Assembly: GCA_017553685.1 (NCBI GenBank)
Contig: JAFZKH010000007.1
Span: 1-64,000, forward strand
Direction: 5' to 3'
DNA: 64,000 bases
DNA from: Bacilli bacterium
GTDB taxonomy: Bacteria > Bacillota_I > Bacilli_A > RF39 > UBA660
Shown here: positions 1-64,000 of the stretch, one piece after another
How the letters are laid out: the number at the start of each line of letters is the position of its first letter
Position numbering within the stretch: position 1 is the first letter of the stretch
Made by a program: the position numbers and the translations under genes
Notes under the pieces: generated by a model
Told to the model about the DNA's origin: nothing
What the model saw: the letters and a program-made list of their open reading frames with translations, nothing else
Databases searched by the model: none

Positions 1-3000
1 GTTTTAAGTGAATCAGAAAGAAGAGGTTATAACTTCTTAAGATATGACCATGATGGTGGTGGAACTTATAATAATTTAACTTACTTATTTGATAATGATG
101 ATGCTACTTTAACAGCTATTTATGAAATAATAAATTATAGAATTAATTATGAAAATATAACTACTGAAGAAAGAGATTTCTTAAGAAATAAAACTACATA
201 TAATGTAGAAACTGATACATTTACATTATGTAATCCAAATACTAGATTAGATAATGAAGGTAACAATTATCAAGATTTTCTTGGATGGGATGATGGTAAT
301 GGAAATGTTTCATTAATAGTAACTATTCCAAAAGGTTCAATTGGTGATAGAACTTATACAGCAGTATGGAGAGAAAACCAAGATGATTATGCAATAAGAT
401 ATAATCTACATGAAGGAACATTAGAAGCTGGTAAATCAAATCCAAATACTTATACAAGACAAACAGAAACATTTACATTAAATAATCCAAATAAGAATGG
501 ATATACATTTACTGGATGGATAGGTACTGGTTTAACTAATGCTACTAAAACAGTAACTATTCCAAAAGGAAGTTCAGGAGATAGAGATTATGAAGCTAAT
601 TATGAAGTTATTCCATATACTATTTCTTATGAGGGTATAACAGAAGAAGAAAAAGCAGCCTTAAGAAATAAAACTGATTATAATATTGAAACACCAACAT
701 TTAGTATTAATAATCCTTCAAGAGAAGGTTATAACTTCCTTGGATGGAGTGGAACAGGTATAACAGATAAATCAACATCTGTATCAGTACCACAAGGTTC
801 TACAGGAGATAGAACATATATAGCTAATTGGGAATTAATATCATATTCATTAACATATACACTTAATGGTGGAGATTATGAAGCTGGTAAATCAAATCCA
901 GATAAATATTATGTAACAAGTGATCCAATAACTTTAAATAATCCAAGTAAAACTGGTTATACATTTAAAGGTTGGTCTGGAACTGATTTAACGGGAAATG
1001 AAAATACAACTGTAGTTATTCCTACAGGTTCACAAGGACATAGAAGTTTCTTAGCAAATTATACTCCAATAACATATCATATTTATTATGATTATGATGA
1101 AGGAAATCTTCCAAGTGGAGTAACTAATCCTGATACTTATACAATTGAAAGTGCTGAAATAACATTTAATAGTCCTGAAAAAGAAGGTTATACATTTACA
1201 CATTATACAAGTGGTAATAATATTATTACTTCTATACCAACAGGAAGTACTGGAGATTATTATTTAAAAGCAAATTATGAAATTAATCATTATACAGTTA
1301 ATTATTATAATGAATCTATTCAATTTGCTACTGAAACTGTAGATTGGATGGAAACTGCTAATAAACCTGTAAATGATCCTGAAAAAGCACATAATATATT
1401 CTTATATTGGTCAGAAGATAATATTAATGAATATGACTTTAGTACAAAAATAACTGCTAATAAGAATTTATATGCTGTATATGAAGAAGTATTAGCACCT
1501 GTAATAACTCTTAATCCAACATTGGATGAAATAACAAATAAGACATGGGTATGTTCTGATTCATCAAATAGTGATTGTGGTGTATTAGTAACAATAACTA
1601 ATAATGAAAACTTACTTGATACTACAGGATATGAATTATATTACAAGATTGGTGATAATAGTCCTGTATTATATACTGAACCATTTAAAGTATATGAAAA
1701 CACCACTATTACAGCATTTGCAAAGAAAAATAATATATATAGTGAAAATACATCTAAAGATGTAGTAAACGTTGATAGTATTGCACCAACAATTAATAAT
1801 CCTGCAACAGGAGCTATGTCTTTTAATATGTCAGTTAGTGGTACTGCTCAAGATGCAGATTCTGGTGTTAAACAATTTACTTTATATGTTAAAGAGAAAA
1901 ATGCTTTAGCATTTGATGATACTTTAACTTATACTTCTGAAGTATTTGATGGAATAAAAGATCATGCTGAAAACTATGATCATACATTCTATGGGGTTCA
2001 AGATAATACTGAATATATAGTTAAAATTGTTGCAGTTGATTATGTAGGAAATGTATCTGAAAAAGAAGTAGAAGTTACTACTCATCCATATGTTGCTAGA
2101 GTAGTAGGAAAAAATAATATGCTTTGGTATACAGTAGATCCTGATACTAAAGAGTTTGTAATAGAAGACGGAAAAGAATTCTTAATGTTTGATAGTATTC
2201 AAGCTGCAGTAGATTATTGTGCTGAAGTACAATGTACTATTCAAACTAATCCAATATATCCAGTAGTAAATGAAAGTGTTACTATTGGACAAAATCAAAA
2301 TATAACAATAGATCTTGACGGAAGAATAATAACTAGTGATGAAAATGCAACATTTATAAATAATGGAGAATTACATATAGTAGATAGAAATCCAAGAGAA
2401 GTAAATGGTGAACATGAAAGTATTGGTAAGGTAACTAATCCTACTGGTAAAGCAGTAATAAATAATAAGAAATTTGTTTTAGGTGATGGTTCATCTGAAG
2501 CATCTGAAACATTTATTTATCCAGAACTTGATAGACCTATAATTGAGGGATATCAAACTGCGATAGAACAAAATGATACATTCTATTTCTTTGATGGAAA
2601 ACTTGTATCAGATACTATTGCTCTTATAGATAGCGGTGAAGATCCAATAACTCAATATTCATATAACGTAGTTATAACTGGTGAAAATGATAAACATATT
2701 GGTACTTTATCAATTGTTGATGATCCAGAAGCTAGAATAAAGAGTACATATTATACTAAGTTAAAAGTAAATACTGGAGATAATGCTTTTGATTCATCTA
2801 GAACAGGAACAATGACTACTGAGAATACAAGGATTCTTTCCAAAATTAAACAATGTGCTGATTACGGTTTTGTATATGATGCTGTTAATAATGAAATATA
2901 TAGTGGTAACAGTACTACTGCAAATACTACAGCAAAATCATATATTAAATTAGATTTAACTGAAGAATCAGAAGATTTAATAATAATGTTTGATGCATTT

Positions 3001-6000
3001 GCTGATACAGCTGGAGCTAATTCTTACGGGTATATTTCTGTAAGTGAAAGTTTATCTGATAATGGAACAGAAATATTTAGAATTACAGGTAATAGTATCT
3101 ATAGAACTAAAATTTATTATTTAGAAAAAGGTAAAGTATATTATATATATTTTGGATTTGTTAAAGCATATAGTGATATAAATGCCTATGAAATGTTTAA
3201 AGTAAGTAATTTCACTATACTTGGTGAAAGAGAGTCAACATCAAATTTTACTTTATTCCATGATACAAGTAATTATCCATTTGTTCAGGATGATAATGGA
3301 AAATATAATAGTTCTAATCAAGATGATGATTATAGTTATTCACATTCATATGCTATATTTGATTTAAGAGGAGAAACAGATCAAGTAAATTTAATAATAA
3401 ATACATCTGTAAGTAGTAGAGATGGTATTGATATAGGTTATGTATATCTTTCTGAAGATCAAAATTTCCATGAATATAGTAATACTTCTGGAAGATACTT
3501 ATATGATTCTGGTGAAGTTTCAGAAAGATTAACATATATTCCTTTAACTCCTGGAATAATAAATTATGTACATTTTGGATATTATCATAAGAATGTTGTA
3601 GTGGGAACTAATACATTTACAATTAATTCGATTGCTATTTATAAACCTGGTGCTACAAGTGATATAATTGAAGATTTTACTTTATATCATAATGATACTG
3701 ATACATACCATTTTACTAAAGGATATGATTCATATTACTTGAAATCTACAAATAATAAAACAGGTATTCTTTCTAATGTTAAATTGAATAGTACAAATGA
3801 TGGATATGCATTTAATGGAAATGGATATGTTTTATTTGATGGTGGTATTAATGATACTGCTCTAACTAGTGAGACAGTAGAATTAGAATTTAGTACAACT
3901 TCTACTGGTAATGCTGTATATTATATGGGTAGTAATAAAGAAAAAATATCTATTGGTGTATGGAATAGCAAAATATTTGTAGCAAATATATCAAGCAATA
4001 TTCCAAAATCATATACTATACCTAGCGATTGGGCTGATGGTAATAGACATATGATCACTGTTGTTAGTAATGAAGGAGTTTATGATGCATATTTTGATGG
4101 TGTATTAATGACGAAATCTTCTGATACAGGTTCATTTCAAACTGGTTTAAATGGTTCTACTTATCTTGGATGTAGAAGTTCAGGAAATTATTTTAATGGA
4201 ACTATATATAGCGTTAAAGTATTTGATAAGGCTTTATCTGAAGAAGAATTAATTCATAATCCAACTGAAGGAATAATATTAGATTTAGATGCAAGCAATT
4301 CTCTTTATCCTATACATGGTTATATAAGTAATAATAGGGGAGTAGTAAATACTAATGCTCATTCATATATTAAGATAGATTTAACTAATGTAGATGAAGA
4401 TAAATATTTATATGTTAATACTAAAATTAGTAGTGAATTAAATGGTGATTATGGAATAATCCAAGTAACTAATTCAAGTGATTATCCTACTGATAGTAAT
4501 GGAGTATTCCTAAAAATAAGTGGAGATTTAGATAATCAATCAGGAGTCATTAAACTTAATAAGAATCAAGTTAATTATGTTCATTTCATGTATACTAAAA
4601 ATAACACACGTAATTATTATAGTGATTCATTCTTAATTAAAGAGATTAAGTATTGTAATACAATTGAAGATGCTTATTCAATAACAGATAGTAGTATTTA
4701 TAAAAATCCTAATTACTACTTTGAAAAGCCAGTATTTAATGAAACTGTAGATACTGTAGAAATGTTAAAGAATATTACTTTGGATTCAACTTTAATAGTA
4801 CCTGAAGAAAAAGAAGTAATACTAGATTTAAATGGATTTACTTTGACATCTAATAAGAATGATTATGTTATTAAAAATAATGGTAAATTAACTATTATAG
4901 ATAGTGATTATACTGATAGAATTCAAACAAATATTGATTATAAAACTGAACAAGCAAGACTATTTGAAGAAGCTAAAGCAAAATATTTTGAAGATTTAGC
5001 AGAATATCAAGAATATGTTGGTACATGTGATGAATGCACAGGGCCAAGTGATGAATATAAACTTGATCACATTACTGAATACGCAAGTGATTATGGAATC
5101 AATTTGAATGACGAATCAAGAATAACTAAATTTGAATATGATACGAATGATGCTTCACAAGAATTTGATGCTTCTATTGACGGAATTTATAAAATTGAAT
5201 TATGGGGAGCTTCTGGTGGTAATGGATGGACTAGTGCAGGTGGAAATGGGTACTGTACTGGAGGAGCTGGAGCTTATACATCCGGACTTATAAATCTTAA
5301 TTCAAATTCTAAATTATATGTATTTGTAGGAGCAAAAGGTGAATCTGGAGATAGAGGTAAAGGTGTTAAGAGTGCATCATTCAACGGTGGTGGTACCGGA
5401 GGATACGGTGGTGGAGATGACAATGCTGGATCTGGTGGAGGAGCCACTGATGTAAGACTAACTGATGGTTTATGGAATAATCCTGAGTCACTAAATTCTA
5501 GAATAATGGTTGCTGCTGGAGGTGGAGGAGCTAGCTGTATTAGTAATAGTAATACTACTGTAAGTAATCGAAGCGGTGGAACTTTAAGTATTTTATCTAC
5601 TTCAGTTGCTGCTTGGGATAGATCTTGTTCATTTAGCTCTGTTACTCAAACTTCTGGAAATACATTTGGTATTGGTATGAATTCACCACAAAACGAAAGC
5701 GGACATGCTGCTGGAGGAGGCGGTGGAGGTTACTATGGTGGTACATATTGTATTAGTGGTAATTTCTATAGTGCTGGAAGCGGTGGAACTTCATATATTT
5801 CAGGTTATACTGGTACAGTTGCTGTTGAAAGTGAATCTTCATCATCTCCTAGATTAGATTCTCATAATCAAATATGTACAAATGATTCTGCTTTAATAGA
5901 TAATACATGTTCAATACACTATTCAGGTAAAACATTTATTGATACTGTAATGAAATCAGGAAATGAAGAAATGCCAACATATGATGGTGATAGTACTATG

Positions 6001-9000
6001 ACTGGTAATTCAGATAATGGATATGCTAAAATTACATTCATTATATCTACAGAGGATTATAATAATATAAAATCGAATATACCTAAAACATATACCGTTA
6101 AGGAAGAACCTGTCTTTAAAAATTATATATATGATGTTGATATGAGTAATAAAGACACTATTACTCCACAAGATGATCCTTCATATAATCAAATAGTTGA
6201 TGAAACTATTAATGGTAACATTACTTCTACAATATATGATGTAATATTAAATGAACAATATGCAACATTAAATCTTGATGCGGGTAATATTAGTATTAAT
6301 TCGAATAGTAAAAATGCTATTATCAATAGAGGAAATTTAATCCTTGGTGCTAAATGTGTAATTAATGCAAGAAATAGCGATTCAATAGCTATATTTAACG
6401 AATCAAATGGAGATATTACTTCTTCTGGGGGAACAATTAATGCTATTGGAAGTAATTCGATTGGTCTTCTTAATAGAAGTTCTGATTCAATAATAAGTAA
6501 CTTAAATATTAACACTAGTACAACTAATTCATTTGGTATTAAAAATGAAGCTTTAACTAATGTTATATTTGATAATATATCAGTTAATGGTAGTGGAACT
6601 GGATTTAGAGAATTTTCTTCTGGAGATACTATAGTTCAAAATTCGAACTTTAAATCAACTTCTAGTTATTCATTTGTTTGTGCTGGACAAGCAAGAGCAA
6701 GTAAATTAACTATTAATAGTTCAAACTTTAATGGTGAATTCTATTCTCAAATATCACCTAGAATAGTAACAATTAATAATTCAAGTTTAACTACAATTAA
6801 TAATTATTCTGGTAATATAAATGTTAATGAATCTTATATAAACTATTTTGACAATAAGGGTGATGCTACAATTACAAGATCAACTATTACTAATAGCGAT
6901 ATGGCTATTAATAATAGAGGTGGACATGGAACTTATCTTGGTCAAGTTAAAGCTAAGATGTTAATAAAAGACTCAGAAATGTATTATACAGGTTCATCTG
7001 CTGATGTATATTTAATATCTAATAATGATTATCTAACTATAGATAATGTTAAGATTAACAATAATGGTGATGTTAGGGCAAAAGCCATTTATAACACAAA
7101 TGTAGGTTATAATGATTATGATGGTGAATTACCTGATGTACATGGAATTGTAAATATACTAGGTAATACTTTAATTGATGCTAGATTTAATACAGCAATT
7201 TACAACAATTCTACAGTTGTACTAGGTTCGATTGATAATGCTTCGTCAGGAGATGTGTATAGTTATAGTTATACAGGTAAGCAAGAAGTATTTACTGCAC
7301 CAAAAGATGGTATATATAAACTTGAAGCATGGGGTGCTGAAGGTGGTAACTCATATAATTATTCATGTTATATGGGTTCCTGTTCAAATTACTTTAGAGG
7401 TGGTCTTGGAGCATATGCTTCCGGTACTATTGAACTTCATGCAGGTGATAAATTATATATCCACGTTGGTGGACCAGGAAAATCAGGAGGACAAATAGCA
7501 AGTATTTCTGCTAGATATGGTTCATATAATGGTGGTGGTTATGATACTGCTCGTATGAACGATTGGTCAAATGGTTCTGGTGGAGGAGCTACAGATATTT
7601 CTCTTTCTAGTGAAGATAATGTATGGTCATATGATAATGGTATAGTAATGTCTAAAAGAAGTGATGCTTCTTATAATCAAAGAATTCTAATCGCTGGTGG
7701 TGGTGGAGGAGCTAAAAATGATAATCTAACATATGGTGGATATCCAATTGATCCTTCTACATCTAGACTTGGATATGGTTATGGAAGAGGTGGAGGAGGC
7801 TACTATGGTGGTACCGATGCACGTGGTGGTTCATCTTATGCTTCTGATACTTTAGATAATATAGTATTAAAAAATGGTACTGAAGTAATGCCTGGTTATT
7901 ATGCCTCAGAAAATATTGTAGGTAACTCTGGTGCAGGATATGCTAAGGTTACATTATTATCATCATCCTCTCTAGATACAGTAGAATTATTACCAAGGAT
8001 ATATGCTAATACAACTGGTATTACAGGTCCAGGAAAACTATACTTCTATGATGGAACTATTAATGCTAAAACTGCAGTTGATGCTGATATTCAAGTAGTT
8101 CCTGATAATTATGATATATATAACTCATTAGATGAAAACTCTAATGAAAAAATGATATTAGTTGCAAATAGTGATTCTAGACCAGTTCCATCTGGTGAAG
8201 AAGAATTTGTTTGTAAAATAGGTAATGCTAAATATACTACAATTCAAAATGCATTAGATGCATCTAATAACGGAGATACTATTGAATTATTAGTTAATAT
8301 AGAACAACAAAATAAAATAGTAATTCCTAGTGATAAACAGATTACTATTGACTATAAAGGTCATACTGTTAAATCTTATGTTAGTGATTATTTATATGAA
8401 AACCATAGTAATTTAACTATAAAAGATAGCGAGAATACTAAAAATAAAAATGTATTTATGGGTGATAAATACATCTATAATGATGGAACTATTAATATTA
8501 ATAATCTTTTTATTGATAATTCTAAGTATGTTGTTTATACAATTGAAAATAAAGGTATAGCAGTCATGAATGATGTAAAAATTGAAATTGGTAATCATTC
8601 TGAATCAAATAAATATGGTATTTATAATGATGAAACTGCTACAATGACTATTACTAATAGTGAATTTAGAGCATTTGGAAATAATAGAATGTTTAATAAC
8701 TATGGAACATTAAATATTAAGGATACACCTCTTATAAGTAATAATAGCGCTCCTTTAGTTAAAAACAATGAACAAGGAACAGCAATATTAGATAATACTG
8801 ATTTAAGACATGAAAATGCTAATAATAGTTATGGTATGTATTTAATAGATAACTATGGTAATGCAACAATAAAGAATTTAACAGATAATATATTTATAAT
8901 TCCTAATTCAGGTGTATTAACATTAGAAAATAATACATTTACTGATGGTACTATTAATAATGATGGTTTATTAATTATTAATAGTGGTACTTATAATAAT

Positions 9001-12000
9001 ATATTTAATATTAGAGGCACTGGTAAGCAAATAGATAGTACTGAAGATTTATATTCATTCATAATGCATGATGGAACTATTAATACAAAAGTTAATAGAG
9101 AAGGATCTGGTATTACTAATATTGAGGCTGGAACTATTAATGTTACTAATGATATAGCTATTAATAATAGTGGTACAGGTACTATAAATTTAGGTATTCA
9201 TGATAATTTTGCTGATACTAAAGTAAATACTAGACCTATTATTTCAGGCAAATCTTATGGTATTTATACATCTAATCCATCATTAAAAGTTAATTTCTAT
9301 GATGGTATAATATCTGGTCAAAAATCATATAATGTTACTATTGAAAATATAGAAACAGGATATTCAATTAAAAGAGAATATGATGCTACTAATGATATTG
9401 AAACTAAGTATTTAACAAATGAACCAATGTTTATTAATGAAACTCAAAATATTACATATAGTTCAATTGATGAATTTAATAGTGCAATAACAAATAGTTT
9501 AATTAATAATGGAGATTTAATTAAAGTTTATAGAGATATAACTGTTAGTAACTTAGATGATACAATTACTATTCCAAATGGATTAAGTATTACATTTGAT
9601 GTAAATGGAAAAGTAGTAGATAAGAATAATGAAACATTATTTACTAATAATGGAACATTAAATGTTGTTGATAGTGATAATTCAAAAGGTTTAATTGATT
9701 CTACTTTAGGTAATGTATTTATTAATAATGGAACATTGAGTATTTCTAGTGGTAAATTTACTTCAGAACAAGCATCATATGAAACAGAAGTAATTAAGAA
9801 TAATGAAAATGCTACATTAAATATTAGTGGAGGTACATTCACTAAATATTATGATATGCTTAATGATAGACTTACAAATTCTGGTTCAATTCTTAATAAT
9901 AGTGGTACTGCTACAGTTACTAATGGAACATTTATTTCTAATGGTACTTATATTATTCAAGGACCAAGTATATATCATTTTTCTGCAGTATTTGATAATA
10001 CTGAAACCGGTATATTAAATGTAACTGGTGGAGATTATGATGGTATAAATGGAAAACTACTTAACCATGAGACTTGGCAAAATCCTAATTCGTCATATGT
10101 AAATAAAGGTGCATTAATATATAATGCTGGTACTGCAACAATTAAAGATATTACTGCTAACCAATCATTAATTGGTGAAAACAGTGGTACAATATCATTT
10201 GATAATTTAACTATGAATCATATAGTTCAAATAGTTCATAATCGTTTTGGTTGGATATATGGTTCTAATCATAATTTAATTAATACTGGTTCTGTTACTT
10301 TTGATAACTCTAATTTTGAAATCTATAATTCATTTATAGAGAATAGAGGTGGAGATGTAACTATTAATAATACAGTTGTTGATAAGATTAATAATGGTAT
10401 TAAGTTATCTAATGGTGACGAAAATAATTCTTTACAAAAGAACTCTCATTTAATAAGAAATAAATATAATGCTGGAAGTAGTAATAGTATTACTATTACA
10501 GATTCTGAATTATATAATAGGGGAACTGGAGAAATCATTGATAACTTTGGTTCAGTAACTATTGAAGATTCTACTTTAGAGGCATTTAATAATAATGTTA
10601 TTAATGGATCAAGTAGTATTTTAATAGTAGATAATTCAAATATTATTTCTGATAAAGGTATTGCAATAAATGTAACATCTTCTTCTACAGTTGATGTATT
10701 TAATAATAGTAGTGTTATATCTAAAGATGGAAATGCTATTAACATAAATGCTTCTACTTTAATAGTAGGTAAAGCATTATCAGAAGATAATACAGTTTCT
10801 CAAACATATCCAATAATAAAAGGTACTACTTATGGTATTAATAGTACTAATGGAACATTTAGATTCTTTGATGGTATCTTATATGGTAAGACTGCTACAG
10901 TTAATGGAGTTATTAACACAATAGAAGATGGTTATTCATTAGTTCATGGTACTGAAGATGATTACAATACTACAATTCTTGATAGAGTACCAATAATTCA
11001 AAATATTACTCAAGCTACTCCTCAAGATGAAAAGAAATACTATAATCTTAAAGATGCATTCTATTATGCATCAAATGGTGATACTCTTCAAATGCTTGCT
11101 AATTATAGTAATTTACCAACAGATGAAACAATAGTTAATAATAATAGTGTTGTATTAGATTTAAATGGTTGGTTTATTAAGCAATCAAATGATATATTAA
11201 TTACTAATAATGGTACATTAACTATTATTGATAGTAGTAATGGAAATGCTGGAAGTATTCAAGCTATTTCAGGTTCTAAGACATTTGATAATAATGGAAC
11301 TATTAATTTAATAGATGCTAATGTAACAACAAGTTTTGGTGTATTAATATTTATGAATAATTCTGGTTCAACTCTAAATATTAAAGATGAAGGTGTAGTT
11401 AATTCTACAACAGGATCATTATTAATAGATAATAGTGGTACTTTTAATATTAAGAATGGTGCATATTTACATAACAATAATGGATATATGATTAATAATA
11501 AAAACATATTAAATATAATAGATTTAAATAATGATGATGATCCTAATACATCAAGTAATTTAAAGGCACCTTGGATATATGGTGAAGGTAGTGGTGAAGG
11601 TGGAGGAGCTTATGAATCTGGACAAGAATTTATAAAAGGTAATGCTTCTATTTATACAACTGCTGGATCTATAACAAATATCTATGGTGGTATATTTAAT
11701 AATGGCTATACATATGATACTGGTTCTCCAGATTCATCTAGAATTTTACAAAACTATGGTACTACTACAATTAAGAATCTTGATAATTATTCTTTCATAG
11801 TAGGATATAACTTTGGTACATTAACAATTGAAAATTCTCATTTCTATAATGCTAGATCTGCGTTCCTTATTGGAAAAACTGGTGTATATACAATTAAAAA
11901 TGTCGTTATAGATGTAACTCACTATGGAGGATGGGATGTTAGTGGCGAAGTTAGAATGGCTATTGGTCAAGCTGATATAGATAATCTAACAGTTTCAATG

Positions 12001-13401
12001 AGAGATAATTCTTGTCAACATGGAGCTCTTCTATATGTAAGAGGAGACACTACTATTAAGAATTCAAGTATTTCTACTTGCTTAACTAGTGATGCATATT
12101 ATTCAATATATAATGCCTCTAATTTAAGTATTGAAAATACTACAATAAGTGGTAATAGATCAATTGGTAATGACGGAACAATAGTATTTGATTCTACTGA
12201 TGTAATAAATTCTAATGTTGCTATTGTAAATGGTAATGCTGGAAAGATTGATATTAATAATAATTCTTCAATTCATTCTACATCAGGTAATGCCATTAAC
12301 AACTATGGTACTTTAAATGTTAATGATACTGCAGAAATTATTGCAACATCTGGTTCAGGTGTTAACCTATTAAATAACGGTATTATTAATGTTGGTGAAA
12401 TAGGTGGAGTACCTAGTCAATCATCTCCATATATTGAAGGATCTACATTTGGTATTTATAGAAATGGTCAAAGCCAAAGTATTAACTTCTATGATGGATT
12501 AGTAGTTGGTCAAACAGGACCTAATGCTATATATGGTGGTGTTACTAACGTAGAAGCTGGTTATGAAACTGAAGATATAGTAGTAGATGATAATGGTGTT
12601 CAAAAACATAATGAATACTTAGTAGTTAGTGCTTCTTCAGTAGGTATTGCTAAAGTAGGTAACTATACATTTGCTGCTGTTGGATCTATATCATCATCAG
12701 ATGCATTACAAAACGCTATTAACTTTGCTACTAGTGGTAACACAGTAAGAGATGTTGATTTGATTGCCAATGTAGACCTTGTTAATGATGAAGTTAATAT
12801 TATATCACCATTACCTGTAACTATTAATATGAATGGTTTTGGTATTAATTACAATTCTACATACTATTTAAGTCCAAATATTACACTTAATACTAATAGT
12901 ATTGGTGGTAATATTTCTAGAATTATTGCAGATATCTTTGATCTATCATATAATCCAGTAGATGTAATAATCTATGAGATGAGTGATGGTGAAAAATTAG
13001 ATGCTACAGAAACTTATACATTATATAAAGACGGTGAACTTGTAAAACTTTCTAAAGAAGAACTTGGTAAATATAGTTATAAAGGTAATAATAAAGATTT
13101 AGTTCCTATAAAGGGTAGATTATATATTAATAACTTATCTAAAGGTTCATATAGACTTGAATCTAGTGATAATAGATATATAGAATTTAGTATTGATGAT
13201 GATGGACATTTAAGTGGTAATGTAGCTGAGAATACTAATAATAGTAGTTCTACAGAAAGTATTGCTAAGTCTGAAGCTGAATTAATACTTACTATTCAAA
13301 CAGGAATAAAGAAATATTATTATTGGTTAGCTATATTACCAATATTAGTAGTTTTATTCATATTTATGAAAAAGAGTAAAAACCGTTATATAAGTGAATA
13401 A
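1..13401 (+). CDS. Giant surface adhesin-like protein, 5' end outside window
   Basis: The reading frame is open from base 1 with no stop, so at least 4466 residues are visible and the true start lies upstream; the internal ATG at 1348 is not a start. Visible residues 1-500 are about six InlB/Listeria-Bacteroides type B repeats (GYTFxGW and IPxGSxGDR motifs, about 75 residues each). An Ig/FN3-like segment follows (about 500-700). A LamG-like domain lies near 1250-1420. Two glycine-rich domains (about 1700-2020 and 2410-2655) each begin with GIYKxExWGA. The rest is Asn/Ser/Thr-rich beta-helix arranged as six cassettes that open with a LDLNG..LTIIDS-like unit. A SpaA/CnaB-like region near 4320-4400 is followed by IQTG, one membrane segment and a KKSKNR tail. 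Inference: a wall- or membrane-anchored adhesin. Substrate is unknown. Confidence 0.85.
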   Translation, partial: VLSESERRGYNFLRYDHDGGGTYNNLTYLFDNDDATLTAIYEIINYRINYENITTEERDFLRNKTTYNVETDTFTLCNPNTRLDNEGNNYQDFLGWDDGNGNVSLIVTIPKGSIGDRTYTAVWRENQDDYAIRYNLHEGTLEAGKSNPNTYTRQTETFTLNNPNKNGYTFTGWIGTGLTNATKTVTIPKGSSGDRDYEANYEVIPYTISYEGITEEEKAALRNKTDYNIETPTFSINNPSREGYNFLGWSGTGITDKSTSVSVPQGSTGDRTYIANWELISYSLTYTLNGGDYEAGKSNPDKYYVTSDPITLNNPSKTGYTFKGWSGTDLTGNENTTVVIPTGSQGHRSFLANYTPITYHIYYDYDEGNLPSGVTNPDTYTIESAEITFNSPEKEGYTFTHYTSGNNIITSIPTGSTGDYYLKANYEINHYTVNYYNESIQFATETVDWMETANKPVNDPEKAHNIFLYWSEDNINEYDFSTKITANKNLYAVYEEVLAPVITLNPTLDEITNKTWVCSDSSNSDCGVLVTITNNENLLDTTGYELYYKIGDNSPVLYTEPFKVYENTTITAFAKKNNIYSENTSKDVVNVDSIAPTINNPATGAMSFNMSVSGTAQDADSGVKQFTLYVKEKNALAFDDTLTYTSEVFDGIKDHAENYDHTFYGVQDNTEYIVKIVAVDYVGNVSEKEVEVTTHPYVARVVGKNNMLWYTVDPDTKEFVIEDGKEFLMFDSIQAAVDYCAEVQCTIQTNPIYPVVNESVTIGQNQNITIDLDGRIITSDENATFINNGELHIVDRNPREVNGEHESIGKVTNPTGKAVINNKKFVLGDGSSEASETFIYPELDRPIIEGYQTAIEQNDTFYFFDGKLVSDTIALIDSGEDPITQYSYNVVITGENDKHIGTLSIVDDPEARIKSTYYTKLKVNTGDNAFDSSRTGTMTTENTRILSKIKQCADYGFVYDAVNNEIYSGNSTTANTTAKSYIKLDLTEESEDLIIMFDAFADTAGANSYGYISVSESLSDNGTEIFRITGNSIYRTKIYYLEKGKVYYIYFGFVKAYSDINAYEMFKVSNFTILGERESTSNFTLFHDTSNYPFVQDDNGKYNSSNQDDDYSYSHSYAIFDLRGETDQVNLIINTSVSSRDGIDIGYVYLSEDQNFHEYSNTSGRYLYDSGEVSERLTYIPLTPGIINYVHFGYYHKNVVVGTNTFTINSIAIYKPGATSDIIEDFTLYHNDTDTYHFTKGYDSYYLKSTNNKTGILSNVKLNSTNDGYAFNGNGYVLFDGGINDTALTSETVELEFSTTSTGNAVYYMGSNKEKISIGVWNSKIFVANISSNIPKSYTIPSDWADGNRHMITVVSNEGVYDAYFDGVLMTKSSDTGSFQTGLNGSTYLGCRSSGNYFNGTIYSVKVFDKALSEEELIHNPTEGIILDLDASNSLYPIHGYISNNRGVVNTNAHSYIKIDLTNVDEDKYLYVNTKISSELNGDYGIIQVTNSSDYPTDSNGVFLKISGDLDNQSGVIKLNKNQVNYVHFMYTKNNTRNYYSDSFLIKEIKYCNTIEDAYSITDSSIYKNPNYYFEKPVFNETVDTVEMLKNITLDSTLIVPEEKEVILDLNGFTLTSNKNDYVIKNNGKLTIIDSDYTDRIQTNIDYKTEQARLFEEAKAKYFEDLAEYQEYVGTCDECTGPSDEYKLDHITEYASDYGINLNDESRITKFEYDTNDASQEFDASIDGIYKIELWGASGGNGWTSAGGNGYCTGGAGAYTSGLINLNSNSKLYVFVGAKGESGDRGKGVKSASFNGGGTGGYGGGDDNAGSGGGATDVRLTDGLWNNPESLNSRIMVAAGGGGASCISNSNTTVSNRSGGTLSILSTSVAAWDRSCSFSSVTQTSGNTFGIGMNSPQNESGHAAGGGGGGYYGGTYCISGNFYSAGSGGTSYISGYTGTVAVESESSSSPRLDSHNQICTNDSALIDNTCSIHYSGKTFIDTVMKSGNEEMPTYDGDSTMTGNSDNGYAKITFIISTEDYNNIKSNIPKTYTVKEEPVFKNYIYDVDMSNKDTITPQDDPSYNQIVDETINGNITSTIYDVILNEQYATLNLDAGNISINSNSKNAIINRGNLILGAKCVINARNSDSIAIFNESNGDITSSGGTINAIGSNSIGLLNRSSDSIISNLNINTSTTNSFGIKNEALTNVIFDNISVNGSGTGFREFSSGDTIVQNSNFKSTSSYSFVCAGQARASKLTINSSNFNGEFYSQISPRIVTINNSSLTTINNYSGNINVNESYINYFDNKGDATITRSTITNSDMAINNRGGHGTYLGQVKAKMLIKDSEMYYTGSSADVYLISNNDYLTIDNVKINNNGDVRAKAIYNTNVGYNDYDGELPDVHGIVNILGNTLIDARFNTAIYNNSTVVLGSIDNASSGDVYSYSYTGKQEVFTAPKDGIYKLEAWGAEGGNSYNYSCYMGSCSNYFRGGLGAYASGTIELHAGDKLYIHVGGPGKSGGQIASISARYGSYNGGGYDTARMNDWSNGSGGGATDISLSSEDNVWSYDNGIVMSKRSDASYNQRILIAGGGGGAKNDNLTYGGYPIDPSTSRLGYGYGRGGGGYYGGTDARGGSSYASDTLDNIVLKNGTEVMPGYYASENIVGNSGAGYAKVTLLSSSSLDTVELLPRIYANTTGITGPGKLYFYDGTINAKTAVDADIQVVPDNYDIYNSLDENSNEKMILVANSDSRPVPSGEEEFVCKIGNAKYTTIQNALDASNNGDTIELLVNIEQQNKIVIPSDKQITIDYKGHTVKSYVSDYLYENHSNLTIKDSENTKNKNVFMGDKYIYNDGTININNLFIDNSKYVVYTIENKGIAVMNDVKIEIGNHSESNKYGIYNDETATMTITNSEFRAFGNNRMFNNYGTLNIKDTPLISNNSAPLVKNNEQGTAILDNTDLRHENANNSYGMYLIDNYGNATIKNLTDNIFIIPNSGVLTLENNTFTDGTINNDGLLIINSGTYNNIFNIRGTGKQIDSTEDLYSFIMHDGTINTKVNREGSGITNIEAGTINVTNDIAINNSGTGTINLGIHDNFADTKVNTRPIISGKSYGIYTSNPSLKVNFYDGIISGQKSYNVTIENIETGYSIKREYDATNDIETKYLTNEPMFINETQNITYSSIDEFNSAITNSLINNGDLIKVYRDITVSNLDDTITIPNGLSITFDVNGKVVDKNNETLFTNNGTLNVVDSDNSKGLIDSTLGNVFINNGTLSISSGKFTSEQASYETEVIKNNENATLNISGGTFTKYYDMLNDRLTNSGSILNNSGTATVTNGTFISNGTYIIQGPSIYHFSAVFDNTETGILNVTGGDYDGINGKLLNHETWQNPNSSYVNKGALIYNAGTATIKDITANQSLIGENSGTISFDNLTMNHIVQIVHNRFGWIYGSNHNLINTGSVTFDNSNFEIYNSFIENRGGDVTINNTVVDKINNGIKLSNGDENNSLQKNSHLIRNKYNAGSSNSITITDSELYNRGTGEIIDNFGSVTIEDSTLEAFNNNVINGSSSILIVDNSNIISDKGIAINVTSSSTVDVFNNSSVISKDGNAININASTLIVGKALSEDNTVSQTYPIIKGTTYGINSTNGTFRFFDGILYGKTATVNGVINTIEDGYSLVHGTEDDYNTTILDRVPIIQNITQATPQDEKKYYNLKDAFYYASNGDTLQMLANYSNLPTDETIVNNNSVVLDLNGWFIKQSNDILITNNGTLTIIDSSNGNAGSIQAISGSKTFDNNGTINLIDANVTTSFGVLIFMNNSGSTLNIKDEGVVNSTTGSLLIDNSGTFNIKNGAYLHNNNGYMINNKNILNIIDLNNDDDPNTSSNLKAPWIYGEGSGEGGGAYESGQEFIKGNASIYTTAGSITNIYGGIFNNGYTYDTGSPDSSRILQNYGTTTIKNLDNYSFIVGYNFGTLTIENSHFYNARSAFLIGKTGVYTIKNVVIDVTHYGGWDVSGEVRMAIGQADIDNLTVSMRDNSCQHGALLYVRGDTTIKNSSISTCLTSDAYYSIYNASNLSIENTTISGNRSIGNDGTIVFDSTDVINSNVAIVNGNAGKIDINNNSSIHSTSGNAINNYGTLNVNDTAEIIATSGSGVNLLNNGIINVGEIGGVPSQSSPYIEGSTFGIYRNGQSQSINFYDGLVVGQTGPNAIYGGVTNVEAGYETEDIVVDDNGVQKHNEYLVVSASSVGIAKVGNYTFAAVGSISSSDALQNAINFATSGNTVRDVDLIANVDLVNDEVNIISPLPVTINMNGFGINYNSTYYLSPNITLNTNSIGGNISRIIADIFDLSYNPVDVIIYEMSDGEKLDATETYTLYKDGELVKLSKEELGKYSYKGNNKDLVPIKGRLYINNLSKGSYRLESSDNRYIEFSIDDDGHLSGNVAENTNNSSSTESIAKSEAELILTIQTGIKKYYYWLAILPILVVLFIFMKKSKNRYISE

Positions 13402-13431
13402 AAAAAGAGAAATATCTATTTCTCTTTTTTG
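13401..13431 (+). terminator. Intrinsic terminator of the giant gene
   Basis: A perfect stem of AAAGAGAAAT and ATTTCTCTTT with a 4-base loop is followed by a T-run. It begins on the last base of the stop codon. Confidence 0.85.
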
Positions 13432-13441
13432 TTTTAAAATA

Positions 13442-13450
13442 TGATATAAT
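13442..13450 (+). promoter_or_regulatory. Extended -10 promoter for the 13470 gene
   Basis: TGATATAAT lies 19 bases before the start codon, with AGGTGA as ribosome binding site between them. No convincing -35 is seen. Confidence 0.6.
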
Positions 13451-13469
13451 AAATCTAGTAGGTGATTAT

Positions 13470-14141
13470 ATGAATCCTCTTAGTAAACTTATATTACATA
13501 AAGTTGAAATTGAAAAAGAAAAAGCAGTAAGAAGTTATAGGTTCTCTTTATTTTGTACTGGATTTGCTAACGAAATATTTAGTACTACTACAAAATATAA
13601 AGATTTAAAATTCTTTTATGATATGATTAAGGCTAATGATAAACTATGTGATTTATGTTATCCTGAAGGAGAATATATAGATCAAATTGCTAATACAAGT
13701 GATGCTTTTATTCATAGAACTCATCTTGGAATAAATCCTAATGAAAGTGGTATTCCAAAGAATGAAAATTTAATAAATATTATGACTACAGGACTTAGAA
13801 ATTATGGCCATTTAAATGCTAGTGGTGGAAGTGCTATAACTACTTATTTACCACCTCTTAGTAGAACTATGACCCCTTTAAAGGGTATTACAGGTTATAT
13901 TAATTTATTATCACCATATAAAGATAATGATGCTGTTATTATAGCTGCTTTTCCAAAATTCTTAGTAGATGAAGATGGAAGACCAACTACTTCATATGAT
14001 GATATATATAATATGGAAGAAGATGCTCCAAGTATAAAACCTGATTATATAAAAGGTGCTATGGTTAGAAAAGGTGATGGTAATTGGCATTATTATTCTA
14101 AATCAGAATTACTAGAAAATTATAAAAGAAGAAACATTTAG
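13470..14141 (+). CDS. Hypothetical protein, 223 aa
   Basis: Not recognised. It is a soluble protein with no signal peptide or membrane segment. The start follows AGGTGA at 13460-13465. The middle of the protein (about residues 85-125) reads FIHRTHLG, then a helix ending IMTTGLRNYG, then a GGS turn; this weakly recalls the H-x-T and helix-plus-GL pattern of ADP-ribosyltransferase folds, but no catalytic triad can be assigned, so that is only a suggestion. It forms its own transcription unit with an extended -10 upstream and a bidirectional terminator at its 3' end. It converges on the kinase-fold gene, and the last four bases of the two genes overlap. Both proteins end in KRRN because the terminator palindrome encodes the same residues on both strands. 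Confidence 0.75.
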   Translation: MNPLSKLILHKVEIEKEKAVRSYRFSLFCTGFANEIFSTTTKYKDLKFFYDMIKANDKLCDLCYPEGEYIDQIANTSDAFIHRTHLGINPNESGIPKNENLINIMTTGLRNYGHLNASGGSAITTYLPPLSRTMTPLKGITGYINLLSPYKDNDAVIIAAFPKFLVDEDGRPTTSYDDIYNMEEDAPSIKPDYIKGAMVRKGDGNWHYYSKSELLENYKRRNI

Positions 14142-14152
14142 TTTCTTCTTTT
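14124..14152. terminator. Bidirectional terminator inside two convergent gene ends
   Basis: AAAAGAAGAAAC and GTTTCTTCTTTT pair around a 5-base loop. A-run and T-run flanks serve both strands. Both stop codons lie at the loop. Confidence 0.85.
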
Positions 14153-14878
14153 TATTTCTAATAAATTACCTTGGTAATTGTCTCCAAGTAAAAGCATTTC
14201 ATTAATAGTATCCCAATTATACTCACTATTTATAACTCCTTTAGGTAGTTTATTCATATACCAAAAATTAGTTTTAGATAAGTCATATCTACCAAGCAAA
14301 CATATTATTTGAGCATTATAACAATATCTATCTATTAGTTCATCTTTTTTACATTTTTGATTAAATCTACTTATTGATCTTAAATCTAATGTATCAAAAT
14401 CTAGTTTAACACCATATGAATAAATCCTATAATTATCTAAATCTAAACATATTACAGTTCCATCATCTAATAGGAAGAAATTATGTTCTGCATAATCACC
14501 AATATATATTCCTTTGCTATTTAGTTCTAGCATTATTTTTCTTATTTCATGAAGTTCTTTTAATTTATCTTCAGTTTTAGAAAATAAATCTAATTGTTTA
14601 CCTACAACCATTGGCATAGTATAACCAACTAATATGCCATTTTTAAATAACAAATCTTTTATTTGAACAAAATATGGAATATTTAAACTAGATAATATTT
14701 CTAATTTTTGTTCTTTATTTCTTGCTATTCTTTTTGTTTCATCTATATCTTTCTTTTCTCTAAATTTCTTTAGTACAACTTCTTCACCATCATCACTTAT
14801 ATATTTATGTACTGTAGATTCATAACCATGAGCAAATTCAGGCATTTCTTTTTCTTCTTTATATTCTCTTCTTTCCAT
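14138..14878 (-). CDS. Protein kinase-fold protein, 246 aa
   Basis: A small kinase-like protein. Seen in order: a glycine-loop-like FAHGYESTVHKY, a VVLKKF lysine, a helix with RNKEQKLE, a hinge region (YTMPMVVGKQ), a catalytic-loop-like GDYAEHN in which D and N match the family pattern of Asp then Asn, and DLDNY in the metal-binding (DFG) place. That keeps all key positions, so it may be active. No transmembrane or regulatory domain is visible; the substrate is unknown. The start is placed at the ATG at 14878 because GAGGT sits 6 bases before it; the longer frame would begin at a TTG that is part of that ribosome binding site. An extended -10 lies on the minus strand at 14902-14910. It is divergent from the nuclease gene. 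Confidence 0.75.
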   Translation of the reverse strand: MERREYKEEKEMPEFAHGYESTVHKYISDDGEEVVLKKFREKKDIDETKRIARNKEQKLEILSSLNIPYFVQIKDLLFKNGILVGYTMPMVVGKQLDLFSKTEDKLKELHEIRKIMLELNSKGIYIGDYAEHNFFLLDDGTVICLDLDNYRIYSYGVKLDFDTLDLRSISRFNQKCKKDELIDRYCYNAQIICLLGRYDLSKTNFWYMNKLPKGVINSEYNWDTINEMLLLGDNYQGNLLEIKRRN

Positions 14879-14901
14879 ATAGTACCTCAAAAGTGATTAA
14901 T

Positions 14902-14910
14902 ATTATAACA
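14902..14910 (-). promoter_or_regulatory. Extended -10 promoter for the kinase-fold gene
   Basis: On the minus strand this reads TGTTATAAT, 23 bases before the ATG. Confidence 0.55.
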
Positions 14911-14932
14911 TATATATTATATATTATAAATA

Positions 14933-14941
14933 TGATATAAT
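14933..14941 (+). promoter_or_regulatory. Extended -10 promoter for the nuclease gene
   Basis: TGATATAAT is followed by GAGGAAAG and then the ATG at 14960. It is divergent from the kinase-gene promoter. Confidence 0.55.
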
Positions 14942-14959
14942 TATAATAGAGGAAAGTAT

Positions 14960-15700
14960 ATGAAAGATAAGACTAAATTAAAAATTTTAACTTTTATTTT
15001 AATTGTTGTTTCGTTTTTTGTATTAAAGGCTATGGGTGTTGATGATAGAGTTTTAGCATCCCTAGGTATATATGATAGTTTTTATGGAGATATTATAGTT
15101 ACAAATAATATATCATTAGATAATATACCTTCATATGATGGATATTATTATGTAACTATTAATAATAATGAACCATTTTTTACTGAAAGTGAAATAACTA
15201 ATGAAAGTTTTGAATTATATTACCCTTTAGACTCATTAGGAAGGCCTACAAAGGCTGAAAGTTCTGTTGGTAAGGATTTAATGCCTACAGAAAAAAGAGG
15301 TGATATAGGGTCTATTAAACCACCAGGATTTCAGTATTCAAAATATGACTTTGTAGATAATAAGTATTTATATAATAGATGCCATTTAATTGCATTTCAA
15401 TTAACAGGAGAAAATGCTAATAAAAGAAATTTAATTACATGTACTAGATCTGCTAATGTAAAAGGTATGCTTCCTTTTGAAAATATGGTTTCTAATTATG
15501 TAAAAGCTACTAAGAATCATGTTATGTATAGAGTAACTCCTATATATGAAGGAAATAACCTAGTAGCAACAGGTATTTTAATGGAAGCTTATTCAGTAGA
15601 AGATAACGGTGAAGGTATTAAATTTAATGTTTACATTTATAATGTAGAAGATGGTGTAAAAATAGATTATTCTAATGGAAATAATAAGTTAGATAAATAA
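14960..15700 (+). CDS. Membrane-anchored DNA/RNA non-specific endonuclease
   Basis: Belongs to the EndA / streptococcal DNase (NUC) type of non-specific endonucleases, a beta-beta-alpha-metal fold that cuts DNA or RNA using a histidine and an Mg-binding asparagine. Residues about 7-25 form one hydrophobic signal anchor, so the enzyme should act outside the membrane. The core motif is YNRCHLIAFQL with the catalytic His at 142, followed by GENANKRNLITCTR, which holds the metal Asn region. The residue before the His is Cys141 where the usual motif is RGH. A second Cys (LITCTR) is near the active site. Role could be nutrient DNA degradation, uptake or biofilm DNA cutting; the sequence does not decide. 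Confidence 0.85.
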   Translation: MKDKTKLKILTFILIVVSFFVLKAMGVDDRVLASLGIYDSFYGDIIVTNNISLDNIPSYDGYYYVTINNNEPFFTESEITNESFELYYPLDSLGRPTKAESSVGKDLMPTEKRGDIGSIKPPGFQYSKYDFVDNKYLYNRCHLIAFQLTGENANKRNLITCTRSANVKGMLPFENMVSNYVKATKNHVMYRVTPIYEGNNLVATGILMEAYSVEDNGEGIKFNVYIYNVEDGVKIDYSNGNNKLDK

Positions 15701-15705
15701 TAATA

Positions 15706-15714
15706 TGATATAAT
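15706..15714 (+). promoter_or_regulatory. Extended -10 promoter for the 15733-18116 gene run
   Basis: TGATATAAT begins five bases after the nuclease stop codon. The next gene's AGGAG lies seven bases downstream. Confidence 0.55.
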
Positions 15715-15732
15715 TTTTATAGGAGAATGATT

Positions 15733-16371
15733 ATGGAAAAACTAGGAAATTTAATAATAGATAAATTAAAAAAAGTAATATATTATATATCGCTTGCATT
15801 AATAATTATAATAATTGTATGTATGATAGCATTACCATTTGGTATTAAAAATACTAAATTTAAAAATGATGATTTAGTTATTAAGAATAAAACTTATAAT
15901 GTTATATCTATGGATGGAAAAGTAAATATAAAATTATATGGAGAATATGTTAATACAGGTATTTCATATAATAAATATACTAATTATATAAAGAGTTATA
16001 ATAAAAATACTACTTTTAAAAGAAGCATAGTAATTGAATTATATTTACTATTTATACTTTTAGAATTCATTTGTATTCATTATATTATTACTAATATAAT
16101 TAAACTATTTATAGATAAAGAAACAGATGACTATAGATTATATGTTAATAAGAGATCTTTTGTAATAAATGTACTTAGTATATATGTAATTGATTTCTTA
16201 AGAAGATTATTCTTTAAAAACACTATATTTACATCTTTATCTTTTGGATTAGTTTTATATTATATATTATCTATTTTAGTTATGTATATAACACTTAAAA
16301 TAATTGAAATAGATAAATTAGTTCCTCTTAAGGAGAAGAAAAAATATGGAAAAAATAAAGAAGATAATTAA
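15733..16371 (+). CDS. Hypothetical membrane protein, about four TM segments
   Basis: Not recognised. About 212 residues with hydrophobic segments near residues 15-35, 98-125, 140-160 and 170-195. A Lys/Asn-rich loop of about 60 residues lies between the first and second, and the C-terminus is lysine-rich. The start is set at the third codon of the longest frame (ATG at 15733) because AGGAG ends at 15725 and the earlier ATG at 15727 would be only one base away. Its 3' end overlaps the sortase gene by 26 bases in another frame, which implies translational coupling. The overlap suggests a helper or membrane partner for the sortase, but that is inference. Confidence 0.7.
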   Translation: MEKLGNLIIDKLKKVIYYISLALIIIIIVCMIALPFGIKNTKFKNDDLVIKNKTYNVISMDGKVNIKLYGEYVNTGISYNKYTNYIKSYNKNTTFKRSIVIELYLLFILLEFICIHYIITNIIKLFIDKETDDYRLYVNKRSFVINVLSIYVIDFLRRLFFKNTIFTSLSFGLVLYYILSILVMYITLKIIEIDKLVPLKEKKKYGKNKEDN

Positions 16372-17056
16372 GATTATTATTGAACTTATATTAATAGTTA
16401 TTATTATATTTTCACTTGTAATGATTATTAGATGGTGTATTAGTTCTATTAATAATAGAAAGATTAGTAAGAAAGTAAATAATGAAATTAAGATAGATGA
16501 AATCTTAGATGGAAAAAGAGAACTAGATTTTAATTATTTATATAATATTAATTCTGATACTGTAGGTTATTTAACTATAGATGAATTAGGTATTAATTAT
16601 CCAGTTGTTAAAACAACAAATAATGATTTTTATTTAAATCATTCGTTTGATAAGAGTAAAAATATAGGTGGATGGATCTTTATGGATTATAGAAATAGTT
16701 CCTCTATTGAAGAAGATAGAAATACTGTAATATATGGCCATAATATGAAAGATGGATCTATGTTTGGAAAATTAAAAGGGTTAAAGAATAGTGATATAGA
16801 TACTATTTATTATTATGAAAAGAAACATAAAACCACATTTAAAATTATTTCAATATATGAAATAGAAGAGGAATCTTATTATATTACAACTCATTTAAAT
16901 GATGATGAATATTTGGATTTCTTAAATACTATTAAAAATAGAAGTATTAAAGAATTTAATTATAACCCATCTATAGAAGACAAAATACTTACTTTATCTA
17001 CATGTTCAAATAATGGTAAAAGATTTGTAGTTCATGCAGCTGTATTATTAGATTAG
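16346..17056 (+). CDS. Class B-type sortase
   Basis: A cysteine transpeptidase that cuts a C-terminal sorting motif and attaches surface proteins to the cell wall. One N-terminal membrane segment (about residues 8-30) places the catalytic domain outside. Catalytic His132 lies in YGHNMKDGSMF, Cys220 in TLSTC and Arg226 in KRFVVHA. These motifs resemble class B more than class A sortases. Length is 236 aa, usual for the family. The gene overlaps the preceding membrane-protein gene by 26 bases and sits about 3 kb from the giant surface protein, the only obvious substrate candidate in this window. No LPxTG protein is visible nearby, so the true substrate is not shown. Confidence 0.9.
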   Translation: MEKIKKIIKIIIELILIVIIIFSLVMIIRWCISSINNRKISKKVNNEIKIDEILDGKRELDFNYLYNINSDTVGYLTIDELGINYPVVKTTNNDFYLNHSFDKSKNIGGWIFMDYRNSSSIEEDRNTVIYGHNMKDGSMFGKLKGLKNSDIDTIYYYEKKHKTTFKIISIYEIEEESYYITTHLNDDEYLDFLNTIKNRSIKEFNYNPSIEDKILTLSTCSNNGKRFVVHAAVLLD

Positions 17057-17068
17057 GAGGCATATTTT

Positions 17069-17434
17069 ATGTTTATTTATAATGATAATGATTTAGATAA
17101 TGTTTCATTATCTTTTACTGAAAGAGAAAATGGAATAGAGTTTTATATAGAAGGTTTTGATGAAGATAATAAGATAAGTATAGATTTAATGGTATCTTTA
17201 AATATAGACTATTTAAAAACTATGGAAATAGATTTTGAATATGATTTAACAGATCAATTATTTAGTGATGAAACTTATTTGGGTATTAACTCTGAATTTG
17301 TTAAAACAGAAGTATCTGTTACTTTAATGAAAGATTTAGATGAAAGATATTTTCTTAGAGTAGTTAATGATTCTATTGATGCTAATGCTAGTTTTGAATT
17401 AGAAGAACCAGAAGAAGAGGAAGAAGATGAATAA
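17069..17434 (+). CDS. Small acidic hypothetical protein, 121 aa
   Basis: Not recognised. Predicted mostly beta strands with a strongly acidic tail (EEPEEEEEDE). No cysteines, signal or membrane segment, so it is likely cytoplasmic. GGAGG lies just before the ATG. The purine-rich codons of the acidic tail also carry the ribosome binding site of gpmA, whose start overlaps the last eight bases. Lies in the sortase-gpmA run without an obvious promoter of its own. Confidence 0.65.
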   Translation: MFIYNDNDLDNVSLSFTERENGIEFYIEGFDEDNKISIDLMVSLNIDYLKTMEIDFEYDLTDQLFSDETYLGINSEFVKTEVSVTLMKDLDERYFLRVVNDSIDANASFELEEPEEEEEDE

Positions 17435-18116
17435 ACTAGTATTACTTAGACATGGAGAAAGTGTTTGGAATCTTGAAAATAGATTTACTGGTTGGACAGA
17501 TGTAGAACTTAGTCCTAATGGTATTGAGCAAGCTAAAGAAGCAGGAAGAAAACTTAAAGAATTAGGATTCACTTTTGATTTAGCATATGTTTCTCCTTTA
17601 AAAAGAAGTATAGATACATTAAATTATTGTTTATTGGAAATGGATTTATATAATAAGATAGAAGTAATTAAATCTCATAAATTAAATGAAAGACATTATG
17701 GAGCTTTACAAGGTCTTAATAAAGATGAAACTAGAGAAAAATGTGGTGAAGAACAAGTTCTTCTTTGGAGAAGAAGTTATGAAACTAGACCACCAAAATT
17801 AGAATATACAGATCCTAGATTTCCTGGTAATGATGATACATATAATGATGTACCATTAAATGAACTTCCTACATGTGAAAGTTTAAAAGATGTATATGAA
17901 AGAGTAGTTCCATATTATTTAAGCGAAATATTACCTAAATTTAAATCTGGTAAGAAAATAATAGTATGTTCTCATGGTAATAGTTTAAGGGCTCTTATTA
18001 AATATTTAGATAATATTTCAGATGAAGATATCCCTAGTTTAGAAGTTAAATTAGGAACTCCAATTGTATATGAATTTGATGATAATTTTAATATAATAAA
18101 ACATTATTATTTATAA
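17427..18116 (+). CDS. gpmA: 2,3-bisphosphoglycerate-dependent phosphoglycerate mutase
   Basis: Interconverts 3- and 2-phosphoglycerate in glycolysis through a phosphohistidine intermediate. The family motifs are intact: LLRHGES with the catalytic His at residue 8, GWTDVELSPNG, the RHYGALQGLNK substrate loop, and CSHGNSLRALIKY with the second histidine. Length is 229 aa, normal for dPGM. It starts inside the end of the acidic-protein gene and is followed by an intrinsic terminator. With ldh and tpiA in the same window, it fits a glycolytic, lactate-forming metabolism. Confidence 0.95.
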   Translation: MNKLVLLRHGESVWNLENRFTGWTDVELSPNGIEQAKEAGRKLKELGFTFDLAYVSPLKRSIDTLNYCLLEMDLYNKIEVIKSHKLNERHYGALQGLNKDETREKCGEEQVLLWRRSYETRPPKLEYTDPRFPGNDDTYNDVPLNELPTCESLKDVYERVVPYYLSEILPKFKSGKKIIVCSHGNSLRALIKYLDNISDEDIPSLEVKLGTPIVYEFDDNFNIIKHYYL

Positions 18117-18127
18117 TGTTTTTTTAT
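18099..18127 (+). terminator. Intrinsic terminator after gpmA
   Basis: AACATTA and TAATGTT pair around a short AT loop and run into seven or more T. The left arm is within the last gpmA codons. Confidence 0.65.
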
Positions 18128-18133
18128 CTTTTA

Positions 18134-18142
18134 TGATATAAT
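18134..18142 (+). promoter_or_regulatory. Extended -10 promoter for the TtcA-like gene
   Basis: TGATATAAT starts seven bases after the gpmA terminator T-run. The expected transcript start lies almost on the AGGTGA site, so the leader is near 10 bases. Confidence 0.6.
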
Positions 18143-18159
18143 TTTTATAGGTGAACAAG

Positions 18160-18987
18160 ATGGATGAATATAAGTTAATAGAGAGATCTATTATTACTAA
18201 ATATAGAAAAGATATTTGGAGTAGATTTGTTAAAGCCGTTAAAGAATATGAGTTAATAAATGAGAATGATAATATCATGGTTTGTATATCTGGTGGTAAA
18301 GATTCATTTTTAATGGCTAAGTGTATAGAAGAATTAATAAACCATGGAGATTTTCCATTTAAAGCTAGATATGTATGTATGAATCCGGGTTATAACAAAG
18401 AAAACGTGGAATTAATTAAAGAAAATGCAAAAAGATTAAATATAGACTTAGAAATATTTGATAGTGATATATTTGAAGTATTGGATAGAGTAGCTAAAGA
18501 TAATCCATGCTATTTATGTGCTAAGATGAGAAGAGGTTGTCTATATTCTAAAGCAAAAGAACTTGGATGTAATAAAATAGCTTTAGCACATCATTTTAAC
18601 GATGTTATAGAGACAAACTTACTTAATATGTTCTATGCATCTCAAATTAAATCTATGCTTCCAAAATTGCATTCAGATAACTTTGAGGGATTAGAATTAA
18701 TTAGACCTATGTATTTAGTTAAAGAAGATGCTATTAAATCATGGGCTAAATATAATGATTTAAAGTTTTTAAACTGTGCTTGTAAGTTTACAGCAGATTC
18801 TAAAATAGATGAAAATTTAAGTAAAAGAAAAGTTATGAAACAATTAGTAGAAGAATTAAAAAAAGAAAATAAAAATATAGATGAAAATATATTTACAGCA
18901 TTTACTAATGTAAATACTGATTGTTTAATTAGTTATTTAAAAGATGGAAAAGAATATTCATTTTTAGATGAATATGATAGAAAGTAG
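18160..18987 (+). CDS. TtcA-like PP-loop ATPase (tRNA 2-thiocytidine family)
   Basis: A PP-loop enzyme of the TtcA family, which adenylates C32 of tRNA and inserts sulfur. The ATP motif SGGKDS is near residues 47-52. CYLC, GLY-spaced from the conserved LAHHFNDVIET stretch, gives the two cluster-type cysteines, and a further LNCACKF is near residue 208. About 275 residues, usual length. The start is the ATG at 18160, since the GTG nine bases upstream is part of the AGGTGA ribosome binding site. Exact tRNA target is not provable from sequence; other TtcA-like paralogues use different substrates. Confidence 0.8.
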   Translation: MDEYKLIERSIITKYRKDIWSRFVKAVKEYELINENDNIMVCISGGKDSFLMAKCIEELINHGDFPFKARYVCMNPGYNKENVELIKENAKRLNIDLEIFDSDIFEVLDRVAKDNPCYLCAKMRRGCLYSKAKELGCNKIALAHHFNDVIETNLLNMFYASQIKSMLPKLHSDNFEGLELIRPMYLVKEDAIKSWAKYNDLKFLNCACKFTADSKIDENLSKRKVMKQLVEELKKENKNIDENIFTAFTNVNTDCLISYLKDGKEYSFLDEYDRK

Positions 18988-18993
18988 GCATTT

Positions 18994-20910
18994 ATGAGTG
19001 TATTAATTATTTATTTAGTTATTATGTTTTTTATATTTTATATGGTTTCAAAAAAGAATAGTAAAACTAAATCAAGAAGAGTTGGGACTATATTTGCTTA
19101 TGTAATAGCAGGTATATTTGTTTTAATAATGATAATTCCTGTTTTAAAAAGTAGTATTAAATATGATGAGTTAAAGGATGTAGATCCTGCTGATGGTTTT
19201 GGTATTAATAAATATACTGTTAAATTAGATGTTAAAGAAGATAACATAGTAGATGTAGAAGAAGATGTTACTATTAACTGGCTTGAATATGGTCATCATG
19301 GAATATATAAATTTACTCCTGAATGGTATAAATATACATCTAAAAATGGTAAAACTATAAGAAGAAAATCTGAGTTATCTAACTTAAGAGCAGAAACTCC
19401 TCCTTATACTTATAACCCTAATTATGAATATAATTATGGTTCTGGTATTGAATATACTACTGATGAAAGTGTAGTAGAATCTTATTATAATAGTTCTTAT
19501 AGCTATACAACTGATGTAGTTAAAGATAAACCAAGAATAAAAATAGGTAGTTCTATGGTAACTCTTGGTAAAGGTGAAAAAGACTATATTATTAAATATA
19601 CTTATGATATGGGATCTGATCCATATGAGGGTTATGATGAATTTATATTCCACGCTTATGGTGATTATTGGGGAACTACTATTAATAATCCTACTTTAGA
19701 GATAACTATGCCAAAATCAATTGAAGGCTATACAGTTCATTTCTTTAAAGATAAATATAGAAAAGAAGATGTAACTAATAAAGTTACTTATAGTATTAGC
19801 GATAACAAATTAATTGCTAAATATAATGATAGTGATCTAACTACTGCTTTAACTGTAGATATAGAACTTCCTGATAATTATTTTGCTAATGGTTCTAATA
19901 ACTATGGAACTGGTTCTTTAATATGTATTGTTATATGTTTAATTAATTTAGTAATTGTATTCTTATTCTGGTTATTCTTTGGTAAGGATCATCATAAAAA
20001 AGCAGAGATGGTTAGTTATATGCCTCCAAGAGGATTAAGTGCTGCTGAACTTGGTTATATGATGTCAAATGGTTATAGTAGAAAACTAACTGTTGCTACT
20101 ATTATAGAACTTGCATCTCATGGACTTATTTCTATTAGAGAAGAAAATAAAAAAGCATATATTAAGAGTTTAAAACCTGATTCAAAAGATGAAAAAGCAA
20201 TGAAAAAATATAATAAGCTAGTAGAAAGCGTAAGTGATTATGAAAGAATAGTGCTTGCTGAATTAATGGATGTTACTGAAGAAATAGAATTAAAAGAACA
20301 TAAAACTTTATATACAGTATTTAGTAAAATAGAAGATAAACTAGATAAAGAATTAAAATGGTCTATTAATGAAAAAACTGGATTAGTACTTAGATATATT
20401 GGATTAGTTTTAACATGTATATCTGCATTATTTATGTATTTCTCATATAGTAAAGTAGAAGATTTACCTCAAAGTATATATTTTATGTATTATGTAGGAT
20501 TTATATCAGTATTTGTAATGATATTCTTATCTGCTATTATGACTAGAAGAAGTCAATTTGGAGAAGATATTAAAGTAGAAATTAATGGATTTAAGAAATT
20601 CTTAGTTAATGTAGAAAAGAATAAATTAGAAGAGTTAGTAGAAGAAATGCCTCATTATTTCTTTACTATACTTCCATATACTTATGTACTTAATATTTCT
20701 AAAAAATGGATAGAAAAGTTTAATGATATTCCTATTCCTGAAGCAGATGTTCCAATGAAGAATTTCTCATTACTTGATTCAATGTCAGATGATATATATG
20801 TACCAACTCCAACATATTCTGGTGGTGGTTCTAGTAGTTCATCTTGTGGTGGTGGATGTTCTTCATGTGGTGGAGGATGTTCATCTTGTGGAGGTGGAGG
20901 TTCATGGTAG
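18994..20910 (+). CDS. DUF2207 membrane protein with Cys/Gly/Ser tail
   Basis: A YciQ-like DUF2207 protein of 638 aa. Two N-terminal hydrophobic segments (about residues 2-20 and 33-50) precede an extracytoplasmic beta-rich DUF2207 domain (about 60-300), then a membrane segment (308-328), a cytoplasmic part of about 130 residues, two more membrane segments (about 468-525) and a tail. The tail from residue 610 is almost only Gly, Ser and Cys: SSCGGGCSSCGGGCSSCGGG, with five cysteines spaced alternately by three and two residues, ending GGGGSW. Family function is unknown. It lies 6 bases after the TtcA-like gene and overlaps the radical SAM gene by 7 bases. Confidence 0.85.
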   Translation: MSVLIIYLVIMFFIFYMVSKKNSKTKSRRVGTIFAYVIAGIFVLIMIIPVLKSSIKYDELKDVDPADGFGINKYTVKLDVKEDNIVDVEEDVTINWLEYGHHGIYKFTPEWYKYTSKNGKTIRRKSELSNLRAETPPYTYNPNYEYNYGSGIEYTTDESVVESYYNSSYSYTTDVVKDKPRIKIGSSMVTLGKGEKDYIIKYTYDMGSDPYEGYDEFIFHAYGDYWGTTINNPTLEITMPKSIEGYTVHFFKDKYRKEDVTNKVTYSISDNKLIAKYNDSDLTTALTVDIELPDNYFANGSNNYGTGSLICIVICLINLVIVFLFWLFFGKDHHKKAEMVSYMPPRGLSAAELGYMMSNGYSRKLTVATIIELASHGLISIREENKKAYIKSLKPDSKDEKAMKKYNKLVESVSDYERIVLAELMDVTEEIELKEHKTLYTVFSKIEDKLDKELKWSINEKTGLVLRYIGLVLTCISALFMYFSYSKVEDLPQSIYFMYYVGFISVFVMIFLSAIMTRRSQFGEDIKVEINGFKKFLVNVEKNKLEELVEEMPHYFFTILPYTYVLNISKKWIEKFNDIPIPEADVPMKNFSLLDSMSDDIYVPTPTYSGGGSSSSSCGGGCSSCGGGCSSCGGGGSW

Positions 20911-21887
20911 GAACCTTCATTCTTCAATGGCATTTATCTGAAAACTGTAATTTAAAATGTTTGCATTGTTATCAAGAAGATCATAAATCAGTATGTATTT
21001 CTTATAACAAGTTAGAACACATTTATTATGAATTTATTAATCTAATAGATAAACTTAATATGAATGGTCATATTAATATAACAGGAGGAGAACCTCTTTG
21101 CAATCCTCATTTATTTAGGGTATTAGATTTAATTAAAAAAGATAATAGAGTTACTTTTTCCATTCTTACTAATGGAACTTTAATTAATGATGATATAGCT
21201 ATGAAACTTAAATCATATAATCCATATTATGTTCAAGTAAGTTTAGAGGGTGGTAAAAAAATAAATGATTTAATAAGAGGCAATGGTACTTATAAACAAA
21301 TAGGCAAAGGCATTAAATCTTTAAAAAAGGCAGGTATATTTACTTCAATTAGTTTTACTGCTAATCATTTAAATTATAAAGAATTACCAAAAGTAGTTAA
21401 ATATGGAAAAAGATTAAAAGTAGATAATATATGGTCAGATAGATATATACCTCTTGGTGGATCTATGGATAAAGATTTAACTTTATCTAAAGAGGAAACT
21501 AGTATATATCTAGATATCATGAAAAAAGAAAGAGATAAACTAGGTAAGAAATCTAAGACTAGATTATCTATGAATAGAGCACTTCAATTTACTAGAACTA
21601 ATGAATATGCTTATGCATGTACATGTGGTGATACACTTCTTACTATTATGGAAAATGGAGATTTAGTTCCATGTAGAAGAATGCCTATAGTAGTAGGTAA
21701 TGTTTTAGTAGATAGTATGTATGAAATATATAAGAATAATAAAATACTTAAAAGTTTAAGAAAGAAAACTATTCCTGAAGAATGTAAGATGTGTGATAAT
21801 GCAGAAAAGTGTAGAGGAGGACTTAGATGTCTTACTTATGCTATTCTTGGGGATTACAACAAAAAAGATGTAGGGTGTGACTTATGA
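20904..21887 (+). CDS. Radical SAM/SPASM enzyme, putative peptide or protein maturase
   Basis: The radical SAM motif CNLKCLHC (Cys15, Cys19, Cys22) is at the N-terminus, followed by ITGGEPL for SAM binding. The C-terminal third has a SPASM-type set of cysteines: CTC, VPC, ECKMC, KCRGGLRC and a final GC, which would hold auxiliary Fe-S clusters. SPASM members usually modify ribosomal peptides or protein side chains. The start is taken at 20904 rather than 60 bases upstream: the longer reading (rich in Trp, Met, Phe) is only the shadow of the upstream Gly/Cys codons, and GGTGGAGG precedes this ATG. The start lies inside the DUF2207 gene and its stop shares ATGA with the GDPD gene, so all three are coupled. 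Confidence 0.85.
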   Translation: MVGTFILQWHLSENCNLKCLHCYQEDHKSVCISYNKLEHIYYEFINLIDKLNMNGHINITGGEPLCNPHLFRVLDLIKKDNRVTFSILTNGTLINDDIAMKLKSYNPYYVQVSLEGGKKINDLIRGNGTYKQIGKGIKSLKKAGIFTSISFTANHLNYKELPKVVKYGKRLKVDNIWSDRYIPLGGSMDKDLTLSKEETSIYLDIMKKERDKLGKKSKTRLSMNRALQFTRTNEYAYACTCGDTLLTIMENGDLVPCRRMPIVVGNVLVDSMYEIYKNNKILKSLRKKTIPEECKMCDNAEKCRGGLRCLTYAILGDYNKKDVGCDL

Positions 21888-22579
21888 AGAATTTAGATTT
21901 TATTACAAATATAACAATAATGCATAGAGGATTCTTTGATAATGAAAAAATAGTTGAGAATACTATTAAATCATTTAAAAAGTCTAATAGTTTAAAACAT
22001 CCATATGAATTAGATGTTAGATTAACAAAAGATGAGAAACTAGTAGTATTTCATGATGAAACTTTAAAAAGACTTGGTAATAGTAATAAAAAAGTATCTG
22101 ATATGACTTATAGTGAACTATCTAAGATTAAACTACTAGGATTAGATAATATTCCTTTATTTGAAGATGTTTTAAAACTTGATAATAAATATGGAATAAT
22201 AATTGAAATTAAAAATGAGAATAATAATAGAGTTTTAGAAGATAAACTTTTAGAATTATTATCTAGTTATGATAATAAGTATTCTATTATTAGTTTTAAC
22301 AAAAAATCACTTAGATATATTAGATCTAAGAATAAAGATATTCCTTTAGGATTCTTAATTAATAAAAGTAAGAAATCATATGATAGATTACAAAATAGTT
22401 TCTTTATTAAAACATTTAAACCTGATTTTATATCTATTAATAAATCAGAAATTAATAATAAATATGTAAAGAAATATAAAAATCCTATTTTAATTTGGAC
22501 AATTAAAACAAGAGAAGATTATAATAAATATAGGAATAAAGGAACAAATTTAGTACTAGAAAATATAAATATGATATAA
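21884..22579 (+). CDS. Glycerophosphodiester phosphodiesterase (GDPD family)
   Basis: Hydrolyses glycerophosphodiesters to glycerol-3-phosphate and an alcohol. The TIM-barrel motifs are present: MHRG, ELDVRLTKD with acidic metal ligands, VFHD with the second catalytic His, and IIEIKNE. 231 aa, no signal peptide, so cytoplasmic. It overlaps the radical SAM gene by four bases (ATGA). The tail is more divergent than usual and Lys/Asn-rich. Its stop codon is inside the -10 hexamer of the next gene's promoter. Confidence 0.88.
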   Translation: MKNLDFITNITIMHRGFFDNEKIVENTIKSFKKSNSLKHPYELDVRLTKDEKLVVFHDETLKRLGNSNKKVSDMTYSELSKIKLLGLDNIPLFEDVLKLDNKYGIIIEIKNENNNRVLEDKLLELLSSYDNKYSIISFNKKSLRYIRSKNKDIPLGFLINKSKKSYDRLQNSFFIKTFKPDFISINKSEINNKYVKKYKNPILIWTIKTREDYNKYRNKGTNLVLENINMI

Positions 22580-22580
22580 T
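22572..22580 (+). promoter_or_regulatory. Extended -10 promoter overlapping the GDPD stop codon
   Basis: TGATATAAT contains the GDPD stop codon TAA (22577-22579). It lies 16 bases before the macrodomain start, leaving room for a very short leader with GGCGGTGAT. Confidence 0.55.
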
Positions 22581-22596
22581 AAGGGGCGGTGATTAA

Positions 22597-23364
22597 ATGA
22601 AAGACCAATTAGTTAATGATTTGCTGAAATATTTTTTAGATGAAGCAGATAAAGATAATATTGAAATTCCTGATAGTTTTGTTAATAAAAGAACTCTTTT
22701 AACTGGTCTTTTAAATCAAAGACCTGCTAAACCAGTACCTGAAGAAGTTCTAAGAGAAGAAGATCTACTTATAAAAGAAGAAAATGATAATAGAAAAATA
22801 GTAGATATTAATGAAATTGAAGGTAAGATAGTATTAATAAATAATGATATTACAGCATTAAAGGTAGAAGCTATAGTAAATCCTTGTGATGAACATATGC
22901 TAGGATGTTTTACTCCTAATCATAATTGTATTGAAAATAAAGTTCATACATATGCTGGAGTTAGACTTAGACTTAAATGCAGTGAAATAATGAGAGGAGA
23001 CCTACTTGGTATTGGTAAAGTAGTATTAACAGACGCCTATAATTTACCATGTGAATATATTATTCATACAGTAGGACCTGAAATAGAAAATGAAGTTACT
23101 GAAGAAAAGACAGAAGAACTAAAAGACTGTTATAGAAACTCATTAGAAATTGCTAAAAACAATAATATTAAACAAATAGCATTTCCATGTATTTCTACAG
23201 GTAGACATTCTTTTCCAAGTAAACTTGCATGTGAGATAGCAATTTCTGTTGTTAAAGAGTTTATTAGTGAATATGATGTATTTGATAAGATTGTATTTTG
23301 TACTCTTACACTTGAAAACTATGCTATTTATGAAGAAGAATTAAAAAGAAATAATATGCTATAA
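22597..23364 (+). CDS. Zinc-type macrodomain protein, ADP-ribosyl hydrolase-like
   Basis: A macrodomain of the zinc-containing bacterial class. After about 75 N-terminal residues come INNDITALKVEAIVNPCD (ADP-ribose-binding strand and loop), GCFTPNHNCIENKVH giving C-x4-H-x-C ligands for zinc, AGVRLRLKC, and the second ligand loop FPCISTGRHSFP. Known members remove ADP-ribose from proteins and are often encoded with a SirTM ADP-ribosyltransferase and lipoylated GcvH-like protein; neither is in this window. It has its own extended -10 and no partner gene, so it may act on general ADP-ribosylation. Confidence 0.85.
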   Translation: MKDQLVNDLLKYFLDEADKDNIEIPDSFVNKRTLLTGLLNQRPAKPVPEEVLREEDLLIKEENDNRKIVDINEIEGKIVLINNDITALKVEAIVNPCDEHMLGCFTPNHNCIENKVHTYAGVRLRLKCSEIMRGDLLGIGKVVLTDAYNLPCEYIIHTVGPEIENEVTEEKTEELKDCYRNSLEIAKNNNIKQIAFPCISTGRHSFPSKLACEIAISVVKEFISEYDVFDKIVFCTLTLENYAIYEEELKRNNML

Positions 23365-23379
23365 AATAGTTAAAAATGC

Positions 23380-23407
23380 TTGAAAAATAATAATAATATG
23401 ATATAAT
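23380..23407 (+). promoter_or_regulatory. Sigma-A type promoter for rpmG
   Basis: TTGAAA, 16 bases, TATAAT, with TG one base before the -10. It precedes the strong ribosome binding site GAGGAGG of rpmG. Confidence 0.7.
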
Positions 23408-23439
23408 TTAATAAGTTATAAAAAGAGGAGGTATTACAT

Positions 23440-23628
23440 ATGGCAAGTAAATCAAAAGATGCAAGAAGATATGTTGCACTTGAATGTTCTGAATGTAAGA
23501 AAACAAGAAAAGTATCTAAAGAAAATTATTTTGTTGAAAAAAATACTCATAATACAACTGATAAATTAAATTTAAATAAATATTGTCCTACATGTCAAAA
23601 ACATACAGCACATGTTGAAAAAAAATAA
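23440..23628 (+). CDS. rpmG: 50S ribosomal protein L33
   Basis: A small zinc-ribbon ribosomal protein of the large subunit. CSEC and CPTC form the four-cysteine zinc site (the Zn-binding type of L33), and YFVEKNTHNTTDKLNLNKYC matches the family core. At 62 aa it is a little longer than the usual 49-55, with extra residues at the N-terminus and in the loop after the first CxxC. Zn-binding L33 forms often have zinc-free paralogues that replace them when zinc is scarce; no second copy is in this window. Confidence 0.92.
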   Translation: MASKSKDARRYVALECSECKKTRKVSKENYFVEKNTHNTTDKLNLNKYCPTCQKHTAHVEKK

Positions 23629-23650
23629 TAGTATTTAGAGGAAAAAGAAT

Positions 23651-24553
23651 ATGAAAAGGGTTGCAATTGTTGGTCTTGGTAATGTAGGAGTAGCATATTT
23701 AAATTCCCTTATTACTGAGAAAAATTTAGTAAATGAAATTATATTAATAGATGTAGATAAAGATAAACTAACTGGTGAATACCTTGATGTTAAAGATTCT
23801 TTAGCAGTTATTAATTCTAGTATTAATATAAAAATATGTAATTATAGTGATACAAAAGATGCTGATATTTTAGTTATATGTGCAGGTAGAAATCAAAAAG
23901 AAGGAGAAACAAGATTAGATCTTCTTAATGATAATGCAAATATAGTTAAGAATATTACTGAAAGTGCCGTTATAAACGGTTTTAAGGGCATTTTTTTAAT
24001 AGCTACTAATCCAGTAGATGTAATGAGCTATTTAGTTTATAAAGTGTCTAATTTCTCACCAAATAAGGTTATAGGATCAGGTACTTTACTTGATACTGCT
24101 AGACTTAAAAGTTTAATTAAAGATAAAACAAATATTAATATTAATGATATTGATATTAATGTTATTGGAGAACATGGAGATCATTCTGTAGTACTTTGGT
24201 CTAAAGCTAAAGTAGGTATGATTGAAATAGATAAAATCTTTAATAAAACTGAACTTGGTATATTAGATGAAAAATTAAAAAATAGTGCATATGATATTAT
24301 TAATAAAAAAGGATATACTAATGAAGGTATATCACTTAGTTTACTAAATATAACAAAAGCAATTTTAAATAATGAAAATAAAATATATAATATTTCAACT
24401 TATTATAAAGGTGTATATATTGGAATGCCATCTGTTATAGGTATAGATGGTGTTAAGGGGGTAATAAATTTAGAATTAACTCCTACAGAAGAAAATAAAT
24501 TAAATCTTTCAATTAGTATAATAGAAGAAGCAATTGAAAGTATGGAGGTATAA
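23651..24553 (+). CDS. ldh: L-lactate dehydrogenase
   Basis: Reduces pyruvate to lactate and regenerates NAD+. The NAD-binding GLGNVG is at residues 7-12, the substrate loop AGRNQKEGETRLDL carries Gln at the specificity position, which argues for lactate rather than malate, TNPVDVMSY and GSGTLLDTARL are conserved, and GEHGDH holds the catalytic histidine. 300 aa, slightly short for the family. It lies 22 bases after rpmG with its own GAGG site, and its last codons (GGAGGT) serve as the ribosome binding site of efp. Confidence 0.9.
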   Translation: MKRVAIVGLGNVGVAYLNSLITEKNLVNEIILIDVDKDKLTGEYLDVKDSLAVINSSINIKICNYSDTKDADILVICAGRNQKEGETRLDLLNDNANIVKNITESAVINGFKGIFLIATNPVDVMSYLVYKVSNFSPNKVIGSGTLLDTARLKSLIKDKTNININDIDINVIGEHGDHSVVLWSKAKVGMIEIDKIFNKTELGILDEKLKNSAYDIINKKGYTNEGISLSLLNITKAILNNENKIYNISTYYKGVYIGMPSVIGIDGVKGVINLELTPTEENKLNLSISIIEEAIESMEV

Positions 24554-24555
24554 TT

Positions 24556-25116
24556 ATGATGATAGATATTAATGACATCAAAAATGGTATGACTGTTATT
24601 ATTGATGGACAAATTTATCAAATAGTAGATTTCTTACATGTTAAACCTGGTAAAGGATCTGCTTTCATGAAAATGAAACTTAAAAACCTAAGAGCAGGTA
24701 CAACATTAGAAAAAACTATGAATACAAATATTAAACTTGAAAAAGCTAATATTACAAAAGTACAAATGAGTTATTTATATTCAACTGGTGATGAATATGT
24801 ATTTATGGATATGAATACTTATGATCAAGTTACATTACCAGAAAAACAAATAGAAGAAGAAGCTAAGTTCTTAAAAGAAAACTTAGAAGTAGAACTTGTA
24901 TACTTTAATGATGAATTACTTGGTGTTAATTTACCAGATAAAATTGATTATAAAGTTACATCTACTACAGATGCTGTTAAAGGTAATACTTCAACTAATG
25001 CACAAAAAGATGCTGAACTAGAAAATGGTTTAGTAATTAAAGTTCCATTATTCATTAATAATGATGATGAAGTAGTAGTATCTACTGCTGATGGAAAATA
25101 TGTTTCAAGAAAATAA
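24556..25116 (+). CDS. efp: Elongation factor P
   Basis: Relieves ribosome stalling at proline stretches. Three beta-barrel domains in 186 aa, standard length. The tip loop reads VKPGKGSAF with Lys33 at the position that is modified in many bacteria. LVYFNDELLGVNLPDKIDYKV is the typical start of the second domain, and the C-terminal VKVPLFINNDDEV matches the third. It starts two bases after the ldh stop. The modification enzyme (EpmA, EarP or YmfI type) is not in this window, although YmfF/YmfH-like proteins are. Confidence 0.95.
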   Translation: MMIDINDIKNGMTVIIDGQIYQIVDFLHVKPGKGSAFMKMKLKNLRAGTTLEKTMNTNIKLEKANITKVQMSYLYSTGDEYVFMDMNTYDQVTLPEKQIEEEAKFLKENLEVELVYFNDELLGVNLPDKIDYKVTSTTDAVKGNTSTNAQKDAELENGLVIKVPLFINNDDEVVVSTADGKYVSRK

Positions 25117-25119
25117 CTC

Positions 25120-25148
25120 TTGAAATAGATATTAAATTGTGTTATTAT
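25120..25148 (+). promoter_or_regulatory. Promoter for tRNA-Arg
   Basis: TTGAAA, 17 bases, TATTAT. A 6-bp hairpin (TTGTCC and GGACAA, 25153-25170) follows, in the presumed pre-tRNA leader; it lacks a T-run, so it does not look like a terminator. Confidence 0.55.
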
Positions 25149-25176
25149 TTATTTGTCCGTTCAAGGACAAGTATTT

Positions 25177-25253
25177 GCCTCAGTAGCTCAGTTGGATAGA
25201 GCAACGCCCTTCTAAGGCGGCGGTCGGGGGTTCGAATCCCTCCTGGGGTACCA
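25177..25253 (+). tRNA. tRNA-Arg (TCT)
   Basis: Cloverleaf drawn by eye: acceptor GCCTCAG pairs with CTGGGGT, D-arm TAGCTCAGTTGGATAGAGC, anticodon loop CTTCTAA, T-arm GGGGGTTCGAATCCCTC, encoded CCA. Positions 27 and 43 are an A-G mismatch. Confidence 0.95.
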
Positions 25254-25263
25254 CTTATAAAAT

Positions 25264-25292
25264 AAATCAATTCAAATGAATTGATTTTTTTA
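25264..25292 (+). terminator. Intrinsic terminator after tRNA-Arg
   Basis: AAATCAATTC and GAATTGATTT pair around AAAT and run into seven T. The same stem sequence is reused in the terminator near 26380. Confidence 0.85.
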
Positions 25293-25346
25293 TTGCTTAC
25301 ATAAATTACATATGCTATTATAAAAAATGTAAAGGAAAGGCACACA

Positions 25347-26384
25347 ATGAATTCAAGAAAAATTAGGAGTATAAAAGAAAAAAGGGAAAAAATTATAGAA
25401 AGAAAGGAAGATATAGAGGAAGAACTTAGAAGAGCAGGATATGAATATTCTAACTTTTTTTCTAGTTATGGAAATAATAAGTTTAAATCATACAAACAAC
25501 TTCCAAGTATAGAAAAATTTAAAGCATATATAGAATATGGATTCCATCCTAATTCTAATAGTGATGATCCACTTCATCCATTAGATAATAATGCTTTTGA
25601 TCATGTTGAAGGCAAGGGATTTAGACATGTATATTCGTATAGTTACTTTGATTTAGTAGAATTATCAGTTTTATTAAAAATGATTTATCAATATCAAACT
25701 GGTAAGGAATATCATATGGTTGTTACTGGTAATATTACTGGTAAACCTTGTATGGTCATATCATATCCAAATTTATATTTTATAGTTGGTGAAAAGAAAA
25801 AACTTGAAAAATATGAAGAAAACCAAGGCGTTATGTATGAAGATGAAAATAAGTTTTCTTTTGAAAAACCAGAACAAGGTTTAATAGCTATAAGACAAAT
25901 AGCATTTGATCAAGAATTTTATAATGAGGATCATAAGATACTATATCCACATGTAACAATTCATAGTAGCGATATATTAACTACCGTTGATTATAATGAA
26001 TATAAATGTCATTGTATAGATGCAAAAGGCTATTTTGCAAGACATAATAATATATTTAAACCAAATTTAAAATTTTGTTTAGATGAAATTAAATCACATA
26101 GAGATTTATTTACATTTGGAATAGCTAAAGAAGACAACTTTATTTCAAATATTTTATATAGTATAATGCTTTATAAACGTAGAACTAATAAAATTGATTT
26201 AACTGATGAAGACTATCAAATCATTATAAAATCTTTATTTGGTCAAGATATTGGCTCTATTTCAGAAGAAGCATCGAATGCTCTTCCAAAGACTTTTAAA
26301 TATGTAGAATCTCCTGAAACAAGAGAAAAATATATAAGAGAATATAAGTATAATAAAAAACATAATGAAAAAATCAATTCTTAA
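25347..26384 (+). CDS. Hypothetical protein, 345 aa
   Basis: Not recognised. The first 35 residues are highly charged and probably coiled (KEKREKIIERKEDIEEEL). The middle holds a mixed alpha/beta region with HPLDNNAFDHVEGKGFRHV and VVTGNITGKPCMVISYPN, and a Cys-His pair (KCHC) near residue 215. No signal peptide or membrane segment. AGGAAAGG precedes the ATG. The stop codon is in the loop of its own terminator. It stands alone between the tRNA-Arg terminator and the repeat-protein cluster. Function cannot be stated. Confidence 0.7.
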   Translation: MNSRKIRSIKEKREKIIERKEDIEEELRRAGYEYSNFFSSYGNNKFKSYKQLPSIEKFKAYIEYGFHPNSNSDDPLHPLDNNAFDHVEGKGFRHVYSYSYFDLVELSVLLKMIYQYQTGKEYHMVVTGNITGKPCMVISYPNLYFIVGEKKKLEKYEENQGVMYEDENKFSFEKPEQGLIAIRQIAFDQEFYNEDHKILYPHVTIHSSDILTTVDYNEYKCHCIDAKGYFARHNNIFKPNLKFCLDEIKSHRDLFTFGIAKEDNFISNILYSIMLYKRRTNKIDLTDEDYQIIIKSLFGQDIGSISEEASNALPKTFKYVESPETREKYIREYKYNKKHNEKINS

Positions 26385-26400
26385 AAGAATTGATTTTTTT
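26369..26400 (+). terminator. Intrinsic terminator with stop codon in the loop
   Basis: AAAATCAATTCTT and AAGAATTGATTTT pair and run into T; the TAA at 26382-26384 is at the top of the stem-loop. Confidence 0.8.
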
Positions 26401-26410
26401 TATTTTTATA

Positions 26411-26419
26411 TGTTATAAT
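26411..26419 (+). promoter_or_regulatory. Extended -10 promoter for the repeat-protein pair
   Basis: TGTTATAAT is 42 bases before the ATG at 26461, so this leader is longer than most here. AAGGAGG ends 13 bases before the ATG, an unusually long spacing. Confidence 0.5.
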
Positions 26420-26460
26420 CTAAACTATGCTTTTTAGGGAAAGGAGGGAATATATCAACT

Positions 26461-27075
26461 ATGAAAATAATGAATATGGAAGTTATAAAACTATTATCTG
26501 AAATAGTAATAGATGGTCTAAAATTACCTAATTATTGTGTAAAACATAATTTAAGTTTTGATAGAATAGTAGAAGGCTATATTAGACAAAGAAAAATAAA
26601 AAGATTAGATTCTCGCTCTGATTTAGAATTAGTTCTAGCTTTAATAAAGAATCAGTTTTGTCAAAAAAAATATGTTAATCAATCAAAAATAATTATTCAC
26701 GGAATGAATGCAAGTAATTTTGCTTCCATGAATAATGTACCTCCTGTAGCTTTAAGAAGTTATATTTATAGAGGACATCAAGCACATCCTGAAAAGTCAG
26801 ATGATGTATTAGCAGATGAATTTGTTAATAAATATAAAAAGAATAATATGATATTCTTTTATTACGGTATTAATTTAAGAGATTTACCTATACTATATGG
26901 TATAATAGTAGATGAATCAAAAGTAAAAAAGATTTATTTAGCAGAATATAAAGAAAGAGATGATATTTCTTTTGAAGATGCCATTAATGAAATAATAGAT
27001 AGTATTATTGGTATTAAAAATAAAAATATGATTTTAAAAATGAAAGCATCTCAAGTAAATAAGGATGGTGAATAA
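26461..27075 (+). CDS. HTH-like repeat protein A, 204 aa
   Basis: Unknown family. Carries about three copies of the repeated unit also seen at 27077, 27533 and 40928. The clearest is near residue 20: KLPNYCVKHNLSFDRIVEGY, i.e. a short helix with YC, a turn, and a second helix. Weaker copies begin near residues 80 and 135 (GINLRDLPILYGIIVDESKV). Each is followed by an acidic/helical stretch like SDDVLADEFVNKYKK. The pattern looks like tandem helix-turn-helix units, but DNA binding is inference. Ends one base before the next gene's ATG, so the two are coupled. Confidence 0.65.
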   Translation: MKIMNMEVIKLLSEIVIDGLKLPNYCVKHNLSFDRIVEGYIRQRKIKRLDSRSDLELVLALIKNQFCQKKYVNQSKIIIHGMNASNFASMNNVPPVALRSYIYRGHQAHPEKSDDVLADEFVNKYKKNNMIFFYYGINLRDLPILYGIIVDESKVKKIYLAEYKERDDISFEDAINEIIDSIIGIKNKNMILKMKASQVNKDGE

Positions 27076-27076
27076 T

Positions 27077-27445
27077 ATGGATTTTGAACATTTTATATAT
27101 AAAAACCAATTGTTACCAGTTTATTGTGATTCTATAGGTGTACCACTTCTACAAGTTAAAAATATTTTTAGAAGACTAAGAAGACAATTACAACATGAAA
27201 ATAAAAGTAATGAAGAATTATTAACATACATAATGGATCATATTTTTGAATTTAAGGAGGGTATAAAATATTCTTTGTTTTACCATAATGAACCATTAAT
27301 TATATTTTGTCATAGGAATCCACAATTTACGTATGATCAATTAGTAGGAATTATTACTTATGGTAAAAAATTAGAACCATTAAAATCTACGGATGATATT
27401 CTTGATGAATATTTTGCTAAAAAGAATTATAGACATTTTAGATAA
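27077..27445 (+). CDS. HTH-like repeat protein B, 122 aa
   Basis: Two copies of the same unit: LLPVYCDSIGVPLLQVKNIF near residue 10 and EPLIIFCHRNPQFTYDQLVG near residue 70, each with the hydrophobic-Pro-Leu, aromatic-Cys and second-helix pattern. The start is placed at 27077 because GGTGA (27067-27071) is 5 bases before it; the ATG at 27065 is not supported by a site. It is coupled to protein A. A strong terminator follows. Function unknown. Confidence 0.65.
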   Translation: MDFEHFIYKNQLLPVYCDSIGVPLLQVKNIFRRLRRQLQHENKSNEELLTYIMDHIFEFKEGIKYSLFYHNEPLIIFCHRNPQFTYDQLVGIITYGKKLEPLKSTDDILDEYFAKKNYRHFR

Positions 27446-27454
27446 TAAAAAAAT

Positions 27455-27484
27455 AAAGAACTTAGTAATAAGTTCTTTTATTTT
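27455..27484 (+). terminator. Intrinsic terminator after repeat protein B
   Basis: AAAGAACTTA and TAAGTTCTTT pair around GTAA, followed by TATTTTTAT. Confidence 0.8.
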
Positions 27485-27495
27485 TATAAAACAAT

Positions 27496-27504
27496 TGTTA
27501 TAAT
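27496..27504 (+). promoter_or_regulatory. Extended -10 promoter for repeat protein C
   Basis: TGTTATAAT lies just after the preceding terminator, 29 bases before the ATG at 27533. Confidence 0.55.
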
Positions 27505-27532
27505 AGATTACATTGTTTATAGAGGAGATTAT

Positions 27533-28996
27533 ATGGGTAGAGCAAGTAAGTATTTTTTAGACAAAGAGAAAAAAATTCCATTAAGAAGATATTGTTTATA
27601 TAACGGATTAAATTATCCAAATGTAATATATACATTACGTCAAATTATTGATAATAAATTAGAAGAATATGAAAAAGTTAGTTTAGCAGTTAAAATAGAA
27701 GAAGAAAAAATGGAAGGACAACTTCCTCCTGCTATAGAAGACTATATTGTTAATACATGTAAAAATAATAATATAGATGAAACTATAGTACGTAAATATA
27801 TGGCTAGAAATAAAGGTAAAGAAATACCAATTAATCAGTTAGCTACAGAGGCAGTTAGATATGCTTTAGATCATAAATACTTTTCAGGTTGGATAGCAGT
27901 TGATGATATTTGTGAAGATATGGGTTATGATAAAGCAAAAGTAAATAAAAATATTGATAGAAAAATTGCTAAACATCCTGATTTATCTAAAAAGTATATA
28001 ATTGATCAATGTTTATCAGAATATGATATTTTATATGGAGATAGATTCATGATAGATGGTAAATGTGTAGAAGAAGCATGCAAAAGAGAGCATATTAATC
28101 CTATGTATCTTGTATCTCAATATAGAAGAAAATATAAAGATTTAAATAATGTAGACCCTAAAAAATTATATGAATTATTTAAGGCTATTGTTAGTAATAA
28201 AAAACCTAAATTTTTTGAACCTACATTAGATGATATGCCTTTATCATATATTTGTGAAATGCATAATTATAATAGAGAATTAATTGAAGCATTTATGTAT
28301 GAGGCTACTATTACTGAACCTTGTTTAACAGATGAAGAAAAGATTATAAGAGCTGTTAAAAAATATGAATATGTAATGGAGAATCATGTAATTTTAGAAG
28401 ATTTTGCATTTAAAGGTTTAAAAGAAACTGATAATATAAGTATGAAGGTATATTATACAAAGTTACTAAATCTTGATGATAAATGCGTAAAAAGTATAAA
28501 TGCAATAGGATTTGATTATTATCAAACTGTAGCACTTATTTGGTTTTTTGGTAATAAGGTATATGAAAAATCTAGAAAAAGATTTATATCTGATGATTTA
28601 CAACGTAGTATTTTTAGTACAATTACATGTTTAGATGCTGGTGTTAGATCTCATAGAGAACTTGATTTAAACTTAGCTTATCGTTTATATAAATGTGAAG
28701 TATTAAAAGATAATAATAGAATACTAGCATCTCAAATATCTTTCTATGATAAGATAATTGATAAAGTATCTGCTAAGTATGGTATTCCTGTAGGATATGA
28801 TACTAGTAGATGTGAACATAGAGTAAAGTGCTATGAATTATTAAAGGAAGCAATGGATAATTGTTTTTCTAGAAATAAAGATGTATTTATTACATATATT
28901 ACTAACTATGTAATTGAAGGATATGAAAACTATCTAAAGAGTTTTAAAAAATCTTTATCTAAAAAGAATAAGAATAAAAATAAAAAAGAGCAATAA
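27533..28996 (+). CDS. HTH-like repeat protein C, 487 aa
   Basis: Unknown family. Five clear units and probably a sixth, starting near residues 14, 68, 120, 176, 233 and 284, so spaced 51-57 residues. Examples are KIPLRRYCLYNGLNYPNVIY, VDDICEDMGYDKAKVNKNI and DMPLSYICEMHNYNRELIEA. Most are followed by an acidic link and an Ala-rich helix such as TDEEKIIRAVKKYEY. The last 170 residues are alpha-helical without clear units and end in a Lys/Asn tail. No signal peptide or membrane segment. GAGGAG gives the start. The stop codon is in the loop of a terminator shared with the convergent gene. Confidence 0.7.
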   Translation: MGRASKYFLDKEKKIPLRRYCLYNGLNYPNVIYTLRQIIDNKLEEYEKVSLAVKIEEEKMEGQLPPAIEDYIVNTCKNNNIDETIVRKYMARNKGKEIPINQLATEAVRYALDHKYFSGWIAVDDICEDMGYDKAKVNKNIDRKIAKHPDLSKKYIIDQCLSEYDILYGDRFMIDGKCVEEACKREHINPMYLVSQYRRKYKDLNNVDPKKLYELFKAIVSNKKPKFFEPTLDDMPLSYICEMHNYNRELIEAFMYEATITEPCLTDEEKIIRAVKKYEYVMENHVILEDFAFKGLKETDNISMKVYYTKLLNLDDKCVKSINAIGFDYYQTVALIWFFGNKVYEKSRKRFISDDLQRSIFSTITCLDAGVRSHRELDLNLAYRLYKCEVLKDNNRILASQISFYDKIIDKVSAKYGIPVGYDTSRCEHRVKCYELLKEAMDNCFSRNKDVFITYITNYVIEGYENYLKSFKKSLSKKNKNKNKKEQ

Positions 28997-29009
28997 GCTC
29001 TTTTTATTT
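28983..29009. terminator. Bidirectional terminator between convergent genes
   Basis: AAAAAGAGC and GCTCTTTTT pair around AATAA, which contains the stop codon of repeat protein C; the minus-strand gene ends inside the other arm. Confidence 0.8.
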
Positions 29010-29681
29010 TTTCTTTTTAATTGAATCAATATTTGCTTTAGTATATGACATGTCTCCAGTAGTTACTCTAATAAAATTATATGCAGAATAATCATCATCT
29101 TCGCTAAAGAAGATATCTTCTAGCATTCTTCTAGATGCTTCACTATCTTTAGCATTTGCTAAAACATAAGCACCAGCACTTATATGGCCATCTCTAAATC
29201 TTTCTCTTGTAAATGGTTCATATTCATTACGTACATCATTAATAGTAAATAAACATCCTCTATCAATTAAACCTTTAACAAAATCATCTTGAGATATGTC
29301 TTTATTTTCTGCCATAAATTTAAGACCACTAATTACATTTTCTTTAATTACTTTTTTACCATCAGGTGATTCTGCTCTTACTTTTTTATATTCTTCAATT
29401 CTTCTTAAATCATCTTCTGGTATATAATCTCTTCTATTACTAATATAATCTTCTAGTTTTTCTTTATTTTCTTTTCCTGTAGCAAAATCTTCATAAGGCA
29501 TAGAACCACATAGATACCAAGCAGCTTGATGTGTAATACCAGGATATAATATTTTTCCTCCATATCTAAAACATCTTTTTATGCCTTTTTCTTTATATGT
29601 ATCAAGAAGGCCTAAATAATAATCTAAATCTTTTATATTTTCATCTACAGTTATTATTTCATAATCATCAAAGTATCCCAT
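29004..29681 (-). CDS. Hypothetical protein, 225 aa
   Basis: Not recognised. Soluble, acidic, mainly helical after the first 60 residues. Short motifs are RCFRYGGKILYPGITHQAAW near residue 36 and a long charged helix (RRIEEYKKVRAE). The start is the ATG at 29681, with GGAGGT five bases upstream; the longer frame begins at a GTG three bases earlier. Single-gene unit convergent with repeat protein C. It resembles no family I can name. Confidence 0.65.
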   Translation of the reverse strand: MGYFDDYEIITVDENIKDLDYYLGLLDTYKEKGIKRCFRYGGKILYPGITHQAAWYLCGSMPYEDFATGKENKEKLEDYISNRRDYIPEDDLRRIEEYKKVRAESPDGKKVIKENVISGLKFMAENKDISQDDFVKGLIDRGCLFTINDVRNEYEPFTRERFRDGHISAGAYVLANAKDSEASRRMLEDIFFSEDDDYSAYNFIRVTTGDMSYTKANIDSIKKKK

Positions 29682-29771
29682 CACATACCTCCATATTATA
29701 TTTATATTATATCACTTTAAATATTGTAAAACAAATACTAATTATAGTATTATTATTATAGAGGTGTTAAT

Positions 29772-30164
29772 ATGAACGAAGTAAGAGATTATTTAAAAAA
29801 TAGTGGTATGTTTTTTATAGCTACTATTGATGAAGATAAACCAAGAGTAAGACCTTTTGGCGTAGCAGAAATATATGATAATAGATTATATATTCAAACT
29901 GGTAAAAGAAAAGATGTATTTAAACAAATAATGAATAATTCTAATGTAGAAATATGTGCATTTAATAATGGTACTTGGATTAGAATAGAGGGTAATCTAA
30001 TACTTGATGATAGAGTAGAAGTAAAGAAATATTTATTAGATCAAAACCCAGAATTAAGAAATATGTATAATGAAAATGATGATAATACTGCTGCTTTATA
30101 TTTTGAAAAAGGTAGGGCAACAATCTACTCATTTACAAGTGAACCAAAAGTAATAGAATTCTAA
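29772..30164 (+). CDS. Pyridoxamine 5'-phosphate oxidase-like flavin-binding protein
   Basis: A small split-barrel protein of the PNPOx-like family (130 aa). The N-terminal helix is followed by GMFFIATIDEDKPRVRPFGV, the typical strand pair with the RVRPF substrate or flavin contact, then LYIQTGKRKDVFKQI, which matches the FMN phosphate-binding part, and WIRIEGNL. Members of this group bind FMN or F420 and often act as reductases of unknown substrate. GAGGTG precedes the ATG. It stands alone. Confidence 0.8.
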   Translation: MNEVRDYLKNSGMFFIATIDEDKPRVRPFGVAEIYDNRLYIQTGKRKDVFKQIMNNSNVEICAFNNGTWIRIEGNLILDDRVEVKKYLLDQNPELRNMYNENDDNTAALYFEKGRATIYSFTSEPKVIEF

Positions 30165-30187
30165 CTTTTAAAAAGTAGGCTATTTTT

Positions 30188-30216
30188 TTGCATTTTTTAA
30201 GAAAAGATGCTATTAT
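30188..30216 (+). promoter_or_regulatory. Promoter for the acyl-CoA synthetase-like gene
   Basis: TTGCAT, 17 bases, TATTAT with TGC before it. AAAGGGG is the ribosome binding site. Confidence 0.6.
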
Positions 30217-30245
30217 ATTAAGCAAATTTTGAAAGGGGATTTATT

Positions 30246-32114
30246 ATGACTCAAACACAAATTGAAGCACAAGCAAGTAGATTAGCTAAAGCTAAAAAAG
30301 AATTAGACAGATTATTATTAACTGTTACTCCTGAAGAGCAAGCTAGAATTATGGCTTGTATTGATGCTGGTATTCCAACTGGTTATGCAACAGTCGATAG
30401 ACCATGGGATGAATTCTATAAGAATATTATTCCAAAGGATACATTCCTTAATACTACTCCTTATACAGGATTAGTTAAGAATAATAAAGATTATCCAAAT
30501 GAAACTGCTTTAAGATATTTTGGTGGTAAAGTAACATTTGGTGGTCTATTAAAGAATATTGAAAATGTTTCAAAATCATTAGAGGAATATCATGTTAAAG
30601 AAGGAGACTATATTACAGTATGTTCTACTACAACTCCAGAAATAGTATCTTTATTCTATGCTGCAACGAAAATAGGTGCTGCAGCAAACCTTATGTCTCC
30701 ATTTTATGAACCAGATGAATTAATGGGCAGAGTAAATGATTGTGAAAGTAATCTTATACTTATGGTTGATAAATTTATGCCAAAGTTTAAAGATACGCTT
30801 AATAGAGAAAAAGATAAAAATATTATAGTATTACCAATGATGAACTCATCACCATTAAAATATATTAGTAAACAATATAAAGTAGATGGTAGAACTAATG
30901 AAACATCTTGGAATACATTTATGAAAGATGGTTCAAAAAGAGAACTAGCAAAAACTGTAGATTATGATGGTAAAAGACCAGTAGTTATGGTATATTCAAG
31001 TGGTACTACTGGAGCATCTAAAGGTATCGTTCTAACAGTTGATAGTTTCCAAAAATTAATTAATGCTTATGGTAATTCAGGATTTGATACATCAAGAGGT
31101 CAAAAGGTATATCAAAATATTCCACCATGGCACTCAACAGGTATAAGTTTAGGTATTAACTTTCCATTATCATTTGGTGTTGAGGTTGATATGGATCCTA
31201 GATTTGATACTAAAGTTTTTGTTGATAATGTATGTAAATTTAAACCTGAATATATCTTAACTAATACATCAATGTATCAAGGGTTTACAGAACCAAAAAA
31301 TCAAAAGAAATTAAAACGTACTGATGTTTCCAAGTTCTTAAAATATCCAGTAGAGGGTGGAGAACCATTAACAGAAACAGATATTAGAAATATCGAAGCT
31401 ATAATAAAAACGAGATTATTAAATGGTTATGGACAATGTGAATGTGGTGCTACAGTTACTACAGATATAACATCTCATAAATTTGATAATAAGGCATCTG
31501 GTATTCCACTTCCTGATATTACTACAATTGGTATCTTTGATGATAATTTTCATGAATTAAAATATGGTCAACGTGGTAATATTATGGTTAAAACAGATAT
31601 TGGTATGCTTGGATATCATAAAAGACCTGAAGCTAATGAAAAATTCTTCTATGTTGATTCTAATGGAGAAAAATGGAGTCAAACTGGTGATATAGGTTAT
31701 ATTAATCCTGATGGTAGTTTAGTTGTTCTTGGTAGAAAAGGGGACTATTCTATTATCAATGGTGAATTTATTTATAACTTTGATATTGAGGTAGCTGTTT
31801 TACAATCTAAATATGTTAAATTATGTGAGATACAAACACATCCACAAAATGATAATAAATTAGTATGTCACATAGTTTGGAATAACTTTGTATTAGATAT
31901 GTTAAAAAGAGATCCAAGTATATTAAATGGATTACTTACAGATATCCAATCTAAAGTTAATGAAGCTCTTGGACCAAACGCTATTCCTTATAACTTCTGT
32001 ATAAGAGATAGTTTCCCAAGTGCACATTCTGGTAAGAGAGACTGGAAAAAAATTAAAGCAAATGTTAATGATTTAAAAACAGTTAACGAACCAAAAACAA
32101 AAAAATTAGTTTAG
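30246..32114 (+). CDS. AMP-forming acyl-CoA synthetase-like adenylating enzyme
   Basis: ANL-superfamily adenylating enzyme of 622 aa. The phosphate loop YSSGTTGASKGIV is near residues 246-258, NGYGQCECG is the core motif in the middle, TGDIGYINPDG is the ribose-binding aspartate region and GRKGDY the hinge. A Lys near the C-terminus (GKRDWKKIK) matches the catalytic lysine region. Members activate a carboxylic acid as acyl-AMP and transfer it to CoA or a carrier; the acid here cannot be told. It lies 47 bases before the histidine kinase gene, which has its own promoter. No acyl-carrier or thioesterase gene is next to it. Confidence 0.85.
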   Translation: MTQTQIEAQASRLAKAKKELDRLLLTVTPEEQARIMACIDAGIPTGYATVDRPWDEFYKNIIPKDTFLNTTPYTGLVKNNKDYPNETALRYFGGKVTFGGLLKNIENVSKSLEEYHVKEGDYITVCSTTTPEIVSLFYAATKIGAAANLMSPFYEPDELMGRVNDCESNLILMVDKFMPKFKDTLNREKDKNIIVLPMMNSSPLKYISKQYKVDGRTNETSWNTFMKDGSKRELAKTVDYDGKRPVVMVYSSGTTGASKGIVLTVDSFQKLINAYGNSGFDTSRGQKVYQNIPPWHSTGISLGINFPLSFGVEVDMDPRFDTKVFVDNVCKFKPEYILTNTSMYQGFTEPKNQKKLKRTDVSKFLKYPVEGGEPLTETDIRNIEAIIKTRLLNGYGQCECGATVTTDITSHKFDNKASGIPLPDITTIGIFDDNFHELKYGQRGNIMVKTDIGMLGYHKRPEANEKFFYVDSNGEKWSQTGDIGYINPDGSLVVLGRKGDYSIINGEFIYNFDIEVAVLQSKYVKLCEIQTHPQNDNKLVCHIVWNNFVLDMLKRDPSILNGLLTDIQSKVNEALGPNAIPYNFCIRDSFPSAHSGKRDWKKIKANVNDLKTVNEPKTKKLV

Positions 32115-32135
32115 TATTTAAAAAACTAAATAATA

Positions 32136-32144
32136 TGTTATAAT
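32136..32144 (+). promoter_or_regulatory. Extended -10 promoter for the hybrid kinase
   Basis: TGTTATAAT is 17 bases before the ATG, with AGGTGAT between. Confidence 0.6.
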
Positions 32145-32161
32145 TAATAATAGGTGATAGT

Positions 32162-33982
32162 ATGAACTTTTCCTTATTGTTTTTAACATATATATTTAGT
32201 TTTTTTTATATTCTATTTATTTCAATAATTTACTTTTCAAAACAAAGAATGAATAATATAGAAAATGAAATCTATAAAAAATTATTAACTACAAATTTAG
32301 TAGGGGTTATTGTACAAATTATATGTGAAATAACAATGATCTTAGATATTAAAAAGTTTAATATAATTTCAACAAAACTATTATTAATATATTTTATTGG
32401 TTGGTTAATATTGTTCTTTTCATATGTTTTAGAAATATCTAATTTAAGAAGTAAAACTACAAAAATCATTAATTATATTGCGTTTGGTATATCAGTTGTT
32501 CTTGTTATAATTTTACCTTATGAAGCATTCATTGATACAGAAGCAAGAATATATTATACATATGGTTTAGATACTAAATATACATATTTTGTGTCAATAG
32601 TATTTACTTTATTAATAACTGCTGTAACTATAATTAGACATAAAATTATTTCAAATACAAAAGCAATTCCAATTTATATCTTATTAGCAGCTTTTGTTGT
32701 TTCTGGCTTAGTTCAATTTTATAGACCAGAGATTACAATCATGGTTCAATTTGAAACATTACTATGTTTAATCATGTACTTTACAATTGAGAATCCTGAT
32801 ATTAAAGTAGTTCATCAATTAAACATTGCTAAATTACAAGCAGAAAAAGCAAATAGAGCTAAAACAGATTTCTTAAGTTCTATGTCACATGAAATCAGAA
32901 CACCATTAAATGCAATTGTAGGTCTTTCTGAAGATAACTTATCTTATGCTGAACAATGTCCTCCAGAAGTTATTGAAAACTCAAATGATATAGTTAGTGC
33001 TTCTCAAACACTTCTTGAAATTGTTGGTAATATCCTAGATATTAATAAGATAGAAGCAAATAAAATGGAATTAGTTAATGCTCCATATAACTTTAGACAA
33101 GAGATTACTAATATGTGCAAAGTAACAGAAACTCGTATTGGTGAAAAACCTATTAAATTTAATTTATATATAGCTCCTGATATTCCATATGAATTATATG
33201 GTGATAAAGGGAAAGTAAAAGAGATTATTAATAATTTACTTAGTAATGCTATTAAATATACTGATAAAGGTGAAGTAAACCTTAGCTTTAAATGTATTAA
33301 TGATTTAACTAAGAATGATTGTACTTTAATAGTTATTTGTAGGGATACAGGTAAAGGTATTAAAGCAGAACAAGTTAATAGATTATTTAATAAGTTTGAT
33401 AGATTAGATGCTGAAAAGAATACTACTACTGAAGGGACTGGACTTGGTCTTGCAATAACTAAGAGATTAGTTGGTATGATGGGTGGAAGAATCAATGTTC
33501 AATCTCAATATGGTAAAGGATCTATGTTTATGGTACATATTCATCAAACTATATCTAAGATGGAAGCTCCAGCAGAACCTGCATTTACAGAGGTTACTTC
33601 TAAAGATATAGACTTTGGTCATAAGAGACTTCTAGTAGTAGATGATAATAAACTTAATATTAAAGTTGCTAGAAAAGCTTTATCTAGTTTCAATTTTGAA
33701 ATTGATGAGTGTTATGATGGCGAAGAATGTCTTAATAAGATTAAATCTGGTAATAAATATGATTTAATACTTATGGATATTATGATGCCTAATATGAATG
33801 GTGAAGTATGTTTTTCTAAATTAAGAGAGTTACCTGATTTTAATACTCCTGTAATAGCTTTAACAGCAGATGCAGTAGCAGGTTCTCAAGAAAAATATAT
33901 AAATGATGGATTTAATGATTATATAGCTAAGCCATTTAATAAAGATCAAATTAAAGAAAAACTTGTAAAAATATTTAATTAG
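32162..33982 (+). CDS. Hybrid sensor histidine kinase with receiver domain
   Basis: Seven hydrophobic segments cover residues 1-215, forming a membrane sensor. A HisKA domain follows with phospho-acceptor His243 in SSMSHEIRTP, then the ATPase domain: N-box NNLLSNAIKYT, G1 CRDTGKGI, and GTGLGLAITK. A C-terminal receiver (about 490-606) has VVDDN acidic residues, Asp539 in LMDIMMPNMNG, and KPF at the end. There is no output domain, so a separate phosphotransfer partner or regulator is expected; none is in the window. The signal is unknown. Placement after an acyl-CoA synthetase-like gene may hint at lipid or acid sensing, which is inference. Confidence 0.92.
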   Translation: MNFSLLFLTYIFSFFYILFISIIYFSKQRMNNIENEIYKKLLTTNLVGVIVQIICEITMILDIKKFNIISTKLLLIYFIGWLILFFSYVLEISNLRSKTTKIINYIAFGISVVLVIILPYEAFIDTEARIYYTYGLDTKYTYFVSIVFTLLITAVTIIRHKIISNTKAIPIYILLAAFVVSGLVQFYRPEITIMVQFETLLCLIMYFTIENPDIKVVHQLNIAKLQAEKANRAKTDFLSSMSHEIRTPLNAIVGLSEDNLSYAEQCPPEVIENSNDIVSASQTLLEIVGNILDINKIEANKMELVNAPYNFRQEITNMCKVTETRIGEKPIKFNLYIAPDIPYELYGDKGKVKEIINNLLSNAIKYTDKGEVNLSFKCINDLTKNDCTLIVICRDTGKGIKAEQVNRLFNKFDRLDAEKNTTTEGTGLGLAITKRLVGMMGGRINVQSQYGKGSMFMVHIHQTISKMEAPAEPAFTEVTSKDIDFGHKRLLVVDDNKLNIKVARKALSSFNFEIDECYDGEECLNKIKSGNKYDLILMDIMMPNMNGEVCFSKLRELPDFNTPVIALTADAVAGSQEKYINDGFNDYIAKPFNKDQIKEKLVKIFN

Positions 33983-33984
33983 TA

Positions 33985-33993
33985 TGTTATAAT
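33985..33993 (+). promoter_or_regulatory. Extended -10 promoter for the chagasin-like gene
   Basis: TGTTATAAT begins three bases after the hybrid kinase stop codon and is followed by GAGGAGGTAG. Confidence 0.5.
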
Positions 33994-34014
33994 CAAGGTA
34001 GAGGAGGTAGTAAT

Positions 34015-34404
34015 ATGAAAAGAAGAACTAAAATTATTATTATTGCTTTAGTAGTAATTGTTATTGCTATTGCTGTATGTGGTATTATTCTTAAGTATTT
34101 TGGTGGTAAAAATCATAAAAATAATATTATATTATCTACAACAGCTGGTATTCCATATGAATGGAACTGTACTATTAACGATAAAGATATTGCTACCATC
34201 GAACATGTCTATAGTAAGAATATGCAACCAAAGGTAGATGGTGGTGAAGTACAAATACGTTACTTAATTAAAGGTTTAAAAACAGGTAATACAAGATGTA
34301 TTTGTAGTTATAATAAAACAGTAGAACCAACAGAAACTATTGATACACAAGTATATGAAATAATTGTAGATAAAAAGTTAAATGTTGAAATAATTAACTA
34401 TTAA
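34015..34404 (+). CDS. Membrane-anchored chagasin-like (I42) protease inhibitor
   Basis: One N-terminal membrane segment (about residues 5-27) and a small outer beta-domain. The features of the chagasin/I42 fold are STTAGIPYEW for the NPTTGYxW loop and GGEVQIRYLIKG for the GG-containing loop before a strand. The third loop (usually RPW) reads RCICSYNKT and is not conserved, so binding may differ. 129 aa, normal with the anchor. Known family members inhibit papain-type cysteine peptidases. No papain-type peptidase is in the window; a clostripain-type one is at 44689. Assignment is by fold motifs only. Confidence 0.6.
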   Translation: MKRRTKIIIIALVVIVIAIAVCGIILKYFGGKNHKNNIILSTTAGIPYEWNCTINDKDIATIEHVYSKNMQPKVDGGEVQIRYLIKGLKTGNTRCICSYNKTVEPTETIDTQVYEIIVDKKLNVEIINY

Positions 34405-34428
34405 AAAGTGTCATTAGACACTTTTTTT
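34404..34428 (+). terminator. Terminator fused to the next promoter
   Basis: AAAAGTGTC and GACACTTTT pair around ATTA, then seven T. The last T is also the T of the TGT of the next extended -10. Confidence 0.85.
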
Positions 34429-34436
34429 GTTATAAT
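34428..34436 (+). promoter_or_regulatory. Extended -10 promoter flush with a terminator T-run
   Basis: TGTTATAAT starts on the last T of the terminator. It is followed by AGGTGAT and the ATG at 34455. Confidence 0.6.
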
Positions 34437-34454
34437 AATTTATAGGTGATATTT

Positions 34455-35720
34455 ATGCGTAAGAAAGATATTAAAAGAATAAATGATAACACATATTTTT
34501 ATAAAGATGATTCTGGAGTATCTTTATATTTAGATATATCTTTTATATTTGATACTACTAGAATTAATGATATTAAGTCTGAAATATTAGTAAGATATTT
34601 AACTATGATTAATAGTGTATATAAAACTAGAAAAGAAATAGATGATAAATCTAAAGAATTATATAGTTTATCATTTAGTCCTGGATGGAGAAATTATAAT
34701 GAGAAATCAGTTATGTTTTTTTCGTGTAGGTTTATAGATCCTAAAGCTGTTAAAGATGATTATATGAAGGATGCTATAGATTTCATTTCTAATATGTTTT
34801 TAAAGCCTGCTTTTAAAGATAATAAACTAGATAAAGATAAATTTACTACTATTAAAAAAGATATCTATAATGAGTATATAAATATGGTTAAAGACCTTGG
34901 ATATGATTCTAATAGAAAATATAAAAAATGTATATTAAAAGAATCTGTATCTAATATATTATCGTATGATACAAAAGAAGAATTAGAAAGAGATTTAAAT
35001 AGTTTAACTGATAAAGATATAATTGATTTTTATAATGAATTATTAAAGAACCATTATAAGACATTCTTCTTTGGAAATTATTCTAAAAAAGATATAGATT
35101 ATATTTTAAAACTATTTAATTTTAATAATGAAAAGAATTATATAATTAATACTAAACAAAGATTTGATCTTAAAAAAGAGTATAATGAATATATTTCTAA
35201 AGAGTATAGTCAATCAATTTTAACAGTTACTTATAAGATTAAAGATACTGATAAGTACTCTAAAGACTATTATGCAAGTATTATTAGTAATATATTTAAT
35301 AGTCTTAATGGAATACTTCATAAAATTTTAAGAGAAAAATATGGTCTTGTTTATTCTTCAGGTGCATATATTCCTAGAGAATCTAATGTATTTTGTATAG
35401 AAGCTAATATAGATAAAAAGAATAAAGATAAAACTATAGAAGCTATTCATGAAGTAATAAATATGTTACATGATAGAAAGTTTGTAGAAGAAAGATTAAA
35501 CTATGCTAAAGGTAAGATAAAAGAATCTATATATTTATCTAATGAAAGTCCACGTAATATATATGGAAAAGCATTTGATTTAGTATTTGATAGTAATGCT
35601 TTAACTGATATAGGTCGCATTAGAATAATAAATAAGATTACTACTAAAGATATTTTAGAGTTCTTTGATTCTTTAGAAAATGAAAATATTTTCTTTTATG
35701 TAGGTGATAGAGATGAGTAG
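34455..35720 (+). CDS. M16 peptidase-like protein, YmfF type, lacking the zinc motif
   Basis: An insulinase-family protein of 421 aa, similar in size and order to Bacillus YmfF, which is paired with YmfH. The zinc motif HxxEH of the active half is absent near the N-terminus, where the sequence reads YLTMINSVYK. The C-terminal half keeps the conserved R/Y region (LREKYGLVYSSGAYIPRE), as in non-catalytic M16 halves. The start is the ATG at 34455, five bases after AGGTGA, not the GTG inside that site. Its end overlaps the next gene by eight bases, which supports a two-subunit enzyme. Confidence 0.8.
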   Translation: MRKKDIKRINDNTYFYKDDSGVSLYLDISFIFDTTRINDIKSEILVRYLTMINSVYKTRKEIDDKSKELYSLSFSPGWRNYNEKSVMFFSCRFIDPKAVKDDYMKDAIDFISNMFLKPAFKDNKLDKDKFTTIKKDIYNEYINMVKDLGYDSNRKYKKCILKESVSNILSYDTKEELERDLNSLTDKDIIDFYNELLKNHYKTFFFGNYSKKDIDYILKLFNFNNEKNYIINTKQRFDLKKEYNEYISKEYSQSILTVTYKIKDTDKYSKDYYASIISNIFNSLNGILHKILREKYGLVYSSGAYIPRESNVFCIEANIDKKNKDKTIEAIHEVINMLHDRKFVEERLNYAKGKIKESIYLSNESPRNIYGKAFDLVFDSNALTDIGRIRIINKITTKDILEFFDSLENENIFFYVGDRDE

Positions 35721-36981
35721 AGTAAAGAGTGTTATATTAGATAATGGTATTAGATTATTTGTTCATGGAGATAAAACTATGAAAAAATGTTCTGTATCAT
35801 TTACAGTAGATTATGGTCATAAAGGAGAATATTATAAGTTTAATTATAAAGGTAAAGATTATGAAGTATTACCAGGATGTGCTCATTTCTTAGAGCATAT
35901 GCTTTTAGAACAATCAAGATATGGTAATTTATATTCATATTTTAAAGAATTAAATTATAATGCTAATGCATGTACTAGTTTAGATTATACAAAATATTAT
36001 TTTACTGGTATAAAGAGAATTAAATCATCTATATATAAATTAATTGATGCTATAGAAAATCCTATATTTGATTCTAAAGCAGTTAGAAAATCATCTCCTG
36101 CAATAGAAGAAGAAACTAAAATATTTGATAATAATGCAGAACTTCAAGCAATATTATTATCTTTAAGAAATTCATACAGTAGTTTTGATTATCAACATGA
36201 AGTTTCTTTAAATCCAATAGGTAATGAAGAAACTACAAAAAGTTTAGATTATGATACTTTAAAATTATGCTATGATGCATTTTATTCAGATGATAGAAAG
36301 ATAATAACTATTGTAGGTCCAATAGATGAAGATGATATGATTAATTATATTAAAAATATATATAAGAAGATTCCTAATCATAAAAATGAAACAAAATTAA
36401 AAATACCTACAGATTTAGTTAGTATTAGAAAAAAAGAAGATGTACTTGCTAAGAAAATAGTAGAAAGTGATTTATTAATTATTAACTATAAACAATTTAT
36501 AAAAGGTTATTCAATATTTGAAATTAGATCTTTCTTAAACTTTATTTCAGAATATAAATTCTCTAATAAAACTAAATTCTATGAAAAAGAAAAGAATGAG
36601 GGAACTTTATTATTTTATTATGGAAATGATATATTTAATATATTTACAAATGATTTAGATGATGCATTTATAATGCAATTTGGTTTTTATACTGCTAATA
36701 AAGATAAGATGCTAAATGACTTTGAAAAAGAATTTAAGATAAATAACTTTGAAGAAAGAGATTTTGAATTATATAAGAAAGCATGGATTTCAAGAGTACT
36801 TATAGCAGATGAAGATAAATATAATTTCTATAGTGGTCTTCCAATTAATATAATTTTTTATAGAGAATATATTGATTTTGTTGATTGTATTAAAAAATTA
36901 TCGTATGATAGATTTATAGAGTTTTATAATAGTTTAAAACTTGATAATAGAGTAATAACATTACTTACTAAGGAGGGTTAA
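35713..36981 (+). CDS. M16 zinc peptidase, YmfH type
   Basis: The catalytic partner of the preceding gene, 422 aa. The inverted zinc motif HFLEH is at residues 58-62 (His58, Glu61, His62), and the third acidic ligand is expected in IEEETKIF about 75 residues later. Like other M16 peptidases it would degrade short peptides in a closed chamber. The start is the ATG at 35713, with AGGTGA upstream inside the previous gene. tmk follows one base after its stop, so the three genes likely form one operon. Confidence 0.85.
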   Translation: MSRVKSVILDNGIRLFVHGDKTMKKCSVSFTVDYGHKGEYYKFNYKGKDYEVLPGCAHFLEHMLLEQSRYGNLYSYFKELNYNANACTSLDYTKYYFTGIKRIKSSIYKLIDAIENPIFDSKAVRKSSPAIEEETKIFDNNAELQAILLSLRNSYSSFDYQHEVSLNPIGNEETTKSLDYDTLKLCYDAFYSDDRKIITIVGPIDEDDMINYIKNIYKKIPNHKNETKLKIPTDLVSIRKKEDVLAKKIVESDLLIINYKQFIKGYSIFEIRSFLNFISEYKFSNKTKFYEKEKNEGTLLFYYGNDIFNIFTNDLDDAFIMQFGFYTANKDKMLNDFEKEFKINNFEERDFELYKKAWISRVLIADEDKYNFYSGLPINIIFYREYIDFVDCIKKLSYDRFIEFYNSLKLDNRVITLLTKEG

Positions 36982-36982
36982 T

Positions 36983-37663
36983 ATGGGTAAATTAATAGTT
37001 ATTGAAGGTGCTTGTGATAGTGTTGGTAAAACTACACAATCTGATTATTTAATGAATAGGTTAAAGGAAGATGGTAAAACAGTATTATTTCATCACTTTC
37101 CAACTTATGATGAAGATGGGTTACCTGTTGATCCAGAAGTTAGAAAACTTATGGATAAAGATGATCCAACTTATAAAAATAGTACACCATATGAAATAAA
37201 TAAAGTGTTTGCTAACGATAGAAAAACAGTTTGGGATAATAATTTTAAACCTGTTTTTGATAATCCGGATAATGTATTATTATTTGATAGATATACCACT
37301 TCAAGTATTATTTATCAATCATCAAAAATGTCAAATCAAGAAGATATAATAAAATTCATAAAGGATGTATATCATTATGAATTTGATGAACTAGGTTTAC
37401 CACAACCTAATTTAGTAATATTTTTATATATTAGTTTTGATTTAGCAATGAGATTAATGTCCGAAAGAGATAAAACTAGAACAACTAAAAAAGATGTATT
37501 TGAATCTGATTTAGAAGGAATGCGCCAAGTATATAATAATGCTATGTTTGTTGCAAATTATTTAAAATGGACTATGATAAAATGTGATGAAAATGGTCAA
37601 ATGAGACCAAGAGAAGACATACATGAAGAAATATATAGATATGTAAAAAAGATGGATAAATAA
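36983..37663 (+). CDS. tmk: Thymidylate kinase (dTMP kinase)
   Basis: Phosphorylates dTMP to dTDP. The P-loop GACDSVGKTT is at residues 9-18, FDRYTTSS carries the DRY substrate motif, and a lid-like stretch SERDKTRTTKKD follows. 226 aa, slightly longer than the bacterial average because of an insert near residues 45-75. Another deoxynucleoside monophosphate kinase specificity cannot be fully excluded, but DRY and the overall order fit Tmk. GGAGGG precedes the ATG. The stop codon lies in the loop of the terminator. Confidence 0.85.
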   Translation: MGKLIVIEGACDSVGKTTQSDYLMNRLKEDGKTVLFHHFPTYDEDGLPVDPEVRKLMDKDDPTYKNSTPYEINKVFANDRKTVWDNNFKPVFDNPDNVLLFDRYTTSSIIYQSSKMSNQEDIIKFIKDVYHYEFDELGLPQPNLVIFLYISFDLAMRLMSERDKTRTTKKDVFESDLEGMRQVYNNAMFVANYLKWTMIKCDENGQMRPREDIHEEIYRYVKKMDK

Positions 37664-37675
37664 TCCATCTTTTTA
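37647..37675. terminator. Bidirectional terminator after tmk
   Basis: AAAAGATGGAT and ATCCATCTTTT pair around AAATA; the tmk TAA overlaps the loop. Confidence 0.85.
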
Positions 37676-38710
37676 TTTTCTTATAGTTTTATTTCCATTT
37701 AAGTATTGCTCATATGTTACATTATCTATTACATATTTTATGTCATCATTTCTTCTCATATATAAGAAACCATTTTCTATTAATTTAGTATAGAATTCTT
37801 TAGAGTTATTTCTCCAAGTATCAGTACCATCAGTACAGTACATAGAAGATATTCTTTGTAAATCTTCTAAACCAGAATCTCTAGTTATATTATAGTTTTC
37901 ACTTAATATATAACATAAATATATAATACCTGTAGCTTTATTTCTAAATGTATTATGAGGTCCTATTCCAGCAGGATTATTTTTATCTAAGTAATCAGAA
38001 CTATTCATACCAGTTCCACATTCTGTATATTCAATTGCTTGTGCAAAGAATGGATTTATATCAAAGTAATCAGAGAATATAAATGTCATTTCTTCTGCTG
38101 ATAAATCGGTTTCCCAGTCTATATAAGATCTCAATTCTTCATTATTATATCCATATTTACCTGGATGATAAACTATATCTAATACTTGAAAGAATATAGC
38201 TTCATGCATATTAGGGTAGGATACACCATTTAAAGTATAATCATTATAGAAGTTTGGATTATTATATATTTTTTCATATATAATTGGATCTATAATACTT
38301 TTTTTAACTTCAAATATACTTGAGTATAATTCTATAGCATCATCTACAGTTTCAGGCTCTCCTATATTATTTCTTGATTCTTCTACATATTCAGTAGGAG
38401 AAATATAAGTAGTTTCTCTTTCTACAATAAATGGAGTAGGGTTTGTTTGTTCTATATCTAGATCATCTATTGGAAGTTCTAATTCTATAGGAGCAGGTAT
38501 CTCTTCTTCAGGTTTATTACTATTTGTTACTTTAGCAGCTACAACAAATCCTGATGTTAAAAAAGTAGATAGAGCAAGTAAACAAGCCATTGCTTTTCTT
38601 TTAGACTCTTTATCATCTTTATTATTTAATGTTTTAATAATACCATTTAATATATCTTTTGCATAAATACAAATATCTTTTGGAGTATTCTTAGTAATTA
38701 TTATCTTCAT
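37673..38710 (-). CDS. Membrane-anchored lysozyme-like (glucosaminidase-type) protein
   Basis: 345 aa. A cytoplasmic N-terminus of about 40 residues precedes one membrane segment (about 43-60), then a Pro/Glu-rich linker and a helical domain. The last 140 residues resemble the lysozyme-like glucosaminidase fold: INPFFAQAIEYTECGTGMNS has a probable catalytic Glu, NNPAGIG matches the NNPxGI motif, and ATGIIYLCYILSENY fits the following helix. Expected to act on peptidoglycan outside the cell. The long cytoplasmic N-terminus before the anchor is unusual. AGGAGG gives the start; an extended -10 lies at 38731-38739. Confidence 0.65.
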   Translation of the reverse strand: MKIIITKNTPKDICIYAKDILNGIIKTLNNKDDKESKRKAMACLLALSTFLTSGFVVAAKVTNSNKPEEEIPAPIELELPIDDLDIEQTNPTPFIVERETTYISPTEYVEESRNNIGEPETVDDAIELYSSIFEVKKSIIDPIIYEKIYNNPNFYNDYTLNGVSYPNMHEAIFFQVLDIVYHPGKYGYNNEELRSYIDWETDLSAEEMTFIFSDYFDINPFFAQAIEYTECGTGMNSSDYLDKNNPAGIGPHNTFRNKATGIIYLCYILSENYNITRDSGLEDLQRISSMYCTDGTDTWRNNSKEFYTKLIENGFLYMRRNDDIKYVIDNVTYEQYLNGNKTIRK

Positions 38711-38730
38711 ATAGGCCTCCTAGTATATTA

Positions 38731-38739
38731 ATTATAACA
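38731..38739 (-). promoter_or_regulatory. Extended -10 promoter for the lysozyme-like gene
   Basis: On the minus strand it reads TGTTATAAT, directly after the T-run and one A of the upstream HD gene's terminator. Confidence 0.55.
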
Positions 38740-38740
38740 T

Positions 38741-38768
38741 AAAAAAAGAACTTAATTAAGTTCTTTTT
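38741..38768 (-). terminator. Terminator of the first HD gene
   Basis: AAAAGAACTT and AAGTTCTTTT pair around AATT, followed on the minus strand by a T-run. The stop codon is at the loop. Confidence 0.8.
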
Positions 38769-39366
38769 CATGTACTAAACCAGTATATTTTAATATTCTT
38801 TTAATAGATTTAATAACATTCATTGATACTTTTTTATCTATATAAGTTATTACAAAACTTGTAGTATTATTTGGTAATTTAACTTTATTTAATAAAGATA
38901 GTGGAAACATATGAGTTACTATTGCGTTTTCAATATCTTTATTTAAATATTTTTTAAAATATATTCTTGCATTATCTAAGGCTTCTACTGGGTGAGTAAA
39001 TGCATGTTTTTCAACTAATTTAGTTTTTCTAACATTAATAAATCTATCTCTATATTTATCATCTAAAATAGACATTTCTATACCATCTTGCCATACTCTA
39101 GTATAAAAGTCATGTAGTAGACCTGCAATTGCACAATTCTCTGCATTAAAACCTCTTTTTAAAGCATATTTATATGATTCAAAAGATACTATAATAGAGT
39201 GATGCCAAACACTTTCAAATTCATGATGTTTAAATAATCTTCTTTTTTGAAATTCATTACTATGAAGTATTTTTCTAACTATTTTATACCATGATTTAAA
39301 ATTAGGATCACTTTTATATATATCTAAAATTTCTTTTTCATCTATACAATTGTATTTATATTTCAT
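38752..39366 (-). CDS. HD-domain phosphohydrolase-like protein 1
   Basis: 204 aa HD-domain protein. The metal motif is visible: HHEFESVWHHS (first His), GLLHDF (HD), KHAFTHPVEA (His), IVTHMFPLSL (His) and a late Asp in YIDKKVS. The full set fits a metal-dependent phosphohydrolase, but the substrate (nucleotide or cyclic nucleotide) is unknown. It is a paralogue of the next gene, same length and order, about half identical by eye. GAGGAT gives the start. Confidence 0.8.
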   Translation of the reverse strand: MKYKYNCIDEKEILDIYKSDPNFKSWYKIVRKILHSNEFQKRRLFKHHEFESVWHHSIIVSFESYKYALKRGFNAENCAIAGLLHDFYTRVWQDGIEMSILDDKYRDRFINVRKTKLVEKHAFTHPVEALDNARIYFKKYLNKDIENAIVTHMFPLSLLNKVKLPNNTTSFVITYIDKKVSMNVIKSIKRILKYTGLVHEKELN

Positions 39367-39385
39367 ATTTATCCTCGCACATATA

Positions 39386-39394
39386 ATTATAACA
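39386..39394 (-). promoter_or_regulatory. Extended -10 promoter for HD gene 1
   Basis: Minus strand TGTTATAAT, next to the terminator of HD gene 2. Confidence 0.55.
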
Positions 39395-39424
39395 TAAAAA
39401 AAGAATATTATTTATTCTTTTTTT
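39395..39424 (-). terminator. Terminator of HD gene 2
   Basis: AAGAATA and TATTCTT pair around five bases that hold the stop codon, followed on the minus strand by T. Confidence 0.75.
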
Positions 39425-40022
39425 TAATTCCAAAATATTTTAACATATTTCCTGGTTTACTAGGTAAGTTAGTCCATGAAACATGTTTATCTGCATACCA
39501 TACTGCAAAACTTTCTCTATATTTAGGCCATTTAGTTTTATTTATTAATGACATTGGGAACATATGAGTAACAATAGCATTTTCTATTCTTTCGTTCATA
39601 TATTCTGGAAAGTATTCTTTAGCATTTTCTAATGCTTGTATTGGATGGTTAAATCCATGCATTTCTCTTAGTTTTAATTTCTTTTTTGGATGTTCTAATT
39701 TTACTCTATATTTGTCTTCTAAAACTTCTAATCCTTCACTAGGATGCCATGCTCTAGTATAAAAGTCATGTAGTAGACCTGCTATAGCACAGTTTCTAGT
39801 ATTTATTTTATGCTTAACAGCATATAAATAAGCAGAATAAGAAACCCTTATACAATGTGTCCATAAACATTCATTTTCATGATGGAAGAATAATCTTCTT
39901 TTTTGAAATTCTTTACTAGCTAAAATATCTTTAACTATTTCAAACCATTCATCATAAAAAGGCAAGTTTTTTAATATATCTAATATTTCATAATTATCTA
40001 AACTTTTATAATAATATTTCAT
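39408..40022 (-). CDS. HD-domain phosphohydrolase-like protein 2
   Basis: 204 aa paralogue of the preceding HD protein. Motifs: HHENECLWTHC, GLLHDFYTRAW, MHGFNHPIQA, IVTHMFPMSL and YADKHVSW. GLLHDFYTR and AIVTHMFP are shared exactly with the first copy, which supports tandem duplication and continued selection on the active site. The two are separately transcribed, each with an extended -10. GAGGAA gives the start. Substrate unknown. Confidence 0.8.
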   Translation of the reverse strand: MKYYYKSLDNYEILDILKNLPFYDEWFEIVKDILASKEFQKRRLFFHHENECLWTHCIRVSYSAYLYAVKHKINTRNCAIAGLLHDFYTRAWHPSEGLEVLEDKYRVKLEHPKKKLKLREMHGFNHPIQALENAKEYFPEYMNERIENAIVTHMFPMSLINKTKWPKYRESFAVWYADKHVSWTNLPSKPGNMLKYFGIKKKNK

Positions 40023-40067
40023 ATTAATTCCTCTTTAATGCTTGATATTATACCATTTTTAGCCATT

Positions 40068-40841
40068 TTAGTCAATTTTAAGGATATCTAGAATATGTCT
40101 TCCGGCTCCTAATAATTCTGGATATTCACATGTCTTTAAATGATAATCAAAAAAGATTTCTAATGTTTTATCATCCATCTTATTAATAGTCTTTTTAATA
40201 TATTCAGTAGGTCCATCTTGAGATAATATTTTAACTCTTTTTAGATTAGAATCTTTAATTAGTTTATTAATATCATCTAATCTAACAAATGAATATAAAT
40301 CATCCTCTTTAGGGGTAATTAAATAGTCTTTATTTACACGTTTATTATTAATCTCATTAATTATATTATTATCTATAAAACCATGAGTAATAAGGGCATA
40401 TTCATTCATACAATAACTAATAAAAATATAACCATTTTTCTTAGTAACTCTTTTAGCTTCATTTAATGCTTTTAATTTATCTTCATAACTTATTAAATGA
40501 TACATAGGTCCAAATAGTAGAGTAATATCATATGAATTATCGGGTATTATACTTAGATCTATAGCATTACCAAGAATACATTTAATATCTTTATTATTCT
40601 TTTCTATTACTTTTAGATTATGTTTAACAAGTTCTACTGCTGTTACATCATAACCTTTATTACTAAAGTAAATAGAGTATTTACCTGTTCCTGCACCTAT
40701 ATCTAATATCTTATTACCAGGTTTAATATAATCCTCTATATATTTAATAGCAGTTTTAAATTCAATCATACCATGTTTAGTATTTAATCTCTTATCTTCA
40801 TTAAATTTATTATAGTATTTGATTAAATTTTCTTCATTCAT
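40068..40841 (-). CDS. Class I SAM-dependent methyltransferase
   Basis: 257 aa. Motif I reads LDIGAGTGKYS near residue 44, followed by VTAVELV (acidic end of strand 2), GNAIDL (motif post-I), and DITLLFGPMYHL for motif IV. This Rossmann-fold methyltransferase group contains many small-molecule and rRNA enzymes; the substrate cannot be told. The start is the ATG at 40841, with AGGTGAT five bases before it; the GTG at 40850 is in that site. It is divergent from repeat protein D. Confidence 0.85.
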   Translation of the reverse strand: MNEENLIKYYNKFNEDKRLNTKHGMIEFKTAIKYIEDYIKPGNKILDIGAGTGKYSIYFSNKGYDVTAVELVKHNLKVIEKNNKDIKCILGNAIDLSIIPDNSYDITLLFGPMYHLISYEDKLKALNEAKRVTKKNGYIFISYCMNEYALITHGFIDNNIINEINNKRVNKDYLITPKEDDLYSFVRLDDINKLIKDSNLKRVKILSQDGPTEYIKKTINKMDDKTLEIFFDYHLKTCEYPELLGAGRHILDILKID

Positions 40842-40894
40842 AATAATCACCTAGAAATATATTACAAAAAAACACTTTTAAATACAATAATATA

Positions 40895-40903
40895 TGTTAT
40901 AAT
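40895..40903 (+). promoter_or_regulatory. Extended -10 promoter for repeat protein D
   Basis: TGTTATAAT, 24 bases before the ATG at 40928, with GAGGTGAT between. Confidence 0.55.
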
Positions 40904-40927
40904 ATATTGCAAAATTGAGGTGATACT

Positions 40928-42883
40928 ATGGAACAAACTAGATATTATTATAAATCTATTCCATTATTAGAGTATTGTAATCTTAAATACTTAGATTATT
41001 CTGCTATTATGAAACATATAGGTGATAAGAGTAAACTTGTTAATGGTGTAACAAGACAAGATTTATTAGATAGTTTATTAGCTACATATGAATTATATGA
41101 AGAATTATTATATGGAGATGAATTACTTACTTTATATGTTGTAAAAAATAATCGTAAATATCAAACTATACTAGATAAGATAGTTGAAATTACTAAAGGA
41201 GATCCTAATAATGTAACTGATACTATTATCGATAATGTTTTATTTAGATATAGATTAAGTAAAACAAAGTATTTTTATAAAGATGTAGATTTAGATACTG
41301 TAGCCAAACAAAATAATTTAAATATTTTTTCATTAGAAAGTGATATAGGATTTCAAAGAAGAAATTTTCCTAAAAAAGAAGTACAATTAATAGTAAATCA
41401 AGTAGTAGAAAATGCAATTAAAAGTCAAAAAAAGTATTATTATAAAAATGTTCCTGTAAAGAAGTGGTGTGAAACACACTATATTGATTATGGCCAATTA
41501 GTTCATGATGCAAATAATAGTAAAACAAATCCAAGTGGTGATAAAGCAAAATTCTATCATGATATGTTATCTAATATTGAAAAATATGAGGGTTTAACTT
41601 ATGGAAATATCCTATTTATAACATATTGTATTCAAAATAGTATAACTTATTATACTGCTATTAAGAATTTTATAAAGATTAAAGAAAAATTCCCTGATAA
41701 ATCAGATGAAGAAGTTATAAAAATGGCACTAGATGCAATTAAGAATCATCATGGAATAAATAAACTTTTTAAAGAAAAGAAAAAAGGGGATAAACAACCT
41801 AAAAAAACTCCTAAGATAAAAGAAGTTAAAACTATTAAATCATCTGATGAATATGTAGAAGAAGAAAAAGAAGAAAAGGTAGTATATAAATATAAAGGAT
41901 TCAATATTAAAAGAGTTTGTTATTCTATTGGACTTAGTTTAAGTAGATTTACAAAAAAAATTAATGATGAATTAAGTAAATCCAAAACTAAAAATATAGA
42001 TTTTATAATTGAAACTATTGTTATGGAAAAATTATATAGTTTTCCTGAATTATATATTTATAATAATAAATTATTATTAGATTATTGTTTAGAAAATAAT
42101 ATTGATTATAGGGAAGTAGTTCATTATATAGTTACTAATGAGGATCCAGAACTATCTAAACAAGAAAAAGTTAATCAAGCTATTAAAAAATATAATGATA
42201 GAAGATCTGCTTATAATATAGGTAGAATTATTAAATATTTAAAAGCTAAAAAGAATATTGATATTAATGAATTAAAACAAGTATGTGATATTACAGATTT
42301 AGATTTTAAAACTATAATGGAAAATAAAGCAAGTCATATTATTCGTAGATATGATTTAAATGATAATTTTATTCCTGAAAAAGATCAAAAAATGGAAGAA
42401 TTAACAGACTTTAATATAGTTATGCTTACTTGGTATTTTTATGATGAAAAAACTGAAGGCTCTAATAGAAAATATCTTTCTTATCAAAATCTTAATGTAT
42501 TATTAAGTGTATTTGAAGCATTAGAAAAGAATAAGAATAATAAGTATGTAGTAGCTTCTAATTCTAAAGTAACTTTATTCTTATTAATTGCTTTATATAA
42601 ATCTGGTTTATATAGAAGTAGTGATTTCATTCTTGTTAAAGCAGAAGACTATATTAGTAATATTGTTGATGAATGTTGGAAAAATAATTGGCTTGTAGAA
42701 CGTAGTCTTGTAAAGCAAAGATTTATGGAAGCAGTAGACTCATGTGTTTGTTCTAATGAAAAAGAAATGCTTTCATATATTAATTCATCTGTTAGAGCAA
42801 GATTTGGATTACCTGATAGAGAACCAATTGCTAAATCTATGAAATATATTCCAAAAAAGAAAGAAAAAAAAGAAGATAAATAA
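40928..42883 (+). CDS. HTH-like repeat protein D, 651 aa, about eight units
   Basis: Unknown family. Units begin near residues 10, 62, 118, 174, 226, 323, 379 and 445, spaced 52-66 apart. Examples: IPLLEYCNLKYLDYSAIMKH, VPVKKWCETHYIDYGQLVHD and LLLDYCLENNIDYREVVHYI. Several are introduced by a YYYK strand-like start and followed by SDEEVIKMALDAIK or SKQEKVNQAIKKY. A Lys/Glu-rich linker separates the first five units from the rest (about 275-318). The last 150 residues form a helical domain without units, as in protein C. A lysine tail precedes the stop codon, which lies in the terminator loop. DNA binding is likely from shape but not shown. Confidence 0.7.
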   Translation: MEQTRYYYKSIPLLEYCNLKYLDYSAIMKHIGDKSKLVNGVTRQDLLDSLLATYELYEELLYGDELLTLYVVKNNRKYQTILDKIVEITKGDPNNVTDTIIDNVLFRYRLSKTKYFYKDVDLDTVAKQNNLNIFSLESDIGFQRRNFPKKEVQLIVNQVVENAIKSQKKYYYKNVPVKKWCETHYIDYGQLVHDANNSKTNPSGDKAKFYHDMLSNIEKYEGLTYGNILFITYCIQNSITYYTAIKNFIKIKEKFPDKSDEEVIKMALDAIKNHHGINKLFKEKKKGDKQPKKTPKIKEVKTIKSSDEYVEEEKEEKVVYKYKGFNIKRVCYSIGLSLSRFTKKINDELSKSKTKNIDFIIETIVMEKLYSFPELYIYNNKLLLDYCLENNIDYREVVHYIVTNEDPELSKQEKVNQAIKKYNDRRSAYNIGRIIKYLKAKKNIDINELKQVCDITDLDFKTIMENKASHIIRRYDLNDNFIPEKDQKMEELTDFNIVMLTWYFYDEKTEGSNRKYLSYQNLNVLLSVFEALEKNKNNKYVVASNSKVTLFLLIALYKSGLYRSSDFILVKAEDYISNIVDECWKNNWLVERSLVKQRFMEAVDSCVCSNEKEMLSYINSSVRARFGLPDREPIAKSMKYIPKKKEKKEDK

Positions 42884-42898
42884 TATCTTCTTTTTTTG
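42871..42898 (+). terminator. Intrinsic terminator with stop codon in the loop
   Basis: AGAAGATA and TATCTTCT pair around AATAA, which includes the TAA of repeat protein D, and run into seven T. Confidence 0.85.
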
Positions 42899-42926
42899 TT
42901 TACAAATAAAATATTTATGATATAAT
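42899..42926 (+). promoter_or_regulatory. Promoter for tRNA-Lys
   Basis: TTTACA, 16 bases, TATAAT with TG before the -10. The -35 begins right after the preceding terminator T-run. Confidence 0.65.
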
Positions 42927-42942
42927 TATTTTTGTACTGGAT

Positions 42943-43018
42943 GGACCCTTAGCTCAGTTGGTAGAGCAACTGACTCTTAATCAGTGGGTCTAGGGTTCGA
43001 ATCCCTAAGGGTCCACCA
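42943..43018 (+). tRNA. tRNA-Lys (CTT)
   Basis: Acceptor GGACCCT pairs with AGGGTCC, anticodon stem ACTGA and TCAGT with loop CTCTTAA, T-arm TAGGGTTCGAATCCCTA, encoded CCA. Confidence 0.95.
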
Positions 43019-43036
43019 TTTATTTGTTTTTTTCTA

Positions 43037-43065
43037 TTGACAATAGATATATTATAAGTTAAAAT
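43037..43065 (+). promoter_or_regulatory. Promoter for tRNA-Ile and tRNA-Glu
   Basis: TTGACA, 17 bases, TAAAAT: the only perfect -35 noted in the window. Confidence 0.7.
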
Positions 43066-43093
43066 TATAAAGCAATGGGGAAAAGCTTATTAT

Positions 43094-43170
43094 GGACCTA
43101 TAGCTCAGCCGGTTAGAGTGCACGCCTGATAAGCGTGAGGTCGATGGTTCAAGTCCATCTAGGTCCACCA
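43094..43170 (+). tRNA. tRNA-Ile (GAT)
   Basis: Acceptor GGACCTA pairs with TAGGTCC, anticodon stem CACGC and GCGTG with loop CTGATAA, encoded CCA. Confidence 0.95.
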
Positions 43171-43183
43171 TTTTTATATATAT

Positions 43184-43260
43184 GGCCTATTGGTGAAGTG
43201 GCTTAACACACCGCCCTTTCACGGCGGCATTCATGGGTTCGAATCCCGTATAGGTCACCA
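43184..43260 (+). tRNA. tRNA-Glu (TTC)
   Basis: Acceptor GGCCTAT pairs with ATAGGTC, anticodon stem CCGCC and GGCGG with loop CTTTCAC, encoded CCA. Confidence 0.95.
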
Positions 43261-43268
43261 TTTGAAAA

Positions 43269-43294
43269 TAACTAACATTTATGTTAGTTTTTTT
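43269..43294 (+). terminator. Terminator after tRNA-Glu
   Basis: ACTAACAT and ATGTTAGT pair and run into seven T. Confidence 0.8.
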
Positions 43295-43295
43295 A

Positions 43296-43324
43296 TTGCA
43301 TTTATTTATGTAAAATGTTAAAAT
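43296..43324 (+). promoter_or_regulatory. Promoter for tRNA-Ser
   Basis: TTGCAT, 17 bases, TAAAAT with TGT before the -10. The same two hexamers and spacing are used for rpsT. Confidence 0.65.
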
Positions 43325-43337
43325 TAAGTAGTCAGCT

Positions 43338-43428
43338 GGAGTGGTACTCAAGAGGCTGAAGAGGCGTCCCTGCTAAGGATGTAGACCGGGTAACTGGTGC
43401 GAGGGTTCAAATCCCTCCCACTCCGCCA
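43338..43428 (+). tRNA. tRNA-Ser (GCT)
   Basis: Acceptor GGAGTGG pairs with CCACTCC, anticodon loop CTGCTAA, long variable arm as expected for serine, T-arm GAGGGTTCAAATCCCTC, encoded CCA. Confidence 0.95.
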
Positions 43429-43437
43429 TATAAAAAT

Positions 43438-43463
43438 AACTAGTCATTTGACTAGTTTTTTTA
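43438..43463 (+). terminator. Terminator after tRNA-Ser
   Basis: AACTAGTC and GACTAGTT pair around ATTT and run into seven T. Confidence 0.85.
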
Positions 43464-43465
43464 TT

Positions 43466-43497
43466 ATAAAAAAACAAGAATTAATATAATTCTTGTT
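43466..43497 (-). terminator. Terminator of the ZnuA-like lipoprotein gene
   Basis: AACAAGAATT and AATTCTTGTT pair around five bases; on the minus strand a T-run follows. Confidence 0.8.
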
Positions 43498-44344
43498 TAA
43501 ATTTATCTATATTTTCATTCATGATAGAAATATAATCTTTACCATCATTTTTATCTTCAGTAGAGATATTAGCTAATGTATCTATTTCAAGAGTTTGAAT
43601 TCCAGATACTTCATTTAAAAGATCTTCTACTGTTTTAGATTTTTCTTCTCCTTTAATAATAAATAGGTAACCAATTGAATCTGTTCCTAATGCTTTTTTA
43701 GCATCACTTAGAGTTTTATCTGTTAGAGTAGATTCATCAACTGATATAACATTTAAACCATATTTAGTTAAGAAATTTAACTTATTTGATGAAGTAACAA
43801 TAGTTTTATCATTTGCATTTTCTACCATTTCTTTTAGATCTGCATCAATAGAAGATATTTCTACTTTTAATTCTTCATAATTATTATTTATTTCTTCTTT
43901 TACTAAATTAGAATTAATATATTCATCTAAACCATCTTTAGTATTCTTAGCAATCTTTAATAGGTTAGAAGGATTAATCCATATTTCATCAATACTACTT
44001 GAATATTCAATCTTTGATGTAGCATCAATTATTTTAAGTTTATTATTTTTATTAATCATTTTAACTATATATTTTTGTTCATTAGATAAACCATTATAAA
44101 TAATTAAATCTGAATTAGCATAATCAGATATTTGTTTGTCTGTTAATTTATAATCATTTAAATCTATTCCTTGAGGATACATATTATATACTTTAGCATG
44201 ATCTCCATATAATTCTTTAGTAACGAATTCTATTGGATAAGAGCTAGTGTAAATAGTTATATTTTCCATATTATTAATAGCATCACATCCTGTTAAGAAT
44301 AATGCCGATAAAACTAAACCCGCTGTAATTAAAATCTTTTTCAT
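43481..44344 (-). CDS. ZnuA/TroA-like solute-binding lipoprotein without metal histidines
   Basis: 287 aa with a lipoprotein signal (ALFLTGC, Cys at residue 20). The order of motifs follows zinc/manganese ABC-transporter binding proteins: YPIEFVTKELYG, YPQGIDLNDYKLTDKQ, LIIYNGLSNEQ, a long helix, SNKLNFLTKYGL and an EDLLNEVSG helix. But the usual metal ligands are missing: the histidine of the G-x-PHDY motif is Asn, that of DPHxW is absent (DEIWINP) and that of the HxAFxY motif is Ser. So it may bind something else, or no metal. No permease or ATPase gene is adjacent. Its ATG overlaps the yidD stop by four bases. Confidence 0.75.
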   Translation of the reverse strand: MKKILITAGLVLSALFLTGCDAINNMENITIYTSSYPIEFVTKELYGDHAKVYNMYPQGIDLNDYKLTDKQISDYANSDLIIYNGLSNEQKYIVKMINKNNKLKIIDATSKIEYSSSIDEIWINPSNLLKIAKNTKDGLDEYINSNLVKEEINNNYEELKVEISSIDADLKEMVENANDKTIVTSSNKLNFLTKYGLNVISVDESTLTDKTLSDAKKALGTDSIGYLFIIKGEEKSKTVEDLLNEVSGIQTLEIDTLANISTEDKNDGKDYISIMNENIDKFKQELY

Positions 44345-44565
44345 TTTTCCTCCTTAATTGGTACTGGATCATATGGATTATCTTTATTCCAAGGAACACA
44401 TCTAAATAATCTTTTAAATGTTAAATAAGTTCCTTTAAAGAATCCAAATCTTTCATATGATATTTTTGAATATTCTGAACATGTTGGTGTAAATCTACAT
44501 GAATTATGTATATTACCTGGAATTGATTGATATATCTTTATTAAAAATATCATTATATGTTTCAT
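44341..44565 (-). CDS. yidD: Membrane protein insertion efficiency factor YidD
   Basis: 74 aa. IKIYQSIPG, CRFTPTCSEY, RFGFFKGTYLTFKRLFRC and PWNKDNPYDPVP are the family motifs, with the three conserved cysteines. YidD helps insertion of membrane proteins with YidC and is usually found in the rpmH-rnpA-yidC cluster; here it is paired with a lipoprotein gene instead. The start is the ATG at 44565, seven bases after GGTGA; a longer frame upstream has no site. Confidence 0.93.
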   Translation of the reverse strand: MKHIMIFLIKIYQSIPGNIHNSCRFTPTCSEYSKISYERFGFFKGTYLTFKRLFRCVPWNKDNPYDPVPIKEEK

Positions 44566-44581
44566 ATATTCACCAATTACA

Positions 44582-44610
44582 ATTTTATCATAAAATAGTT
44601 TTTCTATCAA
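44582..44610 (-). promoter_or_regulatory. Promoter for yidD and the ZnuA-like gene
   Basis: Minus strand: TTGATA, 17 bases, TAAAAT with TGA before the -10. Confidence 0.6.
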
Positions 44611-44653
44611 TTGTTAAAGTGCTGTAAAGCAAATAAATATAATTTTATATATA

Positions 44654-44662
44654 TGATATAAT
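44654..44662 (+). promoter_or_regulatory. Extended -10 promoter for the clostripain-like gene
   Basis: TGATATAAT, 27 bases before the GTG start at 44689. Confidence 0.55.
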
Positions 44663-44688
44663 AAAATATAGTAAGGTAGGTGGTTATA

Positions 44689-46632
44689 GTGCAAAATAAA
44701 GAAGGTTTAACTACTGCTAAGAAGGTAATAATATTATCAATGATGTCATTCATTGCTGTACTTCTTCTTATAGTAGCTATAATACTTCCAGGAGGCACAA
44801 AAAAGAAATTAGTTAATAGTAGAACTATAATGATATTTATGGCTGGTACTAATCTTGAATCAGAAAGTTATTTAGCTTCATCTGATTTAAATGGTATTGT
44901 TCCAGAAAATATTGATTTAAATACTACTAAAGTATTACTTTATACAGGTGGTACTAAAAAATGGCATAACTTTGTTAGTTCAACTGATGAGGGAATATAT
45001 GAATTAACAAACAATGGATTTGTAAAAGCAAAATCATTTACAAAAAGTAATTTAGGATATGATACTGCTTTAGCAAATTTCTTAAATTATGCTTATGAGT
45101 ATTCTAAAACAGATGCTTATGATTTAATATTCTGGGATCATGGTTTAGGAGCTCTAGGAAGTATTTCAGATGAAAATACAAATGATTACTTAGATTTATC
45201 TGAAATGACTGCAGCTCTTCAAAAGAGCCCATTTGATAAAGAAAACAAATTAGAAACAGTTGTATTTAGAACATGTTTAAATTCAACTTTAGAAGTTGCA
45301 TCAACATTTGCTCCATATGCAGATTATATGGTTGCATCAGAAGAAATAACACTTGGTAAATATGGACATGGTGTATTAAAGTTCTTGAATAGTACATCTA
45401 TTGATAGTGATGCAGTTGAATATGGTGAAGCATTTATTGCATCATATCAAAAACAAATAGAAGAAATAGATGTATATGGTGAAACTGATTCAACATATGC
45501 AATTATTGATTTAAGTACAATAGAAGAATTAAATACTATGATTGATAGTTTCTTTAGTAAGATAGATGCTAGAAAAAATTATAATGAACTAGCTAGAATG
45601 AGAAGTACAATGCATCAATATGCTGCAGGAACTATGGGTGTATATGATTATGATACAGTTGACTTATATGAACTAATTGATAATCTTAAAAAATATGATG
45701 AAAAAGAATCTACTAAGATAGAAAAATATTTAAAAGAAAAAGTAATAGTTTATAACTGGTCTACTAATACACATTCTAATGGTCTATCTGTTTACTTCCC
45801 ATATTATGGTGATAATTATGTTAAAAACTTACATTTTGATTTATATAAGAAACTAAATGTGAGTGATAATTATTCAAAATTTATAACAGACTTTAATAAA
45901 GGTCAAACATCAACTAGTTATTCATTTACTTTTGATTTATCTAATACTGAAGTTAAACAAGATGGTAAAGAGTTTAAATTAAAACTAACTAATGAACAAG
46001 TTAAAAACTTTTCTAAAGCAAATTATATGATATTTAAAAAAGAAGAAGATGGTAAATTTTCACCAATATTTACTGGTTTAAATGCTACATTAGATAAAGA
46101 TGGTTATTTATCTACTAATATAACTGATAATTTAATATCTGTTTATGATGGTAATGATAAAACTAGTGAATTAATAACAGCTATTCAAATAGAATCTCAA
46201 AGTAAAGACTATAAAGAATATACTGTACCAGTAGTTATTAATAAGATTAATGATGAAGGTTGGCCAATAGTACAAAATGCTAATATTCATATAAAAGTTG
46301 ATAAAAAAGGTAAAGTACATATTGCAGAAGTATACATACTTGATAAAGCTAAATCAAATGAAGATATTAATAAAACAAGAGGTACATTAGTAGATCTAAA
46401 AGATTATTCTTCAATAGATTTTTCTAAATTAAGATATGATATATTAGATAGTGAAGGTAAATTTACAACAGACTGGAAGAGTAATGGTACATTATACTTC
46501 TGGGAAGTTAAAACAAATAATTATAAAATTGAAACTACATCTTTAGATTCTAATGGTGATTACTATTGTGTATTTGCTATTAGAGATGTACAAAACAATG
46601 TATATTATTCTAATTTAATTAGTATAAAGTAA
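44689..46632 (+). CDS. Membrane-anchored clostripain-family (C11) cysteine peptidase
   Basis: 647 aa. A short N-terminus and one membrane segment (about residues 12-35) precede the C11 domain. IMIFMAGTNLES opens the caspase-like fold, FWDHGLGA has the catalytic His151 and FRTCLNST the catalytic Cys196. The C-terminal 250 residues are beta-rich and probably Ig-like. It would act outside the cell. The start is set at a GTG (44689) because AGGTGG is 5 bases before it; no ATG fits. Clostripain relatives often need self-cleavage, and Arg or Lys specificity cannot be judged here. The zinc-ribbon gene follows by 13 bases and is likely co-transcribed. Confidence 0.85.
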   Translation: MQNKEGLTTAKKVIILSMMSFIAVLLLIVAIILPGGTKKKLVNSRTIMIFMAGTNLESESYLASSDLNGIVPENIDLNTTKVLLYTGGTKKWHNFVSSTDEGIYELTNNGFVKAKSFTKSNLGYDTALANFLNYAYEYSKTDAYDLIFWDHGLGALGSISDENTNDYLDLSEMTAALQKSPFDKENKLETVVFRTCLNSTLEVASTFAPYADYMVASEEITLGKYGHGVLKFLNSTSIDSDAVEYGEAFIASYQKQIEEIDVYGETDSTYAIIDLSTIEELNTMIDSFFSKIDARKNYNELARMRSTMHQYAAGTMGVYDYDTVDLYELIDNLKKYDEKESTKIEKYLKEKVIVYNWSTNTHSNGLSVYFPYYGDNYVKNLHFDLYKKLNVSDNYSKFITDFNKGQTSTSYSFTFDLSNTEVKQDGKEFKLKLTNEQVKNFSKANYMIFKKEEDGKFSPIFTGLNATLDKDGYLSTNITDNLISVYDGNDKTSELITAIQIESQSKDYKEYTVPVVINKINDEGWPIVQNANIHIKVDKKGKVHIAEVYILDKAKSNEDINKTRGTLVDLKDYSSIDFSKLRYDILDSEGKFTTDWKSNGTLYFWEVKTNNYKIETTSLDSNGDYYCVFAIRDVQNNVYYSNLISIK

Positions 46633-46645
46633 GGAGGATTTAAAT

Positions 46646-47665
46646 ATGTTTTGTAAAAATTGTGGAAATGAAATAAAAAGTGATGAAAAATTTTGTAATA
46701 GTTGTGGAACTGTAAATGAAAATTTTGTTGAAGCTCCAGCTGCTGATTCACCAGTAGCTCCTGAGGCTCCAACTGATAACACATTTATGAATACACAACC
46801 ATTCTCTATTGATGAGGTTGCTCAAAAAGTAGAGGAAAATAAGGAAACTATTCCTACTGTAGAAACACCTGTTGTTCCTACAGAACCAGTAGTAGAGGAG
46901 ACTACTACTCCAATTCCTGAAGCTCCAGCTTCAACTGTAATTGAACCAACACCAGTAGCTCCAGTTATGACTGCAGCTCCTGCTCCTAAAAAGAAAAATA
47001 ATGTAGTATTTATTATTTTAGTTATAGTACTTGGATTGATTATTGTTGGTCTTGGAGTATTTATAGCACTTAAGTTTTTAAAACCTGCTGATAAGAAAAC
47101 TGCAGTTACTGAACCAAAAGTAACTGAACCAACTACACCAACAGAACCTACAACTCCAACTGAACCAACTCCAACAACTGATGATTCAACTACTTATAAA
47201 ATGAATGGTTACACATTTACTATTCCAACTGGATATACTAAGGATTCTGATCAAGGTATTGATATTATGGCATCTAGTAAATTCATGTTTGGCTATATGT
47301 CATTAGCTAATAATACTACATATCAAGCAACTAAAGCAGATTGGGCTTCTATAGTAGCTTCTCATAAATATATTTATGAAGCAAAAGGTGCTACTTATGT
47401 ATTGGATGGAGAATATACTTATGGAGATACTAAATTCTTAATTATTTCATATATTAATTATGGAGTATATGATGATTTATTTGTTACTGCATTACCTGAT
47501 GGAACTTTATTAGTAGGTGAAGCAGCTTATAATAGTGTTTCCGATAAAGCAAACGGATATGCCGATATAGCTAAATTTGCTAAGTCTGCTAAAGCATCTT
47601 CAACTGGATCATTTGCTAGTAGTCCAATTAATATTTCTGAAAGAGAATTAAAATTAGCTAAATAA
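46646..47665 (+). CDS. Zinc-ribbon membrane protein with C-terminal outer domain
   Basis: 339 aa. CKNCGNEI and CNSCGTVN at residues 3-24 form a four-cysteine zinc ribbon. A Pro/Glu/Thr/Ala-rich linker of about 85 residues leads to one membrane segment (about 121-143), then a TEPTTP linker, then a globular domain of about 150 residues with NGYTFTIPTGYTKD and GYMSLANNTTYQ. The zinc ribbon should face the cytoplasm and the last domain the outside. The domain order resembles many zinc-ribbon sensor-like proteins of Bacillota. Function is unknown. Terminator follows. Confidence 0.8.
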   Translation: MFCKNCGNEIKSDEKFCNSCGTVNENFVEAPAADSPVAPEAPTDNTFMNTQPFSIDEVAQKVEENKETIPTVETPVVPTEPVVEETTTPIPEAPASTVIEPTPVAPVMTAAPAPKKKNNVVFIILVIVLGLIIVGLGVFIALKFLKPADKKTAVTEPKVTEPTTPTEPTTPTEPTPTTDDSTTYKMNGYTFTIPTGYTKDSDQGIDIMASSKFMFGYMSLANNTTYQATKADWASIVASHKYIYEAKGATYVLDGEYTYGDTKFLIISYINYGVYDDLFVTALPDGTLLVGEAAYNSVSDKANGYADIAKFAKSAKASSTGSFASSPINISERELKLAK

Positions 47666-47689
47666 AGTCTTCTATGAAGACTTTTTTTA
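47664..47689 (+). terminator. Terminator fused to the rnc promoter
   Basis: AAAGTCTTC and GAAGACTTT pair around TAT and run into seven T, one base before TGTTAAAAT. Confidence 0.85.
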
Positions 47690-47698
47690 TGTTAAAAT
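47690..47698 (+). promoter_or_regulatory. Extended -10 promoter for rnc
   Basis: TGTTAAAAT, one base after the previous T-run; AGGTGAT and ATG follow within 18 bases. Confidence 0.55.
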
Positions 47699-47715
47699 TG
47701 TTTTAGGTGATTTAT

Positions 47716-48363
47716 ATGTTTGAAAAATATAATATTGATATTAATAATGAATTATATGAGAAAGCATTTACTCATTCAAGTTATGCTAATGAAAATGGTA
47801 CTGAAGATTATGAAAGATTAGAGTTTTTAGGAGACAAAATATTAGACTTTATAGTATCTGAATATTTATATGTTAATGAAGACTTAGAAGAAGGAGAAAT
47901 GACTAAATTAAGAGCATCTTATGTATGTGAAAATGCTTTAAATGAATATTCTTTAGAACTTGGTTTAGATAAGTTATTAAAACTTGGTAAAGGTGAAGAA
48001 AGTACTGGTGGTAGAACTAAACCTAGTATAATAGCAGATCTATTTGAAGCTTTCCTTGCTGCTACTTATTTAGAATATGGTTTTGATAAAGTAAAAGAGA
48101 TAGTTTATGATATAGTTATTCCTTTTGTAGAGGGTAATCATCATGAATTTCTAAAAGATTATAAGTCTATTCTTCAAGAATATGTACAAACTGATAAGAA
48201 ATCTACTATATATGAAGTAATAAATGAAGAAGGACCTGCTAATGAAAAGATATTTACTGTTATAGTTAAAGTAGATGATATAGTTTTAGGAACTGGTACA
48301 GCATCTTCTAAAAAAGAAGCAGAACAATTAGCAGCTAAAGATGCATTAAATAAAGCAAATTAG
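47716..48363 (+). CDS. rnc: Ribonuclease III
   Basis: Cuts double-stranded RNA in rRNA and mRNA maturation. HSSYANENG, ERLEFLGDKILDFIVSEYLY (signature with acidic active-site residues) and SIIADLFEAFLAATYLEYG are in order, followed by a double-stranded RNA-binding domain (about 146-215) ending KEAEQLAAKDALNKA. 215 aa, slightly short. The start is the ATG at 47716; the earlier GTG is in the AGGTGA site. It is followed by smc, as in Bacillus, although separated here by a terminator and a promoter. Confidence 0.95.
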   Translation: MFEKYNIDINNELYEKAFTHSSYANENGTEDYERLEFLGDKILDFIVSEYLYVNEDLEEGEMTKLRASYVCENALNEYSLELGLDKLLKLGKGEESTGGRTKPSIIADLFEAFLAATYLEYGFDKVKEIVYDIVIPFVEGNHHEFLKDYKSILQEYVQTDKKSTIYEVINEEGPANEKIFTVIVKVDDIVLGTGTASSKKEAEQLAAKDALNKAN

Positions 48364-48385
48364 AACATTAAAATGTTCTTTTTTT
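48362..48385 (+). terminator. Terminator after rnc
   Basis: AGAACAT and ATGTTCT pair around TAAA and run into seven T. Confidence 0.75.
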
Positions 48386-48386
48386 A

Positions 48387-48415
48387 TTGAATAAATAAGT
48401 CTTTTATATTATAAT
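48387..48415 (+). promoter_or_regulatory. Promoter for smc
   Basis: TTGAAT, 17 bases, TATAAT; the -35 begins just after the rnc terminator. Confidence 0.65.
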
Positions 48416-48447
48416 TAAAAGAGTTAAATGATAGATAGGCGATGAGT

Positions 48448-51396
48448 ATGTATTTAAAAAGTTTAAAGGCAATTGGATTTAAATCGTTTTGTGAACCAAT
48501 AACTATGGATTTCACTGATAAAATATCAGGAGTAGTAGGTCCAAATGGTTCTGGTAAAAGTAACGTAGTAGATGCTGTTAGATGGGTTCTAGGAGAACAA
48601 TCAGTTAAATCTCTTCGTGGTGAAGGATCAATGAGTGATGTTATATTCTCAGGATCTAAATCTAGAAAAGCAGCTAATTATGCATCAGTTACTCTTATAT
48701 TTGATAACAAAGATAGATATTTAGCTTTTGACCAAGACGAAGTAGAAATCAAAAGAACTATTTATAAGTCCGGTGAAAACGAATATTATATTAATAATGG
48801 AAAATGTAGATTAAAAGATATACTAGAGTTATTTAGAGATACTGGTGCCTCTAAAGAATCATTTAATATTATTTCACAAGGTGATATTGCAAACATACTT
48901 TCATCTAAACCAGAAGATAGAAGAATTATATTTGAAGATGCTGCTGGAGTACTTAAATATAAGAAAAGAAAAGAAGAAGCAGAAAGAAAGATTGCTCAAA
49001 CTAATGCTAATTTAAATAGAGTTAATGATATTATTGATGAATTAGAAGGAAGAGTTGGTCCTTTAAAAGAAGCTTCTGAAAAAGCAAAAATATATGTAGA
49101 AGATAAAAAACAATTAGAACAAGTTGAAGTAGCCTTAATTGTTAATGATATAGATAAATATAATATTGAATATAAAGAAGCTAAAGATAATATAGTTACT
49201 TTAAATGATAAGATATCTGCTTTACTATCTAGTTCTTCTTTAGAATCAAGTAAAATAGAAACATTAAAAGTAGAAATTAATAGATTAAATGATGATTTAT
49301 ATGCTAAACAACAGTTATTAGTAGAATCCACTTCTTTAATGCAAAAATATCAAGGTGAAAAGAATCTTATTAGTGAAAGAAGTAAATATAACTCAGATGA
49401 TATGAAACTTCATGATAATATTATTCTTTTAAAAGAGAATTTACTTAGTGTAGATAATGAATTAGATATTTTAAATAAAGAAATAGAGAGTGTTGAAAAA
49501 GAAGGTAAAGAACTAAGTACATCTTTAACTAATAAAGTAAATGAATTAAATAAATTAGATAAAGAAAAGAATGAACTTCTTACTAATTCATCTAATTTAG
49601 TTAGAGAGTTAACTAATTTAAATCATAAGAAAGAAGTACTTGCTAATTCTATAGAAAATAATTTAGCTATGCCTTCATCTGTTAAAAGTGTATTAGATAA
49701 TCCAAAACTATCTAATATGTATGGTACAGTAGGTAAATTATTTGAAACTGATGAAGAATATGCGACTGCTATTGAAACATCTTTAGGGGCTGCTATTAAC
49801 TATATTATTTGTGAAAATGATAGTGAAGCTAAAGATGCTATTAGATATTTAAAAAACAATAATTTAGGTAGAGCAACATTCTATCCTCTTGATGTTATTA
49901 AATCTAGATCTATTGATGTAGATTCATATAATATAGTTAAGAAAATAACAGGTTTTGTAGATATTGCATCTAATTTAATTAAGTATGATACTAAATATAA
50001 AAATGTAATGCATAATTTACTTGGTAATGTAATTATATCTACTGATATAGATGCAGGTACTAAAATATCTAAAGAGATTAATAATAAATATAAAGTTGTT
50101 TCTTTAGATGGAAATATAGTAAATGTAGGTGGATCTTTAACAGGAGGTTCTATTAAGAATAAAACAAGTATTATTTCTGAAAAATATGAACTAGAAAACG
50201 TACTTAAAGACATAAATAAGAAACAAAATGATCTATCTATAGTAGAAGATAAGATTAACGGTTTAGACACTGAATATGGCCGTTTAAATGATGAGAAGAA
50301 TAAGATATTATCATCTGTTAATATAAAGAGTGATTTACTAAGAGAAAAAGAGAATAAAAAATCTGAATTAGATATTAGAAAAGAAAGTATTATTCTAGAA
50401 CTTAGTAATAATCAAAATGTTGTTAATAATGTTATTTCTAAAGATGAAGAAACTATCATTAATAAGTATTATGAAGAAAAGAATAAAGTTGATTCATTAA
50501 AATTAGAAATAGAAAATTTAGTTAGTAAGATTGCTAAAGAAAAAGATAATTTAACTCATTTAGAAACTAATTTAAAAATAGATAATGGTGATTATAATAA
50601 ATATCTAGATGAACTTAAGAAAAATGAAATAAAAGAAAGTAGATTAGATGTTAAACTAGATACTTTATTAACTAATCTTGAAAATGATTATACAATTACT
50701 TATGAAAAAGCTAAATCTGAATATATATTAGAAATAGATGAAGATGAAGCTAGAAAGAAAGTTAATAAATTAAAGAGTGAAATTAGATCACTTGGAGACG
50801 TTAATGTATCTGCTATTGAAGAATATGAAGAAGTAAATAATAGATATACATTCTTAAATAGTCAAAAAGAAGATTTATTAAAGGCAGAAGATATGCTTTT
50901 AGATATTATTAAACAAATGGATGAAGTAATGAAAGAAAAGTTTACTGAAACATTTAGTTTAGTACAAGAATCATTCTCTAAGACATTTAAAGAGTTATTT
51001 AATGGTGGAGATGCATCACTTTCATTAACAGATCCATCTGATATATTAAATACTGGTGTAGAAATTAAAGCATTACCTCCAGGAAAGAAATTACAACATA
51101 TTTCACTTCTTTCTGGTGGTGAAAAGACTTTAACAGCTATTGCATTACTTTTCTCTATACTTAAGATAAGACCAGTTCCATTTGCTATTCTAGATGAAGT
51201 AGAAGCAGCACTAGATGAAGTAAATGTAGATAACTTTGGTAGATACTTAAGTAGTTTAAAAAATAAGACTCAATTTATTGTTATTACACATAAAAAGAAG
51301 ACTATGGAATATGCAGATGTTCTATACGGTATAACAATGCAAGAATCTGGTGTTTCTAAACTAGTTTCTGTTAAATTAGAGGGTATAAAAGAATAA
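48448..51396 (+). CDS. smc: Chromosome segregation ATPase SMC, short-armed
   Basis: Core of bacterial condensin, which organises and segregates chromosomes with ScpA and ScpB. Walker A GPNGSGKSNVVDAVRWVLGE lies near residue 33, hinge about 407-570 (MPSSVKSVLDN to GGSLTGG), the ABC signature LLSGGEKTLTAIALLFSIL near 889 and Walker B FAILDEVEAALDEVN after it. Total 982 aa, against roughly 1180 in Bacillus subtilis from memory. Both coiled-coil arms appear shortened by about the same amount, while heads and hinge are normal. The start is the ATG at 48448 (MYLKSLKAIGFKSF). scpA, scpB and ftsY are not in the window. Confidence 0.95.
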   Translation: MYLKSLKAIGFKSFCEPITMDFTDKISGVVGPNGSGKSNVVDAVRWVLGEQSVKSLRGEGSMSDVIFSGSKSRKAANYASVTLIFDNKDRYLAFDQDEVEIKRTIYKSGENEYYINNGKCRLKDILELFRDTGASKESFNIISQGDIANILSSKPEDRRIIFEDAAGVLKYKKRKEEAERKIAQTNANLNRVNDIIDELEGRVGPLKEASEKAKIYVEDKKQLEQVEVALIVNDIDKYNIEYKEAKDNIVTLNDKISALLSSSSLESSKIETLKVEINRLNDDLYAKQQLLVESTSLMQKYQGEKNLISERSKYNSDDMKLHDNIILLKENLLSVDNELDILNKEIESVEKEGKELSTSLTNKVNELNKLDKEKNELLTNSSNLVRELTNLNHKKEVLANSIENNLAMPSSVKSVLDNPKLSNMYGTVGKLFETDEEYATAIETSLGAAINYIICENDSEAKDAIRYLKNNNLGRATFYPLDVIKSRSIDVDSYNIVKKITGFVDIASNLIKYDTKYKNVMHNLLGNVIISTDIDAGTKISKEINNKYKVVSLDGNIVNVGGSLTGGSIKNKTSIISEKYELENVLKDINKKQNDLSIVEDKINGLDTEYGRLNDEKNKILSSVNIKSDLLREKENKKSELDIRKESIILELSNNQNVVNNVISKDEETIINKYYEEKNKVDSLKLEIENLVSKIAKEKDNLTHLETNLKIDNGDYNKYLDELKKNEIKESRLDVKLDTLLTNLENDYTITYEKAKSEYILEIDEDEARKKVNKLKSEIRSLGDVNVSAIEEYEEVNNRYTFLNSQKEDLLKAEDMLLDIIKQMDEVMKEKFTETFSLVQESFSKTFKELFNGGDASLSLTDPSDILNTGVEIKALPPGKKLQHISLLSGGEKTLTAIALLFSILKIRPVPFAILDEVEAALDEVNVDNFGRYLSSLKNKTQFIVITHKKKTMEYADVLYGITMQESGVSKLVSVKLEGIKE

Positions 51397-51423
51397 GACG
51401 TTTTTTGACTTAAAACGTCTTTT
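51395..51423 (+). terminator. Terminator after smc
   Basis: AAGACGTTTT and AAAACGTCTT pair around seven bases, with a short T-run. Confidence 0.75.
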
Positions 51424-51461
51424 ATGTTAATATATAGGTCACTTAAAAAGGAGGTTTTGTT

Positions 51462-52292
51462 ATGTCACAATTTAGTGGTTATGATTTAGAACAATTTGCT
51501 GATGAAGTATTAGAAGACGCAAATGATGCTAAAAAAGAATATAATATGATATTTCAAAAGAAGTTTGCCTCTTTTTATAAAATATTAAAGAATTATAGTT
51601 ATGTTGATTTTAATAATCCAGAAGTTATAAAAGATTATAATATATGGTTAAGAAGACAAAAATTATTATTAGATATATATGTTGAATATATGAGAAGTAA
51701 TAATGTTAGTCCTGCTAATGCTAAGGCTAAGATAGGAGATCATCCAGTAGAATTATTTAAAGGTGATTTTGATACTATTAAAGGACATTTTAGAGATGGA
51801 ATAGAAGTATATTCTAAGTATGCAGATACTATGTCTATTGAAAAGTATCCTGATGGTAATCATTCAGGATTTCATCCTGATATAATAGTAGCTAGAGATG
51901 GTTATCCATGCCTTAAAACTACAAAACTAATAAAAGATAGAACTACTAATGGACAACCAATAGAAATAGTTTTTGATAAACCTGCTATTATACCTTTAAC
52001 TATTGATAAATTTAATTCATTCTTTACTCATAATCCATATAGTAGAGGTGAAGAAAAAACAATAAGTTGCCTTATTCATAATGATGATATTAATTTTGTT
52101 TATGGTTTTTATGGATTACATTCAGATCCAGATACATTTAATAGATTTTCAAGATTTATGAGTTTAGGTTGTGAACTTGCTAAAGATAGTAAAGAGAATA
52201 AATTAATGCATATGAGTAGTACTAGAGAAGATGTAGGAGATTATTCAGTAGCATTAATATATAAACCTGCAAAAAATAAAGAGACTAATTAG
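51462..52292 (+). CDS. Hypothetical protein, 276 aa
   Basis: Not recognised. Soluble and mixed alpha/beta. The first 75 residues are helical; the middle has YPDGNHSGFHPDIIVARDGYPC and a linker; the last part is rich in strands with GFYGLHSDPDTFNRFSRFMS. His and Asp residues are frequent in the middle, but no known metal motif can be assigned. AAAGGAGG gives the start. The gene converges on the IMPACT-like gene, overlapping it by eight bases. Both proteins end in KETN because of the shared terminator palindrome. Confidence 0.65.
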   Translation: MSQFSGYDLEQFADEVLEDANDAKKEYNMIFQKKFASFYKILKNYSYVDFNNPEVIKDYNIWLRRQKLLLDIYVEYMRSNNVSPANAKAKIGDHPVELFKGDFDTIKGHFRDGIEVYSKYADTMSIEKYPDGNHSGFHPDIIVARDGYPCLKTTKLIKDRTTNGQPIEIVFDKPAIIPLTIDKFNSFFTHNPYSRGEEKTISCLIHNDDINFVYGFYGLHSDPDTFNRFSRFMSLGCELAKDSKENKLMHMSSTREDVGDYSVALIYKPAKNKETN

Positions 52293-52305
52293 TCTCTTTT
52301 TCTTT
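52278..52305. terminator. Bidirectional terminator within two overlapping gene ends
   Basis: AAAGAGACT and AGTCTCTTT pair around AATT. The stops of both convergent genes lie at this loop. Confidence 0.85.
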
Positions 52306-52647
52306 ATATAATTTAACTATTTCAGATGCTGAATTTGAATACGCTCTAAATAGTCCTCCAGCACCTAATTTAATACCTCCAAAGTATCTTACAACTACTA
52401 TTAAAACGTTATTTAGATTATTCTTTTCAAGTACATTAAATATAGGCATACCTGCAGTTCCTTTAGGTTCACCATCATCATTTATTTTACCAGTATTATT
52501 TATTTTATATACATAAACTACATGTCTTGCTTTTTTATGTTCTTCTTTAATAGATTTAATTATATTATCTACTTTAGATTCATCATCTAATTCATATAAA
52601 TATGTAATAAATCTAGATTTCTTTATTTCTATTTCATTTGTAATCAT
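52285..52647 (-). CDS. YigZ/IMPACT family protein, short form
   Basis: 120 aa matching the N-terminal UPF0029/IMPACT domain: KKSRFITYL, RHVVYVYKI, NDDGEPKGTAGMPI and VVVRYFGGIKLGAGGLFRAYS are the conserved blocks. Full-length bacterial YigZ proteins are about 200 aa with a second domain, which is absent here; the stop falls in a normal terminator, so this is a natural short form rather than an obvious truncation. The start is the ATG at 52647 with GGTGAT upstream. Family role is linked to translation control in eukaryotes but is unclear in bacteria. Confidence 0.85.
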   Translation of the reverse strand: MITNEIEIKKSRFITYLYELDDESKVDNIIKSIKEEHKKARHVVYVYKINNTGKINDDGEPKGTAGMPIFNVLEKNNLNNVLIVVVRYFGGIKLGAGGLFRAYSNSASEIVKLYKEKETN

Positions 52648-52685
52648 AGTTATCACCAATTAAATTATACAATAAAATATACTTA

Positions 52686-52694
52686 TGTTATAAT
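52686..52694 (+). promoter_or_regulatory. Extended -10 promoter for uvrC
   Basis: TGTTATAAT, 16 bases before the ATG with GGTGA between. Confidence 0.55.
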
Positions 52695-52710
52695 ATTTTT
52701 GGTGAAAGAG

Positions 52711-54480
52711 ATGCAAAATATTAAATTAATTAAAGAAAAACTTGCATTATTACCATTAAAACCAGGTTGTTATTTAATGAAAGATGAAACTGGTAAAGTT
52801 ATTTATGTTGGTAAAGCTAAAAAGCTTAAAAATAGAGTAAGTAGCTATTTTAATGGTACAAAATATGGAAAAACTAAAATACTTGTTAGTAATATCCATG
52901 ATTTTGAATATATAGTAACTTCTTCTGAGAAAGAAGCTCTTTTGCTTGAAATAAATTTAATTAAGAAATATGATCCAAAATATAATATTATTTTTAGAGA
53001 TGATAAACAGTATCCATATATTGCATTAGATTATGATAAATATCCTAAATTAAGTGTACTTAGACCTAGTAAAAAATATAAAAATAAGAATATTAAACTA
53101 TTTGGTCCATATCCTAATAGTGGATATGCTAAAAAGATAGTAGAGGTCTTAAATAGAATATATCCTCTTCAAAAATGTAAGAACTTTAAGAGTGATGTGT
53201 GTCTTTATTATCATATTGGTGAATGTCTTGGATATTGTAAATTAAATATACCTAAAGAAGTAACAGATAATATAGCGAATGAAATAACTACTTTCTTAAA
53301 TGGTGATTTTACTAATGTAATAGATAAATTAACTAGAAAAATGAATGCTTATTCAGAAAGAATGGATTATGAAAATGCTAAAGATATAAAAGAATTAATA
53401 GATTACTTAAAAGTAGTGTTATCTAAACAAAAAATAGATCTAAATGATAAAGTAAATAGAGATATATTTAATTACTTTATTAAAGATGATTTTATATCTA
53501 TTCAAGTATTTCATTATAGAAATGGTAACTTAGTAGAAAGAAAAAGTAATATATATGAAGTTAATGATGATTATATAGACTCTATTATGGAATATATAAT
53601 TTCATTTTATGAAGATAATACATTACCAAAAGAGATATTTGTACCAGAAGATTTAGATATAGATCTTCTTAGTGATACTTTAAATGTTAAGGTTATAACT
53701 CCTTTAAAAGGAACTAAAAAGAAATTACTTGATATGGCATATGAGAATGCTAAAATAGGTCTTTTAGAAAAAGAAGAACTTGTTAAGAGAAATATATCTC
53801 TTACTGTTAAAGCTAATGAAGAATTAAGTGCTTTAATAGGTAAAACTATTCATAGAATTGAATCTTTTGATAATTCTCATTTATTTGGGGATGCTTCTGT
53901 GTCTGCTATGGTAGTTTATATTGATGGTAAAAAGGCCCCAAAAGAATATAGAAAATATAAAATTAAATCTAATTCTAGAGATGACTATCATATGATGCAG
54001 GAAGTCTTAGAAAGAAGATATTCTAGAGTATTAATAGATAATCTAATAGTACCTGATTTAATATTAGTAGATGGTGGCATAATTCAAGTACATGCTGCTG
54101 AAGAAATATTAGATAATCTTGGATTAGATATTCTTGTACTTGGTATGCAAAAGAATGATAAACATAAAATATGTGCTCTAGTAGATACTAATGGTAATAG
54201 TTATGAAATAGAAAAGAATAGTAATATATTCCATTTACTTGAAAATATATCTGAAGAGGTACATAGATTTGTTATATCATTCCATAGAGATCTAAGATCT
54301 AAAGGCTCTTTATCATCTATACTAGATAATATAGAGGATATAGGTCCAACAAGAAGAAATAAATTAATAAAGAAATATAAAACTATTAATAACATTAAAG
54401 AGGCCCCTCTAGAAGAGCTAGAAACTCTTATTGGTAAAAAGGGTGCTAAAAATATAAAAGATGCACTAAAAGAAAACTAG
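52711..54480 (+). CDS. uvrC: Excinuclease ABC subunit C
   Basis: Makes both incisions in nucleotide excision repair with UvrA and UvrB. The GIY-YIG domain is at the N-terminus (PGCYLMKDETGKVIYVGKAK, residues about 14-33), with KYDPKYNIIFRDDKQYPYI after it. A UVR-like helical pair is near residues 200-235, the RNase H-like half contains IESFDNSHLFGDASVSAMVV and ILVDGGIIQ, and HhH motifs end the protein (IGPTRRNKLIKKY). 589 aa, normal. The start is the ATG at 52711; the TTG and GTG upstream belong to the ribosome binding site. uvrA and uvrB are not in the window. Confidence 0.95.
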   Translation: MQNIKLIKEKLALLPLKPGCYLMKDETGKVIYVGKAKKLKNRVSSYFNGTKYGKTKILVSNIHDFEYIVTSSEKEALLLEINLIKKYDPKYNIIFRDDKQYPYIALDYDKYPKLSVLRPSKKYKNKNIKLFGPYPNSGYAKKIVEVLNRIYPLQKCKNFKSDVCLYYHIGECLGYCKLNIPKEVTDNIANEITTFLNGDFTNVIDKLTRKMNAYSERMDYENAKDIKELIDYLKVVLSKQKIDLNDKVNRDIFNYFIKDDFISIQVFHYRNGNLVERKSNIYEVNDDYIDSIMEYIISFYEDNTLPKEIFVPEDLDIDLLSDTLNVKVITPLKGTKKKLLDMAYENAKIGLLEKEELVKRNISLTVKANEELSALIGKTIHRIESFDNSHLFGDASVSAMVVYIDGKKAPKEYRKYKIKSNSRDDYHMMQEVLERRYSRVLIDNLIVPDLILVDGGIIQVHAAEEILDNLGLDILVLGMQKNDKHKICALVDTNGNSYEIEKNSNIFHLLENISEEVHRFVISFHRDLRSKGSLSSILDNIEDIGPTRRNKLIKKYKTINNIKEAPLEELETLIGKKGAKNIKDALKEN

Positions 54481-54498
54481 TATTAGTTTTCTTTTTTT
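54468..54498 (+). terminator. Terminator of uvrC fused to the mutL promoter
   Basis: AAAAGAAAACTA and TAGTTTTCTTTT pair around GTAT and run into seven T. The uvrC TAG touches the loop. Confidence 0.85.
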
Positions 54499-54506
54499 GT
54501 TATAAT
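54498..54506 (+). promoter_or_regulatory. Extended -10 promoter for mutL, flush with a terminator
   Basis: CTTTTTTTGTTATAAT occurs here exactly as at 34421-34436. The last T of the terminator is the T of TGT. Confidence 0.6.
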
Positions 54507-54523
54507 TTATATAGGTGATAATA

Positions 54524-56275
54524 ATGCATAAGATAAATGTAATGAATGATGATTTAGTTAATAAAATTGCCGCTGGAGAAGTAATTGAAAAATGTGCTTC
54601 TGTTGTAAAAGAATTAGTAGAAAATAGTATAGATGCTGGTTCTACTGATATTAAAATAGATTTATTGGAATCAGGTACTAAAGAAATAAAAGTAACCGAT
54701 AATGGATCAGGTATGAGTGAGGAAGATGCTTATATTTGTTTTACTCCTCACGCTACTAGTAAGATATATGATGAAGATGATTTATATAATATAAATACTC
54801 TAGGATTTAGAGGTGAAGCTCTTCCATCAATAGCATCCGTATCAAAAGTAAATATAAAGACTTGTGATGGTAATGAAGGTATTCAATTTGATTTAATTAA
54901 TAATGAAATTAAGAATAAAGAATCATATTTAAGAAAAGGAACTATTATAACAGTAGATGATCTATTTTATAATACTCCTGCAAGAAGAAAGTATTTATCA
55001 TCGCTTCCTTCAGAACTTAGTTCTATAGTAGGCCTAATAAATAGATTATCATTATCACATCCAGGTATTAGATTTACTTTAACTAATGATAAGAAAGATA
55101 TACTTAAAACAAGTGGATCTGGTAATTTACTTAAGACTATTAATGAAGTATATGGATCTACTATTGCTAAAAAGATGATTGAAATAAACTGTGAAAATGA
55201 TGATTATGAAGTAACAGGTTATATATCTAAACCAGATGAAAATAGATCTAATAAGAATCATATGATTACTATGGTAAATGGTAGAGTAGTTAAGAATAAT
55301 GATTTACTTAGATGTATAAATGATAGTTATCATAAATATAAACCTGATGGTAAATATCCAATAGTAATATTAAATATAAATGTAGATCCTACATTAATTG
55401 ATGTTAATATTCATCCATCTAAACATGATATTAAGTTTAGTAAGATGGATGAATTAAAAAAATTAATATCTAGTAATATAGAAAAACTATTAGATAATAA
55501 TTTCTTAGGAGTAGATATATCTACTAAAGAAGTTAAAATAACTAATATAGTTAGTGAAATAGAAACTAATAATAATGAAGTAAAAGAACTAGTAATGGAT
55601 TTCTCAGAAATATCCATTAAGGAAGAAGAAACTCCATATGAATATCAAGATACTTCAGTAGAAGAAGTAAAACAAGAGGAAGAAGTAAAACCGTTTCCTA
55701 AGCTATTTGTTATTGGACAAGTACTTGGTACATATATAGTTTGTCATAATGAAAAAGGTATGTATTTAATAGATCAACATGCTGCTGAAGAAAGAGTTAA
55801 TTATGAGAAATATAAGAAATATATGACTGACTTTAATGGAGATACTATAGATATGTTATTTCCAATAGTACTAGAATATCCTAAAGATGAATATATGACT
55901 ATTAAAGAAAAAATAGATATAATAAGAAATATAGGTATTAACATAGAAGAATTTGGAGATAATACATATATTATTAAATCTCATCCAACTTGGTTTAAAG
56001 AAGGTATAGAAGAAGAATTCATTAGAGAAATAATAGATAAAATATTATTCGAAGGTAAAAACTTTGATCTTGAAAGATTTAATGATAGTATTAGTGCATC
56101 TTTAGCATGTCATGCATCTGTTAAAGCTAATACACCATTATCAATCGAAGAAATGGAAAATATAATAGAAAAATTATCTAAATGTAAGAATCCATATAAT
56201 TGTGCTCATGGTAGACCATCAATTATACATTATTCTACATATGAATTAGAAAAGTTATTTAAAAGAGTTATGTAA
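54524..56275 (+). CDS. mutL: DNA mismatch repair protein MutL
   Basis: Couples MutS recognition to strand cutting. GHKL ATPase motifs: IAAGEVIEKCASVVKELVEN, DNGSGM and HATSKI, TLGFRGEALPSIASVS and GTIITVDDLF. A long acidic linker separates the C-terminal domain, which carries the endonuclease motif DQHAAEERVNYE at about residue 417 and CAHGRP near the end, so this is the nicking type found in bacteria without MutH. 583 aa. The start is the ATG at 54524. mutS is not in the window; tpiA and miaA follow closely. Confidence 0.95.
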   Translation: MHKINVMNDDLVNKIAAGEVIEKCASVVKELVENSIDAGSTDIKIDLLESGTKEIKVTDNGSGMSEEDAYICFTPHATSKIYDEDDLYNINTLGFRGEALPSIASVSKVNIKTCDGNEGIQFDLINNEIKNKESYLRKGTIITVDDLFYNTPARRKYLSSLPSELSSIVGLINRLSLSHPGIRFTLTNDKKDILKTSGSGNLLKTINEVYGSTIAKKMIEINCENDDYEVTGYISKPDENRSNKNHMITMVNGRVVKNNDLLRCINDSYHKYKPDGKYPIVILNINVDPTLIDVNIHPSKHDIKFSKMDELKKLISSNIEKLLDNNFLGVDISTKEVKITNIVSEIETNNNEVKELVMDFSEISIKEEETPYEYQDTSVEEVKQEEEVKPFPKLFVIGQVLGTYIVCHNEKGMYLIDQHAAEERVNYEKYKKYMTDFNGDTIDMLFPIVLEYPKDEYMTIKEKIDIIRNIGINIEEFGDNTYIIKSHPTWFKEGIEEEFIREIIDKILFEGKNFDLERFNDSISASLACHASVKANTPLSIEEMENIIEKLSKCKNPYNCAHGRPSIIHYSTYELEKLFKRVM

Positions 56276-56286
56276 AGGAGAAAATT

Positions 56287-56940
56287 ATGAAAAAATTAGT
56301 AGTAGGTAACTGGAAACAAAATAATATTGATATTGATTATAAAGAATATATTAGTAAATTAGAAGGTATAACAGATAAGGAAGTAGTAATAGTTCCTCCT
56401 TATGTATATTTACCATTAATAGAAACAAATAACGTTAAATTAGGAGCTCAAGATGTATCTATATTTAATGGTGGATCTAATACTGGTGAAATATCATGCG
56501 ATATGTTAAAAGAATTTGGTTGTGAATATGTAATCATAGGACATAACGAAAGAAGAACTAAATTAAATGAATCTAATGAGTATATTAATAAGAAAGTATT
56601 AAATGCATTAGATAATGGTTTAAAGGTAATATTATGTATTACATGCATAGAGGAACTAGTAGAAAGTATCAAGGGTGTTACTAACTTTGATAATTTATTA
56701 ATTGCTTTTGAACCAAAAGAGTTTATTGGCAAATCAGAAACAATATCAAGAGAAGGTCTAATAAACTTTATTAGTAAAATTAATGAAGTAACTAATAAGA
56801 AATGCCCTGTTTTATATGGTGGTGGAATAAAAGCAGATAATATTAGTAATTTATCTAATATAGATGGACTTGATGGACTTCTTGTTGGTAAAGCATCTCT
56901 TGACATTGATGCATTTCTAAATATAATAACTACTTGGTGA
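56287..56940 (+). CDS. tpiA: Triosephosphate isomerase, short divergent form
   Basis: Interconverts dihydroxyacetone phosphate and glyceraldehyde-3-phosphate. Lys10 in GNWKQN, His86 in IIGHNERR and Glu142 in AFEPKEFIG fit the catalytic Lys, His and Glu. The protein is 217 aa against about 250 for most bacterial TPIs. The loop-6 segment, usually PVWAIGTG, reads PKEFIGKSE, closer to archaeal-type enzymes. The phosphate-binding GGGIKADN and LVGKASL remain. Placed between mutL and miaA. Whether it is the main TPI of the organism cannot be told. Confidence 0.88.
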   Translation: MKKLVVGNWKQNNIDIDYKEYISKLEGITDKEVVIVPPYVYLPLIETNNVKLGAQDVSIFNGGSNTGEISCDMLKEFGCEYVIIGHNERRTKLNESNEYINKKVLNALDNGLKVILCITCIEELVESIKGVTNFDNLLIAFEPKEFIGKSETISREGLINFISKINEVTNKKCPVLYGGGIKADNISNLSNIDGLDGLLVGKASLDIDAFLNIITTW

Positions 56941-56944
56941 TTGG

Positions 56945-57811
56945 ATGATTATTGTAATTGCAGGACCTACTGGAGTAGGTAAAACAAAATTAAGTATAGA
57001 ATTAGCTAAAAAATATAATGCTGAAATAATAAATGCAGATTCTGTTCAAGTATATAAAGATATAAATATAGCATCTGCTAAAGTAACTGAAGAAGAAAAA
57101 GAAGGCGTTATTCATCATTTACTTGATATAGTTCCATATGATAAAACATATACTGTATATGATTATCAAAAAGATGGTAGAAAAATCCTTGACGAGTTAC
57201 TTTCTCAAAATAAGAATGTAATAATTGTCGGTGGAACAGGTTTATATATAAAAGCACTTCTATATGATTATAGATTTATTACTGAAGATGATGAAGAAAT
57301 AAATCTATCAGATGAAGAATTATTAGATAAAATATATGAAATTGATCCTGATTCTGATGTAGATGTTAATAATAGTAGAAGATTAGTTAGAGAGTATGCT
57401 AATCTTAAAAGTGGAGTAGATAATAATCTAGGAGATAATCTATTATATAAAAACGTATATTTTATAGGGTTAACAACTGATAGAGATACTCTTTATGATA
57501 GAATTAATAAAAGAGTTGATATAATGGTCCAAAATGGTCTTATAGAGGAAGCTAAGAAGTTTTATAATCTAGATAGAAATACTAAATCTATGAAGACTGT
57601 TATCGGTTATAAAGAATTATTTGAATACTTTGATGGTAATATTACTTTAGAAGAAGCATTGGATTTAATTAAACAAAGAAGTAGAAAGTATGCTAAAAGA
57701 CAATATACATTCTTTAATAATAAAATGAATATTAAATGGTTTGATGTAGATTTTAATAATTTTAATAATACTATTAATGAAGTAGAAAAATATATAAAAA
57801 ACAATGATTAA
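56945..57811 (+). CDS. miaA: tRNA dimethylallyltransferase
   Basis: Adds a dimethylallyl group to A37 of tRNAs reading UNN codons. The P-loop GPTGVGKTKLS is at residues 7-17, ADSVQVYKDINIASAK is the substrate motif with the conserved Asp and Gln, GGTGLYIKAL follows and VIGYKELFEYFDG is near the C-terminus. 288 aa. Starts four bases after the tpiA stop, with GGTGA made by the tpiA last codons. The stop lies in the loop of a bidirectional terminator. Confidence 0.95.
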   Translation: MIIVIAGPTGVGKTKLSIELAKKYNAEIINADSVQVYKDINIASAKVTEEEKEGVIHHLLDIVPYDKTYTVYDYQKDGRKILDELLSQNKNVIIVGGTGLYIKALLYDYRFITEDDEEINLSDEELLDKIYEIDPDSDVDVNNSRRLVREYANLKSGVDNNLGDNLLYKNVYFIGLTTDRDTLYDRINKRVDIMVQNGLIEEAKKFYNLDRNTKSMKTVIGYKELFEYFDGNITLEEALDLIKQRSRKYAKRQYTFFNNKMNIKWFDVDFNNFNNTINEVEKYIKNND

Positions 57812-57827
57812 TAATCATTGTTTTTAT
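57799..57827. terminator. Bidirectional terminator after miaA
   Basis: AAACAATGAT and ATCATTGTTT pair around TAATA. The miaA TAA is in the loop. Confidence 0.85.
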
Positions 57828-58732
57828 TTTATAAAATCATATATTTTTTCATCAAAACTATGTTCATTATCTTCTTTTGATTCTAGTTTATCTGTTGTAA
57901 TTAAGAAATAATCATGTATTGTTAATTGTGTACCATTTGTATATATTGGATCATCCCATGTTAAATCTATATGTAACCATTCATCATTAATTTTTACTAT
58001 ATTCCAAACATGTTCTTTATTAGTTACTTTAACGTTTTCTAAGTCTAATTTATCTAAGAAAAATGATAGTGCATCAGAATATCCATCACATATAGCATAT
58101 CCTTCAAATAGGGCACCAATAGCAGTATTAGAATGATAATTAGATTCTCCTGTTTGTGCTCTTACTGAATCATATACATTATGATCTGCTATATAATCAT
58201 GAAATACTTTTATTTTATCTTTTATATCAGGATAACTATTAATTTTAAGAGATACTATTAATCTATCTAATTCATTATCTATTTTAGTTAATTCTTCATC
58301 TGTATATTTCTTTTCTATATTTAATGTTATCTTTTTATCATTTGTATAAGAAGTCTTAATTGTTTTAAAAGAATTCTTTGGATTAACTAAACTATTATAT
58401 GTAGTTAATACATCTTGATCTATTTTATCTAAGTCTGTTAAACAGGTACTATAATTATGACTACATTTAAAAGTATATATGTCATATCCGTTATTTAGTA
58501 CAGTATAGAACATAGAATATAATTCTTCTTTATTATTAACATGATCTCTATCTATTATTGTTAAACTACCACTATAGTTTTCTTTAGTATTTTCTTTTAC
58601 ATAATATAGTTCATTATTTGCTATTTTATATTCAGTATTATCTATTAAACTATAAAGTGATTTATTGGTACCTATATAACTAAATGATATAAATATTAAA
58701 ATGACTTCTAATGGAATTAATATTCTTTTCAT
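57824..58732 (-). CDS. Transglutaminase-like protein, membrane-anchored
   Basis: 302 aa with an N-terminal hydrophobic segment (about residues 5-20) and an outer domain. The transglutaminase-core motifs are in the last 110 residues: GYAICDGYSDAL holds the Cys, EHVWNIVKINDEWLHIDLTW the His and Asp, giving a C-H-D set. Such proteins act as peptidases or crosslinkers on the cell surface. The first 170 residues are not recognised. GAGGT gives the start at 58732, and an extended -10 lies at 58750-58758. Confidence 0.8.
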   Translation of the reverse strand: MKRILIPLEVILIFISFSYIGTNKSLYSLIDNTEYKIANNELYYVKENTKENYSGSLTIIDRDHVNNKEELYSMFYTVLNNGYDIYTFKCSHNYSTCLTDLDKIDQDVLTTYNSLVNPKNSFKTIKTSYTNDKKITLNIEKKYTDEELTKIDNELDRLIVSLKINSYPDIKDKIKVFHDYIADHNVYDSVRAQTGESNYHSNTAIGALFEGYAICDGYSDALSFFLDKLDLENVKVTNKEHVWNIVKINDEWLHIDLTWDDPIYTNGTQLTIHDYFLITTDKLESKEDNEHSFDEKIYDFIK

Positions 58733-58749
58733 ATTTTACCTCTAGTTAA

Positions 58750-58758
58750 ATTATAGCA
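58750..58758 (-). promoter_or_regulatory. Extended -10 promoter for the transglutaminase-like gene
   Basis: Minus strand TGCTATAAT, joined to the T-run of the rpsT terminator. Confidence 0.55.
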
Positions 58759-58759
58759 T

Positions 58760-58787
58760 AAAAAAAATATCTTTTTAAAAAGATATT
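58760..58787 (-). terminator. Terminator of rpsT
   Basis: AATATCTTTT and AAAAGATATT pair; on the minus strand a T-run follows. Confidence 0.75.
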
Positions 58788-59022
58788 ATTTATTTAATTT
58801 TTTGTTTACACGTGATTTTTCTCTAGCAGCTTTATTTTTAGTTATAATATTTTTAGATACTGCTTTATCAATTCTCTTGTTTGCTTCATTAACGTTTTCA
58901 GTAGTTGGATTTTCAATAGCTTTCTTTATAGCAGTTTTCATTCTAGATTTAATTGGAACATTTTCTTCACTTTGTCTATCTGTAACTAAAATTCTTTTTT
59001 TAGCACTTTTAATATTTGCCAT
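58786..59022 (-). CDS. rpsT: 30S ribosomal protein S20
   Basis: Small helical primary-binding protein of the 30S subunit, 78 aa. MANIKSAKKRILVTDRQ, KSRMKTAIKKA and KNKAAREKSRVNKKL are the family blocks, rich in Lys and Arg. GGAGGTG precedes the ATG. Its promoter is at 59057-59085 on the minus strand. It is divergent from lepA, as near lepA in Bacillus. Confidence 0.95.
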   Translation of the reverse strand: MANIKSAKKRILVTDRQSEENVPIKSRMKTAIKKAIENPTTENVNEANKRIDKAVSKNIITKNKAAREKSRVNKKLNK

Positions 59023-59056
59023 AATTTCACCTCCAATTGGTTGTTTGACTTTATTA

Positions 59057-59085
59057 ATTTTAACAAATATTATTTAAAAATGCAA
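59057..59085 (-). promoter_or_regulatory. Promoter for rpsT
   Basis: Minus strand: TTGCAT, 17 bases, TAAAAT with TGT before it, identical in hexamers and spacing to the tRNA-Ser promoter. Confidence 0.65.
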
Positions 59086-59129
59086 TAAAAACCTTAAAAA
59101 ATATAGTATAATATTTTTAGGTGAAAAAA

Positions 59130-60914
59130 ATGAATCAAGAGAAAATTAGAAACTTTGCTATTATTGCTCACATAGATCATGGCAAAAGTACATTAGCAGA
59201 TAGAATTCTAGAACTTAGTGGTAATGTTTCTAAAAGAGAAATGACAGATCAAATCTTAGATAATATGGAACTTGAAAAAGAAAGAGGAATTACTATTAAG
59301 ATGAATGCTGTTAGATTGAATTATAAGGGTTATGAATTTAATTTAATAGATACACCGGGACACGTAGACTTTTCTTATGAAGTTTCAAGATCTTTAGCTG
59401 CTTGTGAAGGAACTATTTTGCTTGTGGATGCAACTCAAGGTATAGAAGCTCAAACTTTAGCTAATTATTATCTTGCTTTAGAAAATGATTTAGAAATAAT
59501 ACCTGTCATTAATAAGATTGATTTACCAAATGCAGATCCTGAAAAGGTTACTTTAGAGTTAATTAATACATTTGGATTTAAAAAAGATGAAATAATACTT
59601 ACATCTGGTAAAACAGGTGAGGGTGTAGATAAATTATTAGATGCTGTTATTGAAAAGATACCTGCTCCAAAAGGCAATAAAGATGGTAAATTGAAAGCAT
59701 TAATATTTGATTCAGTATTTGACAGTTATAAAGGTGTTATAATACATATAAGAATAGTTGATGGTAAATTATCAAATAAAGATAAAATTAGATTTATGTC
59801 TAATAATTCTAGTTATGATATAACAGAACTTGGATATACTACTCCAAAAATAGTAAATGTAAATGAATTAAATGCTGGTGATGTTGGTTATTTATGTGCA
59901 TCTATTAAAACAATATCTGATATTAAAATAGGTGATACTATTACTTTAGATAATAATCCTTGTGATGAACCATTAAAAGGTTATTCTGAAGTAAAACCAA
60001 TGGTATATTCAGGTATATTTCCTGTAGAAACTAGAGAATATGATTTACTTAAAGATGCCCTAGAAAAATTAGCTATTAATGATGCATCTTTAACATTTAC
60101 TCCAGAAACATCAAAAGCTTTAGGTTTTGGATTTAGATGTGGTTTTTTAGGTTTACTTCATATGGATATCATTAAAGAAAGACTTCAAAGAGAGTTTAAT
60201 CTAAATATTATTTTAACTGCGCCATCAGTTATATATAATGTATATTTAACTAATGGAGATATGGTTTCTATATCTAATCCTAGTGATATGCCTCCAATGG
60301 AGAGATTATCTTATATTGAAGAACCATATATTAAAACTAATATATTTACTCCAACTGATTATATAGGCCCTATAATGGAACTATGTGAAAATAAAAGAGG
60401 TACATTTATAAATATGGAATATATTAATGAAACAAGAGTTAATATTCATTATGAATTACCACTTTCAGAAATAATGTATGATTTCTTTGATAAATTAAAG
60501 AGTGCTACTAAAGGATATGCATCTTTTGATTATGAATTAATTGGTTATAGAGTTAATAAACTTGTTAAAATGGATATTCTTTTAAATGGTGAAAAAGTAG
60601 ATGCTTTATCTATGATAGTTCATAAAGATTTTGCTTATAATATAGGTAAAAATATGGTTAATAAACTAAGAGAAATTATACCAAGACAAATGTTTGAAGT
60701 TCCTATTCAAGCATTTATAAATAATAAAGCAATTGCAAGAGAAACTATTAAACCTCTTAGAAAGAATGTTCTTGCTAAATGTTATGGTGGAGATATAACT
60801 CGTAAGAGAAAACTTCTTGAAAAACAAAAAGAAGGTAAAAAGAAGATGAAGATGATTGGATCTGTTGAAGTTCCACCAGAAGCATTTTTAGAAATTCTTG
60901 ATTTAAGGAAGTGA
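59130..60914 (+). CDS. lepA: Elongation factor 4 (LepA)
   Basis: Translational GTPase that acts on the ribosome. G1 [16 protein letters not shown]2 ERGITI, G3 [12 protein letters not shown]4 NKIDLP and G5 TSGKTGEG are in order, followed by the EF-G-like domains and the LepA-specific C-terminal domain ([37 protein letters not shown]). 594 aa. The start is the ATG at 59130; the GTG at 59121 is in the AGGTGA site. The next gene is six bases downstream. Confidence 0.97.
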
Positions 60915-60919
60915 TATAA

Positions 60920-62641
60920 ATGGAAGCAAATGATATTAAAACAATTTTAGATGAAGCTAATAGTCGCTTTTTTAAGTTTCAAGATGATTTATCAAAAAGA
61001 GTAGATGATTTACAAAAAGAAAAAGAAGAAAAAATGCATCAAAAAATAGTTATTGATGAAGAAAATACTCCAAAAGAATATAGAGATAGATTAAATAAGT
61101 GTAGGGAACAATTAAGAAGTATTGCATCTGTTCAAAAATTTTGTGAATCTATGAAAAATGTTTGTGAAACAGAGTTAGAAATTACTAATGGAATATATAG
61201 TTTTAATCCTATGTTTGAAAATGTAGCTACTTTTATTTCTTATGTAGATTGTTTTGGTATTCCTGATATGAGAAAAGATACATATCAATTATTTCGTCAA
61301 GCTCAAAAAATATACAAAATTGAATATACAGTTAAGACATCAACTATCCAAGATTTAAATACAAAACTAAATAGAGTATATGGAATTCATACAATATATT
61401 GTTCAGATGATAGACAGAGTTATAAAACAGATACAAGTTTTGTAGTTAATAAAATTAGATCTGTTCTAGGAGACAAGGAAGCCTTTATAAATTTCTTTAA
61501 TGAAACTATAAGTTTTATGAATAAAATGTATAAACTATCTGAAAAATCAAAAGATGAATATATTGAAATGTATAATAAATGTATAGAAGAAATTAAAAAA
61601 TTAAAAATAGATGAAATAAAACAACCAATAAATGAAAAAATAGATTTATTAACTAAATTAAATAATCAATGTAAAGATGTAGTTGAATTTGGAACAATTT
61701 ATAACTATGATCCTACTCAAGAAAATTTAAATAAACTTGCTTCTGCATTAAAAACACTAGAATTAATAAGTAATAGAGAATATAGAATTTTAACTCATGA
61801 AAAAGTAGATGATGTAGAAGAAGAAACTGAAGAGGAAACTATTCAAACACCTGAAGTAATAACTAAAACTCCAAATAAACTTGAATTAGATTATTTTGGT
61901 GATAAGAATTCTAATTGTGTAATCTGTTTTCTTGGAGAAAATGGTAATGATATTTTATATGATCTAAATAATTCATTAGAAAAACCTGCTAGAATACAAG
62001 CATTATCTGAATTATCTAGAATATTTAAGGGATATATTGAAGAAAAAGATTTTTATGTTGAATTTGGTAAAGGCCCTTCTAAATCTGAAGAAAATGATAA
62101 GGTCAATGCATTATTAGAATCTCCTTATAATTTTAATTATAGAAGAATAGGAACTAGCCATGATCCATTTAGAATACATGCTATTCATAGATATTCTAAA
62201 TTATTAAATGAACTTGGATTTGGAACTGGTAATATTATGTTTTTTGGAGCAATAGGCCCTGTTTTTGATGATACTAAAGGTCCTACTTACCAAAAGGTAG
62301 GAAAAAGAACTATTGATGCTATTGGTTATAATAATCAAGAATCAAAATTAAATAGTAGTTTTGATACAATAGAACATATTACAAGAAGATATATTCCTGC
62401 ATTTTTACTTAGTGATGATGACAAAAAAAGAGTAAAAGAAGGTAAATTTTCTTCAAAAGATAAAGCTACTGGGAAAAATAGAAGTATAGGAGATAAAGAA
62501 TATTTCTTATTTGATTCTCTTGATGATAATTCAAAGAATAATGTAATAACATATTTAAAACGATATTTTACTATTCAATCTCAATATATGTTTAATATAA
62601 TGAAAGAATATGATGATATAAAAGATAAATCTTTTAATTAA
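60920..62641 (+). CDS. Hypothetical protein, 573 aa, between lepA and hemW
   Basis: Not recognised. Residues 1-300 are mainly helical with coiled-coil-like segments (LSKRVDDLQKEKEEKMHQK) and several cysteines; an acidic linker (VEEETEEET) lies near 302-310. Residues 325-573 form another domain with CVICFLGENG, EKPARIQALSELSRI, and FGTGNIMFFGAIGPVFDD. No membrane segment or signal. It sits tightly inside the lepA-hemW run (six bases after lepA, 10 before hemW), so it is probably co-transcribed with both. No known domain can be named. Confidence 0.7.
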   Translation: MEANDIKTILDEANSRFFKFQDDLSKRVDDLQKEKEEKMHQKIVIDEENTPKEYRDRLNKCREQLRSIASVQKFCESMKNVCETELEITNGIYSFNPMFENVATFISYVDCFGIPDMRKDTYQLFRQAQKIYKIEYTVKTSTIQDLNTKLNRVYGIHTIYCSDDRQSYKTDTSFVVNKIRSVLGDKEAFINFFNETISFMNKMYKLSEKSKDEYIEMYNKCIEEIKKLKIDEIKQPINEKIDLLTKLNNQCKDVVEFGTIYNYDPTQENLNKLASALKTLELISNREYRILTHEKVDDVEEETEEETIQTPEVITKTPNKLELDYFGDKNSNCVICFLGENGNDILYDLNNSLEKPARIQALSELSRIFKGYIEEKDFYVEFGKGPSKSEENDKVNALLESPYNFNYRRIGTSHDPFRIHAIHRYSKLLNELGFGTGNIMFFGAIGPVFDDTKGPTYQKVGKRTIDAIGYNNQESKLNSSFDTIEHITRRYIPAFLLSDDDKKRVKEGKFSSKDKATGKNRSIGDKEYFLFDSLDDNSKNNVITYLKRYFTIQSQYMFNIMKEYDDIKDKSFN

Positions 62642-62651
62642 TGGAGTTATT

Positions 62652-63713
62652 ATGATTAAATCATGTTATATACATATACCTTTTTGTAAGAAAATATGCT
62701 CTTATTGTGATTTTTGTAAAATATTTTATAATGAAATATATATTAATAAATATTTAGATGCATTAGAAAATGAAATTAATAAATATTACAATAATGATTT
62801 ATTAGAAACTATTTATATAGGAGGAGGTACACCTTCTTCTTTAAGTTTAGAAGAATTAAATAGATTATTTAATATAATTGATAAATTAAATAAATCAAAA
62901 GATTTAGAATTTACTATAGAATGTAATATAGAAGATATTACTGAAGATAAATTAAAACTATTTAAAGATAGAGGCATTAATAGACTTAGTATAGGCGTTG
63001 AATCTTTTAATGAAAATAATTTAAAATTTATGAATAGACCCAGTATTGATTTAGATAAACTTAAATATGCTAAGAAATATTTTGATAATATAAATATAGA
63101 TCTTATTTATGCTTTACCTAATGAAACTTTAGAAATTTTAAATGAAGATTTAAATAAAGTATTAGATTTAGATGTTAAACATATATCTATTTATTCATTA
63201 ATAATAGAACCTAATACTAAGATAATGGATTTAGAACCTATAGATGATGAATTAGATTATGAAATGTATAAACTAATATGTGATAGATTATCTAATTATA
63301 ATCATTATGAAATTAGTAACTTTGCTATTCCTGGATATGAATCAAAGCATAATTTGACATATTGGAATAATGAAGAATACTATGGTTTTGGTATGGGAGC
63401 ATCTGGTTATGTAAATGATGTTAGATATACAAATACTAAAAGCATTAATAACTATATTAAAAATGAATTTAATAGAGTAGAGGAACATTTAACTACTTTA
63501 GATAAAGAAAAATATGAGTTAATAATGGGCTTTAGAAAATTATCTGGAATTAATATTGATAAGTATAAAGAAAAATATAATAGAGATTTATTGGATAATG
63601 AAACTATTAAAAGACTATTAAATGAAAATAAGCTACAAATTAAAGATAATAATATATTTATAAACAAAGAATATATTTATTTACAAAATGAAATATTATT
63701 ACAATTGATATAA
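62652..63713 (+). CDS. hemW: HemW, radical SAM heme chaperone-like protein
   Basis: 353 aa. IHIPFCKKICSYCDFCK gives the radical SAM cysteines (C-x3-C-x2-C) plus a fourth Cys three residues later, as in HemW; IGGGTPSSLS is the SAM-binding glycine motif. NRLSIGVESFNE and DLIYALPNET are family blocks, and HNLTYWNNEEYYGFGMGASGY is typical of HemW. It was long misannotated as oxygen-independent coproporphyrinogen oxidase; HemW lacks that activity and binds heme. lepA-hemW order is common in Bacillota. Confidence 0.93.
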   Translation: MIKSCYIHIPFCKKICSYCDFCKIFYNEIYINKYLDALENEINKYYNNDLLETIYIGGGTPSSLSLEELNRLFNIIDKLNKSKDLEFTIECNIEDITEDKLKLFKDRGINRLSIGVESFNENNLKFMNRPSIDLDKLKYAKKYFDNINIDLIYALPNETLEILNEDLNKVLDLDVKHISIYSLIIEPNTKIMDLEPIDDELDYEMYKLICDRLSNYNHYEISNFAIPGYESKHNLTYWNNEEYYGFGMGASGYVNDVRYTNTKSINNYIKNEFNRVEEHLTTLDKEKYELIMGFRKLSGINIDKYKEKYNRDLLDNETIKRLLNENKLQIKDNNIFINKEYIYLQNEILLQLI

Positions 63714-63733
63714 TTTATAAAATATAGTATAAT
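63705..63733 (+). promoter_or_regulatory. Promoter for the last gene
   Basis: TTGATA, 17 bases, TATAAT, overlapping the end of hemW. Confidence 0.6.
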
Positions 63734-63759
63734 TATTAAAAGAATAGAGGGTGATATAT

Positions 63760-64000
63760 TTGAATCCAGAAAATAATAGTGACAAGAATATGTCACTACC
63801 TTTTGAAAAGATAAATACTGAGGGAGAAGACATTGAGATTCTAAAAGATCCAAGAAGGAATCCTATAGAAGTCTTAAGTGATACAGAAAAGTCTTTAAAT
63901 AATAAAGTAGATCAAATTAAAACTAATATACAAAATAATGATATATATGAAACTAGTGTAGATATTCCTATTATTAAACAAAAAGAACCTAAAAAGAAAA
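63760..64000 (+). CDS. Hypothetical protein, 3' end outside window
   Basis: Open frame from a TTG at 63760 to the window end (80 codons visible). GAGGGTGA is 7 bases before the TTG; an ATG at codon 11 lacks a site. The visible part is polar, Asn/Lys/Glu-rich and likely disordered (NPENNSDKNMSLPFEKINTE) and ends in a lysine cluster, suggesting an N-terminal cytoplasmic segment before a membrane or other domain. It does not look like HrcA, which follows hemW in Bacillus. Its own promoter is TTGATA-17-TATAAT. Confidence 0.55.
   Translation, partial: MNPENNSDKNMSLPFEKINTEGEDIEILKDPRRNPIEVLSDTEKSLNNKVDQIKTNIQNNDIYETSVDIPIIKQKEPKKK

Follow-up and report, generated by a model that had tools for sequence, protein, structure and literature searches.

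A Cys-Gly-Ser tail on a DUF2207 membrane protein as the proposed substrate of an overlapping radical SAM/SPASM enzyme

A DUF2207 membrane protein in the window, the 64,000-nucleotide stretch of bacterial DNA analysed here, ends in a Cys-Gly-Ser tail, and a gene for a radical SAM/SPASM enzyme begins inside the codons of that tail. This arrangement raises the question of whether the tail is the enzyme's substrate. Radical SAM/SPASM maturases have been studied mostly on small peptides, and SPASM maturases of Cys-rich peptides are already known. DUF2207 proteins are found across bacteria and their function is unknown; knockout of a SMU.243-like member has been reported to have only stress and biofilm effects (PMC10457818). 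The elements of the locus are as follows.

18994-20910, + strand: DUF2207 membrane protein with the tail, the proposed substrate (PF09972, PF20990, hydropathy, AlphaFold model)
20818-20907, + strand: last 30 residues of this protein, a Gly/Ser/Cys tail and proposed embedded core peptide, SGGGSSSSSCGGGCSSCGGGCSSCGGGGSW (tail conserved in 52 tails)
20845-20889, + strand: five-Cys stretch CGGGCSSCGGGCSSC (from the sequence; full form in relatives (CSSCGGG)3)
20890-20894, + strand: GGAGG, Shine-Dalgarno-like, from tail Gly codons, 9 nt before the enzyme ATG (from the sequence)
20896-20900, + strand: second GGAGG, likewise from tail Gly codons (from the sequence)
20904-21887, + strand: radical SAM/SPASM enzyme, the proposed tail maturase, its ATG overlapping the DUF2207 Trp-stop codons (PF04055, PF13186)

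The DUF2207 reading frame encodes 638 amino acids and has the C-terminal end ...YSGGGSSSSSCGGGCSSCGGGCSSCGGGGSW. Its five tail cysteines, residues 618, 622, 625, 629 and 632, have exactly the spacing C-x3-C-x2-C-x3-C-x2-C described in an earlier, sequence-only reading of this DNA. That reading had also placed the start of the enzyme within the tail codons and built its ribosome binding site from the tail's Gly codons, and both details are borne out: the ATG at 20904-20906 lies within the Ser-Trp-stop codons of DUF2207 (tcATGGTAG), and GGAGG occurs twice ahead of it. A start at 20844, given in a program-made list of open reading frames, is an artefact of an overlapping open frame and was set aside for the ATG at 20904. 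The enzyme's start codon, ATG in 24 and TTG in 27, stands beside the stop of the DUF2207 gene in all 51 orthologs compared, within Ser-Trp-stop in nearly all of them and a few bases further on in locus L098. Because the same tail and the same overlap were found again in more than 50 species, they are not a product of chance.

The DUF2207 protein meets the thresholds of its family, with 54.4 bits for PF09972 (cut-off 24.4) and 98.7 bits for PF20990 (cut-off 33). Hydropathy places five hydrophobic, membrane segments in it, and its AlphaFold model consists of an N-terminal beta domain, membrane helices and a disordered tail, with pLDDT below 50 for residues 606-633. With five membrane segments and the acidic 245-residue beta domain placed outside, the tail would probably lie inside, on the cytosolic side where the enzyme is predicted to be; this location is inferred, its orientation coming from hydropathy only. 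The window protein has no match to TIGR04222 (cut-off 43 bits), an MNIO-associated membrane family. One tailed DUF2207 from another genome (L143:1158-2573) reaches 19 bits against it (E 9e-4), a weak match under the cut-off that leaves room for a remote kinship between DUF2207_C and TIGR04222.

The neighbouring enzyme is a radical SAM/SPASM protein by both of its domains, PF04055 at 79.9 bits (cut-off 29.5) and PF13186 at 35 bits (cut-off 21.5), and it has no extra N-terminal domain. Eleven cysteines are conserved among the 51 orthologs, including those of two regions.

20946-20969, + strand: CX3CX2C, the radical SAM [4Fe-4S] cluster motif (C15, C19 and C22 from the ATG; at least 98% conserved in 51 orthologs)
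21618-21884, + strand: SPASM region with seven conserved Cys, C239, C257, C294, C297, C303, C309 and C325 (PF13186; 51 orthologs)

The seven-Cys layout is established for the SPASM family, and by homology these residues are the ligands of two auxiliary clusters. The AlphaFold model of the enzyme is confident (pLDDT 89), and its Foldseek neighbours are peptide-modifying SPASM enzymes: anSME, SuiB, the thioether-forming enzyme of 5wgg/5why and SkfB, with TM scores of 0.69-0.79 by query length. The best-scoring named family is TIGR04340 (rSAM_ACGX), in which membership is not met: the window enzyme scores 150.3 bits and the Pseudobutyrivibrio ortholog 153.3 bits against a cut-off of 400, where true members nearby reach 456-550. 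Neither are the thresholds of TIGR04303 (GeoRSP, 136 bits, cut-off 400) or TIGR04082 (SbtM, 119 bits, cut-off 350) met, and these scores rule out filing the enzyme under ACGX or GeoRSP.

The case for the tail as substrate rests on how tail and enzyme occur together. A degenerate DNA pattern for CSSCGGGCSSC was run against one genome per species for about 85,000 species and returned 94 stretches, 50 of which encode DUF2207 proteins ending ...CSSCGGGGSW. An ortholog of the enzyme follows directly downstream in 49 of the 50, within the same stretch for 47 and adjacent in the genome for L112 and L123, where the stretch had ended early. The tailed DUF2207 of L111 is not adjacent to the enzyme and is followed by an unrelated gene, a transporter judging by its sequence; a different contig of its genome (L131) carries another tailed DUF2207 together with the enzyme, which brings the genomes with the enzyme to all 50. 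The sequence-only reading had asked whether a Cys in the tail predicts an adjacent SPASM gene, and had named many Cys-tailed DUF2207 genes without the enzyme as its refutation; the prediction came true in 49 cases, with the enzyme elsewhere in the genome in the fiftieth, and no such body of unpaired genes was found for this tail among the species scanned. Most of the remaining 44 stretches were Cys runs in overlapping frames, rejected as chance pattern matches, and a few held real motifs at the C-terminus of small proteins. As for the L111 protein without an enzyme of its own (L111:1934-4076), the enzyme may act on it in trans, or the copy may be decaying.

The association holds equally from the side of the enzyme. 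All six ortholog-bearing genomes of the window's genus and one further relative, namely the window's own and five with the enzyme at 68-92% identity, carry a Cys-tailed DUF2207 directly upstream. A search by enzyme alone through 386 genomes of the family yielded 13 new orthologs (L187-L199), each with a tailed DUF2207 upstream, and after removal of duplicates the pairing stood at 51 of 51. Another 299 genomes, from the Pseudobutyrivibrio family, contributed one more paired ortholog, L275, so that 52 of 52 distinct enzyme orthologs lie directly behind a tailed DUF2207, and 20 of the paired genomes (19 and L275) were found through the enzyme alone. A divergent homolog, L278 (237 bits), also stands behind a PF09972 protein (40 bits, cut-off 24.4), whose tail, CSSCSSCSSCSSCGGGGAD, has the form (CSS)4C. 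An even sample of 392 genomes across the phylum contained an ortholog in the window's own genome and in no other. Given this rarity, the tight pairing is all the more telling; the system spans some fifty gut and rumen bacteria and has a cultured host in Pseudobutyrivibrio ruminis DSM 9787. This reciprocal association supports the earlier proposal that the Cys-Gly-Ser tail is the substrate of the adjoining SPASM enzyme, and the proposal is held here with considerable confidence; the modification itself is inferred, without biochemical evidence.

A cysteine tail is not a general property of DUF2207 proteins. In a background of 87 DUF2207 C-termini gathered irrespective of tail, the only set in which other kinds of Cys tail were sought, four have at least 2 Cys in the last 40 residues: three are paired with the enzyme, and one is a stray without a Gly/Ser tail. 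The other 83 have neither tail nor enzyme, in agreement with the statement in the sequence-only reading that most DUF2207 tails have no cysteines. The second DUF2207 of the window genome (contig C8, beside LemA) has a Gly/Ser tail with no Cys, and that of a Pseudobutyrivibrio genome (G778) is likewise Cys-less. Such ordinary DUF2207 proteins, SMU.243-like or the copy beside LemA, have the same domains and often a Gly/Ser tail ending in Ser-Trp; they differ in lacking tail cysteines and a radical SAM neighbour of this kind.

Comparison of the tails reveals their construction. The consensus is (CSSCGGG)1-3, ending CSSCGGGGSW, after a variable, Ser-rich linker. Most relatives have the complete repeat, CSSCGGG three times with six Cys, and the five relatives with the enzyme at 68-92% identity have the tail CSSCGGGCSSCGGGCSSCGGGGSW, with six Cys in three units; the window tail has lost the first Cys of its first unit (SSSC). 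The number of CSSC units varies from one to three, and two-Cys tails with a single CSSC occur with the enzyme in L199 and in L275 of the Pseudobutyrivibrio family, where the one-unit tail reads GGGCSSCGGGGSW. In L187 the middle unit has lost both of its Cys together, which points to CSSC as the putative unit of the tail.

The same motif is also found apart from the enzyme. CSSCGGGCSSC stands at or near the C-terminus of small unrelated proteins, YlbF, DUF1292, IscA/HesB-like and formyltransferase-like (L164:2226-2651, L170:3251-3598, L104:5419-5751 and L108:2049-2537), whose genomes encode distant radical SAM proteins but lack an ortholog of the enzyme. On these proteins it is perhaps a convergent metal or Fe-S tail, and since the enzyme is missing from their genomes, the motif can be useful without modification, probably by binding metal or Fe-S. 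The DUF2207 tail, too, could be an unmodified metal, Fe-S or redox disulfide site, with the enzyme acting on another substrate or merely being served by the tail, for instance through cluster donation or docking. In favour of this, the CxxC pair is a classic ligand arrangement, Fe-S clusters are known in the YlbF family, and the YlbF-, DUF1292- and IscA/HesB-like proteins end in the motif without any enzyme. Yet the single-CSSC tails, with only two cysteines, could not hold a cluster within one molecule, a simple ligand site gives no reason for the enzyme to accompany it in every one of 50 genomes, no other conserved neighbour offers itself as a substrate, and the nearest enzyme family pairs with Cys-Gly repeat peptides. 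An unmodified site is for these reasons judged unlikely.

The codons of the tail bear on a further explanation, that the overlap is accidental and the tail is kept only for the ribosome-binding site and start of the enzyme. It is true that the final Gly codons supply GGAGG and that Ser-Trp-stop contains the start codon. The codons were counted in 19 tails found via the enzyme search and hence not selected by the tail pattern. Pairwise codon comparison of their last 10 residues gave 774 synonymous differences and not one that was non-synonymous, versus 439 synonymous and 2601 non-synonymous in the linker just before. Serines within CSSC use TCN in 113 of 113 cases and never AGY, whereas linker serines use 105 TCN and 62 AGY codons; the Fisher value of 1e-36 is descriptive only, the sequences being related. 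A change between TCN and AGY one base at a time requires a non-Ser intermediate, and because AGY is never seen, the serines between the tail cysteines are, on this codon evidence, strictly held by purifying selection. The Cys and Ser positions upstream of the ribosome-binding site are thus as strictly conserved as the rest, with free synonymous change, Cys-less DUF2207 tails could provide the same site, and L111 retains its tail without the enzyme behind it. An accidental overlap is scarcely credible, and conservation of the tail as a by-product of the ribosome-binding site is largely refuted by the codon pattern.

The genes around the pair define the extent of the system. Downstream of the enzyme lies a third overlapping gene.

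21884-22579, + strand: GDPD-family phosphodiesterase, overlapping the enzyme by ATGA at 21884 (PF03009, 97 bits)

The sequence-only reading had regarded this gene as coupled and perhaps part of the unit. Translational coupling stands here by virtue of the ATGA overlap; conserved membership does not, and it was rejected, as GDPD adjoins the enzyme in only 5 of 51 orthologs, all in the window's genus. Shortly after GDPD the window encodes a macrodomain-like protein (22597-23364). A similar one, likewise identified by reading the sequence, occurs beside a sirtuin-like gene in L295 (genome G1046, contig C55), where both genes lie between two systems about 5 kb apart on one contig, the first an ACGX-repeat peptide and its enzyme (1019-2267), the second a (CSS)4C-tailed DUF2207 and its enzyme (6030-8524).

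What follows DUF2207 and enzyme differs between genomes, and the two genes therefore form a unit by themselves. The same variation speaks against a separate short Cys peptide as the substrate, which was rejected: none is conserved beside the pair, and the sequence-only reading had seen none nearby in the window. Ortholog distances of the two proteins correlate (r 0.91), as expected of proteins that travel together and no proof of contact by itself. The Pseudobutyrivibrio enzymes branch inside the Bacilli enzymes, and this nesting in the tree suggests a transfer of the pair between lineages.

The neighbourhoods of the orthologs show no conserved leader peptidase, exporter or separate gene for RiPP recognition, and the RiPP criterion of a short separate precursor with a leader is not met, the Cys motif being the tail of a large membrane protein. 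The repeat Cys-Gly core after a variable Ser-rich linker does resemble a leader-core boundary, and the tail might be a RiPP precursor that, once modified, is cleaved from its carrier to yield a released or exported peptide. However, neither a protease nor an exporter accompanies the pair, and the carrier is a multi-pass protein of a family that normally keeps its Gly/Ser tail, so that cleavage appears quite improbable.

If the tail is modified and retained, the nature of the bond has to be considered, which the sequence does not reveal. The most likely product would be a thioether from Cys to a Ser or Gly carbon, as in sacti- or ranthipeptides, with a probability put just short of an even chance. 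Another Cys-derived group, for example a metal-binding heterocycle of the thiooxazole type, is possible and somewhat doubtful. MNIO enzymes make heterocycles of this kind on bufferins. TIGR04082, which NCBI calls 'thio(seleno)oxazole modification radical SAM maturase SbtM', ranks with the families closest to the window enzyme, and the Pseudobutyrivibrio enzyme scores 148 bits against it versus 153 bits against TIGR04340. A proposed parallel is provided by TIGR04222 membrane proteins, which have a Cys-rich C-terminal segment beside MNIO (DUF692) enzymes (PMC12452194), and one tailed DUF2207, that of L143, gave the weak match to TIGR04222 noted above. Still, all of the family scores are far below their cut-offs, the literature search found no experimental paper on SbtM or ACGX, and the strict Ser between the cysteines is more simply explained by Ser as the acceptor.

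Among known systems, several resemble the pair in part. QhpC, a subunit of quinohemoprotein amine dehydrogenase, receives intraprotein thioethers from the SPASM enzyme QhpD, the target being a working protein and not a natural product; QhpC, however, is small and soluble with a dedicated fold, where the DUF2207 tail is a repeat carried by a membrane protein. The sacti- and ranthipeptide maturases SkfB, CteB and SuiB, together with anSME, share the fold and the SPASM Cys layout, but at 18-23% identity and with a different substrate architecture, and the window enzyme has no N-terminal recognition domain. The ACGX system (TIGR04340 with TIGR04341) is nearest, being a stand-alone SPASM enzyme without a fused recognition domain and with a Cys-Gly repeat partner immediately upstream. 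In the same bacterial family, the true TIGR04340 enzymes of L200 and L202 each follow a gene for an ACGX-repeat peptide of the TIGR04341 type. In contrast, the window enzyme falls in a separate clade far under the 400-bit cut-off and does not meet the partner test: 51 of 51 orthologs have the tailed DUF2207 upstream, and the substrate would be a multi-pass protein's tail of CSSC/GGG units in place of a 66-residue ACGX peptide. In the sister group the associated sequences are Cys-Gly repeats on small peptides; in this group they are CSSC/Gly repeats on a membrane protein. TIGR04222 resembles the pair in being a membrane protein with a Cys-rich C-terminus beside a Cys-modifying maturase; it differs in that the maturase is an MNIO and not a radical SAM enzyme, the association is loose (490 of 1372 genomes have no MNIO), the tails are predicted outside where those of DUF2207 are predicted inside, and the family is mostly from Actinomycetota (PMC12452194). 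In the papers searched, which did not cover most subscription journals, there was no record of a DUF2207-radical SAM pair, CSSCGGG was nowhere printed, and no paper on the ACGX system was found.

The preferred model is a self-contained cassette of substrate and enzyme. The flexible, probably cytosolic tail would serve as a core peptide within a membrane protein, with one to three CSSC units and GGG spacers, and the SPASM enzyme would be translated from the start codon within the last codons of its substrate. Using S-adenosylmethionine and its [4Fe-4S] cluster, the enzyme would generate a radical on the tail and install a modification at each CSSC unit, an arrangement that fits the varying unit number and the single-CSSC tails of L199 and L275. 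Because no leader peptidase, recognition gene or exporter is conserved, the modified tail would most likely remain attached to the membrane protein, where it would form a rigid element for handling thiols or metal. In its full form, this model has a dedicated SPASM enzyme iteratively modifying a repeat core in the tail of one integral membrane protein, with no leader, recognition gene, protease or export involved, and so leaving a permanent appendage that handles thiols or metal; its role is inferred, and the evidence leans towards the full form without carrying it far.

The tail is very probably the target of its enzyme, as a protein counterpart of the modified peptides that such enzymes usually make. 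The association data indicate a SPASM subfamily dedicated to the tail of a membrane protein, and with it a new substrate logic for these enzymes, in which the core is fused to a membrane carrier and the two genes overlap. A new peptide crosslink or heterocycle is likely, its chemistry being inferred. For the DUF2207 family, the pair gives a testable handle on function through comparison of a modified with a plain Gly/Ser tail.
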